From contig CAJQRZ010000031.1 of NCBI GenBank assembly GCA_905612435.1, positions 1 through 64,000 of the forward strand: a stretch of 64,000 bases of DNA. The letters run 5' to 3'. The stretch's first letter is position 1. Each line of letters starts with the position of its first letter. The translations under genes were made by a program, and so were the position numbers. Source of the DNA: an uncultured Candidatus Pelagibacter sp. Its GTDB lineage: Bacteria > Pseudomonadota > Alphaproteobacteria > Pelagibacterales > Pelagibacteraceae. Positions 1 through 64,000 of the stretch are shown here, one piece after another. The notes beneath the pieces were generated by a model. That model had not been told where the DNA came from. It ran no database searches and saw nothing but the letters and a program-made list of their open reading frames with translations.

Positions 1-1
1 T

Positions 2-1036
2 CAAGTTCCAGAAAATGAAATTAAAAAAATAAAAAAAAGTCTAAATAAAGAAGGCAATGTTAATAGTCTTAAGAGTGGACAAAAAATAGATTTTACTATT
101 GATAAATTGAGTAAAATAAAAATTGTAAATTTTGTTTTTCCAATTTCACGTACTGAAAAAATTGAATTATCAAGAAATCTTGCGTCAAATATCTTTACAA
201 AAAATAAGGTTATTACCAATTTAAATAAAAATATTATTTTTAAAGAGGGTAAAATTTTAAAGAGTCTTTATAGAACTGCTACTGATTTAGAAATACAGAG
301 TAGCATAATAATTGATTTTGCCAGAATTTATGGGTTTCAAGTTGATTTTCAAAGAGACATAAGAAAAAATGATAATTTTCAAATAATGTATGAGGTTTTT
401 GAAGATGATGAGGGGAAAATTTTTGAAACTGGAAATATTATTTTTGCAAATTTAACATTAAGTGGACAACATAATTTTTTATACTATTTTGATAAAAAAA
501 AATATGAAGGTCATTATGATAGAAGTGGAAGAAGTATTCAAAAAGCTTTAATGAAAACACCTATAAATGGAGCAAGATTGTCTTCAAAATTTGGAATGAG
601 AAAACACCCAATTGATGGCTTTAATAAGATGCATAGAGGAACAGATTTTGCCGCTCCAAAAGGAACGCCGATTATGGCATCAGGTAATGGAGTAATCATT
701 CGAGCAAGATGGTGTGGTGGGGGTGGTAACTGTATTAAAATAAAACATAACTCAATTTATTCTACAGTTTATGCACACATGTCTAAATTTGCAAAAGGAA
801 TTAAAAATGGAGTTAGAGTTAAACAAGGAAGAATCATTGGATATGTTGGCTCAACTGGAAAATCAACAGGACCACATCTACATTATGAAGTAATTCAAAA
901 TGGTAAAAAAATTAATTCACAAAAACTAAAATTACCATCAGGTAAAGTTTTAAAAGCAGAAAATAGAAAATTATTTGAAATTAGTAAAATAAAAATTGAT
1001 GTTAAAAAATCTGAATTAATTTTAAAATTAAATTAA
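2..1036 (+). CDS. M23 family metallopeptidase, 5' truncated by the window edge
   Basis: The frame is open from base 2 with no stop, so the true start lies outside the window; a TTG at 107 is only an internal codon. The visible 344 residues end in a LytM/M23 peptidase domain. The zinc-binding HxxxD is seen in HRGTD (bases 632-646) and the HLH motif in PHLHYE (about 872-889), within a typical glycine-rich beta domain. The upstream part looks like the OapA/LysM-like accessory region of alphaproteobacterial cell-wall endopeptidases. The family cleaves peptidoglycan cross-links in the periplasm, or activates amidases when catalytically dead; here the metal ligands are intact. It converges on the DUF4167 gene with a 2-nt gap. 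Confidence 0.88.
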   Translation, partial: QVPENEIKKIKKSLNKEGNVNSLKSGQKIDFTIDKLSKIKIVNFVFPISRTEKIELSRNLASNIFTKNKVITNLNKNIIFKEGKILKSLYRTATDLEIQSSIIIDFARIYGFQVDFQRDIRKNDNFQIMYEVFEDDEGKIFETGNIIFANLTLSGQHNFLYYFDKKKYEGHYDRSGRSIQKALMKTPINGARLSSKFGMRKHPIDGFNKMHRGTDFAAPKGTPIMASGNGVIIRARWCGGGGNCIKIKHNSIYSTVYAHMSKFAKGIKNGVRVKQGRIIGYVGSTGKSTGPHLHYEVIQNGKKINSQKLKLPSGKVLKAENRKLFEISKIKIDVKKSELILKLN

Positions 1037-1038
1037 TC

Positions 1039-1434
1039 TTAACTATTTGCTATTTTTTCTTCTTCTTTTTTCTTATCTTCAATATTGACTACCAGTTTTT
1101 TATCTTTTTCAACTAATTTTGTTTGTTCAATAGTGCTTTTAATTGGTCTATTTTTTGCTTGTTCATTCAATACTCTAGTAAAATGTTCAGCATGTTGAAA
1201 GTAATTCTCAGATAATATCTTGTCTTCATTGGCTAATGACTCTCTAGCTAAATCTGTATATTTTTCTATTAAACTTGACGCATTATGGTTATTTTTTCCT
1301 GGGATTTTTCTTTGAAAATTTTCATTAGAAGAAAAATTTGACTTAAATTTAGAACTTTCATCATTTCTTTTGAAGCTCCTATCATTTCTTCTAAAATTCG
1401 GTCTTCTATTATTATTATTTCTAAATACTACCAT
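1039..1434 (-). CDS. DUF4167 domain-containing protein
   Basis: A 131-residue protein with an N-terminal arginine/asparagine-rich low-complexity segment (residues 1-50), then a helical segment with the phrase YTDLARESLANEDKI and then ENYFQHAEHFTRVL. This matches the DUF4167 family, which is common in Alphaproteobacteria and usually sits next to prmC and prfA as here. The basic N-terminus suggests nucleic acid or ribosome binding, but the function is unknown. It is the last gene of a minus-strand run from lysC downward, 18 nt after prmC. The C-terminus is lysine/glutamate rich and probably disordered. Confidence 0.8.
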   Translation of the reverse strand: MVVFRNNNNRRPNFRRNDRSFKRNDESSKFKSNFSSNENFQRKIPGKNNHNASSLIEKYTDLARESLANEDKILSENYFQHAEHFTRVLNEQAKNRPIKSTIEQTKLVEKDKKLVVNIEDKKKEEEKIANS

Positions 1435-1452
1435 ATATTCTATTTAATTGAT

Positions 1453-2295
1453 TTAGATTTTTGTGCTAACAACGCACCTATCTTTTTTTTCATAGTCTTT
1501 TAGTACTTTATTTGTATAAAAACCATTTTCTTTTAATATTTTTCTAACTTTCTCTGTTTGAGAAAAGCCTATTTCTAAAATTAATTTACCATTTCTTTTA
1601 ATCAGATAAGCAGCTTTATTTATTACTTTTCTAATTTTTGAAAAACCGTCGAATCCACCGCTTAAAGCTAGCTTAGGCTCAAAATTAATAACATCTCTTT
1701 CCAAATATTTTAAATTTACTGACTCAATATAAGGAGGATTTGAAACAATTAGATCATATTTACCTATTTTAAAATTGTCAACATCAGAATTATAAAATTT
1801 TACTCTATTTGTTAATTGTAGTATTTTTGCATTATATTTACTTATATTTATACTTTTTTTTGAAATATCTATGCCTGTGCCAAAAAAATTAGGTCTTTCC
1901 TTCAATAAAGATAAAAGAATACAGCCTGATCCAACACCTATATCAAGTAATTGTAACTGCTTATTTTTTTGAAAAATTGTTAAAACTTGATCAATTATTA
2001 ATTCAGTATCTGGTCTTGGTATTAAAACATTTTTATCTACATAAAATGAATCATTCCAAAATTCTTTGTTATTAGTGATGTACGCAATTGGTTCTCCTTT
2101 TTTTCTTCTTTCAATTAAATTATTAAAATCAAATAAAATTTTTTTGTTTATTTTTTCATGAGAATTTAGAATAATATACCTTCTGTCTTTGCTAATAGCC
2201 TTTGAAAGCAATATTTCACTATCAAGTTTTGGATTTTTTATATTAAATTTATTTAACATTTTAACAGCACGATTAAGAGTGTTTTCTATATTCAT
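1453..2295 (-). CDS. prmC: Release factor glutamine N5-methyltransferase PrmC
   Basis: 280 residues, the usual PrmC/HemK length. It methylates the glutamine of the GGQ motif in release factors RF1 and RF2 using S-adenosylmethionine. The SAM-binding loop is seen as LDIGVGSGCILLSL (about residue 117 on) and the catalytic NPPY motif as SNPPYIES (about 184-191). The N-terminal helical substrate-binding domain is present. Its substrate gene prfA lies immediately upstream with a 1-nt gap, the usual arrangement and a strong sign of co-expression. Confidence 0.95.
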   Translation of the reverse strand: MNIENTLNRAVKMLNKFNIKNPKLDSEILLSKAISKDRRYIILNSHEKINKKILFDFNNLIERRKKGEPIAYITNNKEFWNDSFYVDKNVLIPRPDTELIIDQVLTIFQKNKQLQLLDIGVGSGCILLSLLKERPNFFGTGIDISKKSINISKYNAKILQLTNRVKFYNSDVDNFKIGKYDLIVSNPPYIESVNLKYLERDVINFEPKLALSGGFDGFSKIRKVINKAAYLIKRNGKLILEIGFSQTEKVRKILKENGFYTNKVLKDYEKKDRCVVSTKI

Positions 2296-2296
2296 C

Positions 2297-3370
2297 TTAG
2301 TTTAGGTTATTTAATTTTTCTTCTTGAGCCCGCAGAGTGAGTGTTTCGACCATTTCATCAAAAGCTTCTCCTTCTAAAAATTCTTCAAGTTTATGTATTG
2401 TTAAGTTTATACGATGATCAGTAACCCTTCCTTGAGGAAAATTATATGTTCTAATTCTTTCAGACCTATCTCCTGTACCTATTTTACTTTTTCTGTCATT
2501 AGATCTTTCTTTTTCTATTCTTGATCTTTCCAGTTCATAAAGTCTAGATCTTAAAATTTTCATACCTTTAGCTTTATTTTTGTGTTGTGATTTTTCATCT
2601 TGTTGAGACACTGAAAGACCTGTTGGTATGTGAGTAATCCTTACTGCACTATCTGTTGTATTAACAGACTGACCACCAGGTCCTCCTGCTCTAAAAACAT
2701 CAATACGTAAATCAGATTCGTTAATTTTTAAATCAACCTCTTCTGCTTCTGGCAAAACAGCAACTGTTGCTGCTGACGTATGTACTCTACCTTGAGTTTC
2801 TGTATCTGGGACTCTCTGAACTCGATGAACTCCACTTTCATATTTTAGTGTTGAATAAATATTTTTTCCTTTAATAGATGCAATCACTTCTTTTAATCCA
2901 CCCGCTTCACTTTGTGACATACTAATCAATTCCAATTCCCATTTTTTTTTATTACTCACTTTTTCATACATCTTAAAAAGATCAGCAGCAAACAAACTTG
3001 CTTCTAGACCTCCAGTGCCTGCTCTAATCTCTATAATGGCATTTTTTTTATCCGCATCATCCTTAGGTAATAAAAATAACTTTAACTCTTTTTCAATTAT
3101 CTCATTTTGAGATTTAAGTTCTTTTAATTCTATTTCAGCCATTGTTTTAAATTCAATATCACTCTTGGGGTCTTCTAATATTTTTTCTAAATCTATTTTT
3201 TCATTTTCATAAGAAAAATATTTTTTGGCATCTTCAATGATTTCATTTAAATCAGAATATTCTTTAGATTTTTCTGCAAATAGTTTTTTATCCACCTCTC
3301 CAGATGATAGTTCCTTCTCCAAAGTGGAATGCTTAGATATTAAATCTTCAATAGTTTTTAATGGGATCAT
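2297..3370 (-). CDS. prfA: Peptide chain release factor 1
   Basis: 357 residues. RF1 reads UAA and UAG in the ribosomal A site and triggers peptidyl-tRNA hydrolysis. The GGQ catalytic motif is at residues 232-234 in [10 protein letters not shown], and the stop-codon-reading PxT element is at 188-190 as PDT. The long N-terminal coiled-coil domain and the C-terminal [20 protein letters not shown] block are intact. Start ATG overlaps the ispG stop by 1 nt, indicating translational coupling. All stop codons I used in this window are TAA, TAG or TGA, consistent with a standard code. Confidence 0.97.
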
Positions 3371-4470
3371 TATAATTTTTTTTCAAGCTCAGCTGCTTTT
3401 TTCTCTACTTCACTGACAACTTTTGATATTATATCTTCTGATAAGACTTTTTCACTTTGAATTCCAGATAAATAAAGCATGTTATTGCCTTTTCCACCAC
3501 CTGTAATACCAATGTCTGTCATTGCAGCTTCACCGGGACCATTAACTACACATCCAATAATAGATAGTGTTATTGGGGTTTTTATATGGGAAAGCTTTTC
3601 TTCTAATATTTTTACTGTATCAATTACTTGAAATGCCTGTCTTGCGCATGAAGGACAAGAGATAATTTTTACACCTCTATTTCTTAAATTAAGTGATTTT
3701 AATATTTCATTTCCTATTTTAATTTCTTTAACAGGGTCGTCTGATAATGAAATCCTTATTGTGTCACCAATTCCATCCATCAAAAGTGAACCCAAACCTA
3801 TAGAAGATTTAATACTTCCAGCAATAAAACTCCCTGCTTCTGTAATCCCTAGGTGCAAAGGATAATCTGTAACTTTTGAAAGTTGTCGATATGCAGCTAT
3901 AGATAAAAAAACATCTGAAGATTTAACGCTAATTTTAAAATTAAAAAAATTTTTATCTTCTAAAATTTTTATGTTTCTTAATGCGCTTTCTACTAAAGCT
4001 TCCGGACAGGGTTCTTTATATTTTTCTAAAATATCTTTTTCTAACGAGCCTGCGTTTACGCCTATTCTTATGGAACAATTATTGTTTTTAGCTGCACTTA
4101 ATACATCATGAACTTTTTGTTTGTCACCAATATTCCCTGGATTAATTCTTAGGCATTTAGCGCCATTTTCGGCAGCTTCGATAGCTCTCTTATAATGAAA
4201 ATGAATGTCCGCAATTATCGGCACAGCAACATTTTTTGTAATTTCTCTAAGAGCCAAAGTTGACTGCTCATCGGGGCAAGAAACTCTTACTAGATCGGCA
4301 CCCTCTTCACAAATATCATTAATTTGTTTAATAGTTGCTTTAACATCTGAGGTTAAAGTGTTTGTCATTGATTGAACTGAAATAGGGTTATCTCCTCCTA
4401 TCATAACATCACCAACGTTAATAACTTTTGTTTTTCTTCGATTAATATCTCTAAATGGTCTTAAGCTCAT
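3370..4470 (-). CDS. ispG: 4-hydroxy-3-methylbut-2-enyl diphosphate synthase (flavodoxin/ferredoxin)
   Basis: 366 residues. IspG (GcpE) reduces methylerythritol cyclodiphosphate to HMBPP in the non-mevalonate isoprenoid pathway with a [4Fe-4S] cluster. The cluster cysteines are visible in [10 protein letters not shown] and in [11 protein letters not shown]. The TIM-barrel N-terminus starts with the conserved [16 protein letters not shown] block and [12 protein letters not shown]. The single-module bacterial form, without the plant or chlamydial insert. Lies between lysC (2-nt gap) and prfA (1-nt overlap) in a minus-strand operon. Confidence 0.96.
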
Positions 4471-4472
4471 TT

Positions 4473-5684
4473 TTAGTCTAATTTAAATTCTTTATGTAGC
4501 GCTGTTATAGCTTTCTTTATAAACATATTTGAAATCAAAACTGAAATTTTTATTTCAGATGTTGAAATAACCATTATATTTATTTTTTTTGATGCTAGTG
4601 CTTGGAACATTCTATAAGTAATACCAGGCGTAGCAATCATACCAACCCCAATAATGGACACTTTTGATACATTATTATCACAATTTAACTTTCTAAAAGA
4701 AATTTTTTTATTTAATTTAATTAATTTTTCAGTTTTTTTTACATCTTCAGATTTAATTGTAAAAGTTAAGTCTGTTTCTTTTCCATTCAAAGATATATTT
4801 TGTACAACCATATCTACATTTATACTATTAAGTGATAACGGTTTAAAAATAGATGCTGCTACTCCTGGTCTATCCTTAACTCCAACAATTGTTATTTTTG
4901 ATTCATTTTTTGTTGCAGTTATTCCAGTTATAATTTGATTACTAAAAGCTTTTTTAGGGTTAGTTATTAAAGTTCCACTTTTTTTAATAAATGAAGATCT
5001 TACAGTAAAATCAATATTATTTAATTTTGCATCCTGTACTGAAGTGGGTTGCATAACTTTTGCACCAAGTGATGCCATTTCAAGCATTTCGTCATAAGAA
5101 ATTTTACTAATTTTTTTTGCTTTTTTATGATTTCTTGGGTCTGTTGTATAAACACCTTCAACATCGGTGTAGATAACACACTCTTCTGCATTAAAAAATT
5201 TTGCCATCATTATTGCCGAAACATCTGTTCCTCCTCGACCCAATGTTGTAATTCTGAAATTATTATTTATTCCTTGAAAACCTGTTACTACTGGGATTCC
5301 TCCTGAATTAATAAATAGTAAAATTTGCTTTTTATTAATACTATCAATTCTTGCTGCTTTATGAGGTCCGTCAGTAATAATTGGAATTTGCCAAGATAAG
5401 AAAGATCTAGATTTATACCCAAGGTCATTTAATCTCCCTGCAATCAAAGCGCAGGCTATCTGCTCTCCTGTTGCTAATAATGTATCATATTCTGCTTGAT
5501 CAAAATTACTACTAAGTTTTTGAGATTTTTTAATTAAATCATTAGTTGTGCCACTCATTGCTGAGGAAACAACAATAACTTTACGATTCTTTTTTTTATA
5601 AGCAACTATTATTTTCGCTACTTTTTTTATTCTTTCTACATTTCCTACCGAAGTTCCACCGAACTTTAATACTACGATTTTCAT
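4473..5684 (-). CDS. lysC: Aspartate kinase
   Basis: 403 residues. Phosphorylates aspartate, the first step toward lysine, threonine, methionine and diaminopimelate. The KFGGTSVG motif begins at residue 7, the [12 protein letters not shown] substrate-binding segment is near residue 147, and two ACT regulatory domains occupy roughly residues 265-400, ending in the [12 protein letters not shown] element typical of lysine/threonine-sensitive enzymes. It is not fused to homoserine dehydrogenase. First gene of the minus run lysC-ispG-prfA-prmC-DUF4167. Later Lys/DAP steps (dapD, dapE) lie about 48 kb away in this window. Confidence 0.96.
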
Positions 5685-5760
5685 TGATAATTTTTTTAAA
5701 TTTAATCTAAATTATATTGATAAAATACATCTTAATTGTTATGTCCACAAGACATGAATT

Positions 5761-6483
5761 ATGAGCACAATTAATAAAAAAGAAATAGAAAAATTTTCAA
5801 AAATTGCCTCGGAGTGGTGGAACCCTAATGGAAAATTTAAACCTTTACACAAATTCAACCCTATCAGAATAAAATATATAAAAGATAATATAATAAAGAG
5901 TTTTAAACTAAATTTAACAAGTGAGCCCTTAAAAAAAATTAACATTCTAGATATTGGCTGTGGTGGAGGGTTACTTTCAGAGCCTATGTCTAGATTGGGT
6001 GCAAATGTAACGGGTATAGATGCTTCAAGAAAAAACATTGAAGTAGCTAAATTTCATTCCCAAAAAAAAAAATTAAAAATAAATTACATATGTGCTTCAC
6101 CAGAAACATTAAAAACTAAAAAAAAATTTGATGTAATTTTAAATATGGAAATAGTTGAACACGTTGATGATATTAATTTTTTTATTAAAGAAAGTTCAAA
6201 TTTATTAAAAAAAAATGGCTTAATGTTTGTTGCTACTTTAAATAAAACCTTAAAGTCATATTTGTTTGCAATTGTAGGTGCAGAGTATATTTTAAATTGG
6301 CTTCCGATAGGTACTCATGATTGGAATAAATTTGTAAAACCAGATGATATTATAAAAATATGTAAAAAAAATAATCTAATTATTAAAAGAATTGATGGAA
6401 TAAAATTTACTTTACCAAAAAATGCATGGAGCTTGAGTAAGGATACTTCGGTAAATTATATTGTTAAATTTAAAAAAAATTAA
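5761..6483 (+). CDS. ubiG: Bifunctional 2-polyprenyl-6-hydroxyphenol methylase / 3-demethylubiquinol O-methyltransferase
   Basis: 240 residues. Carries out both O-methylation steps in ubiquinone synthesis. The SAM motif I is ILDIGCGGGLLSEP (from about residue 62), preceded by the characteristic WWNPNGKFKPLHKFNPIR segment (residues 20-37) and followed by NMEIVEHVDD and the GTHDWNKF segment near the C-terminus, all typical of UbiG. The start ATG at 5761 leaves 76 nt to the divergent lysC. The 3' end overlaps the convergent DUF1178 gene by 4 nt. Confidence 0.95.
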   Translation: MSTINKKEIEKFSKIASEWWNPNGKFKPLHKFNPIRIKYIKDNIIKSFKLNLTSEPLKKINILDIGCGGGLLSEPMSRLGANVTGIDASRKNIEVAKFHSQKKKLKINYICASPETLKTKKKFDVILNMEIVEHVDDINFFIKESSNLLKKNGLMFVATLNKTLKSYLFAIVGAEYILNWLPIGTHDWNKFVKPDDIIKICKKNNLIIKRIDGIKFTLPKNAWSLSKDTSVNYIVKFKKN

Positions 6484-6908
6484 CTATCATTTTCTCTAAT
6501 CCAAGGAATAACTTCCGTTTGAATACCTTCTTCTTTTAATTCTTCAATATCTTTTTTTGAAGCACTTCCATAAATTCCTTTTTCATTTTTTTTATTATCA
6601 TAGTGTATTGAACGAGCCTCGTAAGCAAAATTATCTCCAACATAATGAAAGTTTTGTTTAACAAAATTTTGGTATTCTTTTATTTTGTTTTTTACTTTAA
6701 TATATTTATTATTTTTTAAACTTTCAGCTTTTTTTACTTTTGAACTAATAATGCTTGGAGCCATCAAACTTTTTTCTACATCTAAAGAACCACACTCATG
6801 ACAGTTAATATGGTTATGTCTTTTTAACTTTGCGTATTCTTTAGAAGATGAAAACCAACTATCAAATGTATTTTTACAATTCTTACAAAATAAATTATAT
6901 TTTATCAT
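6480..6908 (-). CDS. DUF1178 family protein
   Basis: 142 residues. N-terminal zinc-ribbon-like region with cysteine pairs CKNC (residues 9-12) and CHEC (36-39), and the FDSWFSSSKEYAKL segment typical of DUF1178. The C-terminal part matches the family (NFAYEARSIHYD..KGIYGSASKKDIEELKEEGI). A conserved alphaproteobacterial family of unknown biochemical role; by its zinc ribbon it could bind nucleic acid or protein, but this is inference. Its stop overlaps the ubiG stop by 4 nt; argJ lies 30 nt upstream. Confidence 0.85.
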   Translation of the reverse strand: MIKYNLFCKNCKNTFDSWFSSSKEYAKLKRHNHINCHECGSLDVEKSLMAPSIISSKVKKAESLKNNKYIKVKNKIKEYQNFVKQNFHYVGDNFAYEARSIHYDNKKNEKGIYGSASKKDIEELKEEGIQTEVIPWIRENDS

Positions 6909-6938
6909 GAGTAATATTTAAAAAATTCAACAAAAAAT

Positions 6939-8240
6939 CTAACTTCTATAATCAGAATTAATTTCAATATATTTTTTAGTTAAATCCATTGTAAACGCAG
7001 TAAAATTTTTCTTTCCTGTTGCAATATCTATCGATAAATCAATTTTTTCATTTTTCATATATTCGGCTGTTTCTTTTTCATTATAAGAATTTGATAACTG
7101 ACCTTTTTCAATAATTTGTATTTTTCCAAATTTAATAGATAATTTATTTAAACTAACATTAATATTTGATTTTCCTATCGCCATTATGATTCTTCCCCAA
7201 TTGGGATCTTCGCCTGCAAAGGCAGTTTTTACTAGGGGTGAGTTTGCAATTGAGAATGCAATTTTTTTAGCATCTTCTTGGGTTTTGGAATTATTTACGT
7301 TTATAGTTACAAATTTTGAAGCCCCCTCACCATCTGAGGCAATTCTTTTTGCAAGATTTAATAATACTGAATGTAGGGCTTTATCAAAATTTTTAAGTTT
7401 AGAATCATTAGCGTTATTAATTGTTGAATTTTTAGCTGCACCAGTGGCAAATATTGAAACCATATCGTTAGTGCTGGTATCTCCATCACAACTAATTGCA
7501 TTAAAAGTTGTATCAATATTTTTTTTTAGTAACTTTTTTAAGATGCTTGAAGAAAGGTCTGCATCTGTAAACACATAACCTAATGTGGTTGCCATATTTG
7601 GAAAAATCATTCCAGACCCTTTTGCAATACCATAAATTTTAATATGAGTATTTCCAATCTTGCAATCTTCCATTGCTATTTTTGGAGACAAATCTGTAGT
7701 CATAATTCCCATGGCTGCCTTCATCCAAATATATTTATTTTGAGTATATTTAATTTTTTCTACTAACTCTGGTATACTTTTTTTTATTTTTTCAGTTGGA
7801 TAAGTTTCACCAATCGTGCCTGTACACCCAAATATTATTTGATTAGAAAATATCTTTTCAGGTTTTTCTTCATCATTGATTTGTTTTAACGATAATCTAT
7901 TTGATAATTCATCAGCTATTTCTTTTAAACCTTGATAGCCTCTTTTTCCAGTAAATGCATTTGCATTTCTCGTATTAATAACAAGAGCTTTTATTTTTTT
8001 ACTTTTTAAACTTAGATTCCATTTAATATTTTCAGATATTATTTTTGATTGAGTGTAAACAGAGGCAAAATTAGCCCCTTTTCTAAAATAAAACATTACA
8101 AGGTCATCCCTTGAATTGTTATATAAATTAGCACTTGTGGTCGAAATAGATAGGTCTTCAATATGATCTAAATCTTGAAAGTCACTCATTCTTGACTTTT
8201 TATTTTGAAGTTTTAAAAAAATATCTAAGTTTGTTGCCAT
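6939..8240 (-). CDS. argJ: Bifunctional glutamate N-acetyltransferase / ornithine acetyltransferase
   Basis: 433 residues. ArgJ recycles the acetyl group between acetylornithine and glutamate in arginine synthesis. It self-cleaves before a nucleophilic threonine; the site is visible as KGSGMIFPNMATTLGY, with the nucleophile expected at Thr218 (ATT here where ATM is commoner). GCTGTIGETYP and AGEDPNWGRI blocks are present. Somewhat longer than the usual 400-410 residues because of asparagine/lysine-rich insertions. Other arginine genes in the window are argF, argD and argB. It is divergent from secA across 74 nt. Confidence 0.95.
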   Translation of the reverse strand: MATNLDIFLKLQNKKSRMSDFQDLDHIEDLSISTTSANLYNNSRDDLVMFYFRKGANFASVYTQSKIISENIKWNLSLKSKKIKALVINTRNANAFTGKRGYQGLKEIADELSNRLSLKQINDEEKPEKIFSNQIIFGCTGTIGETYPTEKIKKSIPELVEKIKYTQNKYIWMKAAMGIMTTDLSPKIAMEDCKIGNTHIKIYGIAKGSGMIFPNMATTLGYVFTDADLSSSILKKLLKKNIDTTFNAISCDGDTSTNDMVSIFATGAAKNSTINNANDSKLKNFDKALHSVLLNLAKRIASDGEGASKFVTINVNNSKTQEDAKKIAFSIANSPLVKTAFAGEDPNWGRIIMAIGKSNINVSLNKLSIKFGKIQIIEKGQLSNSYNEKETAEYMKNEKIDLSIDIATGKKNFTAFTMDLTKKYIEINSDYRS

Positions 8241-8314
8241 GCTATTTAAAAAAGTTATTTAATGCCTATATTAAAAGTTATATTAAAATATTATATCATA
8301 AATTAAAAAATTAG

Positions 8315-10858
8315 ATGTTAAATCCTTTAAATTTTATATCAAAATTCATTAAATCTAGTAATCAAAAAGAACTTGATAGATTTAATAAAATTGTTGATAA
8401 AATCAATTTAAAAGAAAACCTTATAAATAAGCTCGAAGATTTAGAGTTTCCTAAAAAAACTGATGAATTAAAAAATAAAATTAAGCAAGGTGCTAATATT
8501 GATGAATTATTACCAGAGGCATTTGCTTTAGTAAGAGAAGCCTCAAAAAGAGTTAGAAAAGAAAGACACTATGATGTGCAAATCGTTGGGGGAATTGTTC
8601 TTCATGAAGGTAAAATAGCTGAAATGAAAACTGGTGAAGGTAAAACTTTAACTATTGTGCTTGCTGCTTATTTAAATGCATTAAGTGAAAAAGGTGTCCA
8701 CATTGTAACGGTCAATGACTATTTAGCTAAAAGAGACTGTGAAGAGATGGGTCAAATTTATAAATTTTTAGGTTTATCTACTGGTTATATTAATAACGAT
8801 CAAGATGACTATGAAAGAAAGAAAAATTATAATTGTGATATAACCTACGCAACTAACAGCGAACTAGGCTTTGATTATTTAAGAGATAACATGAAGTTCT
8901 CCTCTGAAGAAATGTGCCAAAGAGGACATCACTTTTCTATAGTTGACGAAATAGACTCATGCTTAATCGATGAAGCCAGAACTCCACTAGTTATCTCGGG
9001 TGCTGCAGAAGATAAAGCTAATCAGTACTTAGCAATTGATAAATTAATAAAAAAACTTGAGGGTGAAGATTACGAAATAGACGAAAAAGATAAAAACATT
9101 CTTCTTACAAATAAAGGAATAGATAATGTAGAAAAAATTTTTTCTAATGCAGGAATTTTAAAAAATAATAATTTTTATGACCCAGAAAATTTAAGTTTAG
9201 TGCACCATGTAAATCAAGCCCTTAGGGCAAATCATCTCTTTGAAAAAGGTAGAGATTATATAGTTAAGGAAAGTTCTTTAAAAATAATTGATGAATTAAC
9301 AGGTAGAATTTTAGAAGGTAGAAGGTATGGTGATGGTTTACATCAAGCACTTGAGGCAAAAGAAAGAATTGATGTTCAAATTGAAAATCAAACTCTTGCA
9401 TCAATTACTTATCAAAATTATTTTAAACTGTATATTAAAATTTCAGGCTGTACTGGGACCGCCGCAACTGAGTCTGAAGAGTTTTTTGAAATATATAATT
9501 TATCTGTTATTAGCATTCCAACTAATAAAGAAATGATTAGAAAGGATTGGAATGATCAAATTTTTCGAACAGAAATTGAAAAAAATAATGCAATAATTTC
9601 TAAAGTTATAGAGATAAATAAAAAATCTCAACCAATTTTAATTTTTACCTCAAGCATAAATAAATCAGAACAATATTCCAAACTATTAAGAGATAAAAAT
9701 ATTAGACACACTGTTCTCAATGCAAAAAATCATGAAAAAGAAGCAGAAATAATAGCAAGTGCAGGAAAAGTTAATTCTACAATAATCACAACAAGTATAT
9801 CTGGAAGGGGTGTTGATATACAGCTTGGAGGAAAAAAAGGAAGCATCTCAGATAATGAATTAAGCATTGAAAAAGAAAAAATAAAATCTTTAGGAGGTCT
9901 TTTTGTAATTGGTACTGAAAGAATGGAATCACGAAGAGTTGATAATCAAGCAAGAGGGAGATCTGGTCGTCAAGGTGATGCTGGCAATTCTATTTTTTAT
10001 GTAAGCCTTGAGGATGATTTAATGAGAATTTTTGGTTCTGAATCAATGAATAGTATACTTCAAAAACTTGGTTTAAAAGATGGTGAAAGTATTGATCATC
10101 CTTGGATCAACAAAGCTCTTGAAAGAGCACAGCAAAAAGTTGAAGCAAGAAATTTTGATATAAGAAAAACATTATTAAAGTTTGATGATGTATTAAATGA
10201 TCAAAGGCATGTAATATTTTCTCAGAGAAATAATATAATTAAAGGTAAAAAAATATTTTCTTATTCTGATGATTTTCTGAATGAAATTATTGAAAAATTT
10301 ATAAATTTAAAAAATCAATACCTAAAAAATCCAAAAGCTAGTGATTTAATCAATCAATTAAAGCCAGTGCTTGGTAAAAGTTTTAATGAAAAAGATTTTG
10401 AAAAACTTATTCAATGTCAAAACCAAGAATTTAAAGAAAGAATAAAAGAAAAATTTACACAAAAAAGAAAAGAAAGAATAGAATTTCTTGGAAAAGAACA
10501 GGCTGAAGAAATAGAAAAAAGAATTTTTTTACAATCTATAGATTTAAATTGGAAATCACACATTCAATACCTTGAACAACTTAGACAAGTGATAGGACTT
10601 AGATCTTATGGGCAAAGAGACCCTTTAATCGAATATAAAAAAGAAACATTTCTGTTATTTGAAAACTTACTAAATAAATTAAAAACAGATCTAATTACTA
10701 TTTTAATAAATTTAACTATTATAGAAAAAACAAGTGAAAAAGCTCCTCCAGGAAAAAATATTCCTAATATTTCAAGAAAAAAAATTAGAAGAAACGAGCC
10801 ATGTTTTTGTGGATCTGGGAAAAAATATAAACATTGTTGTGGAAATTTAGCTCTGTAA
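8315..10858 (+). CDS. secA: Preprotein translocase ATPase SecA
   Basis: 847 residues, slightly shorter than the 900 of E. coli. Motor of the Sec secretion pathway at the inner membrane. Walker A is MKTGEGKT (about residues 104-111), Walker B is in VDEIDSCLIDEART, and the second helicase domain has GRGVDIQLGG and RGRSGRQGD. The helical scaffold and the LRSYGQRDPLIEYK segment are intact. The C-terminal SEC-C zinc motif CFCGSGKKYKHCCG is present, so SecB/phospholipid binding is likely retained. The 3' end overlaps accA by 12 nt. Confidence 0.97.
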   Translation: MLNPLNFISKFIKSSNQKELDRFNKIVDKINLKENLINKLEDLEFPKKTDELKNKIKQGANIDELLPEAFALVREASKRVRKERHYDVQIVGGIVLHEGKIAEMKTGEGKTLTIVLAAYLNALSEKGVHIVTVNDYLAKRDCEEMGQIYKFLGLSTGYINNDQDDYERKKNYNCDITYATNSELGFDYLRDNMKFSSEEMCQRGHHFSIVDEIDSCLIDEARTPLVISGAAEDKANQYLAIDKLIKKLEGEDYEIDEKDKNILLTNKGIDNVEKIFSNAGILKNNNFYDPENLSLVHHVNQALRANHLFEKGRDYIVKESSLKIIDELTGRILEGRRYGDGLHQALEAKERIDVQIENQTLASITYQNYFKLYIKISGCTGTAATESEEFFEIYNLSVISIPTNKEMIRKDWNDQIFRTEIEKNNAIISKVIEINKKSQPILIFTSSINKSEQYSKLLRDKNIRHTVLNAKNHEKEAEIIASAGKVNSTIITTSISGRGVDIQLGGKKGSISDNELSIEKEKIKSLGGLFVIGTERMESRRVDNQARGRSGRQGDAGNSIFYVSLEDDLMRIFGSESMNSILQKLGLKDGESIDHPWINKALERAQQKVEARNFDIRKTLLKFDDVLNDQRHVIFSQRNNIIKGKKIFSYSDDFLNEIIEKFINLKNQYLKNPKASDLINQLKPVLGKSFNEKDFEKLIQCQNQEFKERIKEKFTQKRKERIEFLGKEQAEEIEKRIFLQSIDLNWKSHIQYLEQLRQVIGLRSYGQRDPLIEYKKETFLLFENLLNKLKTDLITILINLTIIEKTSEKAPPGKNIPNISRKKIRRNEPCFCGSGKKYKHCCGNLAL

Positions 10859-11959
10859 AAAATACAGAGATAATATTAAAAGTATTGAAACAATAACAAA
10901 TAAAGTTCTCTTATTTTTAAAAATATTATTTTTTATCTTATCTATAAAATTTTCATTAATAGATAAATTGTTTGAGTTTGCTGGTCTACTAATAAAGCCA
11001 CGACTTCTTCCAATAGATAAAAATTTATTTTTTCTATCATTTAATATTTCTTCTCTACTCATTGAGCTATAGCTAAATAAGTTATCTAAAATAGAACTTC
11101 TCACATTATCTAAGATTAAATCTCTATCTCTATGCGCACCACCCAAAGGCTCAGTTATAATTTCATCTATTATTCTTAAGTCTAAAAGATTTTTTGCTGA
11201 TAGTTTCATTGCTTTTGCGGCTTCTAAGGTTTTCATGGGATCTCTCCATAAAATTGTTGCACACCCCTCAGGAGAAATTACTGAATAAATTGCATTTTGC
11301 AACATAAGCACTTTACTTGATGAAGCTAAGGCTATTGCACCACCAGATCCACCTTCGCCAATTACTATTGATAAAGTTAGGACTTTCAGCTCCATACAAC
11401 ATTCAATTGATTTTGCTATTGCTTCTGCTTGCCCTCTTTGTTCCGCCCCAACTCCGGGATAAGCGCCTGGAGTATCTATAAATGAAATTATTGGAATATT
11501 AAATTTATCAGCTAGTCTCATTAATCTAGTAGTTTTTCTATAACCCTCTGGTCTCATCATTCCAAAATTTCTATCAATTCTTGATTGCAAATCATCGCCT
11601 TTCTCTTGGCCAATAACTAATACTGAATTTCCATCAATCTTTGCAAAACCAGTCAAGACTGATTTATCTTCACCATAGAGTCTATCTCCTGATAAAGGAA
11701 TAAAATCTTCAAATAAATTTTCAATAAAAAATTTAGATTTTGGTCGATCTTCATGCCTGGCAACTAGTACTGTTTGCCAAGGATTTAAATTAGAATAAAC
11801 TTCTGTTAATTTTGAGTCTATTTCGGACTGTATGTTAGAAATTTTATTTGTATCAACTTCAGATAATCCTTCTTGATTATAAGGATCTTTCAGTTTCTCT
11901 AGTTCAGTTTCTAAATTTTTAATATCTGATTCAAAGTTAAGATAATTTTTCATTTTCAA
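10847..11959 (-). CDS. accA: Acetyl-CoA carboxylase carboxyltransferase subunit alpha with a C-terminal membrane tail
   Basis: 370 residues against about 319 for E. coli AccA. With AccD it transfers carboxyl from biotin to acetyl-CoA, starting fatty acid synthesis. Core motifs include FIDTPGAYPGVGAEQRGQ and GEGGSGGAIA and the SPEGCATILWRD block. After the normal end (around FLSIG, about residue 318) there is a polar linker of about 30 residues and then a hydrophobic helix, LFVIVSILLILSLYF, at about residues 351-366, ending two or three residues before the stop. This looks like a tail anchor. AccD is encoded at 34228-35160, not here. Divergent from glcB over about 160 nt. Confidence 0.95.
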   Translation of the reverse strand: MKMKNYLNFESDIKNLETELEKLKDPYNQEGLSEVDTNKISNIQSEIDSKLTEVYSNLNPWQTVLVARHEDRPKSKFFIENLFEDFIPLSGDRLYGEDKSVLTGFAKIDGNSVLVIGQEKGDDLQSRIDRNFGMMRPEGYRKTTRLMRLADKFNIPIISFIDTPGAYPGVGAEQRGQAEAIAKSIECCMELKVLTLSIVIGEGGSGGAIALASSSKVLMLQNAIYSVISPEGCATILWRDPMKTLEAAKAMKLSAKNLLDLRIIDEIITEPLGGAHRDRDLILDNVRSSILDNLFSYSSMSREEILNDRKNKFLSIGRSRGFISRPANSNNLSINENFIDKIKNNIFKNKRTLFVIVSILLILSLYFLQS

Positions 11960-12045
11960 TAATTAGATTATTATTTAATAACAAAAAAAGGCAACAAAAT
12001 GTTTACTAATTGATATAATTAAATTAAGATTTAACCTATATATAT

Positions 12046-12112
12046 CGGAAGAAACTACTTAATTGAAGCGCCGAAAGAGCAAAACTCTCAGGCAAACATA
12101 CAAATGGGGTTT
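12046..12112 (+). promoter_or_regulatory. Glycine riboswitch (single aptamer) in the glcB leader
   Basis: The conserved glycine aptamer core is plain: GCGCCGAAAGAGCAA at 12068-12082, CTCTCAGGCAAA at 12085-12096, and the GGGG block at 12106-12109, with the 5' CGGAAGAAAC arm at 12046-12055. Only one aptamer is visible, not the common tandem pair. The element ends about 10 nt before the ATG of malate synthase, so it is placed to act on translation initiation or early termination. A purine-rich AAAGAG (12113-12118) just before the start could be a Shine-Dalgarno that is masked or exposed. A glycine riboswitch on malate synthase is known from SAR11, linked to their glycine/serine requirement. Confidence 0.93.
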
Positions 12113-12122
12113 AAAGAGTGAT

Positions 12123-14279
12123 ATGAAAAAACGATATACAACAATTAACAACCTTTCAATATCAAACGAGCTATTAGAATTTGTTAATAACGAGCTTCTT
12201 AAAGATACAAAAATTTTACCAGAAAATTTTTGGCAAAGATTTGATGTAGCTGTTCATGAATTGGTCCCTAAAAATAGAGAATTAATAAAAATAAGAGAAG
12301 ATTTACAAAAAAATATTGATGTATGGCATACAAAAAATAGAGGTAATGAAATTAACCTCGAAGAATATAAAAAGTTTTTAAAAAAAATTGGTTATTTAAA
12401 AGAGGTGGGTCCTGATTTTAAGATTAAAACTGAAAATGTTGATCAAGAAATAACTAACATTGCAGGTCCTCAATTAGTCGTTCCAATTATGAATGAAAGA
12501 TATGCGCTCAATGCAGCTAATGCAAGGTGGATGAGTTTATATGATAGCTTATATGGAACTGATGTAATTCCTGAAACAAAAGGAGCAGTAATAGGAAAAA
12601 CTTATAACCCAATAAGAGGCCAAAAAGTAATAGAGTATGGTCGTAACTTTCTAGATAAAAATGTACCCCTTGAAAAAGGAAGCTGGAAAGATATTACAGG
12701 AATTCCTAGAATTAATAATAACCAATTAAATTTAAAACTAAAAAACCCTAATCAATTTGTAGGCTATGTTAAAAAATCAAATTGTTTATCTTCACTTTTA
12801 TTAATAAATAATAATCTTCATATTGATATCATTTTTGATATAAATGATTCTCTTGAAATCCATAATCCTGATGGTAATCAAGATAGTGCAGCAATTCATG
12901 ATATTATTTTGGAGTCTGCTATTTCAACTATTTGTGATAATGAAGATAGTGTTGCTGCAGTCGATGCTGAGGATAAAGTTATTTGTTACCGTAACTGGCT
13001 TGGACTAATGAAGGGTAATTTAAATTCAACATTTAAAAAAAATGGCAAAACTGTTGAACGTAAATTAAATTCTGATCGAAACTATATTTCTAAAGACGGA
13101 AAAGGATTAAAATTACATGGTAGAAGTTTGTTGCTAATAAGAAATGTTGGCCACCTTATGAGCAACCCTGCAATTACTTTAAAAGATGGTTCTGAAATAC
13201 CAGAAGGGATTATGGATGCTTTTATAACTTCGGCAGCCTATCTTCATGATATAAATAAAAAGAGCAATTCAAGAACTGGTTCTATTTATATTGTTAAACC
13301 AAAAATGCATGGTCCTGATGAATCTGCATTCACGGACCTAATTTTTACTAAAGTTGAAGAAGTTTTAGAATTAGAAAAATATACATGTAAGATTGGTATA
13401 ATGGATGAAGAAAGAAGAACTTCTTCAAACTTAAAAGAATGTATTAGAGCGCTTGAAAATAGAGTATTTTTTATTAATACTGGATTTTTAGATCGAACCG
13501 GTGATGAAATACATACTTCAATGGAGGCTGGTCCGATGATTAAAAAAGGAGATATGAAATCTTCTAAATGGATTAGTGCATATGAAAATAATAATGTCGA
13601 TATTGGGCTTCAATGTGGTTTTTCCGGGAAAGCTCAAATTGGCAAAGGAATGTGGGCTATGCCTGACAAAATGGCCAATATGATGGAACAAAAAACTGTT
13701 CATTTAAAAGCTGGAGCAAATTGTGCTTGGGTGCCCTCACCTACAGCTGCTACTCTTCACGCACTTCACTACCATGAAATTAATATATTTGATAAACAAA
13801 AAAAATTGCAAAAAAGAGAATCTGCAAAGCTAGATGATCTACTAACTATACCAATAGCTAATAAACCTAATTGGTCTATTGAAGAAATTAATTCTGAAAT
13901 TTCAAATTCTTCACAAACACTTTTGGGCTATGTAGTGAGATGGATTGACCAAGGCATAGGGTGTTCAAAAGTACCTGACATTAATAATATAGGTTTAATG
14001 GAAGATAGAGCTACTTTAAGAATTTCTTCACAGCATATAGCTAATTGGATTCATCATGGAATTTGCTCCAGCAAACAAGTTTTAGAAATCATGAAAAAAA
14101 TGGCAAAAATAGTTGATGAACAGAATAAAGGTGACAGATTATATAAAAATATGTCGCCGACTTTTGATAAGTCAGTTGCTTTTAAAGCGGCTTGTGATTT
14201 AGTGTTTCATGGTAGAACTCAGCCATCTGGTTACACAGAGCCTCTTTTACATTTAAACAGATTAATTAAAAAAAACTAA
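12123..14279 (+). CDS. glcB: Malate synthase G
   Basis: 718 residues from the ATG at 12123. Condenses glyoxylate with acetyl-CoA to malate in the glyoxylate route. Family blocks are seen, such as [41 protein letters not shown] and [10 protein letters not shown], with the C-terminal [11 protein letters not shown]. An in-frame TTG at 12063 would add 20 residues, but those codons lie inside the riboswitch core, so the ATG is the real start. Expression should respond to glycine through the leader. The 3' end overlaps recR by 4 nt. Confidence 0.96.
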
Positions 14280-14887
14280 TCTGAACTAGTCTTTATTCCA
14301 GTTCTATTTTTAAAAGCAGAAAACAAAGTTCCATCATCTAAACTTTCTATTTCACCACCAACTGGTAAACCTTGAGCTAATTTTGAAACTTTTACATTTG
14401 CTTCTTTAAGGCTGTCTTGAATATAATAAGCAGTAGTTTGACCCTCTACTGTAGCACTAGTTGCAATAATAACTTCTTCAATTTCTTTTTTCTTAGCTCT
14501 TTCAACTAATGAATTTATTAAAAGGTCTTCTTTTCTTTGTCCATAAGATGAAATAGTTCCACCCAAAATATGAAAATATCCTTGATAAATACTTGAGTTT
14601 TCAATACTCCATTGATCTGCGATATTTTCAACTACGCAAATTTTGTTAAATTTATTATTATTATTTTCACAATTATTACACCCTAAAGAGTTAGATTTTA
14701 ATGCACCACAAGTATTACATCTTGAGATATTTTTATATACTTGAGCCAATGCGTTAGCCATTGGCTTCATTAATTCATCTCTATTATTAATTAATTTAAG
14801 AACAATTCTTTTTGCAGATTTTGGTCCAAGGCCTGGTAGCCTTGAAATAAATTTAACTAGTTCATCAATCTCATTAATATTTTGCAT
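14276..14887 (-). CDS. recR: Recombination protein RecR
   Basis: 203 residues. With RecO and RecF it loads RecA at gaps. The N-terminal helix-hairpin-helix has [14 protein letters not shown] (residues 15-28). The zinc finger cysteines are C57, C60, C69 and C72 in [18 protein letters not shown] Toprim domain follows ([13 protein letters not shown]), with the Walker-like [15 protein letters not shown] near the end. Third gene in the dnaX-ybaB-recR minus-strand operon, 5 nt downstream of ybaB. The stop overlaps the glcB stop by 4 nt. Confidence 0.96.
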
Positions 14888-14892
14888 AGAAA

Positions 14893-15210
14893 CTAAAATG
14901 GAAATTTAAATCCCGGGATTCCAATTCCCCCTGTTACCTTAGAAATTTCTTCAGAAGTTTTTACTTTAAGTTGAGCTTTTGCGTTATTATGCGCTGCTTT
15001 GATCAAATCTTCAATTATTGATTTTTCTTCTTTTATTGTTTCATCGGATATTTCAATTTTTAATATCTCACCATCTCCACTTAATAATACTTTAACGGAA
15101 TTTGCCCCAGAAATTCCTTCAGCAGTAATATTTTTAATTTTTTCCTGACTTTCTTTCATTTTAGACTCTATTTCTTTTGCCTGGTTCAAAATTTTTGAAA
15201 AATCAGTCAT
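14893..15210 (-). CDS. ybaB: YbaB/EbfC family nucleoid-associated protein
   Basis: 105 residues, the normal size of this small DNA-binding dimer. Helical N-terminus (FSKILNQAKEIESKMKESQEKI) followed by a beta sheet with GANSVKVLLSGDGEILKI and a final helix, ending in the GIPGFKFPF tail typical of the family. It lies between dnaX (8-nt overlap) and recR (5-nt gap), the standard order across bacteria. It binds DNA as a tweezer-like dimer; a role with RecR or the replisome is suggested only by context. Confidence 0.93.
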   Translation of the reverse strand: MTDFSKILNQAKEIESKMKESQEKIKNITAEGISGANSVKVLLSGDGEILKIEISDETIKEEKSIIEDLIKAAHNNAKAQLKVKTSEEISKVTGGIGIPGFKFPF

Positions 15211-16891
15211 TATCTAATCCTTGATTTTCAATATCAATTAATTCTGCGTCTGGAAAGGAGTTCAAAACATTTTTATATATTGGTCCTTTTTTAACTTTAT
15301 CTAAATTATTTTTTTTTAAAGATTCTTCTTTTTCTTTTATAGAAATATCACCCTTTTTTTTAGACAAAGTAATAATCCATCTATTACCAGTCCATTCATA
15401 TAGCTTTAAAGATATAATTTTAATAAATTCTTTATCTAAATTTTCATTAAAAGAAATTTCAATTCTTTGATTTTCAAAACTAACTAAATTTACGTTTTTT
15501 TCTATCTCGTACTTTAATTTAATTTCTTTTTTTAATGTACAAACTTTTAATAAATCATAAAACGAATTAATTATTATATTTTGTGTGTGTTTTTCATCCT
15601 TTTTAATATTTTGTTCTGGCTGCTTTTCCTGATTAATATTTTTAATTTGACCGATAGTTTTATTTTTTAAATCAAATAAATCACTATTTTCACTCTCAGT
15701 ATTTTTTATATTAATTTCATTTTCTTTATTTATTTTAATTTCCTCAGAGATATTGGATTTACTAATTGATTGAGAAATGCTTGAAAAACCCGTTAAATGT
15801 ATCATTCGTATTAAAAACATTTCGATTGAAAGATTTTGGTTAGACACAATATCCAATTCACCTAAAGTTTTAATGCTGAATTGCCAAAATAAAATTAATG
15901 TCTTAGTAGATATATTTTTAGAAATTTCCTTAATTGTATTAAACTCTTCATCATTTAAAGAAAAGTTTGTTCCATTAATTTTTAAAGATTCAATATTTTT
16001 AAAATAATACAAAATTTCTAAAAAATCATTTAAAAATATTTTTGGTTCAATACCTTGATCATAAATTGATCTATACATATTTAAAACTTTTTTTTCTTCT
16101 CCTTGAAATATAAGTTTAAATAAATTTATTAATTGAGATTTATCAAAATATCCAAATATTTTTTGGGCGCTTAATAAATCAAGCTCCTTTCCAGTATTTA
16201 AACTTACCAATGCTCTATCTAAAAGTGATAAAGCATCTCTTACAGAGCCTTCTGAAATTTTAACAATAAGCTTTAAGGCTTCATCTGAAACTTTTCCTTT
16301 TTCTTTATCTTTAACTCTTTTAATAAATTCTAATAGCTCATCTGATTTTACTCTTGATAAATCAAACCTTTGACATCTTGAAACAACAGTAATTGGAATT
16401 TTTTTTATTTCAGTGGTTGCAAAAATAAATTTTAAATATTCAGGAGGCTCTTCTAGAGTTTTAAGTAATGCATTAAATGCCTGTTTACTCAACATATGTA
16501 CTTCGTCTATAATGAATATCTTATACTTTGCAGTAGTTGGACCGTATCTAGAAAATTCAATTAAATCTCTTACATCGTCTACACCTGTTTTGCTTGCTGC
16601 ATCCATCTCTAAAACATCAATGTGATTTGAATTTGTTATTGCATTGCAATTTTCACATAATTTTTCTTTACAAATTTTTTCTACGCCATTTAAACAGTTA
16701 AGAGATTTAGCTATTATTCTGGCTGTTGTTGTTTTTCCTACGCCTCTAATTCCTGTAAAAAGATAAGCATTTGGTACTTTGTTTTCCTTTATAGAATTAA
16801 AAATTGTGTCAGCAATAATATCTTGCCCTATAAGATCTTCAAATAATTGAGGTCTATATTTTAAAGCTAAAACTTTTGATTTATTTGTCAT
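15203..16891 (-). CDS. dnaX: DNA polymerase III subunit gamma/tau
   Basis: 562 residues. AAA+ clamp-loader subunit. Walker A GIRGVGKTT at residues 47-55, zinc-binding cysteines C66, C74, C79 and C82, Walker B IDEVHMLSK, and the sensor/arginine finger ATTEIKKIPITVVSRCQRFD. The C-terminal half is lysine/glutamate rich, as in tau. An A-run that could slip is present near the C-terminus but would not produce a gamma-length product. The start ATG is only 8 nt downstream of the SRP RNA hairpin, so the two are probably on one transcript. Confidence 0.96.
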   Translation of the reverse strand: MTNKSKVLALKYRPQLFEDLIGQDIIADTIFNSIKENKVPNAYLFTGIRGVGKTTTARIIAKSLNCLNGVEKICKEKLCENCNAITNSNHIDVLEMDAASKTGVDDVRDLIEFSRYGPTTAKYKIFIIDEVHMLSKQAFNALLKTLEEPPEYLKFIFATTEIKKIPITVVSRCQRFDLSRVKSDELLEFIKRVKDKEKGKVSDEALKLIVKISEGSVRDALSLLDRALVSLNTGKELDLLSAQKIFGYFDKSQLINLFKLIFQGEEKKVLNMYRSIYDQGIEPKIFLNDFLEILYYFKNIESLKINGTNFSLNDEEFNTIKEISKNISTKTLILFWQFSIKTLGELDIVSNQNLSIEMFLIRMIHLTGFSSISQSISKSNISEEIKINKENEINIKNTESENSDLFDLKNKTIGQIKNINQEKQPEQNIKKDEKHTQNIIINSFYDLLKVCTLKKEIKLKYEIEKNVNLVSFENQRIEISFNENLDKEFIKIISLKLYEWTGNRWIITLSKKKGDISIKEKEESLKKNNLDKVKKGPIYKNVLNSFPDAELIDIENQGLDND

Positions 16892-16899
16892 TTTATAAA

Positions 16900-16982
16900 G
16901 GAGACTAGAACCTGAATAACCGTCTCTACGATTGCTTCCGTTAGGATCTGGTCGGGTTCAAGCAGCATTCACCTCTAGTCTC
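16900..16982 (-). ncRNA. ffs: Signal recognition particle RNA, small (4.5S-like)
   Basis: About 83 nt folding into one long hairpin on the minus strand. The ends GGAGACTAG and CTAGTCTCC pair perfectly (9 bp). The conserved domain IV lies in the middle as GACCAGATCCTAACGGAAGC, corresponding to the Ffh-binding symmetric and asymmetric loops. The apical loop is UAAC closed by UCC/GGA, where E. coli has GGAA. It directly precedes dnaX on the same strand, the usual ffs location in Alphaproteobacteria. It guides membrane proteins to the Sec machinery with Ffh and FtsY. Confidence 0.9.
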
Positions 16983-17034
16983 CAAAAACTATTATAGCAG
17001 TTATGTTTTCTAAACTACAATAAAAGTTTAAAAA

Positions 17035-17862
17035 TTATTTTTCTCGAAATTGATCTGCCTGAAAAACACCTAAGACGTGAAAATCTTCACAATGTAATCC
17101 TAATTCTTCTAGAGATTTTTGAACTTTTTGATCTTCAATATGCCCTTCTAAATCGCAAAGAAAAAAATGAGAAGTAAACGAATTTGCTTCAGGATAACTT
17201 TGAAGTCTACTCAAATTGATCCCATTAATAGCAAAGCCTCCAAGTGATTGGTACAATGCAGCTGGCTTACTTTTTAATTTAAATAAAAAAGAAGTAATAT
17301 ATTTTTTTTTCTCTAATTCTGGTTGGTGAATAGATTTGCCCATAATTAAAAATCTAGTTGTATTTCCTTTTTCATTTTCAATGTTGGAGACAACAATATC
17401 TAATTTATAAATTTTTGCACTTAATTTTGAGGCAATTGCAGCATCTGATATTTTTTTATTTTTTGCAATTATTTTTGCTGATCCAGCTGTATCTGTTCCT
17501 ACATTTTCTATAAGATTATTTTTTTTAATAAAATTTGAGCATTGATATAATCCTTGAGCATGTGATAATACATTTGTAATATCTGTTATTTTAGTTCCTG
17601 GCAGACCTAACAAATTATGTTCAATTTTATGAAAATGTTCTGCATAAATATTTAAACGATATTTAAATATCAAATATTCAATTCCAATATTTCCTGTTGT
17701 TTTATTCGACTCAGGTATAATAATTTTTAACTTTTCATCTTCTTGTGCTCTAGAAAAACATTCATCAAAAGTTTTACAGGCTATAATTTCAGCATCTGGA
17801 TAAACTTCTAGTGCAGCTAAATGCGAATATGCTCCTGGCGAACCTTGATAAAGTATTTTCAT
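17035..17862 (-). CDS. pheA: Prephenate dehydratase
   Basis: 275 residues. Converts prephenate to phenylpyruvate for phenylalanine. Begins with the family KILYQGSPGAYSHLAAL segment, contains the catalytic threonine in NTTRFLIMG (about residues 168-176), and ends in an ACT domain with KPAALYQSLGGFAINGINLSRL. There is no chorismate mutase domain, so that step must be encoded elsewhere. Just downstream of kdsB (1-nt gap), an order (cycM/kdsB/pheA) shared with many Alphaproteobacteria. Confidence 0.95.
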   Translation of the reverse strand: MKILYQGSPGAYSHLAALEVYPDAEIIACKTFDECFSRAQEDEKLKIIIPESNKTTGNIGIEYLIFKYRLNIYAEHFHKIEHNLLGLPGTKITDITNVLSHAQGLYQCSNFIKKNNLIENVGTDTAGSAKIIAKNKKISDAAIASKLSAKIYKLDIVVSNIENEKGNTTRFLIMGKSIHQPELEKKKYITSFLFKLKSKPAALYQSLGGFAINGINLSRLQSYPEANSFTSHFFLCDLEGHIEDQKVQKSLEELGLHCEDFHVLGVFQADQFREK

Positions 17863-17863
17863 T

Positions 17864-18604
17864 TTAAGATTTATATTCCATATTTTTTTTTAAGGCTAGA
17901 TAATCTTCTTTTGTGTCAACACCAATCGGTGATGATTTTGCTAAAGTTACATTAATTTTTAAATTATTATCTAATGCTCTAAGTTGTTCTAGTCTATTTT
18001 CTATTTCACTTTGAGTTTGATTTAGATTTACAAATTTTTTTAGGGTCTTAACATTATAGGCATATACTCCTATGTGGTGATAAATATTATCCTCTTCTTT
18101 AAAAATATGATTTCTTTTAAATGATATTGCTAAAGAAGAATTTTTACTGCTTAATTTTTCTTCGGTTACTACTTTAACAATATTTTCGTTGGTAAACATC
18201 TTGTTATCTTTAATTTCCGTGCCTAAAGTTCCAATATCTGAATTAGTTTTAATCATCATATTATTTAAATTTATAATATCGTTTTCATCTATTGAGGGCT
18301 CATCACCTTGTACATTTAAAATATAATCAACATCTTTAATATCTAATTTTTGATATCCTTCAAATATTCTATCTGTTCCTGACTTGTGGTGATTGCCTGT
18401 TAGTATTGCCTCTCCTCCATTTTTTATAACATCATCTAAAATTGATTGATCTTCAGTACATACAACAACTCTTCCTAATTCTGTATTTTTTGCTTTATTA
18501 ACAACGTGTGAAATAATTGATAAATTATTGATTTTTAAAAGAGGTTTGCCTGGAAGTCTAGTTGCAGACATTCTAGATGGGATCAAAATTAATGTTATGG
18601 GCAT
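17864..18604 (-). CDS. kdsB: 3-deoxy-manno-octulosonate cytidylyltransferase
   Basis: 246 residues. Activates Kdo as CMP-Kdo for lipopolysaccharide inner core. Nucleotide-binding start IPSRMSATRLPGKPLL (residues 8-23), VVCTEDQSI, LNVQGDEPSID and the HHIGVYAYNVKTLKKF block are all present. Together with kdsD, lptB and lptC elsewhere in the window it shows that this cell makes and exports a Kdo-containing LPS. Divergent from the cytochrome gene across 104 nt. Confidence 0.95.
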   Translation of the reverse strand: MPITLILIPSRMSATRLPGKPLLKINNLSIISHVVNKAKNTELGRVVVCTEDQSILDDVIKNGGEAILTGNHHKSGTDRIFEGYQKLDIKDVDYILNVQGDEPSIDENDIINLNNMMIKTNSDIGTLGTEIKDNKMFTNENIVKVVTEEKLSSKNSSLAISFKRNHIFKEEDNIYHHIGVYAYNVKTLKKFVNLNQTQSEIENRLEQLRALDNNLKINVTLAKSSPIGVDTKEDYLALKKNMEYKS

Positions 18605-18708
18605 AATTTAACTTATCAGATTTATGCGTCTAACCGACGCAAAATAATATTCTATAAATTAGGTATTTTATAAATTATCATGTTATACGTCGTAAATAAT
18701 AAAAATAA

Positions 18709-19239
18709 ATGGATTCGTTTGAAATAAATAAAATTATAGCTGCAATTATACTGGTTATAGCGATTGTTGTTGGTCTAGATAAAGTTTCAGATGGGTTATT
18801 CCATGTGAATAAACCTAAAAATCCTGAATATAAAGTGGAAGTAGTAGCACAATCAACAACTAGTACATCTACTACATCTGAAAAAATTGACATTACAGCA
18901 CTTATGGCAATGGGAGATCTAGATACGGGAAAAAAAGTTTTTAAAAAATGTTCCGCATGTCATTCTATAAATATGAACGGTAAAAATAAAATTGGTCCAG
19001 CTCTTTATAATGTGGTTGGAAGAACTGCTGGAAGTGTTTCGGGTTATAAATATTCTAAATCTTTAATGTCCTATGGTAGAGAATGGACATTTGAAGAGCT
19101 GAATGGTTTTTTAATTAAGCCTTCTACTTGGATCAAGGGAACAAAAATGGCTTATGCTGGATTAAAAAAAGAAAAGGATAGAGCTTCGGTAATAATGTAT
19201 TTAAATAAAAATAATGATAACCCTAAGCTACTACCTTAG
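18709..19239 (+). CDS. cycM: Membrane-anchored c-type cytochrome (CycM-like)
   Basis: 176 residues. An uncleaved N-terminal membrane helix (about residues 6-23, IAAIILVIAIVVGLD) is followed by a Ser/Thr-rich linker and a class I cytochrome c domain. The heme attachment motif is CSACH (about 82-86), and the likely methionine ligand is in KGTKMAYAGL. This build, and the position beside kdsB and pheA, match alphaproteobacterial CycM, which carries electrons from the bc1 complex to a terminal oxidase at the periplasmic face. The 3' end overlaps argF by 9 nt. Confidence 0.9.
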   Translation: MDSFEINKIIAAIILVIAIVVGLDKVSDGLFHVNKPKNPEYKVEVVAQSTTSTSTTSEKIDITALMAMGDLDTGKKVFKKCSACHSINMNGKNKIGPALYNVVGRTAGSVSGYKYSKSLMSYGREWTFEELNGFLIKPSTWIKGTKMAYAGLKKEKDRASVIMYLNKNNDNPKLLP

Positions 19240-20160
19240 TTTTCCAAAACAATATAATAAGATACTTTTTTGAACATAAACTCTATTAAGAGCTTGTTGC
19301 CACACTTTTGACTGTTTTCCCAAAAAAACATCATCTGTAACTTCAGAACCTCTTGGTAGACAATGTAAGAAAACTGCATCTTTTTTTGCAAGACTCATCA
19401 ATTTAGAATTAATTTTAAAATTCTTAAAATCTTTTATCTTTTTAGCCTTATTCATTTTATCATTTAAGGAAAAAACTTTATCTGAAAAAATAACATCAGT
19501 ATTCTTTACAGCTTTTTTAGCATCATTAAAAATATTAATTTTTCTTTTATTTTTTTTAACCCAATCTAATATAGATTTTTTTGGCTTATAATTTTTAGGA
19601 CAAGCAATATTTAATTTAAATGAAAATTTAACTGATGCTGCAATTAAACTATTAAGAACGTTATTAGAATCTCCTATCCAACAAATATTTAATTTGGAAA
19701 TAGGTTTTTTTTTAATTTCCTCAACAGTAAAAATATCAGATAAAACTTGAGTGGGGTGTGATGATGGACTTAGACCATTAATAATTGGAATAGTTAAATG
19801 TTTACTAAATTCCTCCATTTTTTCATCACTATCGGTTCTTAACATAAAGCCATCTCCATAAGTTGATAAGATTTTTGCAATATCAGCTAAACTCTCTCCA
19901 CCTTTGCCCAGATGCAATTCATTGGCCCTAAGGGTTGTGGTTCCACCTCCTAATTGTTTTATTGCAAGATAAAAGCTCAGTCTTGTTCTCAAGCTTGCTT
20001 TTTCAAACATTTGAACAAGTAGTTTTCCTTTTAGAGGATTATCTTTATCTAAGTCTAATGTATTATAGTTTTTTCTTTTTTTTTTTCTTTTTTTTGCATC
20101 TAAAATTATTTTTCTTAGGTCTGCTGAAGATATATCTTTAAGATTAATAAAATGTTTCAT
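19231..20160 (-). CDS. argF: Ornithine carbamoyltransferase
   Basis: 309 residues. Makes citrulline from ornithine and carbamoyl phosphate. HPTQVLSDI (carbamoyl-phosphate binding), FLHCLPRG and the C-terminal helices fit OTCase. The normal STRTR phosphate-binding motif is SLRTR at residues 56-60. Threonine to leucine at this place also occurs in Bacteroides succinylornithine transcarbamylases, but the rest of the protein looks like an ordinary OTCase and the gene sits in an argD-argF pair. Function is therefore called as OTCase with some doubt about substrate detail. Confidence 0.9.
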   Translation of the reverse strand: MKHFINLKDISSADLRKIILDAKKRKKKRKNYNTLDLDKDNPLKGKLLVQMFEKASLRTRLSFYLAIKQLGGGTTTLRANELHLGKGGESLADIAKILSTYGDGFMLRTDSDEKMEEFSKHLTIPIINGLSPSSHPTQVLSDIFTVEEIKKKPISKLNICWIGDSNNVLNSLIAASVKFSFKLNIACPKNYKPKKSILDWVKKNKRKINIFNDAKKAVKNTDVIFSDKVFSLNDKMNKAKKIKDFKNFKINSKLMSLAKKDAVFLHCLPRGSEVTDDVFLGKQSKVWQQALNRVYVQKSILLYCFGKLR

Positions 20161-20162
20161 TA

Positions 20163-21329
20163 TTATTTATAGTTACTACAAACTTTTCTTATAATTTTAA
20201 TAGATAAATCTATTTCTTTTTTTTTAACAGTAAGGGGTGGTAATATTCTTACTACATTCTCAGCAGCTCTAATTGTTAAGAGATGGTTATCCATTAATTT
20301 TTGAATAAATTTTTTTTGATCAGTAAATAATTGTAACCCTATTAAAAAGCCGACTCCTCTTACTTCTTTAATTATTTTTGGAAATTCTTTTTTTATTTTA
20401 TTTAATTCTGAGTGTAAATATTTTGATAAAATTTGAACATTTTTAAGAAATCCTTTTTTAAATATTTGATCTAACACAGCATTTCCAACTGACATTGCTA
20501 AAGGATTACCTCCAAAAGTAGAACCATGTGTTCCAGCTGTCATTCCTGAAGCTACTTTTTTATTCATTAAAACTGCGCCCAGCGGGAACCCTCCTCCAAT
20601 TCCTTTTGCTATTGGTACAATATCAGGTTTGATTTTTGAATTTTCAAATGCAAAAAAGTTTCCAGATCTTCCTATTCCACACTGAACTTCATCTAAAATT
20701 AGCAAGATCTTTCTTTGATTACAAATTTTTCTCATTTCTTTTAGACACCAATCTGGAATAACTTTAATTCCACCCTCACCCATAATAGTTTCAACCATAA
20801 TGGCTGCCGTCCTATTCGTTATAGATTTTTTTAATGCCTTGTGATCGCCAAATTGAAAGTGATCAAACCCATCAACCTTTGGGCCAAATCCTTCTGTCAT
20901 TTTTTTTGATCCACTAGCATAAATTGTTGCTAAAGTTCTTCCATGAAAAGAATTTTTTACACAAAGAATTCTATTTTTTTTAGGTTGACCCACTGAATAG
21001 AAATATCTTCTAGCCACCTTTATTGCTGCTTCGGTTGCTTCTGCTCCACTATTTTGAAATATTACTGAATCAGCAAAAGTTTTTTGTGTAAGTCTTCTAG
21101 CTAACTTTTCTCCTTCAGGTATAATAAATGCATTTGAAACATGCCAAAGTTTTTTTGCTTGCTTGTTTATAGCTTTTATTAAGTGTGGGTTTGCATGACC
21201 AAGTGAATTAACTGCTATACCTTGAACAAAATCTAAATATTTTTTTCCATTAGTTGAATAAAGAAAACTTCCATTACCTTTTGTAAATGAAATTTTTTTT
21301 CTATTATAATTTTTAGCTAAAGAGCTCAT
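20163..21329 (-). CDS. argD: Acetylornithine aminotransferase
   Basis: 388 residues. Class III PLP aminotransferase converting N-acetylglutamate semialdehyde to acetylornithine; bacterial forms often also serve the diaminopimelate pathway. The PLP lysine is in VPIAKGIGGGFPLGA, the cofactor aspartate in LILDEVQCGIGRSG, and SFHGRTLA and THGSTFGGNPLA blocks are seen. Separated from argF by 2 nt and from the upstream permease gene by 1 nt, so the three are likely co-transcribed. Confidence 0.95.
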   Translation of the reverse strand: MSSLAKNYNRKKISFTKGNGSFLYSTNGKKYLDFVQGIAVNSLGHANPHLIKAINKQAKKLWHVSNAFIIPEGEKLARRLTQKTFADSVIFQNSGAEATEAAIKVARRYFYSVGQPKKNRILCVKNSFHGRTLATIYASGSKKMTEGFGPKVDGFDHFQFGDHKALKKSITNRTAAIMVETIMGEGGIKVIPDWCLKEMRKICNQRKILLILDEVQCGIGRSGNFFAFENSKIKPDIVPIAKGIGGGFPLGAVLMNKKVASGMTAGTHGSTFGGNPLAMSVGNAVLDQIFKKGFLKNVQILSKYLHSELNKIKKEFPKIIKEVRGVGFLIGLQLFTDQKKFIQKLMDNHLLTIRAAENVVRILPPLTVKKKEIDLSIKIIRKVCSNYK

Positions 21330-21330
21330 T

Positions 21331-22143
21331 TTATGACTTAATTTTATAACCTTTTTTATAAAGATAAAAAGCCATAAAGCCGGTTATAAAAGTTAGTATT
21401 GTTAAATATATTATTCCAAAAATTATCGATCCATCAGACACACCTAAAAATCCGTATCTAAAACCATCTATCACATAGAAAAAGGGATTAAAACTACTTA
21501 TTGTTAAGAAAAAAGGAGGCAGTCTATCTATAGAGTAAAAAACTCCTGAAAGAAAACTTAATGGTGTTATCACAAAGTTTGTTACTGTGGCTGTATGATC
21601 AAATTTTTCAGCCCAAAGGCCTGCAATAAAACCTAACGCACCAAGAATAAAAGATCCTAAAAATGCAAAAATAAAAATATAAATTATACTATAAATGTGT
21701 ATTTCAATTATAATTGAAAATATTAAAATTGAAATTATTGCAATAAGTAAGCTTCTAGTTATTGCTGCCAATATTATGGCCATAGACACCTCTAAAGCGG
21801 ATAAAGGCGCATAAAGCATGTCAACAATGTTTCCTTGAATTTTTCCAATCATTAAAGATGACACCGAATGACTAAATGATTGAGTCAATATACTCATTGC
21901 AATTAATCCGGGTGCTAAAAAACTAATAAAAGGATAACCAAGCACATTCCCTTTTTCATTTCCTAAAGCAAGTGTTAAGACAGATAAAAATAGCAAGCTA
22001 GAAACTAAAGGTGATAATAAAGTTTGCTGCCATACTGCTAAAAATCTATTACACTCCTTAAGCCATAAACTTTTAAAACCAATCCAGTTTATCAAACCAA
22101 AATGACGGACACCAATTTGGTATTTTTTTTGTAATTCAACCAT
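21331..22143 (-). CDS. ABC-2 type transporter permease
   Basis: 270 residues with six predicted hydrophobic segments and the ABC-2 permease pattern, including LAPGLIAMSILTQSFSHS and the PLSFLSGVFYSIDRLPPF block typical of the NodJ/DrrB/YadH group. These act as homodimers with an ATPase to export lipids, polysaccharides or drugs. No cognate ATPase lies nearby; lptB at 26114 belongs to a different system. Substrate unknown. First gene of the argD-argF run, which may only reflect streamlining. Confidence 0.88.
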   Translation of the reverse strand: MVELQKKYQIGVRHFGLINWIGFKSLWLKECNRFLAVWQQTLLSPLVSSLLFLSVLTLALGNEKGNVLGYPFISFLAPGLIAMSILTQSFSHSVSSLMIGKIQGNIVDMLYAPLSALEVSMAIILAAITRSLLIAIISILIFSIIIEIHIYSIIYIFIFAFLGSFILGALGFIAGLWAEKFDHTATVTNFVITPLSFLSGVFYSIDRLPPFFLTISSFNPFFYVIDGFRYGFLGVSDGSIIFGIIYLTILTFITGFMAFYLYKKGYKIKS

Positions 22144-22271
22144 AAGTAAACATATTTAACGTTTTTTTTATAATTTTGTGAAAAAAACGATAAATTCACT
22201 TGAATTAATTAATTTATTATGAGTATCTGTATATAGATATAAATTAGTTAAAAACACTATATATAGAAATT

Positions 22272-22769
22272 ATGAGCTGGAAAGATCCTAAAAAAGTAGA
22301 AAAATTAAAAGAATTATGGGGAAAAGGTAATACAGCAAGCGAAATTGCAGAAATAATAGGTGGAATAAGTAGAAATGCAGTTATTGGTAAAGCACATAGA
22401 CTTAACTTGTCAGCAAAGATTAAAGGAAGAAGCTTTTCTAAAAACCAAAATAAATTAAATTCTGTTGAAAATGAAACTCAAAAACAGGGAAGAAAAAGTA
22501 AATTTAAATCACTATTGATAGAAAAAGATTTTGAGCCTGAAAACCCTAAAAGTCTAGAACAACTAGATGAAAGTTCATGCAAATGGCCTGTCGGTCATCC
22601 AGATGAAAGTTCTTTTTATTTTTGCGGAAGATCTTCTTTAAAGGATTTTTCATATTGCAAACTCCATTTGCTTTATGCATTTCAGCAAACAAAAAATAAA
22701 AAAGAAGAAGCTGATGATAAAGAAGATGAAATTCCTCAATATATAGAAAAAAAAATTAAATCAGCTTAA
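22272..22769 (+). CDS. gcrA: GcrA family cell cycle regulator
   Basis: 165 residues. The N-terminal helix-turn-helix reads KLKELWGKGNTASEIAEIIG and then SRNAVIGKAHRLNL, diagnostic of GcrA. The C-terminal sigma-interacting region has the CKWPVGHPD and the FCGRSSLKDFSYCKLH segment. In Caulobacter GcrA binds sigma-70 domain 2 and activates promoters near methylated GANTC sites. Whether CcrM methylation is used here cannot be told from this window. The upstream 128 nt contain AT-rich direct runs but no promoter I can assign firmly. Confidence 0.95.
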   Translation: MSWKDPKKVEKLKELWGKGNTASEIAEIIGGISRNAVIGKAHRLNLSAKIKGRSFSKNQNKLNSVENETQKQGRKSKFKSLLIEKDFEPENPKSLEQLDESSCKWPVGHPDESSFYFCGRSSLKDFSYCKLHLLYAFQQTKNKKEEADDKEDEIPQYIEKKIKSA

Positions 22770-22770
22770 G

Positions 22771-22790
22771 AATTTTGTTTTTGAAAATTT
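22771..22790 (+). terminator. Possible weak AT-only terminator after gcrA
   Basis: A short inverted repeat, AATTTT and AAAATT separated by about 7 nt, is followed by a T run. It is the only hairpin-plus-U feature right after gcrA. The stem is A/T only and short, so it may simply be composition; the call is weak. Confidence 0.25.
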
Positions 22791-22792
22791 TT

Positions 22793-22921
22793 TTAGTTAT
22801 TCTTTCGAAAATTTTTAATATTTTTTTTAGCTTTTATACCTCTATTAATAGCTTTAATTGCCAAAGATATCAAAAAAATAAATATTAAAAATATTAAAAA
22901 ATAAATTAAATTAATTATCAT
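22793..22921 (-). CDS. Putative small membrane protein, 42 aa
   Basis: An ATG frame of 42 codons lies 9 nt downstream of the NDUFA9-like gene on the same strand. The product starts with one hydrophobic helix, LIYFLIFLIFIFLISLA, followed by a basic tail (GIKAKKNIKNFRKN). This in-out pattern with positive residues after the helix fits a real single-pass peptide and fills the gap almost completely. No family recognised. It could be chance in AT-rich DNA, since T-rich runs encode hydrophobic residues. Confidence 0.45.
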   Translation of the reverse strand: MIINLIYFLIFLIFIFLISLAIKAINRGIKAKKNIKNFRKNN

Positions 22922-22930
22922 TTTAAAAAT

Positions 22931-23899
22931 TTATACTTTAGTTCTTAACATGTCTATTTTAGAAAACTGACCAGCCTCCCTCCACATGTAACAATACTTT
23001 TCAACTTCTTTATCAAATATTGATTTACTTGGAATGCCAATATCAAAATTAGTTTTGTAATCACCTGAGGAAATATTATCATAAGCAAGCAATCTTAACT
23101 GATCTTCAGTTATTAATGGCTTGGGTAATTTTTGTAAAATTTTAGCAGACAATTTTGCAAAAAGCAAAGGCAAAGGAATAATAATTCTTTTTTTATCTAT
23201 GAGTTTTAATAGCCTTTTTAAAATTTCTTTAAAAGTAACAACCTCATTTCCAACACACTCAATTGTCATTGAATTTATTTTTTTGTCAATTATTTGATAA
23301 ATAATTTCTATTAAATCCGAAACATGTATGGGCATAAATTTCGTATTACCACTATAATAAATTGGAAAAAATGGCATTCTATTTAATAGCGTCATTAAGT
23401 TCGTAGTAAAATTATCATCTACAGAATAAACAACCGATGGTCTCAAAATAACTGAATTTGGAAAATTATCTTTAATATTAATTTCACCATCTAATTTGCT
23501 TTTTGCATAATTTGAGTCTTTAGCTTTATCAATACCGAGAGATGATAATTGAATAAATTGTTTAATATTAAACTCTTTACAAATTTTTGATAATAAATAT
23601 GGAAAGTCTGAATGAATATTTTTAAAAGTATTAAAATTACCTTTTTCATATAATATACCGATCATGTTAATGCATACATCTGCATTACTGATTAAATCTC
23701 TTAATTTTTTTTCATCAAAAATATTTGCTTCTATACATTCAATCCAACCAGCTGATGCCTGCGTTTTTAATATATAGCCCTTTTGATGGAGGTTTCTTGT
23801 GACTGCTGTGACTTTATAATTATTTTTTGTTAACTTTCTGATTAAATGACGACCTATTTGACCGCTGGCGCCAAAAATTAGACAATTTTTTGGATTCAT
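22931..23899 (-). CDS. Complex I NDUFA9-subunit-like NAD(P)-binding protein
   Basis: 322 residues, extended short-chain dehydrogenase fold. N-terminal Rossmann motif IFGASGQIGRHLI (residues 8-20), then RPSVVYSVDDNF and MPIHVSDLIEII, typical of the NDUFA9-like atypical SDR group found in Alphaproteobacteria and in mitochondrial complex I. The catalytic YxxxK is present as YAKSK. In bacteria the role is not settled; binding or repair of a quinone-pathway or respiratory component is possible. Divergent from rnd with only 16 nt between the starts. Confidence 0.85.
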   Translation of the reverse strand: MNPKNCLIFGASGQIGRHLIRKLTKNNYKVTAVTRNLHQKGYILKTQASAGWIECIEANIFDEKKLRDLISNADVCINMIGILYEKGNFNTFKNIHSDFPYLLSKICKEFNIKQFIQLSSLGIDKAKDSNYAKSKLDGEINIKDNFPNSVILRPSVVYSVDDNFTTNLMTLLNRMPFFPIYYSGNTKFMPIHVSDLIEIIYQIIDKKINSMTIECVGNEVVTFKEILKRLLKLIDKKRIIIPLPLLFAKLSAKILQKLPKPLITEDQLRLLAYDNISSGDYKTNFDIGIPSKSIFDKEVEKYCYMWREAGQFSKIDMLRTKV

Positions 23900-23915
23900 A
23901 TATATATAATTAAAA

Positions 23916-24527
23916 ATGAATATTGATATTAAGCTTCATAAAGTTGATATACCAGCAGATATTGAATTAGGCAACATTGTTGCAGTAGATGGTGAGTTCA
24001 TGGGTCTTGATGTAAAAAGGGACCCTCTTTGTTTAATTCAAATTTCATCTGGAAATCTTGATGCTCATATAATTCAGCTCGATAGAGAAAAATTTGAAGC
24101 TCCAAACTTAGTAAAACTATTTGAAAATAAATCTATTACTAAAATATTCCATTATGGGAGAGCCGATATGGCTCATATAAAATATTATTTAAAAGTTGAT
24201 GTTAAAAATATTTTAGATACTAAAATAGCTTCTAAGTTAGCCAGATCTTATTCAGACAGCCATTCACTAAAAACTCTAATAAAAGAATTCATCAATATTG
24301 ATGTTAGCAAACAATTTCAAAGTTCTGATTTTGGTGGTGAACTTACAACTGCTCAATTAAAATATTGTGCCAATGATGTTATATATCTTCATAAAATTCA
24401 TAATGAACTTAATAAAATTCTCATTAGAGAAAAGAGAATAGACTTATATAAAGATTGTTTAAAATTTTTACAAACTAGAGTTGATCTGGATCTAGCTTCG
24501 TTTAAAGATGATATTTGGTCTCACTAA
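23916..24527 (+). CDS. rnd: Ribonuclease D-like 3'-5' exonuclease
   Basis: 203 residues, the DEDDy exonuclease domain only, without the HRDC domains of E. coli RNase D. Motif I is VDGEFMGL (D and E ligands), motif II HYGRADMAHI, motif III YCANDVIYL with the tyrosine and aspartate. This short form is usual in Alphaproteobacteria. It probably trims stable RNA 3' ends. It is the first gene of a tight 14-gene + strand run reaching to folC at 36382; the next start follows its stop directly. Confidence 0.9.
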   Translation: MNIDIKLHKVDIPADIELGNIVAVDGEFMGLDVKRDPLCLIQISSGNLDAHIIQLDREKFEAPNLVKLFENKSITKIFHYGRADMAHIKYYLKVDVKNILDTKIASKLARSYSDSHSLKTLIKEFINIDVSKQFQSSDFGGELTTAQLKYCANDVIYLHKIHNELNKILIREKRIDLYKDCLKFLQTRVDLDLASFKDDIWSH

Positions 24528-25499
24528 ATGAAAAAAGAAAACTACAAAAAAATTGCAAAAAATGTAATTGATCTTGAAATAGAGGCGTTAAAAAAATTAA
24601 AAAACTCATTAAATAATTCTTTTGATCAAGCAGTAGAGGCAATAGTAAAATGCCAATCTAAAACTATATTATGTGGAGTTGGTAAAAGTGGACTGATAGC
24701 ATCAAAAATTGCTGCAACACTTTCATCTGTTGGGTGCCCTGCATTTGCTCTTTCAGCAAGTGACTGTTCTCATGGAGATCTAGGAAGCATTTCAAAAAAA
24801 GATGTTCTTATTTTAATTAGTTACTCAGGTGAAACACAAGAATTAAAAAATATAATTCAATATGCAAATAGGAATAGAATAAAATTGATTGGAATTGTTT
24901 CAAAAAAAAATTCAACTCTATACAAAGCTTCAGATATAAAATTGTATATTCCAGAAGTTAGAGAAGCAGGTCTAGGTATAGTGCCCACTGCAAGCACAAG
25001 TATTCAATTGGCAATAGGAGATGCACTTGCAGTAGCTAGTTTAAATAAGAAAAAATTTAATAAATACGATTTTTCGAGACTTCATCCGAGTGGAAACCTT
25101 GGGGCCCAGCTTAAAACTGTGGAAGACTTAATGATAACTGGTAATAAAATTCCTTTTATAAATGAAAATAAAAAAATGAAAGACGCACTTAAAATAATAA
25201 CAAATAAAAAACTTGGTGTTTTAATTGTAAAAAATAAGCCGGGAAAAACTACAGGAATAATTACTGATGGACAAATAAGAAGAGCTAACGAAAAGAATAA
25301 AGATTTACAAAGCTTAATAGTTAAAGAAGTAATGACAAAAAATCCAATTAGTATAAACAAAGATATTCTAGCTGCAAAAGCATTAAACTTGATGAATAAT
25401 AAAAAAATTACCTGTCTATGTGTAAATAGTAAAAATATAAAAAACAAAACAATTGGAATTCTACATATTCATAATATTCTTGAAGCAAACATATATTAA
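24528..25499 (+). CDS. kdsD: Arabinose-5-phosphate isomerase, KdsD/KpsF family
   Basis: 323 residues: an N-terminal SIS sugar-isomerase domain (GVGKSGLIASKIAATLSSVG and LISYSGETQEL) and two C-terminal CBS domains (EDLMITGNKIPFI and KEVMTKNPISI). Converts ribulose-5-phosphate to arabinose-5-phosphate, the first step to Kdo. Directly precedes lptC and lptB, linking Kdo supply with LPS export. Adjacent stop/start with rnd and lptC. Confidence 0.95.
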   Translation: MKKENYKKIAKNVIDLEIEALKKLKNSLNNSFDQAVEAIVKCQSKTILCGVGKSGLIASKIAATLSSVGCPAFALSASDCSHGDLGSISKKDVLILISYSGETQELKNIIQYANRNRIKLIGIVSKKNSTLYKASDIKLYIPEVREAGLGIVPTASTSIQLAIGDALAVASLNKKKFNKYDFSRLHPSGNLGAQLKTVEDLMITGNKIPFINENKKMKDALKIITNKKLGVLIVKNKPGKTTGIITDGQIRRANEKNKDLQSLIVKEVMTKNPISINKDILAAKALNLMNNKKITCLCVNSKNIKNKTIGILHIHNILEANIY

Positions 25500-26111
25500 A
25501 TGTGGAAAAAAGTTTCTATTCAAATAACATTAGTTTTCTTAGTTATTTTTTTAATTCTTTACACATATAAAACTTATTTCAAAAACAAAGATAGCATTAA
25601 AATAAACCAAATTAACAATTCTCAAAAGGAAACTGTAATAGATTCCAAAGATAAGCAGTTAGAACGGATTGATGAAAGTTCTAATTTAGTTCAGAATCTA
25701 AAATATGTTTCAAAAGACATTTTAGGAAACGAATATATAATTTCCTCCAAGTCTAGTGAATTAAATTTAGATGGTATTAATATTATAAATATGAATGGTG
25801 TAAATGCTAAAATTACCATGATAAATAAAGATCCATTATTTATAACATCTAAATACGCAATATATAATAACGAAAATTATGAAACTACTTTTGTAAACAA
25901 TGTGGTGATTACTTATCTTGATAATATAATTACTAGTGAAAAATTGACCATATCTATAGTAAATAATTTTGCAAAAGTTTCAGAAGAAGTCATATATCAA
26001 AACACAAATGTAAAACTTGAAGCAGACATAATAGAAATTGACTTAATAACAAAAAACTCTAAAATTTTCATGATTGATAAAAATAAAAAAATAAAAATAA
26101 TTAATAAATAA
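25500..26111 (+). CDS. lptC: LPS export ABC transporter periplasmic protein LptC
   Basis: 203 residues: an N-terminal membrane helix (residues 7-22) followed by a beta-rich periplasmic domain with the LptC/LptA pattern (GVNAKITMINKDPLFITSKYAIYNN and VVITYLDN). LptC receives LPS from the inner-membrane LptBFG complex. The order kdsD-lptC-lptB is usual in Alphaproteobacteria, but the lptA gene normally found between lptC and lptB is absent here: lptB starts 2 nt after the stop. Confidence 0.88.
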   Translation: MWKKVSIQITLVFLVIFLILYTYKTYFKNKDSIKINQINNSQKETVIDSKDKQLERIDESSNLVQNLKYVSKDILGNEYIISSKSSELNLDGINIINMNGVNAKITMINKDPLFITSKYAIYNNENYETTFVNNVVITYLDNIITSEKLTISIVNNFAKVSEEVIYQNTNVKLEADIIEIDLITKNSKIFMIDKNKKIKIINK

Positions 26112-26113
26112 AA

Positions 26114-26890
26114 GTGGCAATAATTAAAAAATTTAGAATAAAATCTTTTAAAAAGAGCAAAGCACTTGTATCTTTAAAAAAAATATCTTTATCATTTGGC
26201 AAAAGAAGAGTACTTGAAGATGTTAGTTTCAATATTAATGAGGGTGAAATACTTGGAATGCTAGGTCCTAACGGAGTTGGTAAATCTACAATTTTTAATC
26301 TTATTACTGGACAAACCAAACCAGACAGTGGCTCAATACTTTTTAATAATATTAACGCAACAAATTATCCTATCTACTTAAGAACAACAAAATTTAAAAT
26401 AGGATATGTGCCACAATATGGTGGTTATTTTCATGACCTTACTTTAATAGAAAATCTAAATGCAATTGCTGAAATCTTAATTACAGATCCTAGCAGAAGA
26501 ATTTTTAAAATTAATGATTTAATTTCAAAATTTGAATTAGACGCTGTTACAAATGTAAAAGCAAAATTTCTTTCGGGTGGGCAAAAAAAAAAATTAGTTA
26601 TTGCCTTAGCTCTATTGGGGAATCCTAAAGTTCTTCTTTTAGATGAATGCTTTGCTGCTCTTGATGTTTTAACAATAAAAATGTTGCAACAATTAATTGT
26701 TAACTTACAAGCCGAAAGGAATATTGGGATATGTATTTGTGACCATCAAGCTAGAGACCTATTGTCATGCGTAGATGTTGCAATAATTTTATCAAATTGC
26801 AAGATTATTGCACAAGGCACGCCATCTGAGTTAATCAATAATGATGAAGCAAAATCACACTATTTTGGTGAATCATTTAAATTTAATTAA
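26114..26890 (+). CDS. lptB: LPS export ABC transporter ATP-binding protein LptB
   Basis: 258 residues from a GTG start. ATPase driving LPS extraction from the inner membrane. Walker A GPNGVGKST at residues 51-59, Q-loop VPQYGGYF, signature LSGGQKKK, Walker B VLLLDECFAALD, H-loop CDHQARD. The Walker B segment has cysteine where DEPF is normal; the catalytic glutamate is kept. The first 20 residues are an unusual basic N-terminal extension. Starts 2 nt after lptC. Confidence 0.93.
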   Translation: MAIIKKFRIKSFKKSKALVSLKKISLSFGKRRVLEDVSFNINEGEILGMLGPNGVGKSTIFNLITGQTKPDSGSILFNNINATNYPIYLRTTKFKIGYVPQYGGYFHDLTLIENLNAIAEILITDPSRRIFKINDLISKFELDAVTNVKAKFLSGGQKKKLVIALALLGNPKVLLLDECFAALDVLTIKMLQQLIVNLQAERNIGICICDHQARDLLSCVDVAIILSNCKIIAQGTPSELINNDEAKSHYFGESFKFN

Positions 26891-26903
26891 GAAACTTTAT
26901 AAA

Positions 26904-28232
26904 ATGAATAAAGTTATTTCTATAAATAGTAGTATTAAAAATTTTAACAAAACCATAACTGTTGACGGTGATAAAAGCTTATCAATAAGATGGGCACTAT
27001 TGGCTTCTCAAGCTGAGGGAAGATCAAAAGCTTATAACTTATTAATGTCCGAAGATATTTTGTTTACTTTAAAATGTCTTAAAAAACTTGGTATAAAAAT
27101 TAATTTAAATAAAAAATACTGTGAAATTATTGGAAAAGGAATTAATAACTTTAATTATAAAAAAAATTTAACATTAAATGCAGGTAATAGTGGAACATTA
27201 AGTAGACTTATATTAGCCTTGTTAATTCGATCACCTTTCAAAATAAAATTAATTGGTGACAGAAGTCTATCAAAACGTGACTTTTCAAGAGTTATTCGCC
27301 CTTTAAAAAAATTTGGTGCCAGTTTTTATCCTAAAAATAAAAGTACTCTTCCAATTTATATTAAAGGAAGCGAGTCAATAAAAGCTATAAAATATTATGA
27401 AACAAAGGGTAGTGCTCAAATTAAAAGCTGTATAATGTTAGCTGCATTAAATGCCACTGGGACTACTAAAATTATTGCCCTTAAATCAAGAAATCATACT
27501 GAAATTTTATTTAAATATCTTAAAATTCCTATCAAAGTAAAAAATAAAAAAAATTTAACTTTAATTGAAGTTAAAAAAAAAAATCAGATTGATAATTTTA
27601 ACTATAATATTCCATCAGATATAAGTAGTAGCGCTTTTTTTTTAGTATTAACTCTTCTTTCAAAAAATTCAAAATTAACTATTAAAAATGTAAATATAAA
27701 CCCTTCTAGAACAGGGTGCATAAGTATTTTAAATAAAATGGGTGCAAAAATTACTTTTAAAAATACTAAATATTACAAAGGTGAAAAAATTGCTGACATT
27801 TCTGTTAAATCTGCAAAAAATTTAAAAGCCATTAAATGTCCAACCAAATATAATAGTAGTGCTATAGATGAATTTTTGATAATTTTTTTAGTTGCAGCTA
27901 AATCAAAAGGTATTTCTTTTTTTAAAAATTTATCTGAGCTTAATCAAAAAGAAAGTCCAAGACTTAAATTGGGGTCAAAAATTTTAAATATGATGGGTAT
28001 AAAAACAGAATTAACAAATCATTCTATTAAAATTTTTGGAAATCCTAATTTAAAACTTAATAAAGTGTATAAAATAAAAAACTACTTAAAAGACCATAGA
28101 ATATTTATGATGTCTACAATTGCAGGTCTTGCTTTTGGGGGTAATTGGAAAATTAATGACGCAGATTCAATTAATACTTCATTTCCAAATTTTTTAAAAA
28201 TAATTAAAAATTTAGGAGGTAAAATAAGATGA
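26904..28232 (+). CDS. aroA: 3-phosphoshikimate 1-carboxyvinyltransferase (EPSP synthase)
   Basis: 442 residues from the ATG at 26904. An in-frame upstream start at 26841 would overlap lptB and adds unlike sequence, so it is not used. Catalyses the sixth shikimate step. Motifs are recognisable but altered: DGDKSLSIR (residues 21-29, normally PGDKSISHR), NAGNSGTLSR (92-101), GDRSLSKRDFSR (118-129, normally SLxxRPM), and late KESPRL and KDHRIFM. The contact lysine, serine and arginines are kept. aroK and aroB are at 61-63 kb. The cmk start overlaps by 4 nt. Confidence 0.93.
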   Translation: MNKVISINSSIKNFNKTITVDGDKSLSIRWALLASQAEGRSKAYNLLMSEDILFTLKCLKKLGIKINLNKKYCEIIGKGINNFNYKKNLTLNAGNSGTLSRLILALLIRSPFKIKLIGDRSLSKRDFSRVIRPLKKFGASFYPKNKSTLPIYIKGSESIKAIKYYETKGSAQIKSCIMLAALNATGTTKIIALKSRNHTEILFKYLKIPIKVKNKKNLTLIEVKKKNQIDNFNYNIPSDISSSAFFLVLTLLSKNSKLTIKNVNINPSRTGCISILNKMGAKITFKNTKYYKGEKIADISVKSAKNLKAIKCPTKYNSSAIDEFLIIFLVAAKSKGISFFKNLSELNQKESPRLKLGSKILNMMGIKTELTNHSIKIFGNPNLKLNKVYKIKNYLKDHRIFMMSTIAGLAFGGNWKINDADSINTSFPNFLKIIKNLGGKIR

Positions 28233-28888
28233 AAAAAAAAAGAAAAAAATTAATAACTGTGGCAATAGACTCTCCTGCTGCAGCGGGAGCAGGCACTCAA
28301 GCTAAATTGATTGCAAAACATTATAATCTTTTTTATCTAGATACTGGTAAAATATACAGGTACATTGGTAAACTTAATCTCGATAATCCTAAAAAATTTA
28401 AACATTCATTAATTAAAAAAAAGATAAAAAATTTAAAAATAAAGTATTTAAAAAGTAATAAGCTGTTAACAGATGATGTAGCTGTATCCGCCTCTATAAT
28501 TGCTAAAGATAATAGAATTAGAAAAATTGTTTATAATTTCCAAAAAAAATGTGCTTACAGCCCTCCTATAAAGTATTCAGGTAGCATTTTGGACGGAAGA
28601 GATATTACGAGTGTGATTATGAAAAATGCTATGTTTAAATTTTTCATAACAGCAAGTGTTAAAATTAGAGCAAAAAGACGATTTAAAGAATATAAGAACC
28701 TAAACAAGAAAATAACCTATAATGAAGTGCTAAAATCTCTTAAAACAAGAGATTATTCCGATAAACAAAGGAAATATGGCCCATTATTAAAAACTAAAGA
28801 TTCTATCTTGATTAATACAACTAAATTAAGTAAGACAACTTGCTTTAAAAAAATAAAGCAAATTATGGATAGAAAAATTAAAGCTTAA
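28229..28888 (+). CDS. cmk: Cytidylate kinase with a degenerate P-loop
   Basis: 219 residues. Phosphorylates CMP and dCMP. The gene position before rpsA and the motifs YLDTGKIYR, LDGRDIT, KRRFKEY and the RDYSDKQRKYGPL segment are those of Cmk. However, the nucleotide-binding loop reads SPAAAGAGT at residues 15-23, where E. coli has GPSGAGKGT: the Walker A lysine is alanine (A21) and the first glycine is serine. The reading frame is intact. The loop must work in a modified way, or activity is changed. Confidence 0.9.
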   Translation: MKKKRKKLITVAIDSPAAAGAGTQAKLIAKHYNLFYLDTGKIYRYIGKLNLDNPKKFKHSLIKKKIKNLKIKYLKSNKLLTDDVAVSASIIAKDNRIRKIVYNFQKKCAYSPPIKYSGSILDGRDITSVIMKNAMFKFFITASVKIRAKRRFKEYKNLNKKITYNEVLKSLKTRDYSDKQRKYGPLLKTKDSILINTTKLSKTTCFKKIKQIMDRKIKA

Positions 28889-30621
28889 TGGAAATTTATA
28901 AAGAATTAAAAACTTCAGCATCAATAGAATTTGAAAAACTACTTAATAGTCAATTTTCTAAAAACAAAATTATAGAAGGATCAATCATAGAAGGTAAAAT
29001 TAATAAAGTTACAGATAAATTTGTATTTCTTTTTATAGAAGGGTTAAAAAGTGAGCCTGTTCTTGATATAAATGAATTAAAAAGTATGGGTTTACTTGAA
29101 AAAGCAAAAGTTGGTGAAAAAATTTCAGTTTTACTTGAAAGAATTGAAGATAAAAATGGGGAAGTGCTAGTTTCTGCAAGTAAAGCTCAAAAAATTAAGG
29201 GATGGGATAAACTAGTTGAAGCTTATGAAAAAGATCTGCCAGTAATGGGTAAGATTACTTCAAAATGTAAAGGTGGTGCAATTGTTGAGCACATTGATAC
29301 TGGCTCATTAATGTTTTGTCCTGGTTCTCAAATTTCAGATAAACCTTTAAAAGATATATCCCACCTAATGCACGAACCACAAAAGTTTAAATTAATAAAA
29401 CTAGATAAAATTCGTGGAAATGCTTGTGTATCACGTAGAGAAATAATTTCTTCTTTTAAGAAAGAAGATAAAAAAATTATAGTAGAAAAATTTAAAGTTG
29501 GAGATATTATTAAAGATGCCACTGTTAAAGGTTATAGCAGCTTTGGTTGCTTTTTTGATGTAAATGGAACACTTGATGTTCTTGTTCATCTTCAAGAAAT
29601 TTCTTATTCAAGAGTTAATCATCCAGATGAAATATTTAATATAGGTGAAAAACATGATCTTAAAGTAATTAGTGTAGACTTAGAAAAACTTCAAGTTGGC
29701 TGTAGTATAAAGCAGCTATCACCAGATCCTTTTGAACATATTTCAAATTATGAATTAAATAAAAAATATAAAGTTAAAGTTGTTAAAATAATGGACTTTG
29801 GTGCATTTTGTGAATTAGAACCAGGTTTAAGTACATTGCTGCATTCAAGTGAATTAAGTTGGTCTAAAAAAAATCCATCAGCAAAAAAAATGTTTAATGT
29901 GGGAGATGAAATAAATTGTATTATAACAGAAATAGATAAAGAAAAAAGAAGAGTAGCTATATCGCACAAGTTAACACAGGAAAATCCTTTTTCAATTTTA
30001 GAAAAAAAGTATCCTGTAGGGTCTGAAATTGAAGGTCTTGTTAGCAGTATCAATGAGTATGCAATTTATGTAAAAATTGATGATTTAGATATAGAGGCAT
30101 TTTTACACTGCAATGATCTTACGTATTCTAATAACGGAGAAGCGGAACTTAAAAAATATAAAAAGGGTGATAAGATTAAAGTTAAAGTTCTAGAAATTAA
30201 ATTAGACCAACAAAAAGTAAGGGTTGGGTTAAAACAATCTCAACCAGATCCTTTCGATTGGTTTAAAGACAAAAAAATTAATAATACTATTACTGTAAAA
30301 GTATGTTCCTCAGATAGTAAAGGATTAATTGTTAAACCTGAAGGATGTGAGATGGAGTTTCTTATTAAAAAATCAAAAATTGCTATAAACGCCGCTGATG
30401 CAAGACCAACAAGATTTGTTGGGGGTGAAAGAATAGACGCTGCTATTGCTGAACTAGATATAGAAAAAAGGAAAGTCACATTGAGCATAAAATTACTTGA
30501 AGAACTTCAGAATAAAGAAGCTGTATCAAAATTTAGCTCTCCTCTTTCTGGAAAAAATCTACCCTTTTCATCACTATCTGACCAGCTAGATAAAAAAGAA
30601 AAGAAAACTAAAGACGAATAA
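28888..30621 (+). CDS. rpsA: 30S ribosomal protein S1
   Basis: 577 residues with about six S1 RNA-binding repeats (for example GSIIEGKINKVTDKFVFLFI, GDIIKDATVKGYSSFGCFFD and KYKVKVVKIMDFGAFCELE). S1 helps mRNA binding to the ribosome, important in a genome with weak Shine-Dalgarno sequences. Start overlaps the cmk stop by 1 nt. The cmk-rpsA-ihfB order is ancestral in Proteobacteria. The C-terminal tail is lysine rich and likely disordered. Confidence 0.97.
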   Translation: MEIYKELKTSASIEFEKLLNSQFSKNKIIEGSIIEGKINKVTDKFVFLFIEGLKSEPVLDINELKSMGLLEKAKVGEKISVLLERIEDKNGEVLVSASKAQKIKGWDKLVEAYEKDLPVMGKITSKCKGGAIVEHIDTGSLMFCPGSQISDKPLKDISHLMHEPQKFKLIKLDKIRGNACVSRREIISSFKKEDKKIIVEKFKVGDIIKDATVKGYSSFGCFFDVNGTLDVLVHLQEISYSRVNHPDEIFNIGEKHDLKVISVDLEKLQVGCSIKQLSPDPFEHISNYELNKKYKVKVVKIMDFGAFCELEPGLSTLLHSSELSWSKKNPSAKKMFNVGDEINCIITEIDKEKRRVAISHKLTQENPFSILEKKYPVGSEIEGLVSSINEYAIYVKIDDLDIEAFLHCNDLTYSNNGEAELKKYKKGDKIKVKVLEIKLDQQKVRVGLKQSQPDPFDWFKDKKINNTITVKVCSSDSKGLIVKPEGCEMEFLIKKSKIAINAADARPTRFVGGERIDAAIAELDIEKRKVTLSIKLLEELQNKEAVSKFSSPLSGKNLPFSSLSDQLDKKEKKTKDE

Positions 30622-30627
30622 GCTAAA

Positions 30628-30918
30628 TTGGCTATTGTAAAATCAAAACTTTTAAAACAACTCACAGATAACTACCCAAATTTTTTAAAAAGAGATTTAG
30701 AAAAATTTTTAAATATTTTTTTAAATGAAATTAAAAATTCTCTAAAAAGAGGTGAAAGAGTTGAGTTAAGAGGATTTGGAATATGGTCGACACATTTACA
30801 AAAAGCAAGAATATCAAGAAACCCTAAAACTGGAGAGAAAATAGCCACTCCAGAAAAAAAAACAATTCACTTTAAAATGTCGAAAGAACTGTTTAAAAAA
30901 TTAAATAATGAAAAATAA
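30628..30918 (+). CDS. ihfB: Integration host factor subunit beta
   Basis: 96 residues from a TTG start at 30628, 6 nt after rpsA; no ATG is available before the conserved fold. HU/IHF family: RGERVELRGFGIWS and ARISRNPKTGEKI, with the intercalating proline in RNP. Position right after rpsA is the classical place for ihfB. It bends DNA at specific sites as a heterodimer with IhfA. The end overlaps pyrF by 11 nt. Confidence 0.93.
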   Translation: MAIVKSKLLKQLTDNYPNFLKRDLEKFLNIFLNEIKNSLKRGERVELRGFGIWSTHLQKARISRNPKTGEKIATPEKKTIHFKMSKELFKKLNNEK

Positions 30919-31585
30919 AAATATTTTTTTAGCCTGTGATGTATCAAGCCAAAAAGAAATATTAAGCTTATTAGATTTAATTCATGGAGATATTTTTGGA
31001 ATAAAAATTGGACTACAATTCATAACTCAAAGAAGTCCTGATGAGATAAGAGAGCTTTCAAAATTTAACAAGCCTATTTTTTATGATGGTAAGTTTTTTG
31101 ATATAAAAAATACACTTGTTGAATCAATTAAATCATTAGAAAAGTTAAAAGTAACTTATGCGACTGTGCATTTGCTTAATGGTTTGGATGCTCTTAAGAG
31201 CGCAAATGAAGCAGCAAAGGAGATAAATTTAAATTTATTGGGTGTTTCAGTTTTAACAAGTTTTAGTGATAATGATTTATCTAGTTTAGGATTTATAGAT
31301 AAAGTTGAAAATCAAGTTGAAAGGCTAATTAAAATCGCGATTGATGCAAATTTATTCGGAGTTATTTGTAGCCCCTTAGAAATAAAAATGATTAAAAAAA
31401 TTGCACCTAACTTAAAATGTTTTACACCTGGAATTAGAATGAATGATAATAAAGATGATCAAAAAAGAACTATGAATGCTAATGACGCTATTAAAGCAGG
31501 CAGTGATTGTTTAATAATTGGTCGACCAATTACTGAGGGAGACCCAAAAAAAAATATAAAATATATACTATCATCAATTGAATAG
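30908..31585 (+). CDS. pyrF: Orotidine 5'-phosphate decarboxylase
   Basis: 225 residues. Last step of UMP synthesis. The catalytic D-x-K-x-x-D is present as DGKFFDIKNT (normally DLKFHDIPNT), the N-terminal IFLACDV carries the first aspartate, and the phosphate loop is IGRPIT near the end with CFTPGIR before it. Overlaps ihfB by 11 nt and abuts trpF, whose start follows the stop with no gap. The pyrF-trpF pairing is seen in other Alphaproteobacteria. Confidence 0.94.
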   Translation: MKNKNIFLACDVSSQKEILSLLDLIHGDIFGIKIGLQFITQRSPDEIRELSKFNKPIFYDGKFFDIKNTLVESIKSLEKLKVTYATVHLLNGLDALKSANEAAKEINLNLLGVSVLTSFSDNDLSSLGFIDKVENQVERLIKIAIDANLFGVICSPLEIKMIKKIAPNLKCFTPGIRMNDNKDDQKRTMNANDAIKAGSDCLIIGRPITEGDPKKNIKYILSSIE

Positions 31586-32209
31586 ATGAAATCAAAAATT
31601 TGTGGAATCTTAGACTCAAAGACTTTAGAGTATTTAACTAGTCACCCTTATCCTCCTCAATATATTGGTTTTATAGTTAACTATCACAAATCTAAAAGAT
31701 TTGTTGAGTATAATAATCTTAAGAAACTTTTAAAGATTAATAAAAAAAATTCTAAATATGTTGCAGTGTTGGTAAAACCAAATAAAGATATTTTAGAAAA
31801 AATTAAAATACTACCTTTTGATTATTATCAAATTTATGATTGTACATCAAATGAAATCAAATCTATTAAAAAAAAATATAATAAAAAAATTATTATTGCG
31901 ATTACGGTAAATAATCTAAAAGATGTTTTAAAACATCAAGACTATAAAGATGTTGCTGATATAATTTTATTTGACAGTAAGGGTTATGAAAAAAGCTTAG
32001 CTTTTGATCATAAGTTAATTAGTGATTTAAAACTAAATAAAGAATTAATGTTAGCAGGTAATATCCAAATTGAAGACAACCTTGAAAGTTATAAAAAAAT
32101 AGCAGATATTGTAGATATTTCTGGAGGTCTAGAAACATCTGGATTAAAAGATATTTCAAAAGTAAATATTTTTTTAAACAAAATTAAACAAATTAATGAT
32201 GAAACTTAA
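31586..32209 (+). CDS. trpF: Phosphoribosylanthranilate isomerase
   Basis: 207 residues, a TIM barrel. Tryptophan synthesis, step three. The catalytic cysteine is in KICGI (residues 4-8) and the aspartate in LFDSKGYEK. Several usual blocks are altered: SPR is SKR, the LAGG phosphate loop is LAGN, and the late segment reads VDISGGLETSGLKD, where VDVSSGVE is usual. Called from family pattern plus position immediately before trpB and trpA. It is the most divergent TrpF-like sequence I would still assign with confidence. Overlaps trpB by 14 nt. Confidence 0.85.
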   Translation: MKSKICGILDSKTLEYLTSHPYPPQYIGFIVNYHKSKRFVEYNNLKKLLKINKKNSKYVAVLVKPNKDILEKIKILPFDYYQIYDCTSNEIKSIKKKYNKKIIIAITVNNLKDVLKHQDYKDVADIILFDSKGYEKSLAFDHKLISDLKLNKELMLAGNIQIEDNLESYKKIADIVDISGGLETSGLKDISKVNIFLNKIKQINDET

Positions 32210-33431
32210 AAAAAAAATTCCCTTAATTGATCAACATGACAAACATGGTTTTTGGGGGGGTAAATTTGGTGGAAACTTTATTCCAGAAACTTTAAAAAAA
32301 CCTGTTGACGATTTAACAGATCTATTCGAAAATCTTAGATATAATAAAAAGTTTTTAAATCAAAGAAATTATTATTTTAAAAATTATGTTGGTTCACCTA
32401 CTCCACTTATAAAACTTCAAAATCTATCAGATCATCTAGGTGGTGCTCAAATATGGTCTAAAATGGTATCTGAGGCTAACGGTGGTGCACACAAAATTTA
32501 TAATGCGACAGTTCATTGTCTCATTGCAAAAAAAGCAAATAAAAAATATATCGTAGGTGATACAGGTGCAGGATATGCAGGAAAGATGCTTAGTATGGCA
32601 GCTAAAAAATTTGGTTTAAAATGTAAAATATTCATGGGCATAAAAGACATGAAAAGACAAAAACCTAATTGTGAAGCTATGAGAAAAAACGGTGCAGAAA
32701 TAATACCTGTTTACTCTGGCAGCCAAACGCTTGTTGATGCTGTAAGTGAATGTATGAGATATTGGGTTTCAAACTGCGACACAACTCATATGTGTGTAGG
32801 ATCAACAGTTGGTCCAAATATATTTGTTAAAATATGTGGATGGAGTACCGCTCAAATTTCAAGAGAATTAAAAGTTCAAATTAAATCAGAATTTAAAAAA
32901 ATTCCTAATAAAATAGAATTGATAAACTGTGTTGGTGGAGGTAGTTCAGCATATGGTTTTTGGAGTGAATTTATTGACTATGATAAAAAACAAATTAAAC
33001 TAATTGGAGTTGAGGCAGGTGGACCTAAAAATTCAAAATTACATGCTGCACCTTTAACAAATAATGCAAAACTTGGAATTCTTCATGGTGCGGCTGCTTA
33101 TGTTTGTCAAAACTCTGAAGGGCAAATTAGTGAAACTGAGTCTATATCAGCTGGATTAGATTACCCAGGTGTTTCTCCTATACATTGTTACTTAAAGGAT
33201 ACTAAAAGAGCGAGTTATACATCTGCAACTGACGAGGAAGCCTTAAATGCTTATAAGCTAGTGACAAAACTTGAAAAAATAAATCCTAGTTTAGAGCCAT
33301 GTCATGCCTTTGCGGAAGCAATTAAAAATGCACCAAAATTAAGCAAAGATACAATTGTTATCGTTAATTCATGTGGGGATGCTAAAAAAGATAGAGATAT
33401 TCTAAAAGCAAGGCTGAGAAAAATTAAATGA
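32196..33431 (+). CDS. trpB: Tryptophan synthase beta chain, divergent
   Basis: 411 residues. Aligns without gaps (offset 13) to Salmonella TrpB over the catalytic core. PLP lysine K100 and the preceding His are kept (NGGAHKIYNA). Other key places differ: Glu109 is Asp122, the loop TGAGQH is TGAGYA (residues 123-128), Lys167 is Val180, GPHPYP is GPNIFV (N208 for His195), GGGSNA is GGGSSA, and the C-terminal GRGDKD loop is CGDAKKD. Asp305 (GLDYP) and Glu350 are kept. Two adjacent ATGs at 32196 and 32199 are possible starts. In operon order trpF-trpB-trpA. Confidence 0.92.
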   Translation: MMKLKKKIPLIDQHDKHGFWGGKFGGNFIPETLKKPVDDLTDLFENLRYNKKFLNQRNYYFKNYVGSPTPLIKLQNLSDHLGGAQIWSKMVSEANGGAHKIYNATVHCLIAKKANKKYIVGDTGAGYAGKMLSMAAKKFGLKCKIFMGIKDMKRQKPNCEAMRKNGAEIIPVYSGSQTLVDAVSECMRYWVSNCDTTHMCVGSTVGPNIFVKICGWSTAQISRELKVQIKSEFKKIPNKIELINCVGGGSSAYGFWSEFIDYDKKQIKLIGVEAGGPKNSKLHAAPLTNNAKLGILHGAAAYVCQNSEGQISETESISAGLDYPGVSPIHCYLKDTKRASYTSATDEEALNAYKLVTKLEKINPSLEPCHAFAEAIKNAPKLSKDTIVIVNSCGDAKKDRDILKARLRKIK

Positions 33432-34231
33432 AAGTTTCTTTAATTAACTCAACTTTTAAAAAAACTAAAAAAGAGAATAGACCTGCGCTTTTAACTTATA
33501 CTGTTGCAGGTGATAATAATAAAAAAATCTCTCTAGAAATATTAAAATCAATTTCAAATTATGCTGATATTTGTGAAATAGGTTTTCCACACAATACTCC
33601 AATTGCTGATGGTGGCCAAATTCAATCTAGTACTTATCGAGCACTAAAAAATGGTATTAAAATAAAAGACGTATTTTCTATAGTTAAAAATTTTAAAAAA
33701 TTAAAAGCAGATAAGCCTGTAATATTAATGGGTTATTATAATATGATTTATCAATATGGTGATAATAATTTTATAAATATTTGTAAAAAAGTAGGTGTTG
33801 ATGGTTTAATCGTGATTGATTTGCCTTATCCAGAAAACAAAATTTTTGCTAAAAAATGTAAGAAAAAAAATATAAGTTTTATTCAATTAATATCTCCTAC
33901 AACTTCTAAAAATAGAATGAAAAAAATTATGCAAGATTCCCATGATATGGTTTACTATATAAGTATGTTGTCAACGACAGGTGGAAAATTAAAAGTTTCT
34001 CCTAAAAAAATTCTTGAAAATTACAACAAGATAAAGAACCTAAATAAAAAAAAAAATATTGTAATTGGCTTTGGTATTACAGAAAAAACCATTGGTTCAT
34101 TAAAAAAAGCTGATGGATTGGTAGTTGGTAGTGCTTTATGTGGAGAAATTTCAAAATCAGTTGAAAAAAGACAAAATCCTGTCACAAATGTAACTAATAT
34201 TGTTAGAAGATTAAAAAATAAAATAATATGA
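33428..34231 (+). CDS. trpA: Tryptophan synthase alpha chain, divergent
   Basis: 267 residues. Cleaves indole-3-glycerol phosphate. Catalytic Glu (E50, E49 in Salmonella) and Asp (D61, D60 there) are kept in EIGFPHNTPIADGG. The intervening FSDP has become HNTP, so Asp56, which normally salt-bridges TrpB Lys167, is Thr57. The mobile loop 6 near STTGGKLKV also differs from the usual SGVTG. The phosphate site VIGFGI and VVGSAL is intact. Overlaps trpB and accD by 4 nt each (ATGA). Confidence 0.93.
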   Translation: MKVSLINSTFKKTKKENRPALLTYTVAGDNNKKISLEILKSISNYADICEIGFPHNTPIADGGQIQSSTYRALKNGIKIKDVFSIVKNFKKLKADKPVILMGYYNMIYQYGDNNFINICKKVGVDGLIVIDLPYPENKIFAKKCKKKNISFIQLISPTTSKNRMKKIMQDSHDMVYYISMLSTTGGKLKVSPKKILENYNKIKNLNKKKNIVIGFGITEKTIGSLKKADGLVVGSALCGEISKSVEKRQNPVTNVTNIVRRLKNKII

Positions 34232-35160
34232 ACTGGATAACCAAAAAACTATTTCACTTAAGTCAAAAAATAAAAACTGTAATAAAGCAAAGGCCCACAA
34301 AAGAAGAAATTGAAAATAGTGATTGGACTTCTTGTTGCAAAGGACCAATTTTAAAAAAAGAATTAGAGGAAAACTTATGGGTTTGTCCTTCTTGCAACAA
34401 GCATCACAGAATTAATTGTAAACAACGATTTGATATTGTTTTTGGAAAAAATAACTATGAAATATTAAAGACTCCAATTCCACAAGATGACCCTCTAAAT
34501 TGGACAGACTCAAAATCTTATAAAGAAAGATTAAAAGATGCGAGAAAAAAAACAGGAATGGAGTGTGGTATCATGGTAGTTAATACAAAAATTAATAACA
34601 TTAATATTACAGCATGTGCTTCAGATTTTACTTTCATAGGTGGTTCAGTTGGAGCTGCAGAAGGTGAAGCAATACTTTGTGGAATTCAGCATGCAATAGA
34701 GAATAACCAACCTTTCATAAATTTTACATCAGGTGGTGGTATGAGAATGTTTGAATCTTTAATTGCACTATCCCAAATGACAAGAACAACATTAGCAATA
34801 AATGAACTTAAAAAAAATAATCTTCCTTATTTTGTTTGTTTAACAGATCCAACTGCTGGTGGAATTACTGCATCATATGCAATGCTTGGTGATATTGCTT
34901 TTGCTGAGCCTGGTGCCCTTGTTGCTTTTGCAGGAGCTAGAGTTATTCAGGGAACTGTCAAAGAAGAATTACCTGAAGGCTTTCAAAAAAGTGAATATGT
35001 TGAAAAAAGTGGTTTTATAGATTTAATAGTTGAAAGAAAAAATTTGAGAGAAAGAATTGGTTCTATATTATCAATACTGTTAAAGAAAAACTCTGCTATA
35101 AAATCTGAAACAAATGAAACTCCAGAAGCTAATAGAACGCTTACAAAAGCTGCATCCTAA
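34228..35160 (+). CDS. accD: Acetyl-CoA carboxylase carboxyltransferase subunit beta
   Basis: 310 residues. Partner of AccA. The carboxyltransferase core has GGSVGAAEGEAI, INFTSGGGMRMFES, LTDPTAGGITASYAMLGD and GARVIQ. The zinc finger reads CC at residues 36-37 and CPSC at 53-56, so the first CxxC pair of E. coli is shortened to adjacent cysteines; zinc binding may still occur. The trpA-accD-folC order is standard in Proteobacteria. Overlaps folC by 47 nt, the longest same-strand overlap I accept here. Confidence 0.96.
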   Translation: MNWITKKLFHLSQKIKTVIKQRPTKEEIENSDWTSCCKGPILKKELEENLWVCPSCNKHHRINCKQRFDIVFGKNNYEILKTPIPQDDPLNWTDSKSYKERLKDARKKTGMECGIMVVNTKINNINITACASDFTFIGGSVGAAEGEAILCGIQHAIENNQPFINFTSGGGMRMFESLIALSQMTRTTLAINELKKNNLPYFVCLTDPTAGGITASYAMLGDIAFAEPGALVAFAGARVIQGTVKEELPEGFQKSEYVEKSGFIDLIVERKNLRERIGSILSILLKKNSAIKSETNETPEANRTLTKAAS

Positions 35161-36382
35161 AGAAATCGACCTTAGTTTAGAACGAACTAGAAATCTTTGT
35201 CAGAAATTGGGAAATCCTCAAGATCAAATTAATTGTATTTCCATTGTTGGAACGAATGGAAAATATTCAACTATACAAGCGCTCTATGCAATATTCAAAG
35301 AGGCTAATTATAAATGCAATATTTACACGAGCCCCCATATACAAAAAATTAATGAAAGATTTGTCTATAATAACGAACCCTTAACCGATGATATATTAAC
35401 AAATTTACTAAGTGAAGTAGAAGAAGTTAATAATAACGATCCAATTACCTTTTTTGAAATTTTAACTGTTGCTTATTTCCATTATGCTAAAAAATACCCT
35501 AAAAATATTAACTTAATTGAGTCTGGTCTATTTCATAGATTCGATGCAACTAATATCTTAAACAAAAATTTAGCAAGCATTGTCACTGCAATTGGATACG
35601 ACCATTTAGATTGGCTACCAGATAAAGAGCATACTGTAAAAAAAATTATATTTGAAAAAACTTCATCTCTCTTAAATTCAAAAATTATCGTAGCGAAACA
35701 AACTTCAAATGAAATTAATAAACATATTGAAAATACAATAAAGAAAAATCAATCAAAAAAGATAATTTTTAATAAAGATTACAGTTTTACATTTAAAGAA
35801 AATAATTTTTTTTACTTTGAGGATGAATTTGGTGGAATAAAGCTTCCAAAACCTAATCTACTAGGTGAGTTCCAATTAGAAAACATCTCAACTGCAATTG
35901 CAACTGCTAGACAATTAACAGATTATAAAATTACTGAAGATCATATAAAAAATGGGGTCACTAAAATTGAAAGTGTTGCAAGACTTCAAGAAATAAAATC
36001 AGGAAAACTAAAAGATTTAGTTAAAAATAATAAATTATTTGTAGATGGTTCTCACAATCCATTAGGCGCTAAGGTCTTAAACTATCATCTTCAAAGTTTA
36101 CATTGTAAAAAACATATTATTTTAGGAATGATGGCTAATAAGAATCATAACGAATATATTAAATATTTTAAAGATATTGAAACTCTAACAACAATTAATA
36201 TTCCAAACCAGCCAAATGCTATTAAAGGAAATAAACTTAAAGAAAAAATTAAAAACTTTTCTAATATCCAGAACAAAAACTCAATTAAAGAAGCTTTATC
36301 TTCAATAAACCTTAAAGAAAATGATATTATTCTAATTACAGGATCCTTATATCTTGCAGGAGAAGTTTTAAACTTAAATTAA
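35114..36382 (+). CDS. folC: Folylpolyglutamate synthase / dihydrofolate synthase
   Basis: 422 residues, Mur-ligase family. Adds glutamate to folates. The N-terminal [17 protein letters not shown] segment is diagnostic and starts close to the ATG at 35114, supporting the long overlap with accD. P-loop [12 protein letters not shown], the TSPHI block, and the C-terminal [10 protein letters not shown] segment are present. Last gene of the rnd-to-folC run; its stop overlaps the convergent trxA stop by 4 nt. Confidence 0.94.
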
Positions 36383-36699
36383 ATATTTTCTTTAATCCAA
36401 GAAACAATATCTGACTTCGGTATTGCACCAACTTTTGTGGATTTTAATTCTCCATCCTTAAACAATAACATTGTAGGAATTCCCCTAACACCATATTTGG
36501 TTGGAGTGTTTGGCTCATTGTCAATATTGTGTTTTGCAATTGTTACTTGATCTTTCATTTCATCAGAAATTTCTTCTAATGTTGGTCCTATTTGCTTACA
36601 TGGTCCACACCATTCAGCCCAAAAATCAACTACAATTGGTTTTGAAGATTTTAAAACTTCTGTATCAAAATTATCATCTGTTACACTTACTGTTGCCAT
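36379..36699 (-). CDS. trxA: Thioredoxin
   Basis: 106 residues with the redox motif WCGPC at residues 30-34, flanked by [13 protein letters not shown], and the cis-proline in RGIPTMLLF. Length and motifs fit classical TrxA, a general cytoplasmic disulfide reductant. Placement next to folC is common in Alphaproteobacteria. It is separated from the upstream sbcB by 76 nt, which probably hold its promoter. Confidence 0.96.
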
Positions 36700-36775
36700 A
36701 ATAGATCCTATATATTGGATTCACCTTATTATTCAATGTGTAAAAAATCTTTTTTTTAATTAATTCACAGAAAAA

Positions 36776-38203
36776 TTATGCTTGTTCATACTTTTTCTGA
36801 ATTCCTTCCACAAATTCATTAATTTCATCTAAAAATTTAAGCTTTTCTTCATTTTTTTCATCAGCATATTTGTCTCTTAGGTTATCACATTCAAAATAAA
36901 ATTCTTTGCATGTCCACCATTTTTGTTTTTCATCACTCAATATTCTTTCAGCTATTCCTCTTTTAATAGTTTTAAGCATATCTGCCGGTAAAGTTTCAGG
37001 AGATTCTTGATATATTATTTTTTTTCCAAAACTTACCATTCTTTCATCTTCAAATTTATCTAATAATATCAATTTATCTTTCCAAGAGGCAGCATGCCAC
37101 TTTGGAAATAAGGCTGTGTCTTTTTGAGGAGTAAATTTTTTATAAATTGTCTCTTCAGCAAGTAGATCTACTTGTGAATCAAATTGTGCTTTTTCTTCAG
37201 CAGTTTCTCTTAATGCAGTCAAAATATTTTGTGAAAACTGTTCATTACTAGTTACTAACTTTGCTCGTTCTTTAATTAAATTAGGATTAAGATTGCTATA
37301 AGGTTCAACTTGTAATCCATAACTTGCATCTAAGATTATTGGAGCTTTGTTTGAACGTATAGTTCTTAAAAATTTTAATTTTTTAATAGCGCTTTTAAGT
37401 TCTGAAACTGACATATCAAATAATGGAACTGGATCAATTTTAAGATCAAATGCTTGGCCCCATTGATAAATTGGATGAATACAATGTTTTGGGTGAAGTG
37501 GAGCAACTACAAATCTATAATTTTTACCAAAATGATATTCCGCTAAAGTAAACATCTTCTCTGTTTTAAAGATTGTTTCAGTATCATTTTTATTTGCTGT
37601 TCTTAAAAATGTATCCCAAGTTTGCGGCTGATTTTTTTTAATTAAACCTAAAACTTTAACTGTTAATTCTGCATCAAATAAAGCTGAGTGTGCACCACTT
37701 GATTCAAACCCATTCATTCTAGCTAGAGATTCTAGTTTCATCACAGCATTACCTTTTAGGTTTATTTCAGTTTTTAAAACACTTTCATCTACTGCATGTG
37801 CACCTCTTGCTATATTTAATCCATCATGTCTTTTATTTGGGGTAGCATTTGTAATATAAGGAAATCTAATTCCTCTAAAGAATTCGTTTCTTATCATTTC
37901 ATCGTCAAACCCAATATTTGACCAACCAAGAAATATTGCTGGGCTCCATTTCTTAAATGTTGCCTCTAACTGTCCTAACATTTGGTAATGACTTAGATTT
38001 CCTTTGGTTAATAGGTCAACACTAGTTTTGTTAACTATTAAAGCCATTGCTTGAGGAACTTCACCTTCAGGCAACCTACATCTAAAGTTAAATCTATCTA
38101 ATTCTTTAAAGTTTGGGTCAACTAAAACTCCACCCACTTCAATAATACTCCCCCATGAAGTATTCGCACTGCTAGATTCTATATCCCATATTGCTAAATT
38201 CAT
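36776..38203 (-). CDS. sbcB: Exodeoxyribonuclease I
   Basis: 475 residues, the length of E. coli ExoI. 3'-5' single-strand DNA exonuclease of the DEDDh class. Motif I is WDIESSSA, motif II lies in WSNIGFDDEMIRNEFF, motif III is HSALFDAELT with the His and Asp ligands. The SH3-like and helical C-terminal regions are recognisable (RFVAPLHPKH; ILDASYGLQVEPY is likely part of the linker). It follows the MGME1-like gene with a 1-nt gap and forms a DNA-processing set with it and rmuC. Confidence 0.88.
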   Translation of the reverse strand: MNLAIWDIESSSANTSWGSIIEVGGVLVDPNFKELDRFNFRCRLPEGEVPQAMALIVNKTSVDLLTKGNLSHYQMLGQLEATFKKWSPAIFLGWSNIGFDDEMIRNEFFRGIRFPYITNATPNKRHDGLNIARGAHAVDESVLKTEINLKGNAVMKLESLARMNGFESSGAHSALFDAELTVKVLGLIKKNQPQTWDTFLRTANKNDTETIFKTEKMFTLAEYHFGKNYRFVVAPLHPKHCIHPIYQWGQAFDLKIDPVPLFDMSVSELKSAIKKLKFLRTIRSNKAPIILDASYGLQVEPYSNLNPNLIKERAKLVTSNEQFSQNILTALRETAEEKAQFDSQVDLLAEETIYKKFTPQKDTALFPKWHAASWKDKLILLDKFEDERMVSFGKKIIYQESPETLPADMLKTIKRGIAERILSDEKQKWWTCKEFYFECDNLRDKYADEKNEEKLKFLDEINEFVEGIQKKYEQA

Positions 38204-38204
38204 A

Positions 38205-38894
38205 TTAGTTCATATTTCTTTGGTGATAAAATTGTTCAACTTTTTCTAAAAACTTATTTTGATATTCTTCTAATTTTACGCCTTGAATTCTAAAGTCTTG
38301 GAATAAGTTATCTACAGTACAAAGTAAAACAATTCCTTGAGTTATTTTTGAATTATGGACAACGTTATGAGCCAATGAATAAGCTCCTAATTGAAGATAA
38401 TAATCCTCAATCCATTCTTCTTTTTTTGGTTTGTTTGATTGTTTAAAATCTATAATGGTTTCTTGCCCTTCATATACACCCACCGCATCGCATGTGCCCG
38501 CATATTTTCCAGGATAATACAGTGTTGCTTCTGTTCCCCAAATTTCAGATAACTTATTTTTAATACCTTGCTCAATAATTTCATCAGCCATTTTTTTAGA
38601 TTTATTATCTTCCTCCTCTAATAACTCTAAATTTAACTGACCTAATAAATATTTTTCTAAAAAGCTGTGCATTGAAGTTCCTCTGGAACTAGCATCATTC
38701 TTAATTCTATTTGCCTCAGTCGCTCCTACTCTTGTCCTCCAATTTGCAAGTGAGGCTTTTTTTTCTTCACTTTGTGTTGCTTGCAATATAGATGTCACTG
38801 ATGGAAGTTTTTCTTGATTAACTGCATACATTCTTGAACCACTAACCATTGATCGCATAGATTTTGGATATGAAAATTTATTATTCCACTTCAT
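38205..38894 (-). CDS. PD-(D/E)XK exonuclease resembling mitochondrial MGME1
   Basis: 229 residues from the ATG at 38894; a longer start at 38960 would overlap rmuC by 29 nt and adds a poorly fitting hydrophobic stretch. Nuclease motifs in order: LPSVTSIL, RGTSMHSFLE, GKYAGTCDAVG (acidic ligand), TIIDFKQSNKPKK (D-x-K), and YYLQLGAYSLAH (QxxxY). The IDFKxSxKPK phrase and the order resemble human MGME1, a mitochondrial single-strand DNA exonuclease. Such domains also occur in RecB and phages. Lies between rmuC and sbcB. Confidence 0.78.
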   Translation of the reverse strand: MKWNNKFSYPKSMRSMVSGSRMYAVNQEKLPSVTSILQATQSEEKKASLANWRTRVGATEANRIKNDASSRGTSMHSFLEKYLLGQLNLELLEEEDNKSKKMADEIIEQGIKNKLSEIWGTEATLYYPGKYAGTCDAVGVYEGQETIIDFKQSNKPKKEEWIEDYYLQLGAYSLAHNVVHNSKITQGIVLLCTVDNLFQDFRIQGVKLEEYQNKFLEKVEQFYHQRNMN

Positions 38895-38931
38895 GTAGTT
38901 TGTTATAATCGGAAATGAAGAAAAAAAGAAA

Positions 38932-40029
38932 TTAATTTTTTGCTTGTTTAGAGTGATCAATAAATTTTTCTACGTTCTCTGTTTGAGCTGCTTTTTCAAC
39001 TTGTTCAGGATCTTTAATATTTTCTAATGTTCTGGTTATTGATCTTGCGTCTTTTCCAAAAGTATCCACAACACCCATGGCTTCTTCTAATTTCTTTCTA
39101 AGGGTAAGAATATTGTCAAAATGTTTTGAAAATCTTGTGCTGATTGTTTTTAAGTGATCATAAATTTCTGTCGCACCTTTTTGAACTTTTAATGATTGAA
39201 AGCCCATGTGTAAAGATTGTAAGTAAGCTGAAAGAGTATTAGGGCCACAGATTACTATCTTATATTTTTTCATTAATTCTTGAGTTAATAATTCTTTGGT
39301 ACTAGGATCTTGGTATTCAGTTAATTCTTTATACAAACTTTCAGTTGGTGCATAAACTATTCCAAAATCAGTAGTTTTTGGTGGAACAATATATTTTTCA
39401 TTAACACTTTTAGCTTTAGCTTTAAATGCAGTGGCTAGTTTTGTTCTAGCATCTACAACTGCTTTTTTATCATCTGCATCATATGCATCTGTAATTGCTT
39501 TAAATTTTTCAACTGGAAAATGCGAGTCTACGGGCACCATTACGTCACCTTGAAGTCTAATTGCAAATTCAACATTTTCGCTTGTATCCTCTTTCATCTT
39601 AACGTTAGTCATGAACTGTGAAGCAGGTAATAAGTCTTTGATTAGTGCATCCAAACTATACTCTGCAAGAGTTCCATATTTTTTAACACCCGCTAAAATT
39701 TTAGTTATACCCTCTTGGCTTTTATTTAATAATTCTACTTGATTATTGAAGCTTCCTACTTTTTCATCAACTTTAGTTAAGGCTTCTGTCATATCTTTAG
39801 TCACCCCAGTTGATAGAGCAGTAAATGAAGTCGACATTGAACCTAGTGAAGTATTAATAGTAGTATTTAAGGTATCTTTTAATGAAGTAATTTCTGTTTT
39901 TAAATTAGCTATTTCTTCAGCTCCTTTATTTTCATTGTCATCTTTAGGCTTAGATCTTAAATTTAGATATAGAATACCCAAAGTAGCTCCAAGCAGTAAA
40001 ACCAATAATGTTAATAAAACGCTATCCAT
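38932..40029 (-). CDS. rmuC: RmuC-like DNA recombination protein
   Basis: 365 residues. An N-terminal membrane helix (residues 4-23) is followed by a coiled coil (about 36-110) and the RmuC nuclease-like domain (FAIRLQGDVMVPVDSHFPVEKF, then IVYAPTESLY and CGPNTLSAYLQSLHMG). RmuC limits certain inversions and has a restriction-endonuclease-like fold. Somewhat shorter than E. coli RmuC (475). Likely co-transcribed with the next two nuclease genes downstream. Confidence 0.88.
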   Translation of the reverse strand: MDSVLLTLLVLLLGATLGILYLNLRSKPKDDNENKGAEEIANLKTEITSLKDTLNTTINTSLGSMSTSFTALSTGVTKDMTEALTKVDEKVGSFNNQVELLNKSQEGITKILAGVKKYGTLAEYSLDALIKDLLPASQFMTNVKMKEDTSENVEFAIRLQGDVMVPVDSHFPVEKFKAITDAYDADDKKAVVDARTKLATAFKAKAKSVNEKYIVPPKTTDFGIVYAPTESLYKELTEYQDPSTKELLTQELMKKYKIVICGPNTLSAYLQSLHMGFQSLKVQKGATEIYDHLKTISTRFSKHFDNILTLRKKLEEAMGVVDTFGKDARSITRTLENIKDPEQVEKAAQTENVEKFIDHSKQAKN

Positions 40030-40129
40030 GATTCTTAAGATATACGTGGTTATTTAGAAATCAAGTACATACTAGATTATTGAAAAGCTCTATTCTTACG
40101 TATATCATTATAATTAAATAAAGACTGAT

Positions 40130-40359
40130 ATGCCTAAAAAAAAAGTAAATTTAACTACAAAGAAGAAAAGATCCAATCCTGAGCTTTTTTTCAATAAGAT
40201 AATTCTAGAAAATTTTAAAGGTTATGGTCAAAAAACAAATGATGGCATACTTTAAAGAAATCTAAAGGTAATAATAAGTTTTATTGGAGAGGACGCACAG
40301 ATGCATTTAGAGGTTCATTAAGATACCAAGACTGGTTAGAAACAAAGACTCAAAAATAA
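40130..40359 (+). pseudogene. Small basic hypothetical gene, apparently frameshifted
   Basis: An ATG frame runs 41 codons from 40130 (MPKKKVNLTTKKKRSNPELF...) to a stop at 40253-40255. From about 40243 a second frame is open to 40359 and encodes KKSKGNNKFYWRGRTDAFRGS and RYQDWLETKTQK, an unusually W/Y/R/Q-rich sequence for random AT-rich DNA. Adding one base in GATGGCATACT (40241-40251) would join them as ...NDGHTLKK... into one protein of about 76 residues. So this is either a one-base deletion, a sequencing error or programmed slippage. No family recognised. Confidence 0.5.
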
Positions 40360-40363
40360 ACGT

Positions 40364-40495
40364 ATGGAATTATTCTTAATATTAAAAATACTCTTTATTA
40401 TTGGAGCTATTGTTGCGATTTATGCTGTATTGAGAAATCTTGATATTATTAAAATTATTCTAATTTACGTTAAAGATACTTTACTTAAAAAGTAA
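40364..40495 (+). CDS. Putative small membrane protein, 43 aa
   Basis: ATG at 40364, 4 nt after the preceding frameshifted gene. The product has one strong hydrophobic segment (LILKILFIIGAIVAIYAVL) followed by a mixed helix with a basic end (YVKDTLLKK). Its stop overlaps the convergent hisG stop by 15 nt, the pattern of other genes here. No family recognised. It could be chance but fills the gap exactly. Confidence 0.5.
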   Translation: MELFLILKILFIIGAIVAIYAVLRNLDIIKIILIYVKDTLLKK

Positions 40496-41170
40496 CTTAA
40501 CTACTTTTTTAACCAGCTTGTTTTTAGAAGCTGACTTTGAACTCATCATGCAAGCCTCTGATTTTAAAATCTCTCCATCTTTTAGTATCCTAAGATTATT
40601 CGCATTAATAGTTTCGCCTGTACTTGTAATATCTACTATAATTTCCGCACTACCAGTGAATGGCATCACTTCTGTGGAACCCAAGCTATTTACTAATTTA
40701 AACTGAGTAACTCCTTTTGAGAATAAAAATTCTCTTGTAAGATTGGGATACTTTGTTCCCACCCTCAAGTGCTTCTTCTTTTTATCTTTAAACTGAAAAG
40801 AAATTTCTTCTAAATCAGCAACAGTTTGAACATCAATCCAAGTATCAGGGATAGCCACAACTAAAGTTGCTTTACCGAACCCATATTTCTTAACTACATT
40901 AATTTTATTTTGAATATTAATTTCACTTTCTTTTAATAAATCATATCCCGAAAAACCAATATCTAAAGAACCACCTCCAAGTCTTTCTACTATTTCTCTT
41001 GCATGTAAATATAATATTTTAATATTAGGTAAGTTTTTAATAGATCCTAATAAATCTCTCTCACCTCTTTCAGAGATTAAGTTTAATTTATTCTTTTTAA
41101 ATATTTTTAAAATATCCGCACGTAACCGACCTTTGCTGGGGATACCAATATTAATTATATTTTTCATCAT
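40481..41170 (-). CDS. hisG: ATP phosphoribosyltransferase catalytic subunit, short form
   Basis: 229 residues, the short HisG_S form that lacks the regulatory C-terminal domain and needs HisZ. First step of histidine synthesis. Start GIPSKGRL, LGGGSLDIGFSGYDLL, LRVGTKYPNLTREF and PFTGSAEIIVDITSTGET are typical. The partner gene hisZ lies directly upstream with a 1-nt overlap, giving the expected hetero-octamer. Confidence 0.95.
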   Translation of the reverse strand: MMKNIINIGIPSKGRLRADILKIFKKNKLNLISERGERDLLGSIKNLPNIKILYLHAREIVERLGGGSLDIGFSGYDLLKESEINIQNKINVVKKYGFGKATLVVAIPDTWIDVQTVADLEEISFQFKDKKKKHLRVGTKYPNLTREFLFSKGVTQFKLVNSLGSTEVMPFTGSAEIIVDITSTGETINANNLRILKDGEILKSEACMMSSKSASKNKLVKKVVKLLFK

Positions 41171-42225
41171 TAATAATTTAGATTTAAAGCAGCTCCAACT
41201 GCTGGAACTTGTTTTTTTGATCCAAGATCTGAAATTAATTTGTCATAGCGGCCACCGTTAATGATATTAATATTTTTAGATTTAGATTTGATATCAATTT
41301 TGAATACCATACCCGTATAATACTCTAACTGACGGCCAAAAGAGGCTGAAAATTGTACATTTAATTTTTGAGTTTTATTTAATGATATTGGAAAATATTT
41401 TTGATCCACAACTAGATTAATTTTATTCTTTTTAAAGAACGCATTAAGTTTTTCAGCAGCTTGATTTATTGGACAATTAATCTTTAAAAATTCTTTAATA
41501 ATTTTTGAAACATTTTTACCTCTACTTGCTCTTCTTGGGTCTTTAATTTTATTATCAAATCTCTTTAATATTTCCTCAATTGATCGTCCTGCAACTATTA
41601 CTTTTTGATCCTCTTTTAACATTTTTGAAAATCTTTTTTTATCAACTTCTACAATTGTTGGATCCACATCAGAGTTCGACTCTAGTCTTTTTAATAAGTC
41701 ATTAAAATAATCCTCTCTCCAAAAGTGTCTTGAAAGTCTTAGTTTCCATCGCTTTGGAATATCAAGCTTGGATATAAGAAGGTTAAAAATCTCAACATTT
41801 CCAATCTTCAAAGTTCCTGTTGAATAATTCAAATTTGATAAAGATTTTAAAGCAGTATTAATAATTTCTTTATCATCATTTTTTTCGTCTTTAGATCCAA
41901 TTATTTCAAAGCCAACTTGGTCTCTAATAATAGAATCTTTCTTATTATTAGATTTTCTATAAGCTTGACCGCTATAAAATATTTTTTCTTTACCTTTTAA
42001 ATTGTTCTCTAAGTATCTCAAACATGATGCAATAGTTAGATCTGGTCTAAGACAAAGCTCACTTCCATTTTGATCAATAAAAGAAAAAATAAATTTTCTA
42101 AAGCTTTCACCAGATCTTTGTACAATGTGGTTTGCTTCAATTACTGAAGGTAAATCAATATATTTAAACCCTTTAGATTTTACAGATCTAAGGATTTTTT
42201 CAGATAAATTTTTTAATTTCATCAA
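41170..42225 (-). CDS. hisZ: ATP phosphoribosyltransferase regulatory subunit HisZ
   Basis: 351 residues, a class II synthetase-like fold with no tRNA-binding domain. It activates short HisG and mediates histidine feedback. Motif-like segments LCLRPDLTIASCLRYL, KIFYSGQAYRK and NGGRYDKLISDLG are present, the last near the C-terminus. Overlaps hisS by 26 nt (two adjacent start ATGs are possible). Lies in the order hisS-hisZ-hisG. Confidence 0.93.
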   Translation of the reverse strand: MMKLKNLSEKILRSVKSKGFKYIDLPSVIEANHIVQRSGESFRKFIFSFIDQNGSELCLRPDLTIASCLRYLENNLKGKEKIFYSGQAYRKSNNKKDSIIRDQVGFEIIGSKDEKNDDKEIINTALKSLSNLNYSTGTLKIGNVEIFNLLISKLDIPKRWKLRLSRHFWREDYFNDLLKRLESNSDVDPTIVEVDKKRFSKMLKEDQKVIVAGRSIEEILKRFDNKIKDPRRASRGKNVSKIIKEFLKINCPINQAAEKLNAFFKKNKINLVVDQKYFPISLNKTQKLNVQFSASFGRQLEYYTGMVFKIDIKSKSKNINIINGGRYDKLISDLGSKKQVPAVGAALNLNY

Positions 42226-43597
42226 TTAACTTTTCTTTTGAAAATGTAACTTGGTTATTTTCACCCTTAGCTCCTAAAAGGTTTTTTAAAGTAATCGTAT
42301 TATCTTTAAATTCATTTTCACCACAAATAATTGCAACTGGACATTTCTTCTTATTAGCAAAAGTTAACTGCTTGCCAAGATTTTTTTTACTATCTAAAAA
42401 TATCTCAGAGTTAATATTATTATCTCTTAAAACTTTTAAAATTTTATAATAATTTTTTAAATATTTTTCATCCATTACACAAACAATGGCTGGTTTTTTT
42501 TCATCAATTTTAATTTGGTCAAGCTGCATCATTGCAAATAATAATCGGTCAACACCAATACTCATTCCAGTACCTGGAATATCAACACCTTTAAATCTAG
42601 AAATTAATTTATTGTATTGTCCACCTGAGCAGATACTTCCAATATCAACTTCTTTGCCTTTATTATTTGTTGCTTTGAAATTCAGATTTGTTTCAACACA
42701 AAACCCATCATAATAAGCTAGGCCTCTAACTATCGTGAAGTTGGTTTTAATTTGATCTAGATAATCACCATAACTCACAACCTCTAATAAATCTTCTAAT
42801 TCTTTAATTCCTTCCTGAGATAATGGACTTTTTAAATTGTCTTTTAATTCTTTTAAATCTTTTACTTTTAAAAAGTTAATAATTTGTGAAGCTTCATCAT
42901 TAGTTAAATCTGCTCCTTTCGTAATGGCCCCACTAATATCAACTCTTTCTTTTTTTAATAAATCCTCAACACCTTTTAATCCAAAGCCTGGCTTATCTAA
43001 TTTATCAATAGCTCGCATAACTTTTATTTGTTTTTCTTCTGAAATTTTAAGTTCTTCAATTAAACCTTGAACAATTTTTCTATTACTAATGTTAACAACG
43101 AACTGATCTTTATTTAATCCACAAGCAAGTAGTGTGCTTGCAATTAAATTACATAGTTCAGCATTTGCTTGTGCAGGATTAACATTTCCTACAATATCAC
43201 AATCTGCTTGAGTAAATTCTCTGTAACGTGCATTTCCTGCTTTTTCATTTCTAAATACATTTTGTATTGCATATCTCTTGTAGGGTAGGGCTAATTCTTG
43301 ATTATTTTGTGCAACGAATCTTGCTAGTGGACTTGATAAGTCATATCTAAGCGTAATATTTTTTTCACCATCTTTAAATGAGAATACATCAGACATAGTA
43401 TTACTATCATCATCTGCAAGAAATGATCCTATATTTTCACTAATTTCAAATGATGGAGTTTCAAGTGGTTCGAAACCAAACTTTATAAAATTATTCTCAA
43501 TAATATTAATTAACTTTTTTTTGAGAATTAACTTCTTATTCCATCTATCTTCAAAACCTGAGGGTAACCCAGGTATTAATTTATTTTCTTTATTCAT
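42200..43597 (-). CDS. hisS: Histidyl-tRNA synthetase, alphaproteobacterial (eukaryote-like) type
   Basis: 465 residues from the ATG at 43597. A longer frame to 43645 translates into the tRNA-His gene, so it is rejected. Motif 2 region reads LRYDLSSPLARFVAQN (residues 83-98), like the RYDLTVPFAR of eukaryotic and archaeal HisRS and unlike the LRPEGT of ordinary bacteria. Histidine A segment is RGLAYYDGFCVE, and IGSICSGGQYNKLI and IPGTGMSIGVDRL follow. C-terminal anticodon-binding domain at about 375-465. The tRNA it should charge is 5 nt upstream of the ATG (from CCA end), same strand. Confidence 0.95.
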   Translation of the reverse strand: MNKENKLIPGLPSGFEDRWNKKLILKKKLINIIENNFIKFGFEPLETPSFEISENIGSFLADDDSNTMSDVFSFKDGEKNITLRYDLSSPLARFVAQNNQELALPYKRYAIQNVFRNEKAGNARYREFTQADCDIVGNVNPAQANAELCNLIASTLLACGLNKDQFVVNISNRKIVQGLIEELKISEEKQIKVMRAIDKLDKPGFGLKGVEDLLKKERVDISGAITKGADLTNDEASQIINFLKVKDLKELKDNLKSPLSQEGIKELEDLLEVVSYGDYLDQIKTNFTIVRGLAYYDGFCVETNLNFKATNNKGKEVDIGSICSGGQYNKLISRFKGVDIPGTGMSIGVDRLLFAMMQLDQIKIDEKKPAIVCVMDEKYLKNYYKILKVLRDNNINSEIFLDSKKNLGKQLTFANKKKCPVAIICGENEFKDNTITLKNLLGAKGENNQVTFSKEKLIDEIKKFI

Positions 43598-43601
43598 TTT
43601 T

Positions 43602-43676
43602 TGGTACCCGGGCTGAGAATCGAACTCAAACTTAAAGTTCCACAAACTTTCGTGCTAACCGTTACACCACCCAGGC
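43602..43676 (-). tRNA. tRNA-His (GTG), lacking encoded G-1
   Basis: 72-nt cloverleaf plus encoded CCA (43602-43604). Acceptor GCCTGGG with CCCGGGT, D stem GTGT/GCAC, anticodon stem AAAGT/ACTTT with loop TTGTGGA giving anticodon GTG, T arm TTGAG-TTCGATT-CTCAG. The base before position 1 is T, not G, and the discriminator is A73, not C73. Nearly all tRNA-His need G-1 for charging; its loss with A73 is a known trait of one clade of Alphaproteobacteria. Sits upstream of hisS on the same strand. Confidence 0.95.
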
Positions 43677-43750
43677 ATTCCTTGTGTTTATATTATTTTT
43701 GTGTGGATTTAAAATTATATTATAAATAAATAGCCTAATGGCTATGGAAG

Positions 43751-43852
43751 TTGGCTCTATGTGTTCTTCTGTTTATAATATTTCTATTGATCATTTTCCA
43801 TGTTTTAACTACTAAATATTTTTATGCAAGCCAAATCTTCATACAAAAATGA
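43751..43852 (+). CDS. Very tentative small hydrophobic ORF, 33 aa
   Basis: The 225 nt between tRNA-His and csp hold no clear gene. One frame from a TTG at 43751 encodes a hydrophobic helix (LCVLLFIIFLLIIF) followed by a short polar tail. It lacks a good start and the call is weak; the space may only hold promoters for csp and the tRNA. Confidence 0.18.
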   Translation: MALCVLLFIIFLLIIFHVLTTKYFYASQIFIQK

Positions 43853-43901
43853 AAAAAATATAATTATGAAAAAATTCCTATATAATTTATATAAATTTGA
43901 A

Positions 43902-44111
43902 TTAAGAGATTTTTTGAAGCTTTGCTGCTGAAAGACCTTTTTCTCCTTCGACAACTTCAAACGTTAATTCATCACCTTCATTAAGAAATTTTAAACCTGA
44001 TTCTCTTACAGCAGATGCATGAACAAAAATATCTTTTTCTTTATCTTCACGTTCAATAAAACCATAACCTTTTTTACCGTTGAACCATTTAACTTTACCT
44101 TTTAAGCTCAT
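43902..44111 (-). CDS. Cold shock domain protein
   Basis: 69 residues, one cold shock domain. RNP1 is KGYGFIERE and RNP2 is DIFVHAS; the KGKVKWFN start is typical. Binds single-stranded RNA or DNA and acts as an RNA chaperone. Monocistronic on the minus strand, with 168 nt of upstream sequence to tRNA-Phe. Confidence 0.95.
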
Positions 44112-44212
44112 TTTTCTCTTTTTATATTATTTTTTACGTTAAGCTCTAACTGCAGCATTAATTAACTACCAAAGAAATATTTTTTTATCTTAAGCATTTA
44201 AAGTTAATTATT

Positions 44213-44246
44213 ATTAATAAAAAATTAATAGATTTTATAATCTATT
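44213..44246 (-). terminator. Intrinsic terminator downstream of tRNA-Phe
   Basis: A perfect 8-bp inverted repeat, AATAGATT and AATCTATT with a 4-nt loop (44227-44246), is followed on the minus strand by a T-rich tract (AATTTTTTATT). It lies about 35 nt after the tRNA-Phe end and would stop the infA/tRNA-Phe transcript before csp. One of the few clear terminator-like hairpins in the window; the stem is A/T rich. Confidence 0.5.
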
Positions 44247-44279
44247 GCAAGATCTATTAAGTATTGAATATATTAGATG

Positions 44280-44354
44280 TGGTGCCTCGGGAAGGATTCG
44301 CACCTCCGACACAAGCCTTTTCAGGGCTCTGCTCTACTCCTGAGCTACCGAGGC
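44280..44354 (-). tRNA. tRNA-Phe (GAA)
   Basis: 72-nt cloverleaf plus encoded CCA (44280-44282). Acceptor GCCTCGG with CCGAGGC, D stem GCTC/GAGC, anticodon stem GAGCC/GGCTT with loop CTGAAAA giving anticodon GAA, T arm GGAGG-TGCGAAT-CCTTC, discriminator A. Immediately downstream of infA (6 nt), probably co-transcribed. Confidence 0.96.
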
Positions 44355-44360
44355 AGTTAT

Positions 44361-44576
44361 TTAACCTCTAAAAATTATTCTGCCTTTTGTAAGATCATAA
44401 GGTGTGACCTCAACTTTGACTTTATCTCCTTGAAGTATTCTAATTCTATTTTTTCTAATTTTGCCAGCACTGTGTGCTGTCACAATATGATCATTGTCTA
44501 ATTTTACTCTGAACATTGCATTCGGAAGCATTTCGATTACAATTCCAGAAAATTCAAGTAAATCTTGTTTTGACAT
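44361..44576 (-). CDS. infA: Translation initiation factor IF-1
   Basis: 71 residues, one S1-like OB fold ([18 protein letters not shown] and [19 protein letters not shown], then [13 protein letters not shown]). Binds the ribosomal A site during initiation. In Alphaproteobacteria infA commonly follows the murA-DUF2948-hisD set, as here; gap to hisD is 2 nt. Confidence 0.97.
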
Positions 44577-44578
44577 AT

Positions 44579-45865
44579 TTATTTTCTCCTAATTCTTAAT
44601 TCAATAGATTTAGCGTGCCCTTTTAAACCTTCAAAATTTGCTAGAGTTATAGCTGAAGGACCAAGAGTTTCAATACCCTTTTTTGATAGTGTTATAAAAG
44701 AAATTCTTTTGTAAAATTCATTAACACTGATGCCGCTTGAATATCTTGCTGAAGAATTGGTTGGTAATACATGATTAGATCCTACATTATAGTCTGTCAT
44801 TGCCATTACAGCATACTTTCCTAGACATATTGATCCAGCATTTTTAATCTTATTAATAATTTTCTTATAATCTTTTATATTTAGCTCTAAATGTTCGGGT
44901 GCAATTTTATTTACTACATCAATTATTTTTTTATTAGATGAAATATAAATTAATATACCATTTAATAATAAACTTTTTTTAGCTATTGTTGCTCTGGGTA
45001 ATTTTTTTAATTGGAGCAATATAGAAGATTTTACCTTTTTAATAAAATTTTTATCTTTAGAAATTAAAATACATTGAGCAAGACTATCGTGTTCTGCTTG
45101 TGCAATTAGATCACTAGCGATCCATTCGCAATTTGAAAATTTATCACAAACAACTGTAACTTCAGATGGTCCTGCTGTCATTCCTTCTATTCCAACGTCT
45201 CCAAACACTTCTTTTTTAGCAGCAGTAACGTAAGAATTCCCTGGACCAACAATTTTATCCACTTTTTTTATTTTTTTTGTACCGTATGTTATTCCAGCAA
45301 TAGCTGCTGGGCCACCTATAGAATAAATTTCAGAAACTTTACATTTTTTTGCAGCATACAGAACTGCTGGATTCTGTTTTCCATTTCTACCCGGATTAAT
45401 CATAACTATTCTTTTCACTCCTGCCACTAATGCTGGAACAGCGTTCATCAAAACACTAGATGGGTAGGATACGGTAGAACCCGGAACATAAAGTGCCACT
45501 GAATCTATTGGAATGAACCTATATTCTAATTTATTTTTAAGTTTATCCATGTATGAAATATTTTTGAATTTTTGTAATGAGTGAAATTTATAAATTCTAT
45601 TAAATGCAAGATCAATTGCCCGTTTTATTTTTGGATCAAGCAATGAAATAATTTTTTTTATTTTTTTTGGATTTGGAATTATTACGTTATTTTTACTAAA
45701 TTTTTTTTCATATTTTAATATAGCTTTATCTCCATTTTTTTTTACATCACTGATAATTTTAGAGACAGGAAATTTATTAAATTGAATATTTTTTTTTCTA
45801 TTCAATAATAATTTGTCAAGTGATGAAATAAAACTTTTTTTAGAACTATCTAAAATTTTAATCAT
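44579..45865 (-). CDS. hisD: Histidinol dehydrogenase
   Basis: 428 residues. Last two steps of histidine synthesis, NAD-dependent, zinc-bound. Motifs [48 protein letters not shown] and [10 protein letters not shown], with the catalytic E/H in APEHLEL and [10 protein letters not shown], are present. Separate from the hisG/hisZ cluster, in the murA group as in other Alphaproteobacteria. No gap to the DUF2948 gene upstream. Confidence 0.96.
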
Positions 45866-46261
45866 TTATAAACTTTCATTTTGATCATCTAATGTAACTT
45901 CAATAATTTCTGTTGATAATGTTATATATCTATTATTTGAAAAAATTAAGTTTAACTCATAGTTTTTATTATTTTTTAGAAGGTCAATTGTAAGCAATTC
46001 AAGTACTAAATCTTTATTATTTTGATTAATATTTTTAGATCTAACATGATCTACAAATTCAAATTTACAGACACTATTTAACTTAATTTCTTCATTGTCA
46101 TTTTCTTTATTATATCTTTCTAAAGATAATAAAAAAATCTTACTCTTTGGTAAATATTTTATTTCTGAAACATTAACTTTAGCTTCCGCACAGTACGCTG
46201 ATATTATTTGAAGCCCATCATTATCTTTAGCGATTATTTTAGCCAAGTACTTTTTTTTCAT
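45866..46261 (-). CDS. DUF2948 family protein
   Basis: 131 residues. Segments GLQIISAYCAEAKVNVSEIKYLPKSKIFLL and VDHVRSKNINQ, and the ITLSTEIIEVTLDD end, match the DUF2948 family found almost only in Alphaproteobacteria between murA and hisD. Function unknown. Overall beta-rich, cytosolic, no membrane segment. Three nt from murA. Confidence 0.8.
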   Translation of the reverse strand: MKKKYLAKIIAKDNDGLQIISAYCAEAKVNVSEIKYLPKSKIFLLSLERYNKENDNEEIKLNSVCKFEFVDHVRSKNINQNNKDLVLELLTIDLLKNNKNYELNLIFSNNRYITLSTEIIEVTLDDQNESL

Positions 46262-46264
46262 AAA

Positions 46265-47518
46265 TTAATTTATTCTTTTAATTTTTGCTCCAACTTTATT
46301 CAATTTTTTTTCAATATCTTCATACCCTCTATCTAAATGATAAATTCTATTAATTATTGATTTACCTTTTGATGTTATAGCTGCTAAAATTAATGATACA
46401 GAGGCTCTTAAATCAGTTGCCATTAATTCAGCAGCTTTAAATTTAATATTTCCCTGGATTGTCGCTTTATTTCCTTTTATCGAAATTTTTGCTCCCATTC
46501 GATTTAATTCTGCAACGTGCATAAATCTATTTTCAAATATTTCTTCTCTAATATAAGATTTTTTATTAGCTTTACATAGTAAGACCATCATTTGTGCTTG
46601 TAAATCTGTTGGAAAGCCTGGATAAGGTGCTGTTTTTATATTTATATTTTTAATTTTTTTACTTCCTTGAATAACAATTTCATTTTTCTTTTGTGTTATT
46701 TTTGCTCCAATTTTTTTTAAGATATTAATTTCAGTATTAATAATTTTTGGATTAATTCCTCTAATCTTTAAATTACCCTCAGTTAAAGCTGCCGCTATTA
46801 AATAAGTACCTGCTTCAATCCTATCAGCCATTACTTTATAATCTAATTCGTTAACTGTATTTACACCTTTAATTTTAATTGTTCTTTTTGTTGTCCATTT
46901 AATATTACATCCCATCTTCTTTAAAAAATTAACTAGATCTTTAATTTCAGGTTCTATTGCACAATTAGATAATATTGTTTTTCCTTTAGCTAAACATGCT
47001 GCAATAATTAAATTTTCTGTAGCCCCTACAGATATTTTTGGAAATTTAATGTTTGCACCAATTAAACCCTTTGGAGCATTTGCGTGAACATAGCCTTGAA
47101 TAATTTTATATTTTACTCCAAGTTTTGATAGAGCTTCTAAATGAATATCAACAGGTCTAGTTCCAATTGCACAGCCTCCTGGTAGAGACACTTTTGCTTT
47201 ACCAAATTTTGCGAGCAAAGGTCCCAAAACTAATATCCCTGCTCTCATAGTTTTAACTAAACTATAAGATGCAAATGTTTTGACTTGTTTATTATTTTTA
47301 ATATTTATTGTTTTTTTATTATATTCTACAATTGAGCCTAAAGACTTTAACAATGATATCATTGTTTCAATGTCTTTTACTTTAGGTAGATTATTTAAGG
47401 ATATTTTTTTATTTGATAATAAAGTTGCAGCTAAAATAGGTAGAGATGCATTCTTAGATCCTGAAATTGTAATTTGTCCCTTGAGCTTTACTACTCCAAA
47501 GACTTCCAATTTTTTCAT
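46265..47518 (-). CDS. murA: UDP-N-acetylglucosamine 1-carboxyvinyltransferase
   Basis: 417 residues. First committed step of peptidoglycan synthesis. The fosfomycin-target cysteine is present at C116 in PGGCAIGTRPVDIH. KNASLPILAATLL near the start and FPTDLQAQMMVLLCKA, TDLRASVSLILAAI and the DRGYEDIEKKL end are typical. With cysteine kept, natural fosfomycin insensitivity by that route is not expected. Two nt after dcd. Confidence 0.96.
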   Translation of the reverse strand: MKKLEVFGVVKLKGQITISGSKNASLPILAATLLSNKKISLNNLPKVKDIETMISLLKSLGSIVEYNKKTINIKNNKQVKTFASYSLVKTMRAGILVLGPLLAKFGKAKVSLPGGCAIGTRPVDIHLEALSKLGVKYKIIQGYVHANAPKGLIGANIKFPKISVGATENLIIAACLAKGKTILSNCAIEPEIKDLVNFLKKMGCNIKWTTKRTIKIKGVNTVNELDYKVMADRIEAGTYLIAAALTEGNLKIRGINPKIINTEINILKKIGAKITQKKNEIVIQGSKKIKNINIKTAPYPGFPTDLQAQMMVLLCKANKKSYIREEIFENRFMHVAELNRMGAKISIKGNKATIQGNIKFKAAELMATDLRASVSLILAAITSKGKSIINRIYHLDRGYEDIEKKLNKVGAKIKRIN

Positions 47519-47520
47519 GA

Positions 47521-48078
47521 TTATATTTTTGGTAAAGTTACTCCAGTTTGACCCATGTATTTTCCCTTACGATCAGCATATGAAGTTTCTGGTGATTGAT
47601 CTCCCTTTAGAAATAGAAATTGTGCAACTCCTTCATTTGCGTATATTTTTGCAGGAAGTGGAGTAGTATTCGAGAATTCTAGAGTTACTGTGCCATAAAA
47701 TTCTGACTCGATTGGAGTCACGTTAACTATAATTCCAGTTCTTGCATAAGTGCTTTTACCAACAACAATACACATAATATTTCTTGGTATTTTAAAAACC
47801 TCTATAGTGGTTCCTAGGGCAAAAGAATTAGGAGGAATAATAATATATTCAGAACTTTTTTTTGTAACAAAGTTATCTGAGGTAAATTTTTTTGGGTCAA
47901 CAATAGAGGAGTTTACATTATGAAATATCTTAAATTCATCTGCTACTCTTGCGTCATAACCAAATGAACTAAGTCCATAAGAAATTTTACCGTCTCTTAC
48001 CTGTTTATCTACAAATGGAAAAATCATGCCCTCCTCGAGAGCAAGTTTTCTAATCGTTTTATCGGAAAGTACTGACAT
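47521..48078 (-). CDS. dcd: dCTP deaminase
   Basis: 185 residues, the trimeric dUTPase-like fold. Makes dUTP from dCTP for dTMP supply. [31 protein letters not shown] holds the catalytic glutamate and nucleotide contacts, with [14 protein letters not shown] near the start and the AQFLFLKGD segment near the end. Also a common neighbour of murA in Alphaproteobacteria. Confidence 0.95.
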
Positions 48079-48103
48079 TATTTACTGTTCTTTTTATTTT
48101 TTT

Positions 48104-48178
48104 TTTAAAAATTTTTCTTTTTTTAAGATTTTTTTTAAGTGCTAAACTTAATCTTTCATTTTTCTCTTTATTACTCAT
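48104..48178 (-). CDS. Conserved small basic protein, 24 aa
   Basis: ATG at 48178 encodes MSNKEKNERLSLALKKNLKK plus RKNF. The pattern RLxxALKxNLKKRK resembles a short Lys/Arg-rich protein family seen next to dcd and murA in Alphaproteobacteria (RLAAALRANLKRRK-like). Here it stops soon after the core. It overlaps the next ORF upstream by 8 nt and lies 25 nt before dcd. Function unknown. Confidence 0.5.
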
Positions 48179-48374
48179 TATTTTTTGGATTAGTTAAGAA
48201 ATCTAAAGTGATAGGTTTTGATGCGTCTAAAACTTTTTCAGTTTCCTCTTGTGTTTTTGGACCCTCTTTGGCTTCACGTTTTGCTTTTTTTTCCGCAAGC
48301 TTTTTTTCTCTCTTAGCCTGCTTTTCCATCAGCTTGTTACCTTTTGTAGATTTATAATCGTAATGAATTCCCAT
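48171..48374 (-). CDS. Hypothetical charged protein, 67 aa
   Basis: 67 residues beginning MGIHYDYKSTKGNKLMEKQA, then a run of Lys/Glu/Arg/Ala predicted as one long charged helix (KREKKLAEKKAKREAKE), ending in a short ITLDFLTNPK segment. No known domain recognised. Overlaps the 24-aa gene by 8 nt, so probably the first gene of the dcd-murA-hisD run. Composition could be low complexity, but the defined ends and spacing support a real gene. Confidence 0.6.
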   Translation of the reverse strand: MGIHYDYKSTKGNKLMEKQAKREKKLAEKKAKREAKEGPKTQEETEKVLDASKPITLDFLTNPKNNE

Positions 48375-48429
48375 AAAATTTTTCTTTGCTAGATATAAAT
48401 CATTATATGAAAAAAATTAAGGCAATATT

Positions 48430-48459
48430 TTGAAAAAAATGATTTATTGTAGAAATACT
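48430..48459 (+). promoter_or_regulatory. Possible sigma-70 promoter of tRNA-Thr
   Basis: TTGAAA at 48430-48435 and AATACT at 48454-48459 with an 18-nt spacer, about 19 nt before the tRNA 5' end. The -35 matches the consensus at five of six positions and the -10 at four. In DNA this AT-rich such matches arise often, so the call is weak. Confidence 0.3.
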
Positions 48460-48477
48460 TCAATAAATACCAAAATA

Positions 48478-48551
48478 GCCCCTATAGTTAAATGGTATAA
48501 CGTGTCCATGGTAAGGATAAGTTTCAAGTTCGATTCTTGGTGGGGGCACCA
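48478..48551 (+). tRNA. tRNA-Thr (GGT)
   Basis: 71-nt cloverleaf plus encoded CCA (48549-48551). Acceptor GCCCCTA with TGGGGGC, D stem GTTA/TAAC, anticodon stem TGTCC/GGATA with loop ATGGTAA giving anticodon GGT, T arm TCAAG-TTCGATT-CTTGG, discriminator A. G1-C72 and C2-G71 agree with threonine identity. The loop has A32 instead of C or U. Sits alone, convergent to the TVP38-family gene. Confidence 0.9.
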
Positions 48552-48553
48552 AA

Positions 48554-49273
48554 CTAATTTTTATAAAATATTTTTCTAGCTACAATTGTGATCAGAATCA
48601 ACCCTCCAAAAGCTAGTATAGGAATATATATGCTTGGTGAATATATTAAATCTATCATGCTTGGTGCTTCTAAATTTTGTTCAATAATTTTTTCAAGTCC
48701 ACTTCCAATTGAGACTATTAAAAATAATTGTGGTGTAATTCCTATTAAGGTTGCCCAAAAAAAATTACCTACTTTAACATTAAAAATACATGGCAACATA
48801 TTTGAAAGTGCAAAAGGAACTCCTCCTATAAGTCTATAAATTATAAGATAAATAAATTCTGATTCTTTAAATTTTATTTCTAAATTTTTAAATCTTACTA
48901 AAAACTTTTCTTTAATAATTTCTTTTAAAAAATAATTTCCAAAAATATATAAAAGCGTTGCACCAATTGTCAAGCCGACCACTAAAAGAAATATTCCTAG
49001 CCACTTACCAAAAATAAATCCTGCTAATAGTGCTACTGGCAAAGCAAATCCAGCCATAACAACCCAGGTAATTGTAGATAGTAAAAATATTAAAGATATT
49101 ATAAATAAATTAGCTTGTTTTAGTTCAAAGAAATAATCTCTATTATTTTTGATAAACTCGAAGCTTGTTAATTCATCAAGGGTGAATTTTGATAAAAAAA
49201 AGTATAAAAACGACGATAAAACTATAAGATAAAATAAACCTAAAGTTATCTTAATTTTTTTTGTTTTTTCCAT
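48554..49273 (-). CDS. TVP38/TMEM64 family membrane protein
   Basis: 239 residues with about six hydrophobic segments. The VTT-domain signature is seen around GFALPVALLAGFIFGKWLGIFL and RLIGGVPFALSNMLPCIFNVKVGNFFWATLIGI. The family (DedA superfamily relatives) includes lipid scramblases and is widespread in SAR11. Exact substrate unknown. It is divergent from rpmH, with the shared upstream region of 92 nt. Confidence 0.88.
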   Translation of the reverse strand: MEKTKKIKITLGLFYLIVLSSFLYFFLSKFTLDELTSFEFIKNNRDYFFELKQANLFIISLIFLLSTITWVVMAGFALPVALLAGFIFGKWLGIFLLVVGLTIGATLLYIFGNYFLKEIIKEKFLVRFKNLEIKFKESEFIYLIIYRLIGGVPFALSNMLPCIFNVKVGNFFWATLIGITPQLFLIVSIGSGLEKIIEQNLEAPSMIDLIYSPSIYIPILAFGGLILITIVARKIFYKN

Positions 49274-49303
49274 AATTTATTGATGTATTATAAAATCTTC
49301 TAT

Positions 49304-49332
49304 TTGCTATTTATACATATAATTACTATAAA
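49304..49332 (+). promoter_or_regulatory. Likely sigma-70 promoter of the rpmH operon
   Basis: TTGCTA at 49304-49309 and TATAAA at 49327-49332 with a 17-nt spacer, about 33 nt before the rpmH ATG. The -10 matches the consensus at five of six, the -35 at four. It drives rpmH-rnpA-yidD-yidC and perhaps genes beyond. Confidence 0.4.
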
Positions 49333-49365
49333 GATCGAAATTTAATAAAATTTTAGACTAGGTTT

Positions 49366-49506
49366 ATGAAAAGAACATACCAACCATCAAATATTAAAAG
49401 AGCTAGAAAACATGGCTTTAGATCAAAGATGAAAACTAAAGGTGGAATTAAACTCTTAGCTAGAAGAAGAGCAAAAGGAAGAAAGTCTTTAACTGTATCA
49501 GTCTAA
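49366..49506 (+). CDS. rpmH: 50S ribosomal protein L34
   Basis: 46 residues: [20 protein letters not shown] then [20 protein letters not shown] and a short SLTVSV tail. Almost unmistakable L34. Precedes rnpA by 4 nt, the universal bacterial order. The ATG at 49366 is fixed by the conserved N-terminus. Confidence 0.98.
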
Positions 49507-49510
49507 TTAA

Positions 49511-49855
49511 ATGAAAAGCAAAATTGTTGCTCTTTCTAAAAATGAAGATTTCAAAAATTTATTAAAAAAGAAAAAATTATCAAATAAATATATCACAATA
49601 TTTTTTGGTTCGCTTGAAGACAAAGATAATAAAAAACTGAATATTAGCTTTGTAACTAAAAAAAAACAGATTCGTGGTGCTGTAAAGAGAAATAAGATTA
49701 AAAGAAGATTAAGAAATATTGTGAATGAAGCTGTAAAAAAAAAATCAATAAACTTTAATTATTCTTATCTTGTGATTGCTAAAATAACTATGCTAAACAA
49801 TGAATATACGATAATAAAAGATTGTTTATTTCAAGATTTTAAAAAGATTAAGTAA
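49511..49855 (+). CDS. rnpA: Ribonuclease P protein component
   Basis: 114 residues. Protein subunit for tRNA 5' processing. The RNR-like motif is [18 protein letters not shown] (about residues 56-73), and [18 protein letters not shown] at the N-terminus is typical. Lies between rpmH and yidD; its stop overlaps the yidD start by 1 nt. Confidence 0.94.
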
Positions 49856-50106
49856 TGAAAATTATATCAAACATTTTAATTAACATAATCAAAATTTATA
49901 AAATGGTTATAAGTCCATACTTGACTCCATCATGCAGATATCTTCCAACTTGTTCTGAGTATACGATTGAATGTCTAAAAAAATATGGACTAGTTAAAGG
50001 AATTGTCAAAAGCATAAAAAGAATTTTATCTTGTCACCCTATAAAAGTATTGGGTGGTGGTGAAGGGTTTGATCCGGTGAATAAAGAACTAAAAGTTAAA
50101 AAATAA
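49855..50106 (+). CDS. yidD: Membrane protein insertion efficiency factor YidD
   Basis: 83 residues. [31 protein letters not shown] and the GGEGFDPV segment are diagnostic. Small amphipathic membrane-surface protein that assists YidC. Overlaps rnpA and yidC by 1 nt each. Confidence 0.95.
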
Positions 50107-51782
50107 TGGATAGTAAAAACGTAATAGCAGCAATATCACTATCAGCAGCAGTTATCATATTATACTCTCTATTTTTTCAGCCAGACCCTGAAGTTATCAA
50201 ACAAAATTTATCAGAGAGAAAAAAAATTGAATCAAATACTGATACGCCTAGCTTAGATAAAAATGAAAACTTTACAAAACTTTCAAGAAAAGATGCTTTA
50301 AAAGAAAATGATAGAGTTCAATTTGAAAATAATAGTATTCTTGGATCAATTTCTTTAAAGGGTGCAGCAATAGATGATTTAACTTTCAAAGAATATAATA
50401 TTGAGCTTAATGGTAATGATAAAGTAACTTTATTAAACCCTAGAAATGTTGAAGATGGTTATTTAATTGAGAGTGGATTTGTAAGTACTAATAAAAATAT
50501 AGATATACCTGATGCATCTACAGTATGGAAAATTTCAGGAAATAAAAGATTAACCAATAATAGTCCTGTAAAATTAACCTGGAATAACTCTCAAGGTATT
50601 ACATTTGAAAAACATATAAGTTTAGATAATCAATTTCTGTTTACTATAAAAGAAAAAATAATTAATACATCAGATAAATCTTATAATTTTTACTCATATG
50701 GTCAAATAATTAGAAATAAACTACCAGAAATATCCGGTTTTTATATCTTACATGAAGGATTTTTATCCGTACTTGATGATCAATTAATTGAAGAAGATTA
50801 TGACGATATTCAAGAAAAAAAGTTTACTCAAACCGCACAAGAAGGATTCGTTGCTATTTCAGATAAATTTTGGGTTACCTCAGTTATTCCACCTAGAGGT
50901 AAAGAATTTAAAACAACCTTTGACTATAAGAATAAATTTAGGGCCAACTATATATCTACTAAAGGTATCGAAGTTAATGGAAATAGCTCTATTGAAGAAG
51001 AAATTAAAATTATAATTGCTGCTAAAAGAGTAAGAGTTATTGACGGTTATGCAGAGAATCTAAAAATTAATAAATTTGATTTAGCAATTGATTGGGGCTT
51101 TATGTATTTTATAACTAAGCCTTTATTCTTTGCATTAGACTATTTCTTTAGATTGCTTGGCAACTATGGTTTAGCAATTATTGCTGTAACAGTCTGTATT
51201 AGATTAGCTTTCTTTCCACTTGCTAACTTCAGCTTTAAAAGTATGGGAAAAATGAAACTTTTAGCACCAGAAATGGCTAGATTAAAAGAGCTTCATAAAG
51301 GTGATAAAATGAAATTACAGCAAGCGATGATGGCTCTTTATAAAAAAGAAAAAGTTAATCCTATGAGTGGTTGTCTGCCTATACTAGTACAGATTCCAGT
51401 TTTCTTTGCTTTATATAAAGTTTTATTTGTTACTATTGAAATGAGACACATGCCGTTTTATGGCTGGGTACAAGACTTAAGTGATAGAGACCCAACTTCA
51501 TTGTTTAACCTTTTTGGCTTAGTTCCTTGGGATCCACCATCATTTTTATTAATAGGTGCATGGCCAATCATTATGGGTATCACTATGTTTGTTCAACAAA
51601 AGCTTAATCCAACGCCACCAGATCCCATACAAGCTAAGATATTTATGTTCTTTCCAGTATTTCTAACTGTAATACTTGCACCCTTTCCATCTGGCTTAGT
51701 GATTTATTGGTCGTTTAATAATATTTTCACAATGATTCAACAGTATATTGTACAAAGAAAAATGACTGTCAAAACAATTTAG
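50106..51782 (+). CDS. yidC: Membrane protein insertase YidC
   Basis: 558 residues, Gram-negative form with a large periplasmic domain (about 60-320) after the first helix (residues 5-25). The conserved insertase core has GLAIIAVTVCIRLAFFPL, with the essential arginine in CIRL, then LKELHKGDKMKLQQAMMALYKKEKVNP and SGCLPILVQIPVFFALYKVL. C-terminus carries FPSGLVIYWSFNNIFTM. Works with SecYEG or alone. The engB gene that often follows yidC is absent; argB starts at once. Confidence 0.97.
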   Translation: MDSKNVIAAISLSAAVIILYSLFFQPDPEVIKQNLSERKKIESNTDTPSLDKNENFTKLSRKDALKENDRVQFENNSILGSISLKGAAIDDLTFKEYNIELNGNDKVTLLNPRNVEDGYLIESGFVSTNKNIDIPDASTVWKISGNKRLTNNSPVKLTWNNSQGITFEKHISLDNQFLFTIKEKIINTSDKSYNFYSYGQIIRNKLPEISGFYILHEGFLSVLDDQLIEEDYDDIQEKKFTQTAQEGFVAISDKFWVTSVIPPRGKEFKTTFDYKNKFRANYISTKGIEVNGNSSIEEEIKIIIAAKRVRVIDGYAENLKINKFDLAIDWGFMYFITKPLFFALDYFFRLLGNYGLAIIAVTVCIRLAFFPLANFSFKSMGKMKLLAPEMARLKELHKGDKMKLQQAMMALYKKEKVNPMSGCLPILVQIPVFFALYKVLFVTIEMRHMPFYGWVQDLSDRDPTSLFNLFGLVPWDPPSFLLIGAWPIIMGITMFVQQKLNPTPPDPIQAKIFMFFPVFLTVILAPFPSGLVIYWSFNNIFTMIQQYIVQRKMTVKTI

Positions 51783-52649
51783 ATGTCATTGTTAACAGAA
51801 GAAGAATTAATAAATATCTTACCTAAAGATGGCCCAACTCCTGAAGAAACTGAAAAATATTTAGAAAAATATAATGAAGATTTTATTGTAATTAAAATGG
51901 GAGGATCAGTGCTCTCTAATAAAGGTTTATTTCATAATTTAATTCAAGACATTGCTATTTTAAAAAAATTAGGTTTATTTATTCTATTAATTCATGGTGG
52001 TGGGTCAAAAATTTCAGCAAAGTTAAATGATTTAAATATTACAAGTAATTTTGTGAATGGTTTAAGAGTTACTGACGATAAAACTATAAATATTGTAGAA
52101 GATGTACTTGTAGAATTTAATACAGAGATTGTAAGTGCTTTAAAAAAACAATCTTGTGAAGCAAAAGAAATTACATCAAAAGAAAAAAACGTAATAACTG
52201 TAGAGCAAGAAAATGATATATTGGGTTTTGTTGGGACACCTACTAATATTAAAACAAAACTTTTAATAGAAATAATAAAAGATAATGGAGTTCCAGTTAT
52301 TGCATCATTGGGATTAGATAAAAATAATCAAACTTTTAATATAAATGCTGACAGCGTAGCTGGTGCAATAGCTAAAGAACTTAAAGCTAGGCGATTATTA
52401 ATTCTTAGTGATGTTGAGGGTGTTCTAGATAAAGATAAAAAATTACTTACTGAAATTAATTCAGAACAGACTCTGAAAATGATTAGTGATGGTATTATAT
52501 TGGGTGGAATGATACCAAAAATTAACAACTGCTTAGATGTTGCAAAGAATGGTGTTAAAGCAGTATGTATTATTGATGGAAGAAAAAATCACTCTATCCT
52601 TTTTGAATTACTTTCCGATAAAGGTTCTGGAACATTAATTAGAAAATGA
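51783..52649 (+). CDS. argB: Acetylglutamate kinase
   Basis: 288 residues. Second arginine step. VIKMGGSVLSNKGLF and LLIHGGGSKISAKL bind substrate and ATP; NINADSVAGAIAKELKARRLLILSDVEGVL and LGGMIPKINNCLDVAKNG follow. The 15-20-residue N-terminal helix as in arginine-sensitive enzymes suggests possible feedback control. Abuts yidC and overlaps the next gene by 4 nt. Confidence 0.96.
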   Translation: MSLLTEEELINILPKDGPTPEETEKYLEKYNEDFIVIKMGGSVLSNKGLFHNLIQDIAILKKLGLFILLIHGGGSKISAKLNDLNITSNFVNGLRVTDDKTINIVEDVLVEFNTEIVSALKKQSCEAKEITSKEKNVITVEQENDILGFVGTPTNIKTKLLIEIIKDNGVPVIASLGLDKNNQTFNINADSVAGAIAKELKARRLLILSDVEGVLDKDKKLLTEINSEQTLKMISDGIILGGMIPKINNCLDVAKNGVKAVCIIDGRKNHSILFELLSDKGSGTLIRK

Positions 52650-53317
52650 AAAACTTACTAGATATTAAAAACTGGATATTTGATTTAGACAACACACTTT
52701 ATAGCGGACAAACTAAAGTATTTTCTGAAGTAGATAAAAAAATGAGTACCTTTATATCAAAAAAAATGAACGTAGATTTGATTAAAGCTAAAGAAATTCA
52801 AAAAAAATATTTTTATGAGTCTGGAACAACTTTATCAGGGTTAATGAAGCATGATGGTATAGATCCACATGAATTTCTTGAATTTGTCCATGATATAGAC
52901 ATTAGCTGGTTACCTAAAGATCTATTATTAAGGGAAGAACTGACCAAAATTAAAGAAAAAAAATATATTTTTACTAATGGCTCACATGCTCATGTAGAAA
53001 ATGTGACTAAACAATTAGGTATAGATGATTTATTTGATGGAGTGTTTGACATAGTTGATGCAAATTTTGTTCCTAAACCTCATATTGATCCTTATCAAAA
53101 AATAATTAAAAAATTTAATCTTAATCCCAAACAATCAATATTAATTGAGGATATTGCTCATAATTTAGAACAAGCTAAAAATTTAGGAATGAAAACATGT
53201 TGGCTTGAAAACGATGAAGCTTTTGCCAAAAAAGATGCTGATAAGCCATATATTGATTATAAGATTAAGAACTTGCCTTCTTTTCTCCAAAAAATTAATA
53301 TATTAAAAGTAGCATAA
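52646..53317 (+). CDS. HAD-type pyrimidine 5'-nucleotidase
   Basis: 223 residues. HAD motif I is FDLDNTLY (residues 13-20), motif [10 protein letters not shown], motif [22 protein letters not shown]. The helical cap and [23 protein letters not shown] match the yeast SDT1-like group that dephosphorylates UMP/CMP; also a common neighbour of argB in Alphaproteobacteria. Substrate is inferred from family only. Confidence 0.9.
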
Positions 53318-53322
53318 TATTT

Positions 53323-54141
53323 ATGAAAGAATTTGAAAAAATTATAAATACAGCCTGGGATAATAAAGAAAAAATAAATTCTAAGTCGGATCAATCAATA
53401 CTCGATGCTATCAAACAAACTATTGAAATGGTTGATAAAGGGAAAATAAGAGTTGCTGAAAAAAAAAATAATGAGTGGATAGTTCACCAATGGATTAAAA
53501 AAGCAATACTTTTAAGTTTTAAAACAAACGAAATGCAAACTCTTACTGGACCTTATGCAACATGGTGGGACAAGGTTAGAGGAAAAACTGCGGGATGGGG
53601 AAGAGAAGAACATCAAAAGGCTGGTTTTAGAATGGTGCCTAATGGAGTTGTAAGACATGGATCTTATATTGCTAAAAATGTTGTACTAATGCCATCATTT
53701 GTAAATGTTGGAGCTTATGTAGATGAAGGAACTATGGTGGATACATGGGCGTCTGTTGGTTCTTGTGCACAAATAGGAAAGAATTGTCATATCTCAGGCG
53801 GTGCTGGTATTGGAGGAGTATTAGAACCAATGCAAGCAAATCCTACAATTATTGAGGATAATTGTTTTATTGGTGCACGTTCAGAAATAGTTGAAGGAGT
53901 TATCGTTGGAGAAGGATCTGTTTTGTCAATGGGAGTTTTTATTGGTCAGTCAACTAAGATTGTAGATAGAGAAACTGGAGAAGTTATTTTTGGTAAAATT
54001 CCACCTTACTCTGTAATAGTACCAGGAAGCCTACCAAGTAAAGATGGAAAAGGACCAGCCTTATATTGTGCTGTCATAATCAAAAAAGTTGATGAAAAAA
54101 CTAGGTCTAAGACTTCACTTAACGATCTATTAAGAGATTAA
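53323..54141 (+). CDS. dapD: Tetrahydrodipicolinate N-succinyltransferase
   Basis: 272 residues. Lysine/DAP synthesis by the succinylase route. N-terminal helical domain, then left-handed parallel beta-helix hexapeptide repeats ([51 protein letters not shown] and on), with the [30 protein letters not shown] block. Next gene dapE is 1 nt away. Confidence 0.96.
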
Positions 54142-54142
54142 A

Positions 54143-55297
54143 ATGCCAATTTATAATGAAATTACATTAGCAAAAGAGCTAATTAGATTTCCAAGTATTA
54201 CACCTGTTGATGCTGGTGTAATGAAGTTTTTAGCAAAAAAATTAACTACTCTTGGTTTCAAATGTAAAATTTTAGAATTTAAAGATAAAAATTCTAAGCC
54301 TGTTAAAAACTTATATGCAAGATTGGGAAATTCTCAACCAAATTTTATGTTTGCTGGACATTTAGATGTGGTACCTCCTGGAAATTTAAAAGATTGGACA
54401 GTTAAACCTTTCTGTCCTTCTATTAAAAAAAATCATCTTATTGGAAGAGGTGCTAATGATATGAAAAGTGCTATTGCAAGTTGGGTGGTGGCAGTAAGCA
54501 ACTATATATCAATATATAAAAAAATTAATGGCTCAATTAGTTTGCTAATTACAGGTGATGAAGAAGGTGTTGCAATAAATGGCACTAAAAAAGTAGTTGA
54601 TTATCTAAAAAAGAAAAAAGAAAAAATAGATTTTTGTTTAGTTGGAGAACCAACAAATCCCAATAAACTTGGCGAAATGATTAAAATTGGAAGAAGAGGA
54701 AGCATAACCGGTGAATTAACGGTTATTGGAACTCAGGGTCATGTTGCCTACCCACATCTTGCAAACAATTCATCAAATATAATTATAAAAATTTTGAAAG
54801 AATTAAAAGAAATTAAATTTGATAAAAGAACAAAAGATTTTCAACCAACTAATTTAGAGGTTATCAAAATCAGCATAGATAATACTGCTGACAATGTTAT
54901 TCCAGGAGTTGCAAATGCTACCTTTAATATCAGATTTAATAATAAGTATTCATCTTCTAACTTAAAAATTAAATTAAATAAAATTTTTAAAAAAATTACT
55001 AAAAAAAGTAAATCTAATTTTAAAATAGAATATCGTGTGTCAGGTGAGGCCTTTTTAACTAAACCTAATAAAACAACTTACATGATTCAAAATATTATAA
55101 AAAAAATCACAAAAATTAAACCTACACTATCTACAACAGGTGGAACATCAGATGCTAGATTTATTAGAAAAATCGCTCCCTGCTTAGAGTTTGGGTTGGT
55201 TGGTAAAACTATGCATAAAGTGGATGAAGCAGTATCTATTTCGGATTTAAAAAAATTGACAAAAATATATTCAGAAATTCTTAAAAATTATTTTTAA
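54143..55297 (+). CDS. dapE: Succinyl-diaminopimelate desuccinylase
   Basis: 384 residues, M20 di-zinc hydrolase. Zinc ligands are seen in MFAGHLDVVPPG (His), GRGANDMKS (Asp), TGDEEGVAINGT (Glu pair), VGEPT and the late MHKVDEAV (His). Dimerisation domain at about 180-295 with IGRRGSITGEL. Completes DAP for the cell wall together with dapD. Overlaps the next ORF by 1 nt. Confidence 0.95.
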   Translation: MPIYNEITLAKELIRFPSITPVDAGVMKFLAKKLTTLGFKCKILEFKDKNSKPVKNLYARLGNSQPNFMFAGHLDVVPPGNLKDWTVKPFCPSIKKNHLIGRGANDMKSAIASWVVAVSNYISIYKKINGSISLLITGDEEGVAINGTKKVVDYLKKKKEKIDFCLVGEPTNPNKLGEMIKIGRRGSITGELTVIGTQGHVAYPHLANNSSNIIIKILKELKEIKFDKRTKDFQPTNLEVIKISIDNTADNVIPGVANATFNIRFNNKYSSSNLKIKLNKIFKKITKKSKSNFKIEYRVSGEAFLTKPNKTTYMIQNIIKKITKIKPTLSTTGGTSDARFIRKIAPCLEFGLVGKTMHKVDEAVSISDLKKLTKIYSEILKNYF

Positions 55298-55494
55298 TGA
55301 TTTGTATTAAAGCAGAGATTCACAAAGAGTTATGTGATGTTGATGATAAATTAAAAGCAATTTATCACTCTAAAGATACAGTTTGTTTTTATCTTTTAAA
55401 AAATAGAAAAAAACGTAATGAATTTTTAGACAGAACTAAAGGAACGAAAAAACAGAACGTAAAACTGTTTATCAAGAATACCTACCTTAAATGA
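55297..55494 (+). CDS. Hypothetical protein, 65 aa
   Basis: 65 residues, rich in Lys, with Cys at positions 3, 13 and 30, beginning MICIKAEIHKELCDVDDKLK and including VCFYLLKNRKKRNEFLDRTKG. No family recognised and no membrane helix. Its ATG overlaps the dapE stop by 1 nt and its stop overlaps the HDAC-like start by 4 nt, so it is almost certainly translated as part of the operon. Confidence 0.6.
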   Translation: MICIKAEIHKELCDVDDKLKAIYHSKDTVCFYLLKNRKKRNEFLDRTKGTKKQNVKLFIKNTYLK

Positions 55495-56420
55495 AAACTG
55501 GTTTAATAACCTCTGATACTTATCAAAATCATAATACAGGTGCCGGGCATCCAGAAAAAATAGACAGGGTTACAGTTGTTATAGATAATTTCAAAAAATT
55601 AGATAATAAAAATCTTGTTTGGAAGAAGCCAGCAAAATTTGATAAATCTCTTTTAGAGATCACTCATAATTCTGACTATATAAATTTTGTTGAAAAATCT
55701 TTTCCAGAACAAGGTTTGTCTTTTTTAGATGGTGATACGATTATTTCTCCGGGGAGCAAAGAAGCAACCTCTGATGCTGTTGGATCAATCATTACAGCTA
55801 TTGATGGTGTTCAAAATAACGAATTTAAAAATGCTTTTTGTGCTGTTAGACCTCCAGGACATCATGCTGAAAAAAGTAAAGCTATGGGTTTTTGTATTTA
55901 TAATAATGTGGCTGTTGGAGCTCATTATTTATTAAAAAAATATAAATTAAAAAAGGTAGCTATTATTGATTTTGATGTTCATCACGGAAATGGAACTCAA
56001 GATATTTTCTATGATAATGAAAAAGTATTATATATTTCAACTCATCAATTTCCTTATTATCCTGGAACTGGAACTGAAAAAGAGAAAGGGAAATATAATA
56101 ACATATTTAATATCCCATTACCTGCAGGCACTAATTCTGACGAATATCTTAATGCATATGAATTTGTTCTAAAAAAAATAAAAGAATTTAAACCAGAATT
56201 TATATTGCTATCTGCTGGTTTTGATGCCCATAAAGACGATCCATTGGCTCAGTTTCAATTGCAGTCTGAAGATTTCTACGAGCTTACTAAAAGAACCCTA
56301 GAATTATCTAAATTATACTGCCATGGGAAAATTGTTTCTATTTTAGAAGGTGGCTATGACCTTAAGGCTCTTCAAGAAAGTACTGAGATGCATGTTAATG
56401 CTCTCTTAGAATTTAATTGA
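55491..56420 (+). CDS. Histone deacetylase / acetylpolyamine amidohydrolase family protein
   Basis: 309 residues. Zinc deacetylase fold with all main motifs: HPEKIDRV at the start, RPPGHHAEKSKAMGFCIYNN (tandem catalytic histidines), IIDFDVHHGNGTQD (metal Asp/His), STHQFPYYPGTG, SAGFDAHKDDPL (metal Asp), and EGGYDL. The active site seems complete. Bacterial members remove acetyl from polyamines or proteins. Followed after 31 nt by a SET-domain gene, a combination reminiscent of chromatin enzymes. Confidence 0.92.
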   Translation: MKTGLITSDTYQNHNTGAGHPEKIDRVTVVIDNFKKLDNKNLVWKKPAKFDKSLLEITHNSDYINFVEKSFPEQGLSFLDGDTIISPGSKEATSDAVGSIITAIDGVQNNEFKNAFCAVRPPGHHAEKSKAMGFCIYNNVAVGAHYLLKKYKLKKVAIIDFDVHHGNGTQDIFYDNEKVLYISTHQFPYYPGTGTEKEKGKYNNIFNIPLPAGTNSDEYLNAYEFVLKKIKEFKPEFILLSAGFDAHKDDPLAQFQLQSEDFYELTKRTLELSKLYCHGKIVSILEGGYDLKALQESTEMHVNALLEFN

Positions 56421-56451
56421 AAATTTTTAAATATTCATTAAAGAACTAGTA

Positions 56452-56940
56452 ATGAAACTCTATGGAATTAAAAAATCTAATATTGATAGAAAAGGTCGTG
56501 GTCTTTATGCCACTAAAGATATTAAAGAAGGTGCAAGAATTATTGATTATGTTGGAAAAATTATAACAAAAAAGCAAACTGAAGAATCTGAAAAATTTGA
56601 TAACTCTAAACCTATTTATTTATTTAATTTAAATAATAAATATGATCTTGATGGTGATGTTTCTTGGAATACAGCCCGTTTAATCAATCATTCATGTTCA
56701 AACAACTGTGATTACAATGGAACAGGTTTAAAACTATGGGTCATTGCTATAAAGGATATTAAAAAAGGTGAAGAACTGACTTGTGATTATGGTTTTGGCT
56801 ATGATGAAAACTTTAAACAATTTAGATGTAAATGTAGCTCTAAGAACTGCTGCGGCTATATAGTCCGAGCAGAATCAAGATGGCGAATTAATAAAAAATT
56901 TAGTATGAGTCTAAAAAAAACTAATAGAATTAATAGATAA
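56452..56940 (+). CDS. SET domain-containing protein (putative lysine methyltransferase)
   Basis: 162 residues. SET signatures: KGRGLYATKDIKEG (residues 14-27), RLINHSC (76-82) and ELTCDYGF (108-115). A post-SET cysteine cluster CKCSSKNCCG (126-135) follows, as in eukaryotic histone methyltransferases. The catalytic tyrosine is likely in CDYGF. Protein lysine methylation is inferred; target unknown, ribosomal or HU-like proteins are possible. The 3' end overlaps truA by 11 nt. Confidence 0.9.
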   Translation: MKLYGIKKSNIDRKGRGLYATKDIKEGARIIDYVGKIITKKQTEESEKFDNSKPIYLFNLNNKYDLDGDVSWNTARLINHSCSNNCDYNGTGLKLWVIAIKDIKKGEELTCDYGFGYDENFKQFRCKCSSKNCCGYIVRAESRWRINKKFSMSLKKTNRINR

Positions 56941-57670
56941 CTTTTTCCAAAAACAAACCGTGTGCTGGTGCTGGAGGGGCACAATAAATTCTTTTTTTTG
57001 ATTTAAAAACTTTTTCAAACTTATTTAAATTCCATTTTCCTTCTGCTAGATATTTTAGACATCCAACCATAGATCTTACTTGTTGTTGTAAAAAAGATTG
57101 AGATTTAAATTTAATTTCTATTTTATTTTTATTTTTATTTATTTTAACTAATTTCATTGTCTTAATTGGACTTTTAGCAGTGCAACTAGATGCTCGAAAT
57201 GTTGAAAAGTCATTAGTCCCTAAAAGTTTTTTCGCTCCTTTTTTCATTACCTTTAAATCTAATTTTTTTTTAATATGCCACCCCTTATTTTTTTCAATTG
57301 AAGGAGTACTAACTCTATTAAAAATAATGTATCTATAAATTCTTTCTTTTGCAGAAAATCTAGCATGGAAATTTAAATTTCTTTTTTTTATATTTATAAT
57401 TGAAATTAATTTAATATTTAAAAAATAATTTATTGAATTTAAGAATTTATCTAAATTTTCAATTTTCTTTTTACAATCAAAGTGAGCAGATTGCTCAATG
57501 GCGTGAACACCAGAATCTGTTCGCCCAGAACCAATAATTTTTATTTTTGCCTTTAAAATTTTAGAAATTTTAGTCTGAATTAATTTTTGAATAGATCTAC
57601 CTTTAGATTGAATTTGCCAACCAATAAAATCTGTTCCAACATATTCAATTAAAATTTGATACCTATACAT
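56930..57670 (-). CDS. truA: tRNA pseudouridine(38-40) synthase
   Basis: 246 residues. Catalytic aspartate in GSGRTDSGVHA (about residues 48-58). YVGTDFIGWQIQSKGRSIQ, FHARFSAKERIYRYI and the LQQQVRSMVGCL segments fit TruA. Modifies the anticodon stem. Last of the def-fmt-truA minus-strand operon, a common order; overlaps fmt by 8 nt. Confidence 0.95.
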   Translation of the reverse strand: MYRYQILIEYVGTDFIGWQIQSKGRSIQKLIQTKISKILKAKIKIIGSGRTDSGVHAIEQSAHFDCKKKIENLDKFLNSINYFLNIKLISIINIKKRNLNFHARFSAKERIYRYIIFNRVSTPSIEKNKGWHIKKKLDLKVMKKGAKKLLGTNDFSTFRASSCTAKSPIKTMKLVKINKNKNKIEIKFKSQSFLQQQVRSMVGCLKYLAEGKWNLNKFEKVFKSKKRIYCAPPAPAHGLFLEKVIY

Positions 57671-58595
57671 TATTTAAATTTGTTCCTTTTTTCATTTGGG
57701 AACCAACTATAAATTCATTAATATTTTGAGTTCTTTTTCCTTGTCTTTGTATATATATGACTTTAATTGATTTTTTATTACCACAACTAATCTGCAAATA
57801 ATCATCTAATACATCACCAATTTTTCCAACGCCAAGTGCTAATTCAGCTTTTAAAATCTTATATCTCTCCCCTTTGTAGATAAAGAACGCTCCAGGATTT
57901 GGATATAATCCATTTATTTTACCAATAATATTCTCTGCAGAGTCGTCCCATTTTATTTGACTTTCAGATTTATCAATTTTAAATGCATATGTTGCCTCAC
58001 TATGGTTTTGTTCTTTAAATTCTATTTTATCCTCTAGTATATCATCAATATTATCCAATATTTTTTTCGCTGCTAATAAAGAAAGTTTTTCTGAAATTGT
58101 TTCTGCATTATCATTATCTGCAATTTCTATTTTATAGGAATTGCATACGGGTCCTGTGTCTAGTTTTTCTCCTATTTTCATAACACTAACCCCAGTTTCT
58201 TTTTCTAAATTCATAATTGATCTTTGGATTGGTGCGGCCCCCCTCCATTTTGGAAGAAGTGATGCATGAATATTAATAAATCCTTTTTTAGTTAAACTTA
58301 AAAATTCTTTTGGAATAATTTGACCATAAGCTACCACAATTGCTATATCGGGATCTAAATTTTTTAAATATTCATATTCTTCTTTATTATTTTTTAAAGA
58401 ATCGGGCGCTCTATACTCTATGTTTAATGTCTCTGAGATTCCTTGGATAGGTGATTTATTAATTCTTTGACCTCTTTGAGATTTTTTTGGAGGCTGTGTA
58501 TAAACCACAGATATAGGATATCCATTTTGATATAATGACTTTAATATTGGTACAGCAAAAAAAGGTGTACCCATAAAGACAATTTTTTTTAACAT
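57663..58595 (-). CDS. fmt: Methionyl-tRNA formyltransferase
   Basis: 310 residues. Formylates initiator tRNA. MGTPFFAVPIL start, the substrate loop with QRGQRINKSPIQ, active site FINIHASLLPKWRGAAPIQRSI, and GDTGPV-like GEKLDTGPV are present; C-terminal OB-like domain starts near NGLYPNPGAF. Three nt downstream of def. Confidence 0.96.
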   Translation of the reverse strand: MLKKIVFMGTPFFAVPILKSLYQNGYPISVVYTQPPKKSQRGQRINKSPIQGISETLNIEYRAPDSLKNNKEEYEYLKNLDPDIAIVVAYGQIIPKEFLSLTKKGFINIHASLLPKWRGAAPIQRSIMNLEKETGVSVMKIGEKLDTGPVCNSYKIEIADNDNAETISEKLSLLAAKKILDNIDDILEDKIEFKEQNHSEATYAFKIDKSESQIKWDDSAENIIGKINGLYPNPGAFFIYKGERYKILKAELALGVGKIGDVLDDYLQISCGNKKSIKVIYIQRQGKRTQNINEFIVGSQMKKGTNLNNV

Positions 58596-58598
58596 TTG

Positions 58599-59117
58599 CT
58601 AAACAACTATTCTATTATACTTAGTTTTAGAAAGTTTTTTAATAATCATTGATTTTTTTAATTTAGACAAATAATCAATAAATAAAATGCCCTCTAAGTG
58701 GTCTATTTCATGTTGTATGCATGTTGCTAATAATCCATTGGCCTTTAACAATTGTTTATTTCCTAGATAATCTAAATATGCTACTTCACACATATTTGGA
58801 CGCTCTATTTCTGCAAATTGATCAGGAACTGATAGACATCCTTCTTCATATGTTGTTTTTTCAGAATTCTTATTTTTAATTACTGGATTAACTAAATACA
58901 TTGGTTCTTTAATATTTTTGTCCCTACTTGTATCCATAACAATAATTCTTTTCGGAATTCCAATTTGAATTGCTGCGAGGCCAATTCCAGGTGCTGCATA
59001 CATGGTATCAAGCATATCATCCATTAACTTTCTCTCTTCATCACCAACTTTTTCAACTGACTCAGAAACTTGCCGCAATAATATATTTGGTTCTGTTAAA
59101 ATTGTTTTAACTGACAT
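58599..59117 (-). CDS. def: Peptide deformylase
   Basis: 172 residues. Removes formyl from nascent chains. Motif 1 GIGLAAIQIG (residues 45-54), motif 2 EGCLSVPD with the metal cysteine, motif 3 QHEIDHLEGILF with HExxH. Type I enzyme. First gene of the def-fmt-truA run; 26 nt from the upstream gene of the same strand. Confidence 0.97.
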   Translation of the reverse strand: MSVKTILTEPNILLRQVSESVEKVGDEERKLMDDMLDTMYAAPGIGLAAIQIGIPKRIIVMDTSRDKNIKEPMYLVNPVIKNKNSEKTTYEEGCLSVPDQFAEIERPNMCEVAYLDYLGNKQLLKANGLLATCIQHEIDHLEGILFIDYLSKLKKSMIIKKLSKTKYNRIVV

Positions 59118-59143
59118 AATTTTTGATTATTTTATTATAATTT

Positions 59144-60907
59144 TTATATTTTTAAAGGAAGAATTTTTAAAAGTATTTTATTTCTTAAAGGATCAATATT
59201 AAGCTGATTTAGGGCATTTATAATAAAATATAATGATTGTGGCTCTATATTTTTTAACTGATCTGGGCCTATTACTTCAATGAGTCTTAGTAAAACCAAG
59301 CCCATTTCATCATTATTTATTAAAACTTGAATATCTATTGGCATGTTCGAGTCATCTACTTCATAAAGATCTTTATACTTTTTTGGAATTACAATTCCAT
59401 CAGATTTTAAAGACTCCAATAAAATTAGGTCTTTCGTTGAAACAAAATAATTTTTGTCTTTTTTTATCTTTTTTAACACATCTATTAAATCTTTTTTAAT
59501 ATTTTTCTTACCAGTATCTTTTTTAAAATAATTTATTAATTTAGATTGATGTATAATCTTGTTATTAATTTTTATTTTTTTTATATTTTCTTCTTCTTTT
59601 ATAATAAAACTACTATAAAAACTTGTGTAATCAGAAGAGATATCGTCCATATTCATGCTTTTTAAAATCTTGATTAATTCGAAGTTAAAAGCATTAGAAA
59701 TATTTTCTTTTATAAATGAGTCTTTTAAAATTTTTATTAATTCTATTTTTTTTTTAGTTTCGCTTGTAATTAAAATTCCTTGATAAATTAATGCTCTAGC
59801 TTCTATATTAGATAAAAGTTTGTATGAGTCTTTAATTGTTAAAAGTTGATTTATATTAAATTGAAATCTTTTATAAAGATCAAATAAGTCTTTTTCTGAA
59901 TAATTACCTTGATGGGTAGCTTTCTCAATTAAAGAAATTTTATTTGCATCTTTTAAATCAACATTTTGAATACTATCTAATAAATTTGAAGTAGAAAGAT
60001 AATTCCAAATACTTTTTGATGTAGTATCGTTAGGCTCAAATTCAAAATTTGGATTTGTCCGGTGGGACAAATGAAAATCTAAAATTGATCTTTCAGAGAT
60101 ATCTTGATCAATTTCTGTTGTATACTTCATTAAATAATTATATTTTTTTTCAAAAAAAGTATCTTCAAAACCAAACTCCTTTTTTAATTCAAATAATACT
60201 TGAGCTTGTTCTCTTTGATTGTTGTTAATTAAACAATAAATATTAAATTTATATAGATATTCATCAATTAAAATTTTATTTATCTTTGAAAATATTTTAC
60301 ACGATTTTTCAATATTAGAATTGGATAAATATTGATCAACTAGTAATTTAATTAATTTTTCATTTCCATCTACGCTTTGATTTTTAATTATATATTCTTC
60401 AATTAATTGTAAATCATCATTTATAATCAACCAATCAGATTTTAGTTTTAGAAATTCTTCTGTAGACATATTTTTATTAGGATAATAAGTATTTGTCAAA
60501 AATAAAATATTTAAAATTTCTTTAGCATCTTCTGACAATTTAATTTTTTTAATTTTATTAAAAAGATTTACGATCTCATGACCATTAGAATTAAGCCACA
60601 TATCAATTGTCAAACCATTTTCTGCTGGGTCGTATAATCCGACAATCCCTATTTCCTTAGATGATAATGTTTCATCCTGCTCTATAGATAAATTATTTTG
60701 TTTTTGAGTTTGTATTTCATAAATTGATTTTTTGTTTGAATCTTGATCTTCATTTTTTTCAATATTATCTTTTTTAATTTCTGGTTTTGGAGTTTTTATG
60801 TTCCATATATCCACAGGTTCATTCGAATATACCTTTAAAACTTGTAAGAAAAAAAATATTAAGATAATAAAAAAATTTTTTTTACTTAATAACTTTAAGA
60901 TTTTCAT
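59144..60907 (-). CDS. Large secreted or membrane-anchored protein of unknown function
   Basis: 587 residues from the ATG at 60907 (another ATG at 60925 would overlap the upstream ORF by 44 nt). Basic N-terminus and hydrophobic helix (FFIILIFFFLQVLKVYS) form a signal peptide or anchor. Then a polar linker and a long alpha-helical region without recognised motifs, suggestive of TPR-like or solenoid helices. A conserved-looking short segment is EIGIVGLYDPAENGLTIDMW. In Alphaproteobacteria a large exported helical protein often lies near aroK; function unknown. It lies between def and a small TM gene. Confidence 0.75.
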   Translation of the reverse strand: MKILKLLSKKNFFIILIFFFLQVLKVYSNEPVDIWNIKTPKPEIKKDNIEKNEDQDSNKKSIYEIQTQKQNNLSIEQDETLSSKEIGIVGLYDPAENGLTIDMWLNSNGHEIVNLFNKIKKIKLSEDAKEILNILFLTNTYYPNKNMSTEEFLKLKSDWLIINDDLQLIEEYIIKNQSVDGNEKLIKLLVDQYLSNSNIEKSCKIFSKINKILIDEYLYKFNIYCLINNNQREQAQVLFELKKEFGFEDTFFEKKYNYLMKYTTEIDQDISERSILDFHLSHRTNPNFEFEPNDTTSKSIWNYLSTSNLLDSIQNVDLKDANKISLIEKATHQGNYSEKDLFDLYKRFQFNINQLLTIKDSYKLLSNIEARALIYQGILITSETKKKIELIKILKDSFIKENISNAFNFELIKILKSMNMDDISSDYTSFYSSFIIKEEENIKKIKINNKIIHQSKLINYFKKDTGKKNIKKDLIDVLKKIKKDKNYFVSTKDLILLESLKSDGIVIPKKYKDLYEVDDSNMPIDIQVLINNDEMGLVLLRLIEVIGPDQLKNIEPQSLYFIINALNQLNIDPLRNKILLKILPLKI

Positions 60908-61067
60908 TAGATATAATCTTTTCAATTTTTTTATTAGGATATGGAAAATCTATTTTATCTATCAATATCATTAAAATAGAAAACAGAAAAATTATCAATA
61001 AAACTTTAATTGATATTCTTATTAAAGTTCCTTGTTTGCCAGTACTTGTATTTCTTTGTAATTGCAT
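60882..61067 (-). CDS. Small single-pass membrane protein, 61 aa
   Basis: 61 residues: polar N-terminus (QLQRNTSTGKQGT), one membrane helix (VLLIIFLFSILMILIDKI) and a short periplasmic or cytosolic tail. Overlaps the start of the large secreted protein by 26 nt, and its 5' end is divergent from aroK, 57 nt apart. It probably precedes the secreted protein in the same transcript; the pair may work together. Confidence 0.55.
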   Translation of the reverse strand: MQLQRNTSTGKQGTLIRISIKVLLIIFLFSILMILIDKIDFPYPNKKIEKIISNENLKVIK

Positions 61068-61124
61068 ATATTGTCTATTAATTTCAAATTAAGACATATT
61101 TATGTTTTTTCAATAAAGAAACTT

Positions 61125-61637
61125 ATGAAATTTAAAAAAAACCTAGTTTTACTAGGGATGATGGGATCAGGCAAATCTACTATAGGTCGCCTGATTTCAA
61201 AAGAATTAAACCAAAAATTTATAGACATTGACGATATAATTGAAGAAGAAACAAATATGAAAATCTATGAAATTTTTTTAAAAAAAGGGGAAAATTTTTT
61301 CAGAAATTTAGAAGAGAAAATCACTCTTAAGTCATTAAATAATCACAATACTATCATCTCTTTGGGTGGAGGAGCTTTTATAAATCATAAAATTAGGAAA
61401 GACGTATTAAAAAAACATCTATCATTTTGGCTAAACTGGAATAATCATACTCTATTAAATAGAATTAAAAAAAGTAAAAAAAGACCAATAACAATTAATT
61501 CTACTGAATCTAAACTTTTGGAATTAATAAAAATTAGATCTAAAATATACTCAAAAGCAAAATTTAAAATAAATTGCCACCAATTTTCAAAAGCAGAAAT
61601 AACAAAAAAAATTATAAAATTATATGAAAAAAATTAA
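61125..61637 (+). CDS. aroK: Shikimate kinase
   Basis: 170 residues from the ATG at 61125; an in-frame start at 61062 adds 21 unrelated residues. P-loop LLGMMGSGKSTIGRLI, then KFIDIDDIIEEE (shikimate Asp), the LGGGAF segment, and RPIT with the lid arginine. Overlaps aroB by 14 nt, the common aroK-aroB order. Confidence 0.96.
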   Translation: MKFKKNLVLLGMMGSGKSTIGRLISKELNQKFIDIDDIIEEETNMKIYEIFLKKGENFFRNLEEKITLKSLNNHNTIISLGGGAFINHKIRKDVLKKHLSFWLNWNNHTLLNRIKKSKKRPITINSTESKLLELIKIRSKIYSKAKFKINCHQFSKAEITKKIIKLYEKN

Positions 61638-62730
61638 GATTAACATTAAAACTAAAACTAGCAATTATCCAATAATTATTGGATCAGGCTTAATTAACAA
61701 CCTAACAAAAATATTTAATGATAATTCAATAAAATTTAGTAAATGTTTATTAGTTATAGATAATAAAATACCTAAAAATTTTATTAACAAAGTTCTTAAG
61801 TCTTTAAAAAATAAAAAAAAAATTATCTCATACTTTAATGCAAGTGAAAAAAATAAAAATATAATTAGCTCTAATAAAATTTTAGAATTGTTACTTAAAA
61901 AAAATTTTCATAGAAATGATTGTTTAATATCAATAGGTGGAGGTATTACAGGAGATGTGTCAGGCTTTGCATCAAGTATATTCAAAAGAGGTATTAAATT
62001 CATCAATATTCCAACTACCTTATTATCCCAGGTCGATTCATCAATTGGTGGTAAAACAGGAATAAATTCAAAATATGGAAAAAATTTAATTGGATCATTT
62101 TATCAACCAAGTATAGTTATATCAGATATTGATTTTTTAAAAACATTACCAAGAAGAGAAATTGTTTGCGGATATGGAGAAATTTTAAAACACTCACTAA
62201 TTTCTAATAAAAAATTTTTTTTATTTTTAGAACAAAACGCATCAAAAATTTTAGATCTAAAAACTCCATATATAGAAAAATCAATTAAAGAAAGCTGTTT
62301 AATCAAAAAAAATATTATTCAAATAGATGAAAATGAAAAAAATTTAAGAAAAGTATTAAATTTTGGTCATACATTTGCTCATGCTTACGAAGCAGTGTTA
62401 AAATATTCAAAAAAACTTAATCATGGTGAAGCAGTTTTGCTTGGTATCATGAGTGCTTCAAAATTCAGCCTTAAACAAAAACTATTAAATAAAAAAGAAT
62501 TTGAACTAATAAAAAATCACCTAACTAAATTTAAACTGCCAAACAATATCAATAATAATTTTACAAAAAAAAATTTAAACCAAATTATTTCATTTATGGA
62601 AAAAGATAAAAAAAATAATAATCAAAAAATTAACCTTGTATTGCTGAAAAAAATAGGAAGTCCCCATCTTGGGCTTAATTTTCAAAATAAAGAATTGCAC
62701 TCTTTTTTAAAAAAAGAGTTAATTAATTAA
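61624..62730 (+). CDS. aroB: 3-dehydroquinate synthase
   Basis: 368 residues. Second shikimate step, NAD and zinc dependent. SIGGGITGDVSGFASSIFKRGI, IPTTLLSQVDSSIGGKTGIN, GYGEILKHSLI, and NFGHTFAHAYE with the zinc histidines are present, with LNHGEAVLLGI. Stops overlap the convergent bolA by 12 nt. Confidence 0.96.
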   Translation: MKKIKINIKTKTSNYPIIIGSGLINNLTKIFNDNSIKFSKCLLVIDNKIPKNFINKVLKSLKNKKKIISYFNASEKNKNIISSNKILELLLKKNFHRNDCLISIGGGITGDVSGFASSIFKRGIKFINIPTTLLSQVDSSIGGKTGINSKYGKNLIGSFYQPSIVISDIDFLKTLPRREIVCGYGEILKHSLISNKKFFLFLEQNASKILDLKTPYIEKSIKESCLIKKNIIQIDENEKNLRKVLNFGHTFAHAYEAVLKYSKKLNHGEAVLLGIMSASKFSLKQKLLNKKEFELIKNHLTKFKLPNNINNNFTKKNLNQIISFMEKDKKNNNQKINLVLLKKIGSPHLGLNFQNKELHSFLKKELIN

Positions 62731-62979
62731 AATTTGGATAGAGTGAATATATTTTTTTAATTCTTCGTCTAATATCTTATAAATAACTCTCATAGCAGTG
62801 ACTTTGGGCGTTTTACTGAGTTCTTTAGATGCAATGGTTAATTTTAAATGAAACTTTCCTTCTTCATTTGATTTATGGTTTTTATGGAGAAAAGATTTGT
62901 CTTCAATTTTTAAACATTCGATTTGCAAACTTTTTTTTAATTTTCTTTCTACGATTTTAATTAATTGATTTATATTCAT
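62719..62979 (-). CDS. bolA: BolA family protein
   Basis: 86 residues. KFHLKLTIASKELSKTPKVTAMRVIYKIL is the BolA core, with the conserved histidine region in DKSFLHKNHKSNEEGKFH. Partners monothiol glutaredoxins in iron-sulfur handling. In Alphaproteobacteria it often neighbours a J-domain gene and cobS, as here; divergent from the J-domain gene by 26 nt. Confidence 0.92.
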   Translation of the reverse strand: MNINQLIKIVERKLKKSLQIECLKIEDKSFLHKNHKSNEEGKFHLKLTIASKELSKTPKVTAMRVIYKILDEELKKYIHSIQILIN

Positions 62980-63005
62980 AAATATTATTTATATTATTAT
63001 ATACT

Positions 63006-63533
63006 ATGAAAAATATTTGTGATTGGAATAATTGTTTTGAAATTGGCGAGTATAAAGCTCCTATAGAAAAAGATAATAGTAAAAACTATAGAATGCTTTG
63101 TTTAAACCATGTTAAAGAGTTTAATAAAAATTGGAATTATTTTTCAGGAATGAATGACGATCAAGTATTTAATTTTTTAAAATCTGATATGACTTGGCAT
63201 AAACCTACTCAAAGCTTTAGCTCTTCTGACAATTTTTTTAAAGTTCTTTGGAACAATGCACTAAAGGATGAATTTGATAGATCTAAACTTAAAAGCCAAT
63301 TTAATCACATGAGTCAGTTTAAATTCGATCATAATGATGTTAAAGCTTTTGGAATTCTTGGGGTCACAGTTGGTCTAAAATGGGAAAAAATTCAACATAA
63401 ATTCAAAACACTTGTCAAAAAATTTCACCCTGATATTAATTTAGGAAATAAAAAATATGAAGAAAAGTTAAAGCTAGTTACTTTGGCATATACACAATTA
63501 AAAAATACTTATAGAGAAAAAATTGACAACTAA
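63006..63533 (+). CDS. J-domain (DnaJ-like) protein
   Basis: 175 residues. N-terminal family-specific region with C5, C10 and C32 and the MLCLNHVKEFNKNWNYFSGM and MTWHKPTQSF phrases; the J domain is at the C-terminus, about residues 113-173, with the HPD motif in KKFHPDINLG. Alphaproteobacterial co-chaperone usually found next to cobS, and bolA. Probably recruits DnaK to a specific client, maybe the CobS/CobT complex. Overlaps cobS by 11 nt. Confidence 0.9.
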   Translation: MKNICDWNNCFEIGEYKAPIEKDNSKNYRMLCLNHVKEFNKNWNYFSGMNDDQVFNFLKSDMTWHKPTQSFSSSDNFFKVLWNNALKDEFDRSKLKSQFNHMSQFKFDHNDVKAFGILGVTVGLKWEKIQHKFKTLVKKFHPDINLGNKKYEEKLKLVTLAYTQLKNTYREKIDN

Positions 63534-64000
63534 TTTAAATATACAACCAGATATTAAGATTTCTATTAAACAAACATTTGGATTTGAATCTGAAATGCAA
63601 ATAGATGGCTTTTCAAAAAAAAATGAATTTGTTCCAGAAATTGATACAAATTATAAATTTGATCGAGATACAACTTTAGCTATTCTATCTGGTTTTGCTT
63701 TTAACAAAAGAGTTTTGGTTAATGGCTATCATGGGACGGGTAAAAGCACCCATATTGAACAAGTTGCAGCAAGACTTAATTGGCCTTGCATAAGGATCAA
63801 CTTGGACAGCCATATTAGCAGAATTGATTTAATTGGAAAAGATGCGATTGTTCTTAAAGATGGAAAACAAGTTACAGAATTTAAAGAAGGAATTTTGCCT
63901 TGGTCAATTCAAAATTCTATTGCTTTAGTTTTTGATGAATATGACGCTGGTAGACCTGACGTTATGTTTGTCATTCAAAGAGTATTAGAGGCTGATGGTA
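63523..64000 (+). CDS. cobS: CobS-like AAA+ ATPase, 3' truncated by the window edge
   Basis: From a TTG at 63523 (reading MTTNLNIQPDIKISIKQTFG) to the window end, at least 159 residues. The Walker A is NGYHGTGKSTHIEQVAARLNWP (first residues of that stretch), followed by INLDSHISRIDLIGKDA and FDEYDAGRPDVMFVIQRVLE, typical of CobS of aerobic cobaltochelatase. Genes for the rest of B12 synthesis are not in this window. In SAR11-like genomes this gene is thought to serve another chelatase-like or protein-remodelling role. Confidence 0.88.
   Translation, partial: MTTNLNIQPDIKISIKQTFGFESEMQIDGFSKKNEFVPEIDTNYKFDRDTTLAILSGFAFNKRVLVNGYHGTGKSTHIEQVAARLNWPCIRINLDSHISRIDLIGKDAIVLKDGKQVTEFKEGILPWSIQNSIALVFDEYDAGRPDVMFVIQRVLEADG

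Follow-up and report, generated by a model that had tools for sequence, protein, structure and literature searches.

Lineage-wide substitutions in SAR11 tryptophan synthase suggest a rebuilt indole site and, possibly, a TrpB less dependent on TrpA

The trpB-trpA pair of an uncultured Candidatus Pelagibacter sp., located in a 64,000-nucleotide stretch of contig CAJQRZ010000031.1 (hereafter the window), may encode a functional tryptophan synthase whose indole site has been rebuilt and whose TrpB depends less on TrpA; we put the probability of this reading at about 0.48. The SAR11 pair would still make tryptophan from indole-glycerol phosphate and serine, with the beta active site re-cut and the coupling between the subunits loosened. 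Specifically, TrpB would need less assistance from TrpA to close and turn over, and signalling from alpha to beta via loop 2 and helix 6 would be weak or rerouted. The pyridoxal phosphate (PLP) lysine is kept, as are Glu49, Asp60, and Thr183 of TrpA and the charge pair between Arg141 and Asp305 by which TrpB closes. In the indole site, Asp, an acid shorter by one carbon, replaces Glu109, with Ala usually at position 115 in place of His and Tyr usually at 114 in place of Gln. Neither the Gln114-Arg148 contact nor the alpha56-beta167 charge pair retains either of its partners.

All genes and residues described below lie on the forward (+) strand of the window. The trpB gene (32196..33431), of the SAR11 type that we call type I, scores 391.8 bits on TIGR00263, just below the cut-off of 392.45; two relatives score above it (402.5 bits in L028 and 406.5 in L062), and three ordinary TrpBs reach 624–638 bits. 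The adjoining trpA (33428..34231) passes its family cut-off (205 bits on TIGR00262, cut-off 102.35; 223.9 bits on PF00290) and carries both Glu49 and Asp60. Upstream are an ihfB/himD-like gene (30628..30918; 88.5 bits on NF001222, integration host factor beta, below the cut-off of 115), pyrF (30908..31585; 157.4 bits on TIGR01740, cut-off 92.3), and trpF (31586..32209; 73.3 bits on PF00697, cut-off 22.7, and 104 bits on the best NCBIfam model, below its cut-off of 216). Downstream are accD (34228..35160; 278.1 bits on TIGR00515, below the cut-off of 317.45) and folC (35114..36382; 263.4 bits on TIGR01499, cut-off 162.65). The neighbouring genes trpF, ihfB, and accD are divergent too, each below the cut-off of its best NCBIfam model, and trpF and accD reach just 31% and 39–42% identity between two SAR11 families (loci L071 and L076), compared with 66–68% for TrpB, so part of the change in TrpB may be lineage-wide. 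The window protein is not a TrpB2, as it scores 98.1 bits on TIGR01415 against a cut-off of 518.85. Four SAR11 TrpB2 copies (454–475 aa, 608–636 bits on that model) lack a TrpA within the stretch examined; they resemble the window TrpB in their PLP fold and in lacking Lys at position 167.

Residues are numbered after TrpB and TrpA of Escherichia coli K-12 (L082), where TrpB K87, E109, Q114-H115, and K167 and TrpA E49, D56, and D60 stand at the expected positions; Salmonella numbering is the same. Every residue named in the first-pass annotation was confirmed against this ruler. In the window TrpB, the PLP lysine is kept as Lys100 (K87; 32493..32495), the catalytic acid Glu109 is shortened to Asp122 (32559..32561), Gln114-His115 are Tyr127-Ala128 (32574..32579), Lys167, the contact to TrpA residue 56, is Val180 (32733..32735), and His195 is Asn208 (32817..32819) within GPNIFV, which stands in place of GPHPYP. 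The GRGDKD motif is replaced by GDAKKD, with RGDK 379–382 corresponding to Asp395-Lys398 (33378..33389). In TrpA, the catalytic residues are kept as Glu50 (E49; 33575..33577) and Asp61 (D60; 33608..33610), and D56, the contact to TrpB residue 167, is Thr57 (33596..33598). Further changes affect R77, H82, N89, R148, N171, and N236 of TrpB and F54 and G181 of TrpA. For example, R148, which pairs with Q114 when the Salmonella enzyme is closed (PMC9512447), is Ala161 (32676..32678), N236 is Ser251 (32946..32948) in the PLP phosphate loop GGGSSA, and G181 is Ser182 (33971..33973) in loop 6 of TrpA.

We compared 129 distinct type I TrpBs with 121 ordinary ones; the groups are defined by beta167, beta109, and alpha56, so that Asp109 within type I holds by definition, the type I counts all derive from a single clade and are non-independent, and two fragments (L074 and L176) are placed in no group. 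Among positions conserved at 90% or more in ordinary TrpB, 93 are kept and 46 are lost in type I, and at 26 of those lost a single new residue is present in 95% or more of the type I proteins, a pattern beyond chance. As read from these alignments, the window's substitutions are a trait of the SAR11 (Pelagibacterales) lineage. The usual SAR11 trpB carries Asp109 (encoded by both GAT and GAC; Glu in 121/121 ordinary TrpBs), Tyr or Met at 114 (123 and 6 of the 129), Ala at 115 (122, rarely Phe, 5, or Asn, 2), Val167 (129/129), and no GRGDKD. Position 148 is Ala in 110, Ser in 13, Phe in 5, and Arg in 1. Lys87 is present in all 129, and GGGS in all 128 with the residue, where the Asn that follows in 121/121 ordinary proteins is Ser236 (128/128). 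The adjoining trpA has Thr (108), Ala (14), or Cys (6) at position 56 (n = 128) versus Asp in 110/110 ordinary TrpAs, and Ser (125) or Asn (2) at 181 in the 127 with the residue, versus Gly in 110/110; Glu49 is kept in 128/128 and Asp60 in 127 (Glu in the remaining one). Identity between type I and E. coli TrpB is about 38–43% (40% for the window).

Type I is carried by 341 of the 361 Pelagibacterales genomes with a TrpB match (assigned by score), and the residues, Asp109 included, are identical in 80/80 named relative loci. Across 289 genomes of the class, non-SAR11 matches reach at most 46% identity among the matches listed, with residues read in part. A type I DNA pattern, which misses the Met114 subtypes, occurs in 2 of 398 genomes of the phylum, i.e. 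the window's own and G158, both SAR11. Viral contigs searched for a match yielded none.

This trpB cluster has been known since 2008: by gene order and identity, the window gene belongs to the same lineage as the P. ubique/Sargasso Sea cluster. Kagan et al. (2008; PMC2395257), in the parts available, present that cluster as a third distinct group that lies closer to trpB1 than to trpB2, occurs once in P. ubique, and was considered functional. Changes at individual residues, accompanying changes in TrpA, subtypes, and swaps in place do not feature in those parts, and our literature search found no residue-level description of the SAR11 changes. Compared with TrpAB of E. coli and Salmonella, the SAR11 enzyme shares the fold, the PLP lysine, the GGGS loop, Arg141-Asp305, the catalytic TrpA residues, and trpB-trpA adjacency, but differs by E109D, Q114Y, H115A, R148A, K167V, N236S, and the loss of GRGDKD in TrpB, and by D56T and G181S in TrpA.

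A rival reading, to which we give a substantial chance, if a smaller one than even, is that the enzyme is ordinary and coupled but sits on a long branch: the substitutions would be compensated drift that became fixed on the SAR11 stem within a lineage-wide divergence, and coupling would run through other contacts, as strongly as in E. coli. The stem branch is indeed long (1.52 changes per column), the flanking genes below their cut-offs fit such drift, and type I keeps Arg141-Asp305, beta-Arg175, alpha-Thr183, and alpha-Asp130. Of 133 Asp109 TrpBs, 132 also have a TrpA at their locus, the lone miss (L175) being a fragment. However, fixation of 26 of the 46 lost sites to one residue is unexpected under relaxed constraint, trpC of type I genomes scores 237–256 bits (unsplit matches) versus 258 in G039, a genome with an ordinary TrpB, and three residues linked to stand-alone activity, described below, are enriched in type I.

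The annotation had also held that beta167 and alpha56 are lost together, and the pairs compared bear this out; the substitutions are shared across the lineage and are not scattered among relatives. All 256 distinct pairs (270 distinct TrpBs minus 14 that lacked a TrpA within the stretch examined or were gapped at a scored position) are matched, Lys167 with an acidic alpha56, and Val or Leu167 with Thr, Ala, or Cys56; a definition-free residue table covers 260 pairs with all residues, near-duplicates included. The charge pair is absent in 134/134 type I and type V pairs. On the tree, the double loss arose only twice, with both losses on the same two branches, each of considerable length (about 1.5 and 2.9 changes per column); one co-loss is on starred branches. 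The co-variation rests on these two independent events, with which a sign test cannot reach significance. Considering both charge pairs, 109 of the 256 have 141-305 and 167-56, 134 have only 141-305, 13 have only 167-56, and none lacks both.

We take the alpha56-beta167 contact to be a salt bridge that couples the subunits. Weber-Ban et al. (2001) is reportedly, going by its title, a study on salt bridges; our literature search found no open paper that gives this contact that name. Both the alpha56 and beta167 residues are reported to contact beta-Tyr279 (PMC8187860). An AlphaFold model is too weak for the interface (mean pLDDT 63.9; shallow alignment of 30 rows at 81–89% identity), and a Foldseek search of the PDB returns TrpB structures at a TM of about 0.68, which adds the fold only.

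Some SAR11 genomes carry a different trpB-trpA pair at the same place. Types I, V, and E56 (the Glu56 type) each form a single clade in both trees. We infer that trpBA is inherited and exchanged as one matched unit. When 398 genomes of the phylum were searched for the source of type V, no match among those listed exceeded 42% identity.

Six residues, E36, E42, T53, S187, A279, and M280, are given as experimental determinants of stand-alone TrpB activity in the available part of PMC11917138. Three of these are present in the window: Thr69 (Thr53 of LBCA-TrpB; 32400..32402), found in 127/127 type I TrpBs with the residue and 11/121 ordinary ones; Ser203 (Ser187; 32802..32804), in 129/129 and 15/121; and the first residue of Ala299-Ala300 (Ala279-Met280; 33090..33095) at the alpha-beta interface, in 125/128 and 1/121. 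Together they occur in 122/125 type I and 4/6 type V TrpBs, versus 0/121 ordinary and 0/12 Glu56-type ones. The set is never complete in type I (mean 3.06 of six, maximum 4, n = 125), where Lys predominates at position 36, Asp at 42, and Ala at 280. SAR11 TrpB thus shares Thr53, Ser187, and Ala279 with LBCA-TrpB, its best PDB sequence match, and with plTrpB of Pelodictyon luteolum, but mostly lacks their Glu36, Glu42, and Met280. By contrast, LBCA-TrpB keeps Glu109, Gln114-His115, and a lysine aligned with K167, although it is stand-alone, and four of the six residues occur in L058, an ordinary TrpB that retains Lys167 and alpha-Asp56. The charge pair is therefore separable from independence. 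The stand-alone substitutions reported for the engineered Pyrococcus TrpB 2B9 are absent from the window.

The proposal of altered beta chemistry or allostery fared differently in its two parts. Allostery gains support from the three TrpA-independence residues and from the joint exchange of trpB and trpA, and SAR11 TrpAB may have altered kinetics or allostery. The persistence of an adjacent trpA under selection indicates that the partnership persists, which speaks against weakened coupling. A changed product found no such support. A beta subunit with another main reaction, in which the nucleophile differs or the donor is a serine derivative, is improbable: Asp109, Ala115, Tyr114, and Ser236 would alter the pockets for donor, acceptor, and PLP, and the engineered tyrosine synthase TmTyrS1 reportedly changes the residue equivalent to Glu109, but the gene adjoins trpF and trpA, trpC is kept, and no other TrpB-like gene of its length is present in ten near-complete genomes. 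Each of those genomes, called type I by score with residues read in three (G158, G267, and G351), has three or four PALP genes, of which a single one is as long as a TrpB (408–419 aa). A PALP gene of 457–503 aa had no match to the window TrpB at E 1e-3 (G158 and G012) and was not taken as TrpB2. Further, Ca. P. ubique HTCC1062, whose sole trpB lies in the P. ubique/Sargasso cluster according to the available parts of PMC2395257, grew in a synthetic medium (PMC5069961) for which glycine, glycine betaine, pyruvate, DMSP, and vitamins are listed as nutrients, with tryptophan absent among them. Auxotrophies for key amino acids are reported for SAR11 Ia, citing glycine-serine work, and tryptophan is unmentioned in the part available (PMC10030771).

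A second ordinary trpB-trpA pair was looked for in SAR11 genomes and not found. In the window's own genome (71.5% complete), no second trpB was found, and its other PALP gene (384 aa, 30% identity over ~120 residues) is not a TrpB. Apparent double copies in five genomes are pieces of one gene, adjacent in four of the five. trpC is present in 22 of 24 genomes tested, the misses being the window's genome and G668, and trpA is adjacent to trpB and co-inherited. There are 36 Pelagibacterales genomes without a TrpB match; 20 of the 22 taken for the TrpA test (20 plus G021 and G060) also lack TrpA.

The trpB-trpA pair is under purifying selection and not decaying, as the annotation had proposed. Median dN/dS is 0.053 for TrpB (range 0.009–0.28, 1362 pairs) and 0.134 for TrpA (0.024–0.502, 2528 pairs) among 132 type I loci, near-duplicates included, and altered residues are held over synonymous codons, with all four (GTT, GTA, GTG, and GTC) used for Val167. 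The lost conserved residues, low TIGR00263 score, and matches split in two would fit decay, but the TrpB dN/dS contradicts it, nearly all genomes among the matches listed have a single piece without internal stops, and the 80 named loci are identical at the altered residues; decay is thus extremely improbable.

Beyond a working, less TrpA-dependent enzyme, a more speculative and rather doubtful extension is that SAR11 TrpAB is naturally uncoupled. TrpB would be closed-competent alone, like reconstructed ancestral TrpB, indole would be passed without the alpha56-beta167 switch, Asp would serve catalysis instead of Glu109 in a widened indole pocket, and the rare TrpB type at the same place in other SAR11 genomes would be a second, independent uncoupling. 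The alpha56-beta167 and 141-305 pairs would be alternative locks, at least one of which must stay. Tryptophan synthase is a textbook example of substrate channelling and of activation between subunits, and SAR11, a very abundant marine lineage, appears to operate it lacking two contacts invoked for that activation as well as the usual catalytic Glu. The natural types, with both charge pairs or one and with matched TrpA and TrpB swapped jointly at a single locus, would offer a panel for finding which contacts coupling needs, one that avoids reconstructed or engineered enzymes.

The TrpB of the window aligns over residues 22–402 with solved TrpB structures, the top match being the ancestral reconstruction LBCA (5ey5_B; E 1.8e-99), and scores 391.8 bits against the TIGR00263 cut-off of 392.45, while its TrpA reaches 205 bits in a profile search, twice its cut-off. 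The same TIGR00263 model gives 624–638 bits for ordinary TrpBs (i.e. Lys167 and Glu109, with TrpA Asp56; n = 3), 384 and 467 bits for two TrpBs paired with TrpA Glu56 (E56 type), and 316 bits for one TrpB with Leu167 (type V). Alignment bears out the first-pass annotation's reading of altered catalytic and subunit-contact residues (E. coli numbering). Asp109, Tyr114, Ala115, Val167, and TrpA Thr56 are common to all 80 of the closest named loci (best 80 of 548 relatives found; 81–89% TrpB identity), every one of them labelled as Candidatus Pelagibacter, Pelagibacteraceae, or Pelagibacterales.

A TrpB match at E 1e-30 or better is present in 361 of 397 genomes of the order, and 341 of these are, by score, type I—i.e. 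Asp109 and Val167 with a non-acidic TrpA 56, as in the window. The 20 low-scoring genomes, all fetched, comprise 12 E56, 5 type V, and 3 ordinary pairs; a sixth type V row (G017) comes from a separate search. Outside SAR11, TrpB identity is at most 46% among the matches listed from 289 genomes of the class, and the type I motif occurs in 2 of 398 genomes of the phylum, both SAR11. Five loci (L170–L174) form a type I subtype with TrpB Met114-Phe115 and TrpA Cys56, so variation recurs at these sites while alpha56 remains non-acidic.

Divergence extends across the locus, as trpF, ihfB, and accD of the window likewise score too low for the NCBIfam models that they match best, and lineage-wide change may account for part of the distance from ordinary TrpB. 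Within SAR11, TrpB is well kept, since between the two SAR11 families (L071 and L076 compared with the window) identity is 66–68% for TrpB, vs 31% for trpF and 39–42% for accD.

The proposal that beta167 and alpha56 changed together holds in 256 of 256 pairs, counted after identical TrpBs and gapped rows were dropped. When tabulated free of type definitions, Lys167 always occurs with Asp or Glu at TrpA 56, and Val or Leu167 always with Thr, Ala, or Cys. In a tree of 69 TrpBs, each position changes twice, on the stems of types I and V, giving two independent co-losses, too few for a significance test; both branches are long, and Gln114 and Arg148 are lost in type V too. In the Salmonella enzyme, TrpB is closed by Arg141-Asp305, and once it is closed Gln114 forms bonds to Asn145 and Arg148 (PMC9512447). 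The 141–305 pair is retained in types I and V (with Lys141 in type V), which lose 167–56, while E56 pairs keep 167–56 and lose Asp305. Both charge pairs are present in 109 of the 256, only 141–305 in 134, only 167–56 in 13, and neither in 0, and pairwise re-alignment to E. coli (12 E56, 3 of 6 type V, and 3 type I rows) agrees with these calls. With about four events behind it, this either-pair-kept regularity is better treated as a hypothesis than as an established constraint.

Gene order is unchanged in SAR11 genomes carrying E56 or type V pairs. Seven loci (L064, L067, and L182–L186) hold a different trpB-trpA pair between SAR11-like trpF (51–58% identity to the window) and accD (61–75%), flanks about as near the window as those of a type I same-genus reference (L069; 57% and 68%), while their TrpB and TrpA share only 29–37% and 27–35%. 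Three others (L066, L187, and L189) show such closeness on the trpF side only, and in L065, L179–L181, L188, and L190–L192 neither flank is clearly close, accD being partial in several. Types I, V, and E56 are single clades in the TrpA tree also, and TrpA is absent as well in 20 of 22 genomes lacking a TrpB match. Together, the contrast between flanks and pair, the matching clades, and the joint absence indicate that TrpA and TrpB types are exchanged together. The top phylum match to the type V TrpB has 42% identity among the matches listed.

The suggestion that the pair is not decayed is upheld by low dN/dS and by altered residues kept across synonymous codons. Among 132 type I loci, median dN/dS is 0.053 for TrpB (range 0.009–0.28; 1362 pairs, dS 0.2–1.2) and 0.134 for TrpA (0.024–0.502; 2528 pairs). 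All four Val codons encode Val167, both Asp codons Asp109, and both Ser codon families Ser236. Type I keeps 93 and loses 46 of the positions whose conservation reaches 90% or more across 121 ordinary TrpBs, 26 of the 46 being fixed for one new residue. Nor is trpB an extra copy: ten near-complete genomes, type I by score, each carry one TrpB-length gene among 3 or 4 PALP genes, and two TrpB matches in 5 genomes are pieces of a single gene. In two genomes of one genus (G634:C7:5312-6539 and G657:C1:91350-92559), the trpB match is broken at nearly the same point into two pieces that overlap, the first of which contains stops, as from an assembly frameshift or a broken gene. TrpB2 is present in 4 of 61 SAR11 genomes (L068, L070, L072, and L073; 454–475 aa, TIGR01415 608–636 bits), alongside type I in G023 and G045, and with no other TrpB match seen in G024 and G020.

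Of 24 genomes checked for trpC, 22 have it, the exceptions being G668 and the incomplete genome from which the window comes. Six genomes with completeness of 90% or more (G398, G421, G480, G481, G508, and G426) keep trpC with neither trpA nor a TrpB match at E 1e-30, reflecting assembly gaps or partial pathway loss. HTCC1062, whose trpB is assigned to the SAR11 cluster (PMC2395257), was grown in a synthetic medium whose listed nutrients are pyruvate, DMSP, glycine, glycine betaine, and vitamins (PMC5069961). Of the first-pass interpretation as a co-adapted pair with altered beta chemistry or allostery, which is partly supported, the absence of decay and the beta167/alpha56 co-change stand, but on genetic grounds the product is still tryptophan, with a probability of about 0.9.

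The AlphaFold model is too weak for site inspection. Glu109 acts on the nitrogen of indole, stabilising it during C-C bond formation, and the indole site owes its width to His115 and Phe306 (PMC9512447). Asp109 and Ala115 would therefore give a shorter acid and a wider indole site, which Tyr114 might partly fill. Six residues confer on LBCA-TrpB and Pelodictyon TrpB a large degree of independence from TrpA (PMC11917138), and the LBCA alignment maps these residues to window TrpB 52, 58, 69, 203, 299, and 300. In support of this mapping, the modal residues of ordinary TrpBs there (A, D, S, T, N, and R) equal those of Anc3, which depends on TrpA. Type I mostly has K, D, T, S, A, and A (75/125), and Thr, Ser, and Ala occur jointly in 122/125 type I, 4/6 type V, 0/121 ordinary, and 0/12 E56 TrpBs, the remaining three sites being mostly non-matching in type I. 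Also counting against reduced dependence, one ordinary TrpB (L058) has 4 of the 6 stand-alone residues, yet retains Lys167 and alpha-Asp56, and LBCA-TrpB, unlike type I, retains the equivalents of Glu109 and Lys167. The odds that TrpA dependence is clearly reduced in SAR11 TrpB seem about even.

This trpB cluster, with P. ubique, was already reported as a third group, its trpB being single-copy and judged functional (Kagan et al. 2008; PMC2395257); the available part of that paper yielded no residue analysis. In the literature searched, whose coverage was partial, we found no earlier description of SAR11 TrpB residue changes or of the residue-level pattern in the TrpB/TrpA pair. The SAR11 trpBA pair represents a novel form of an established enzyme, within a cluster known since 2008.
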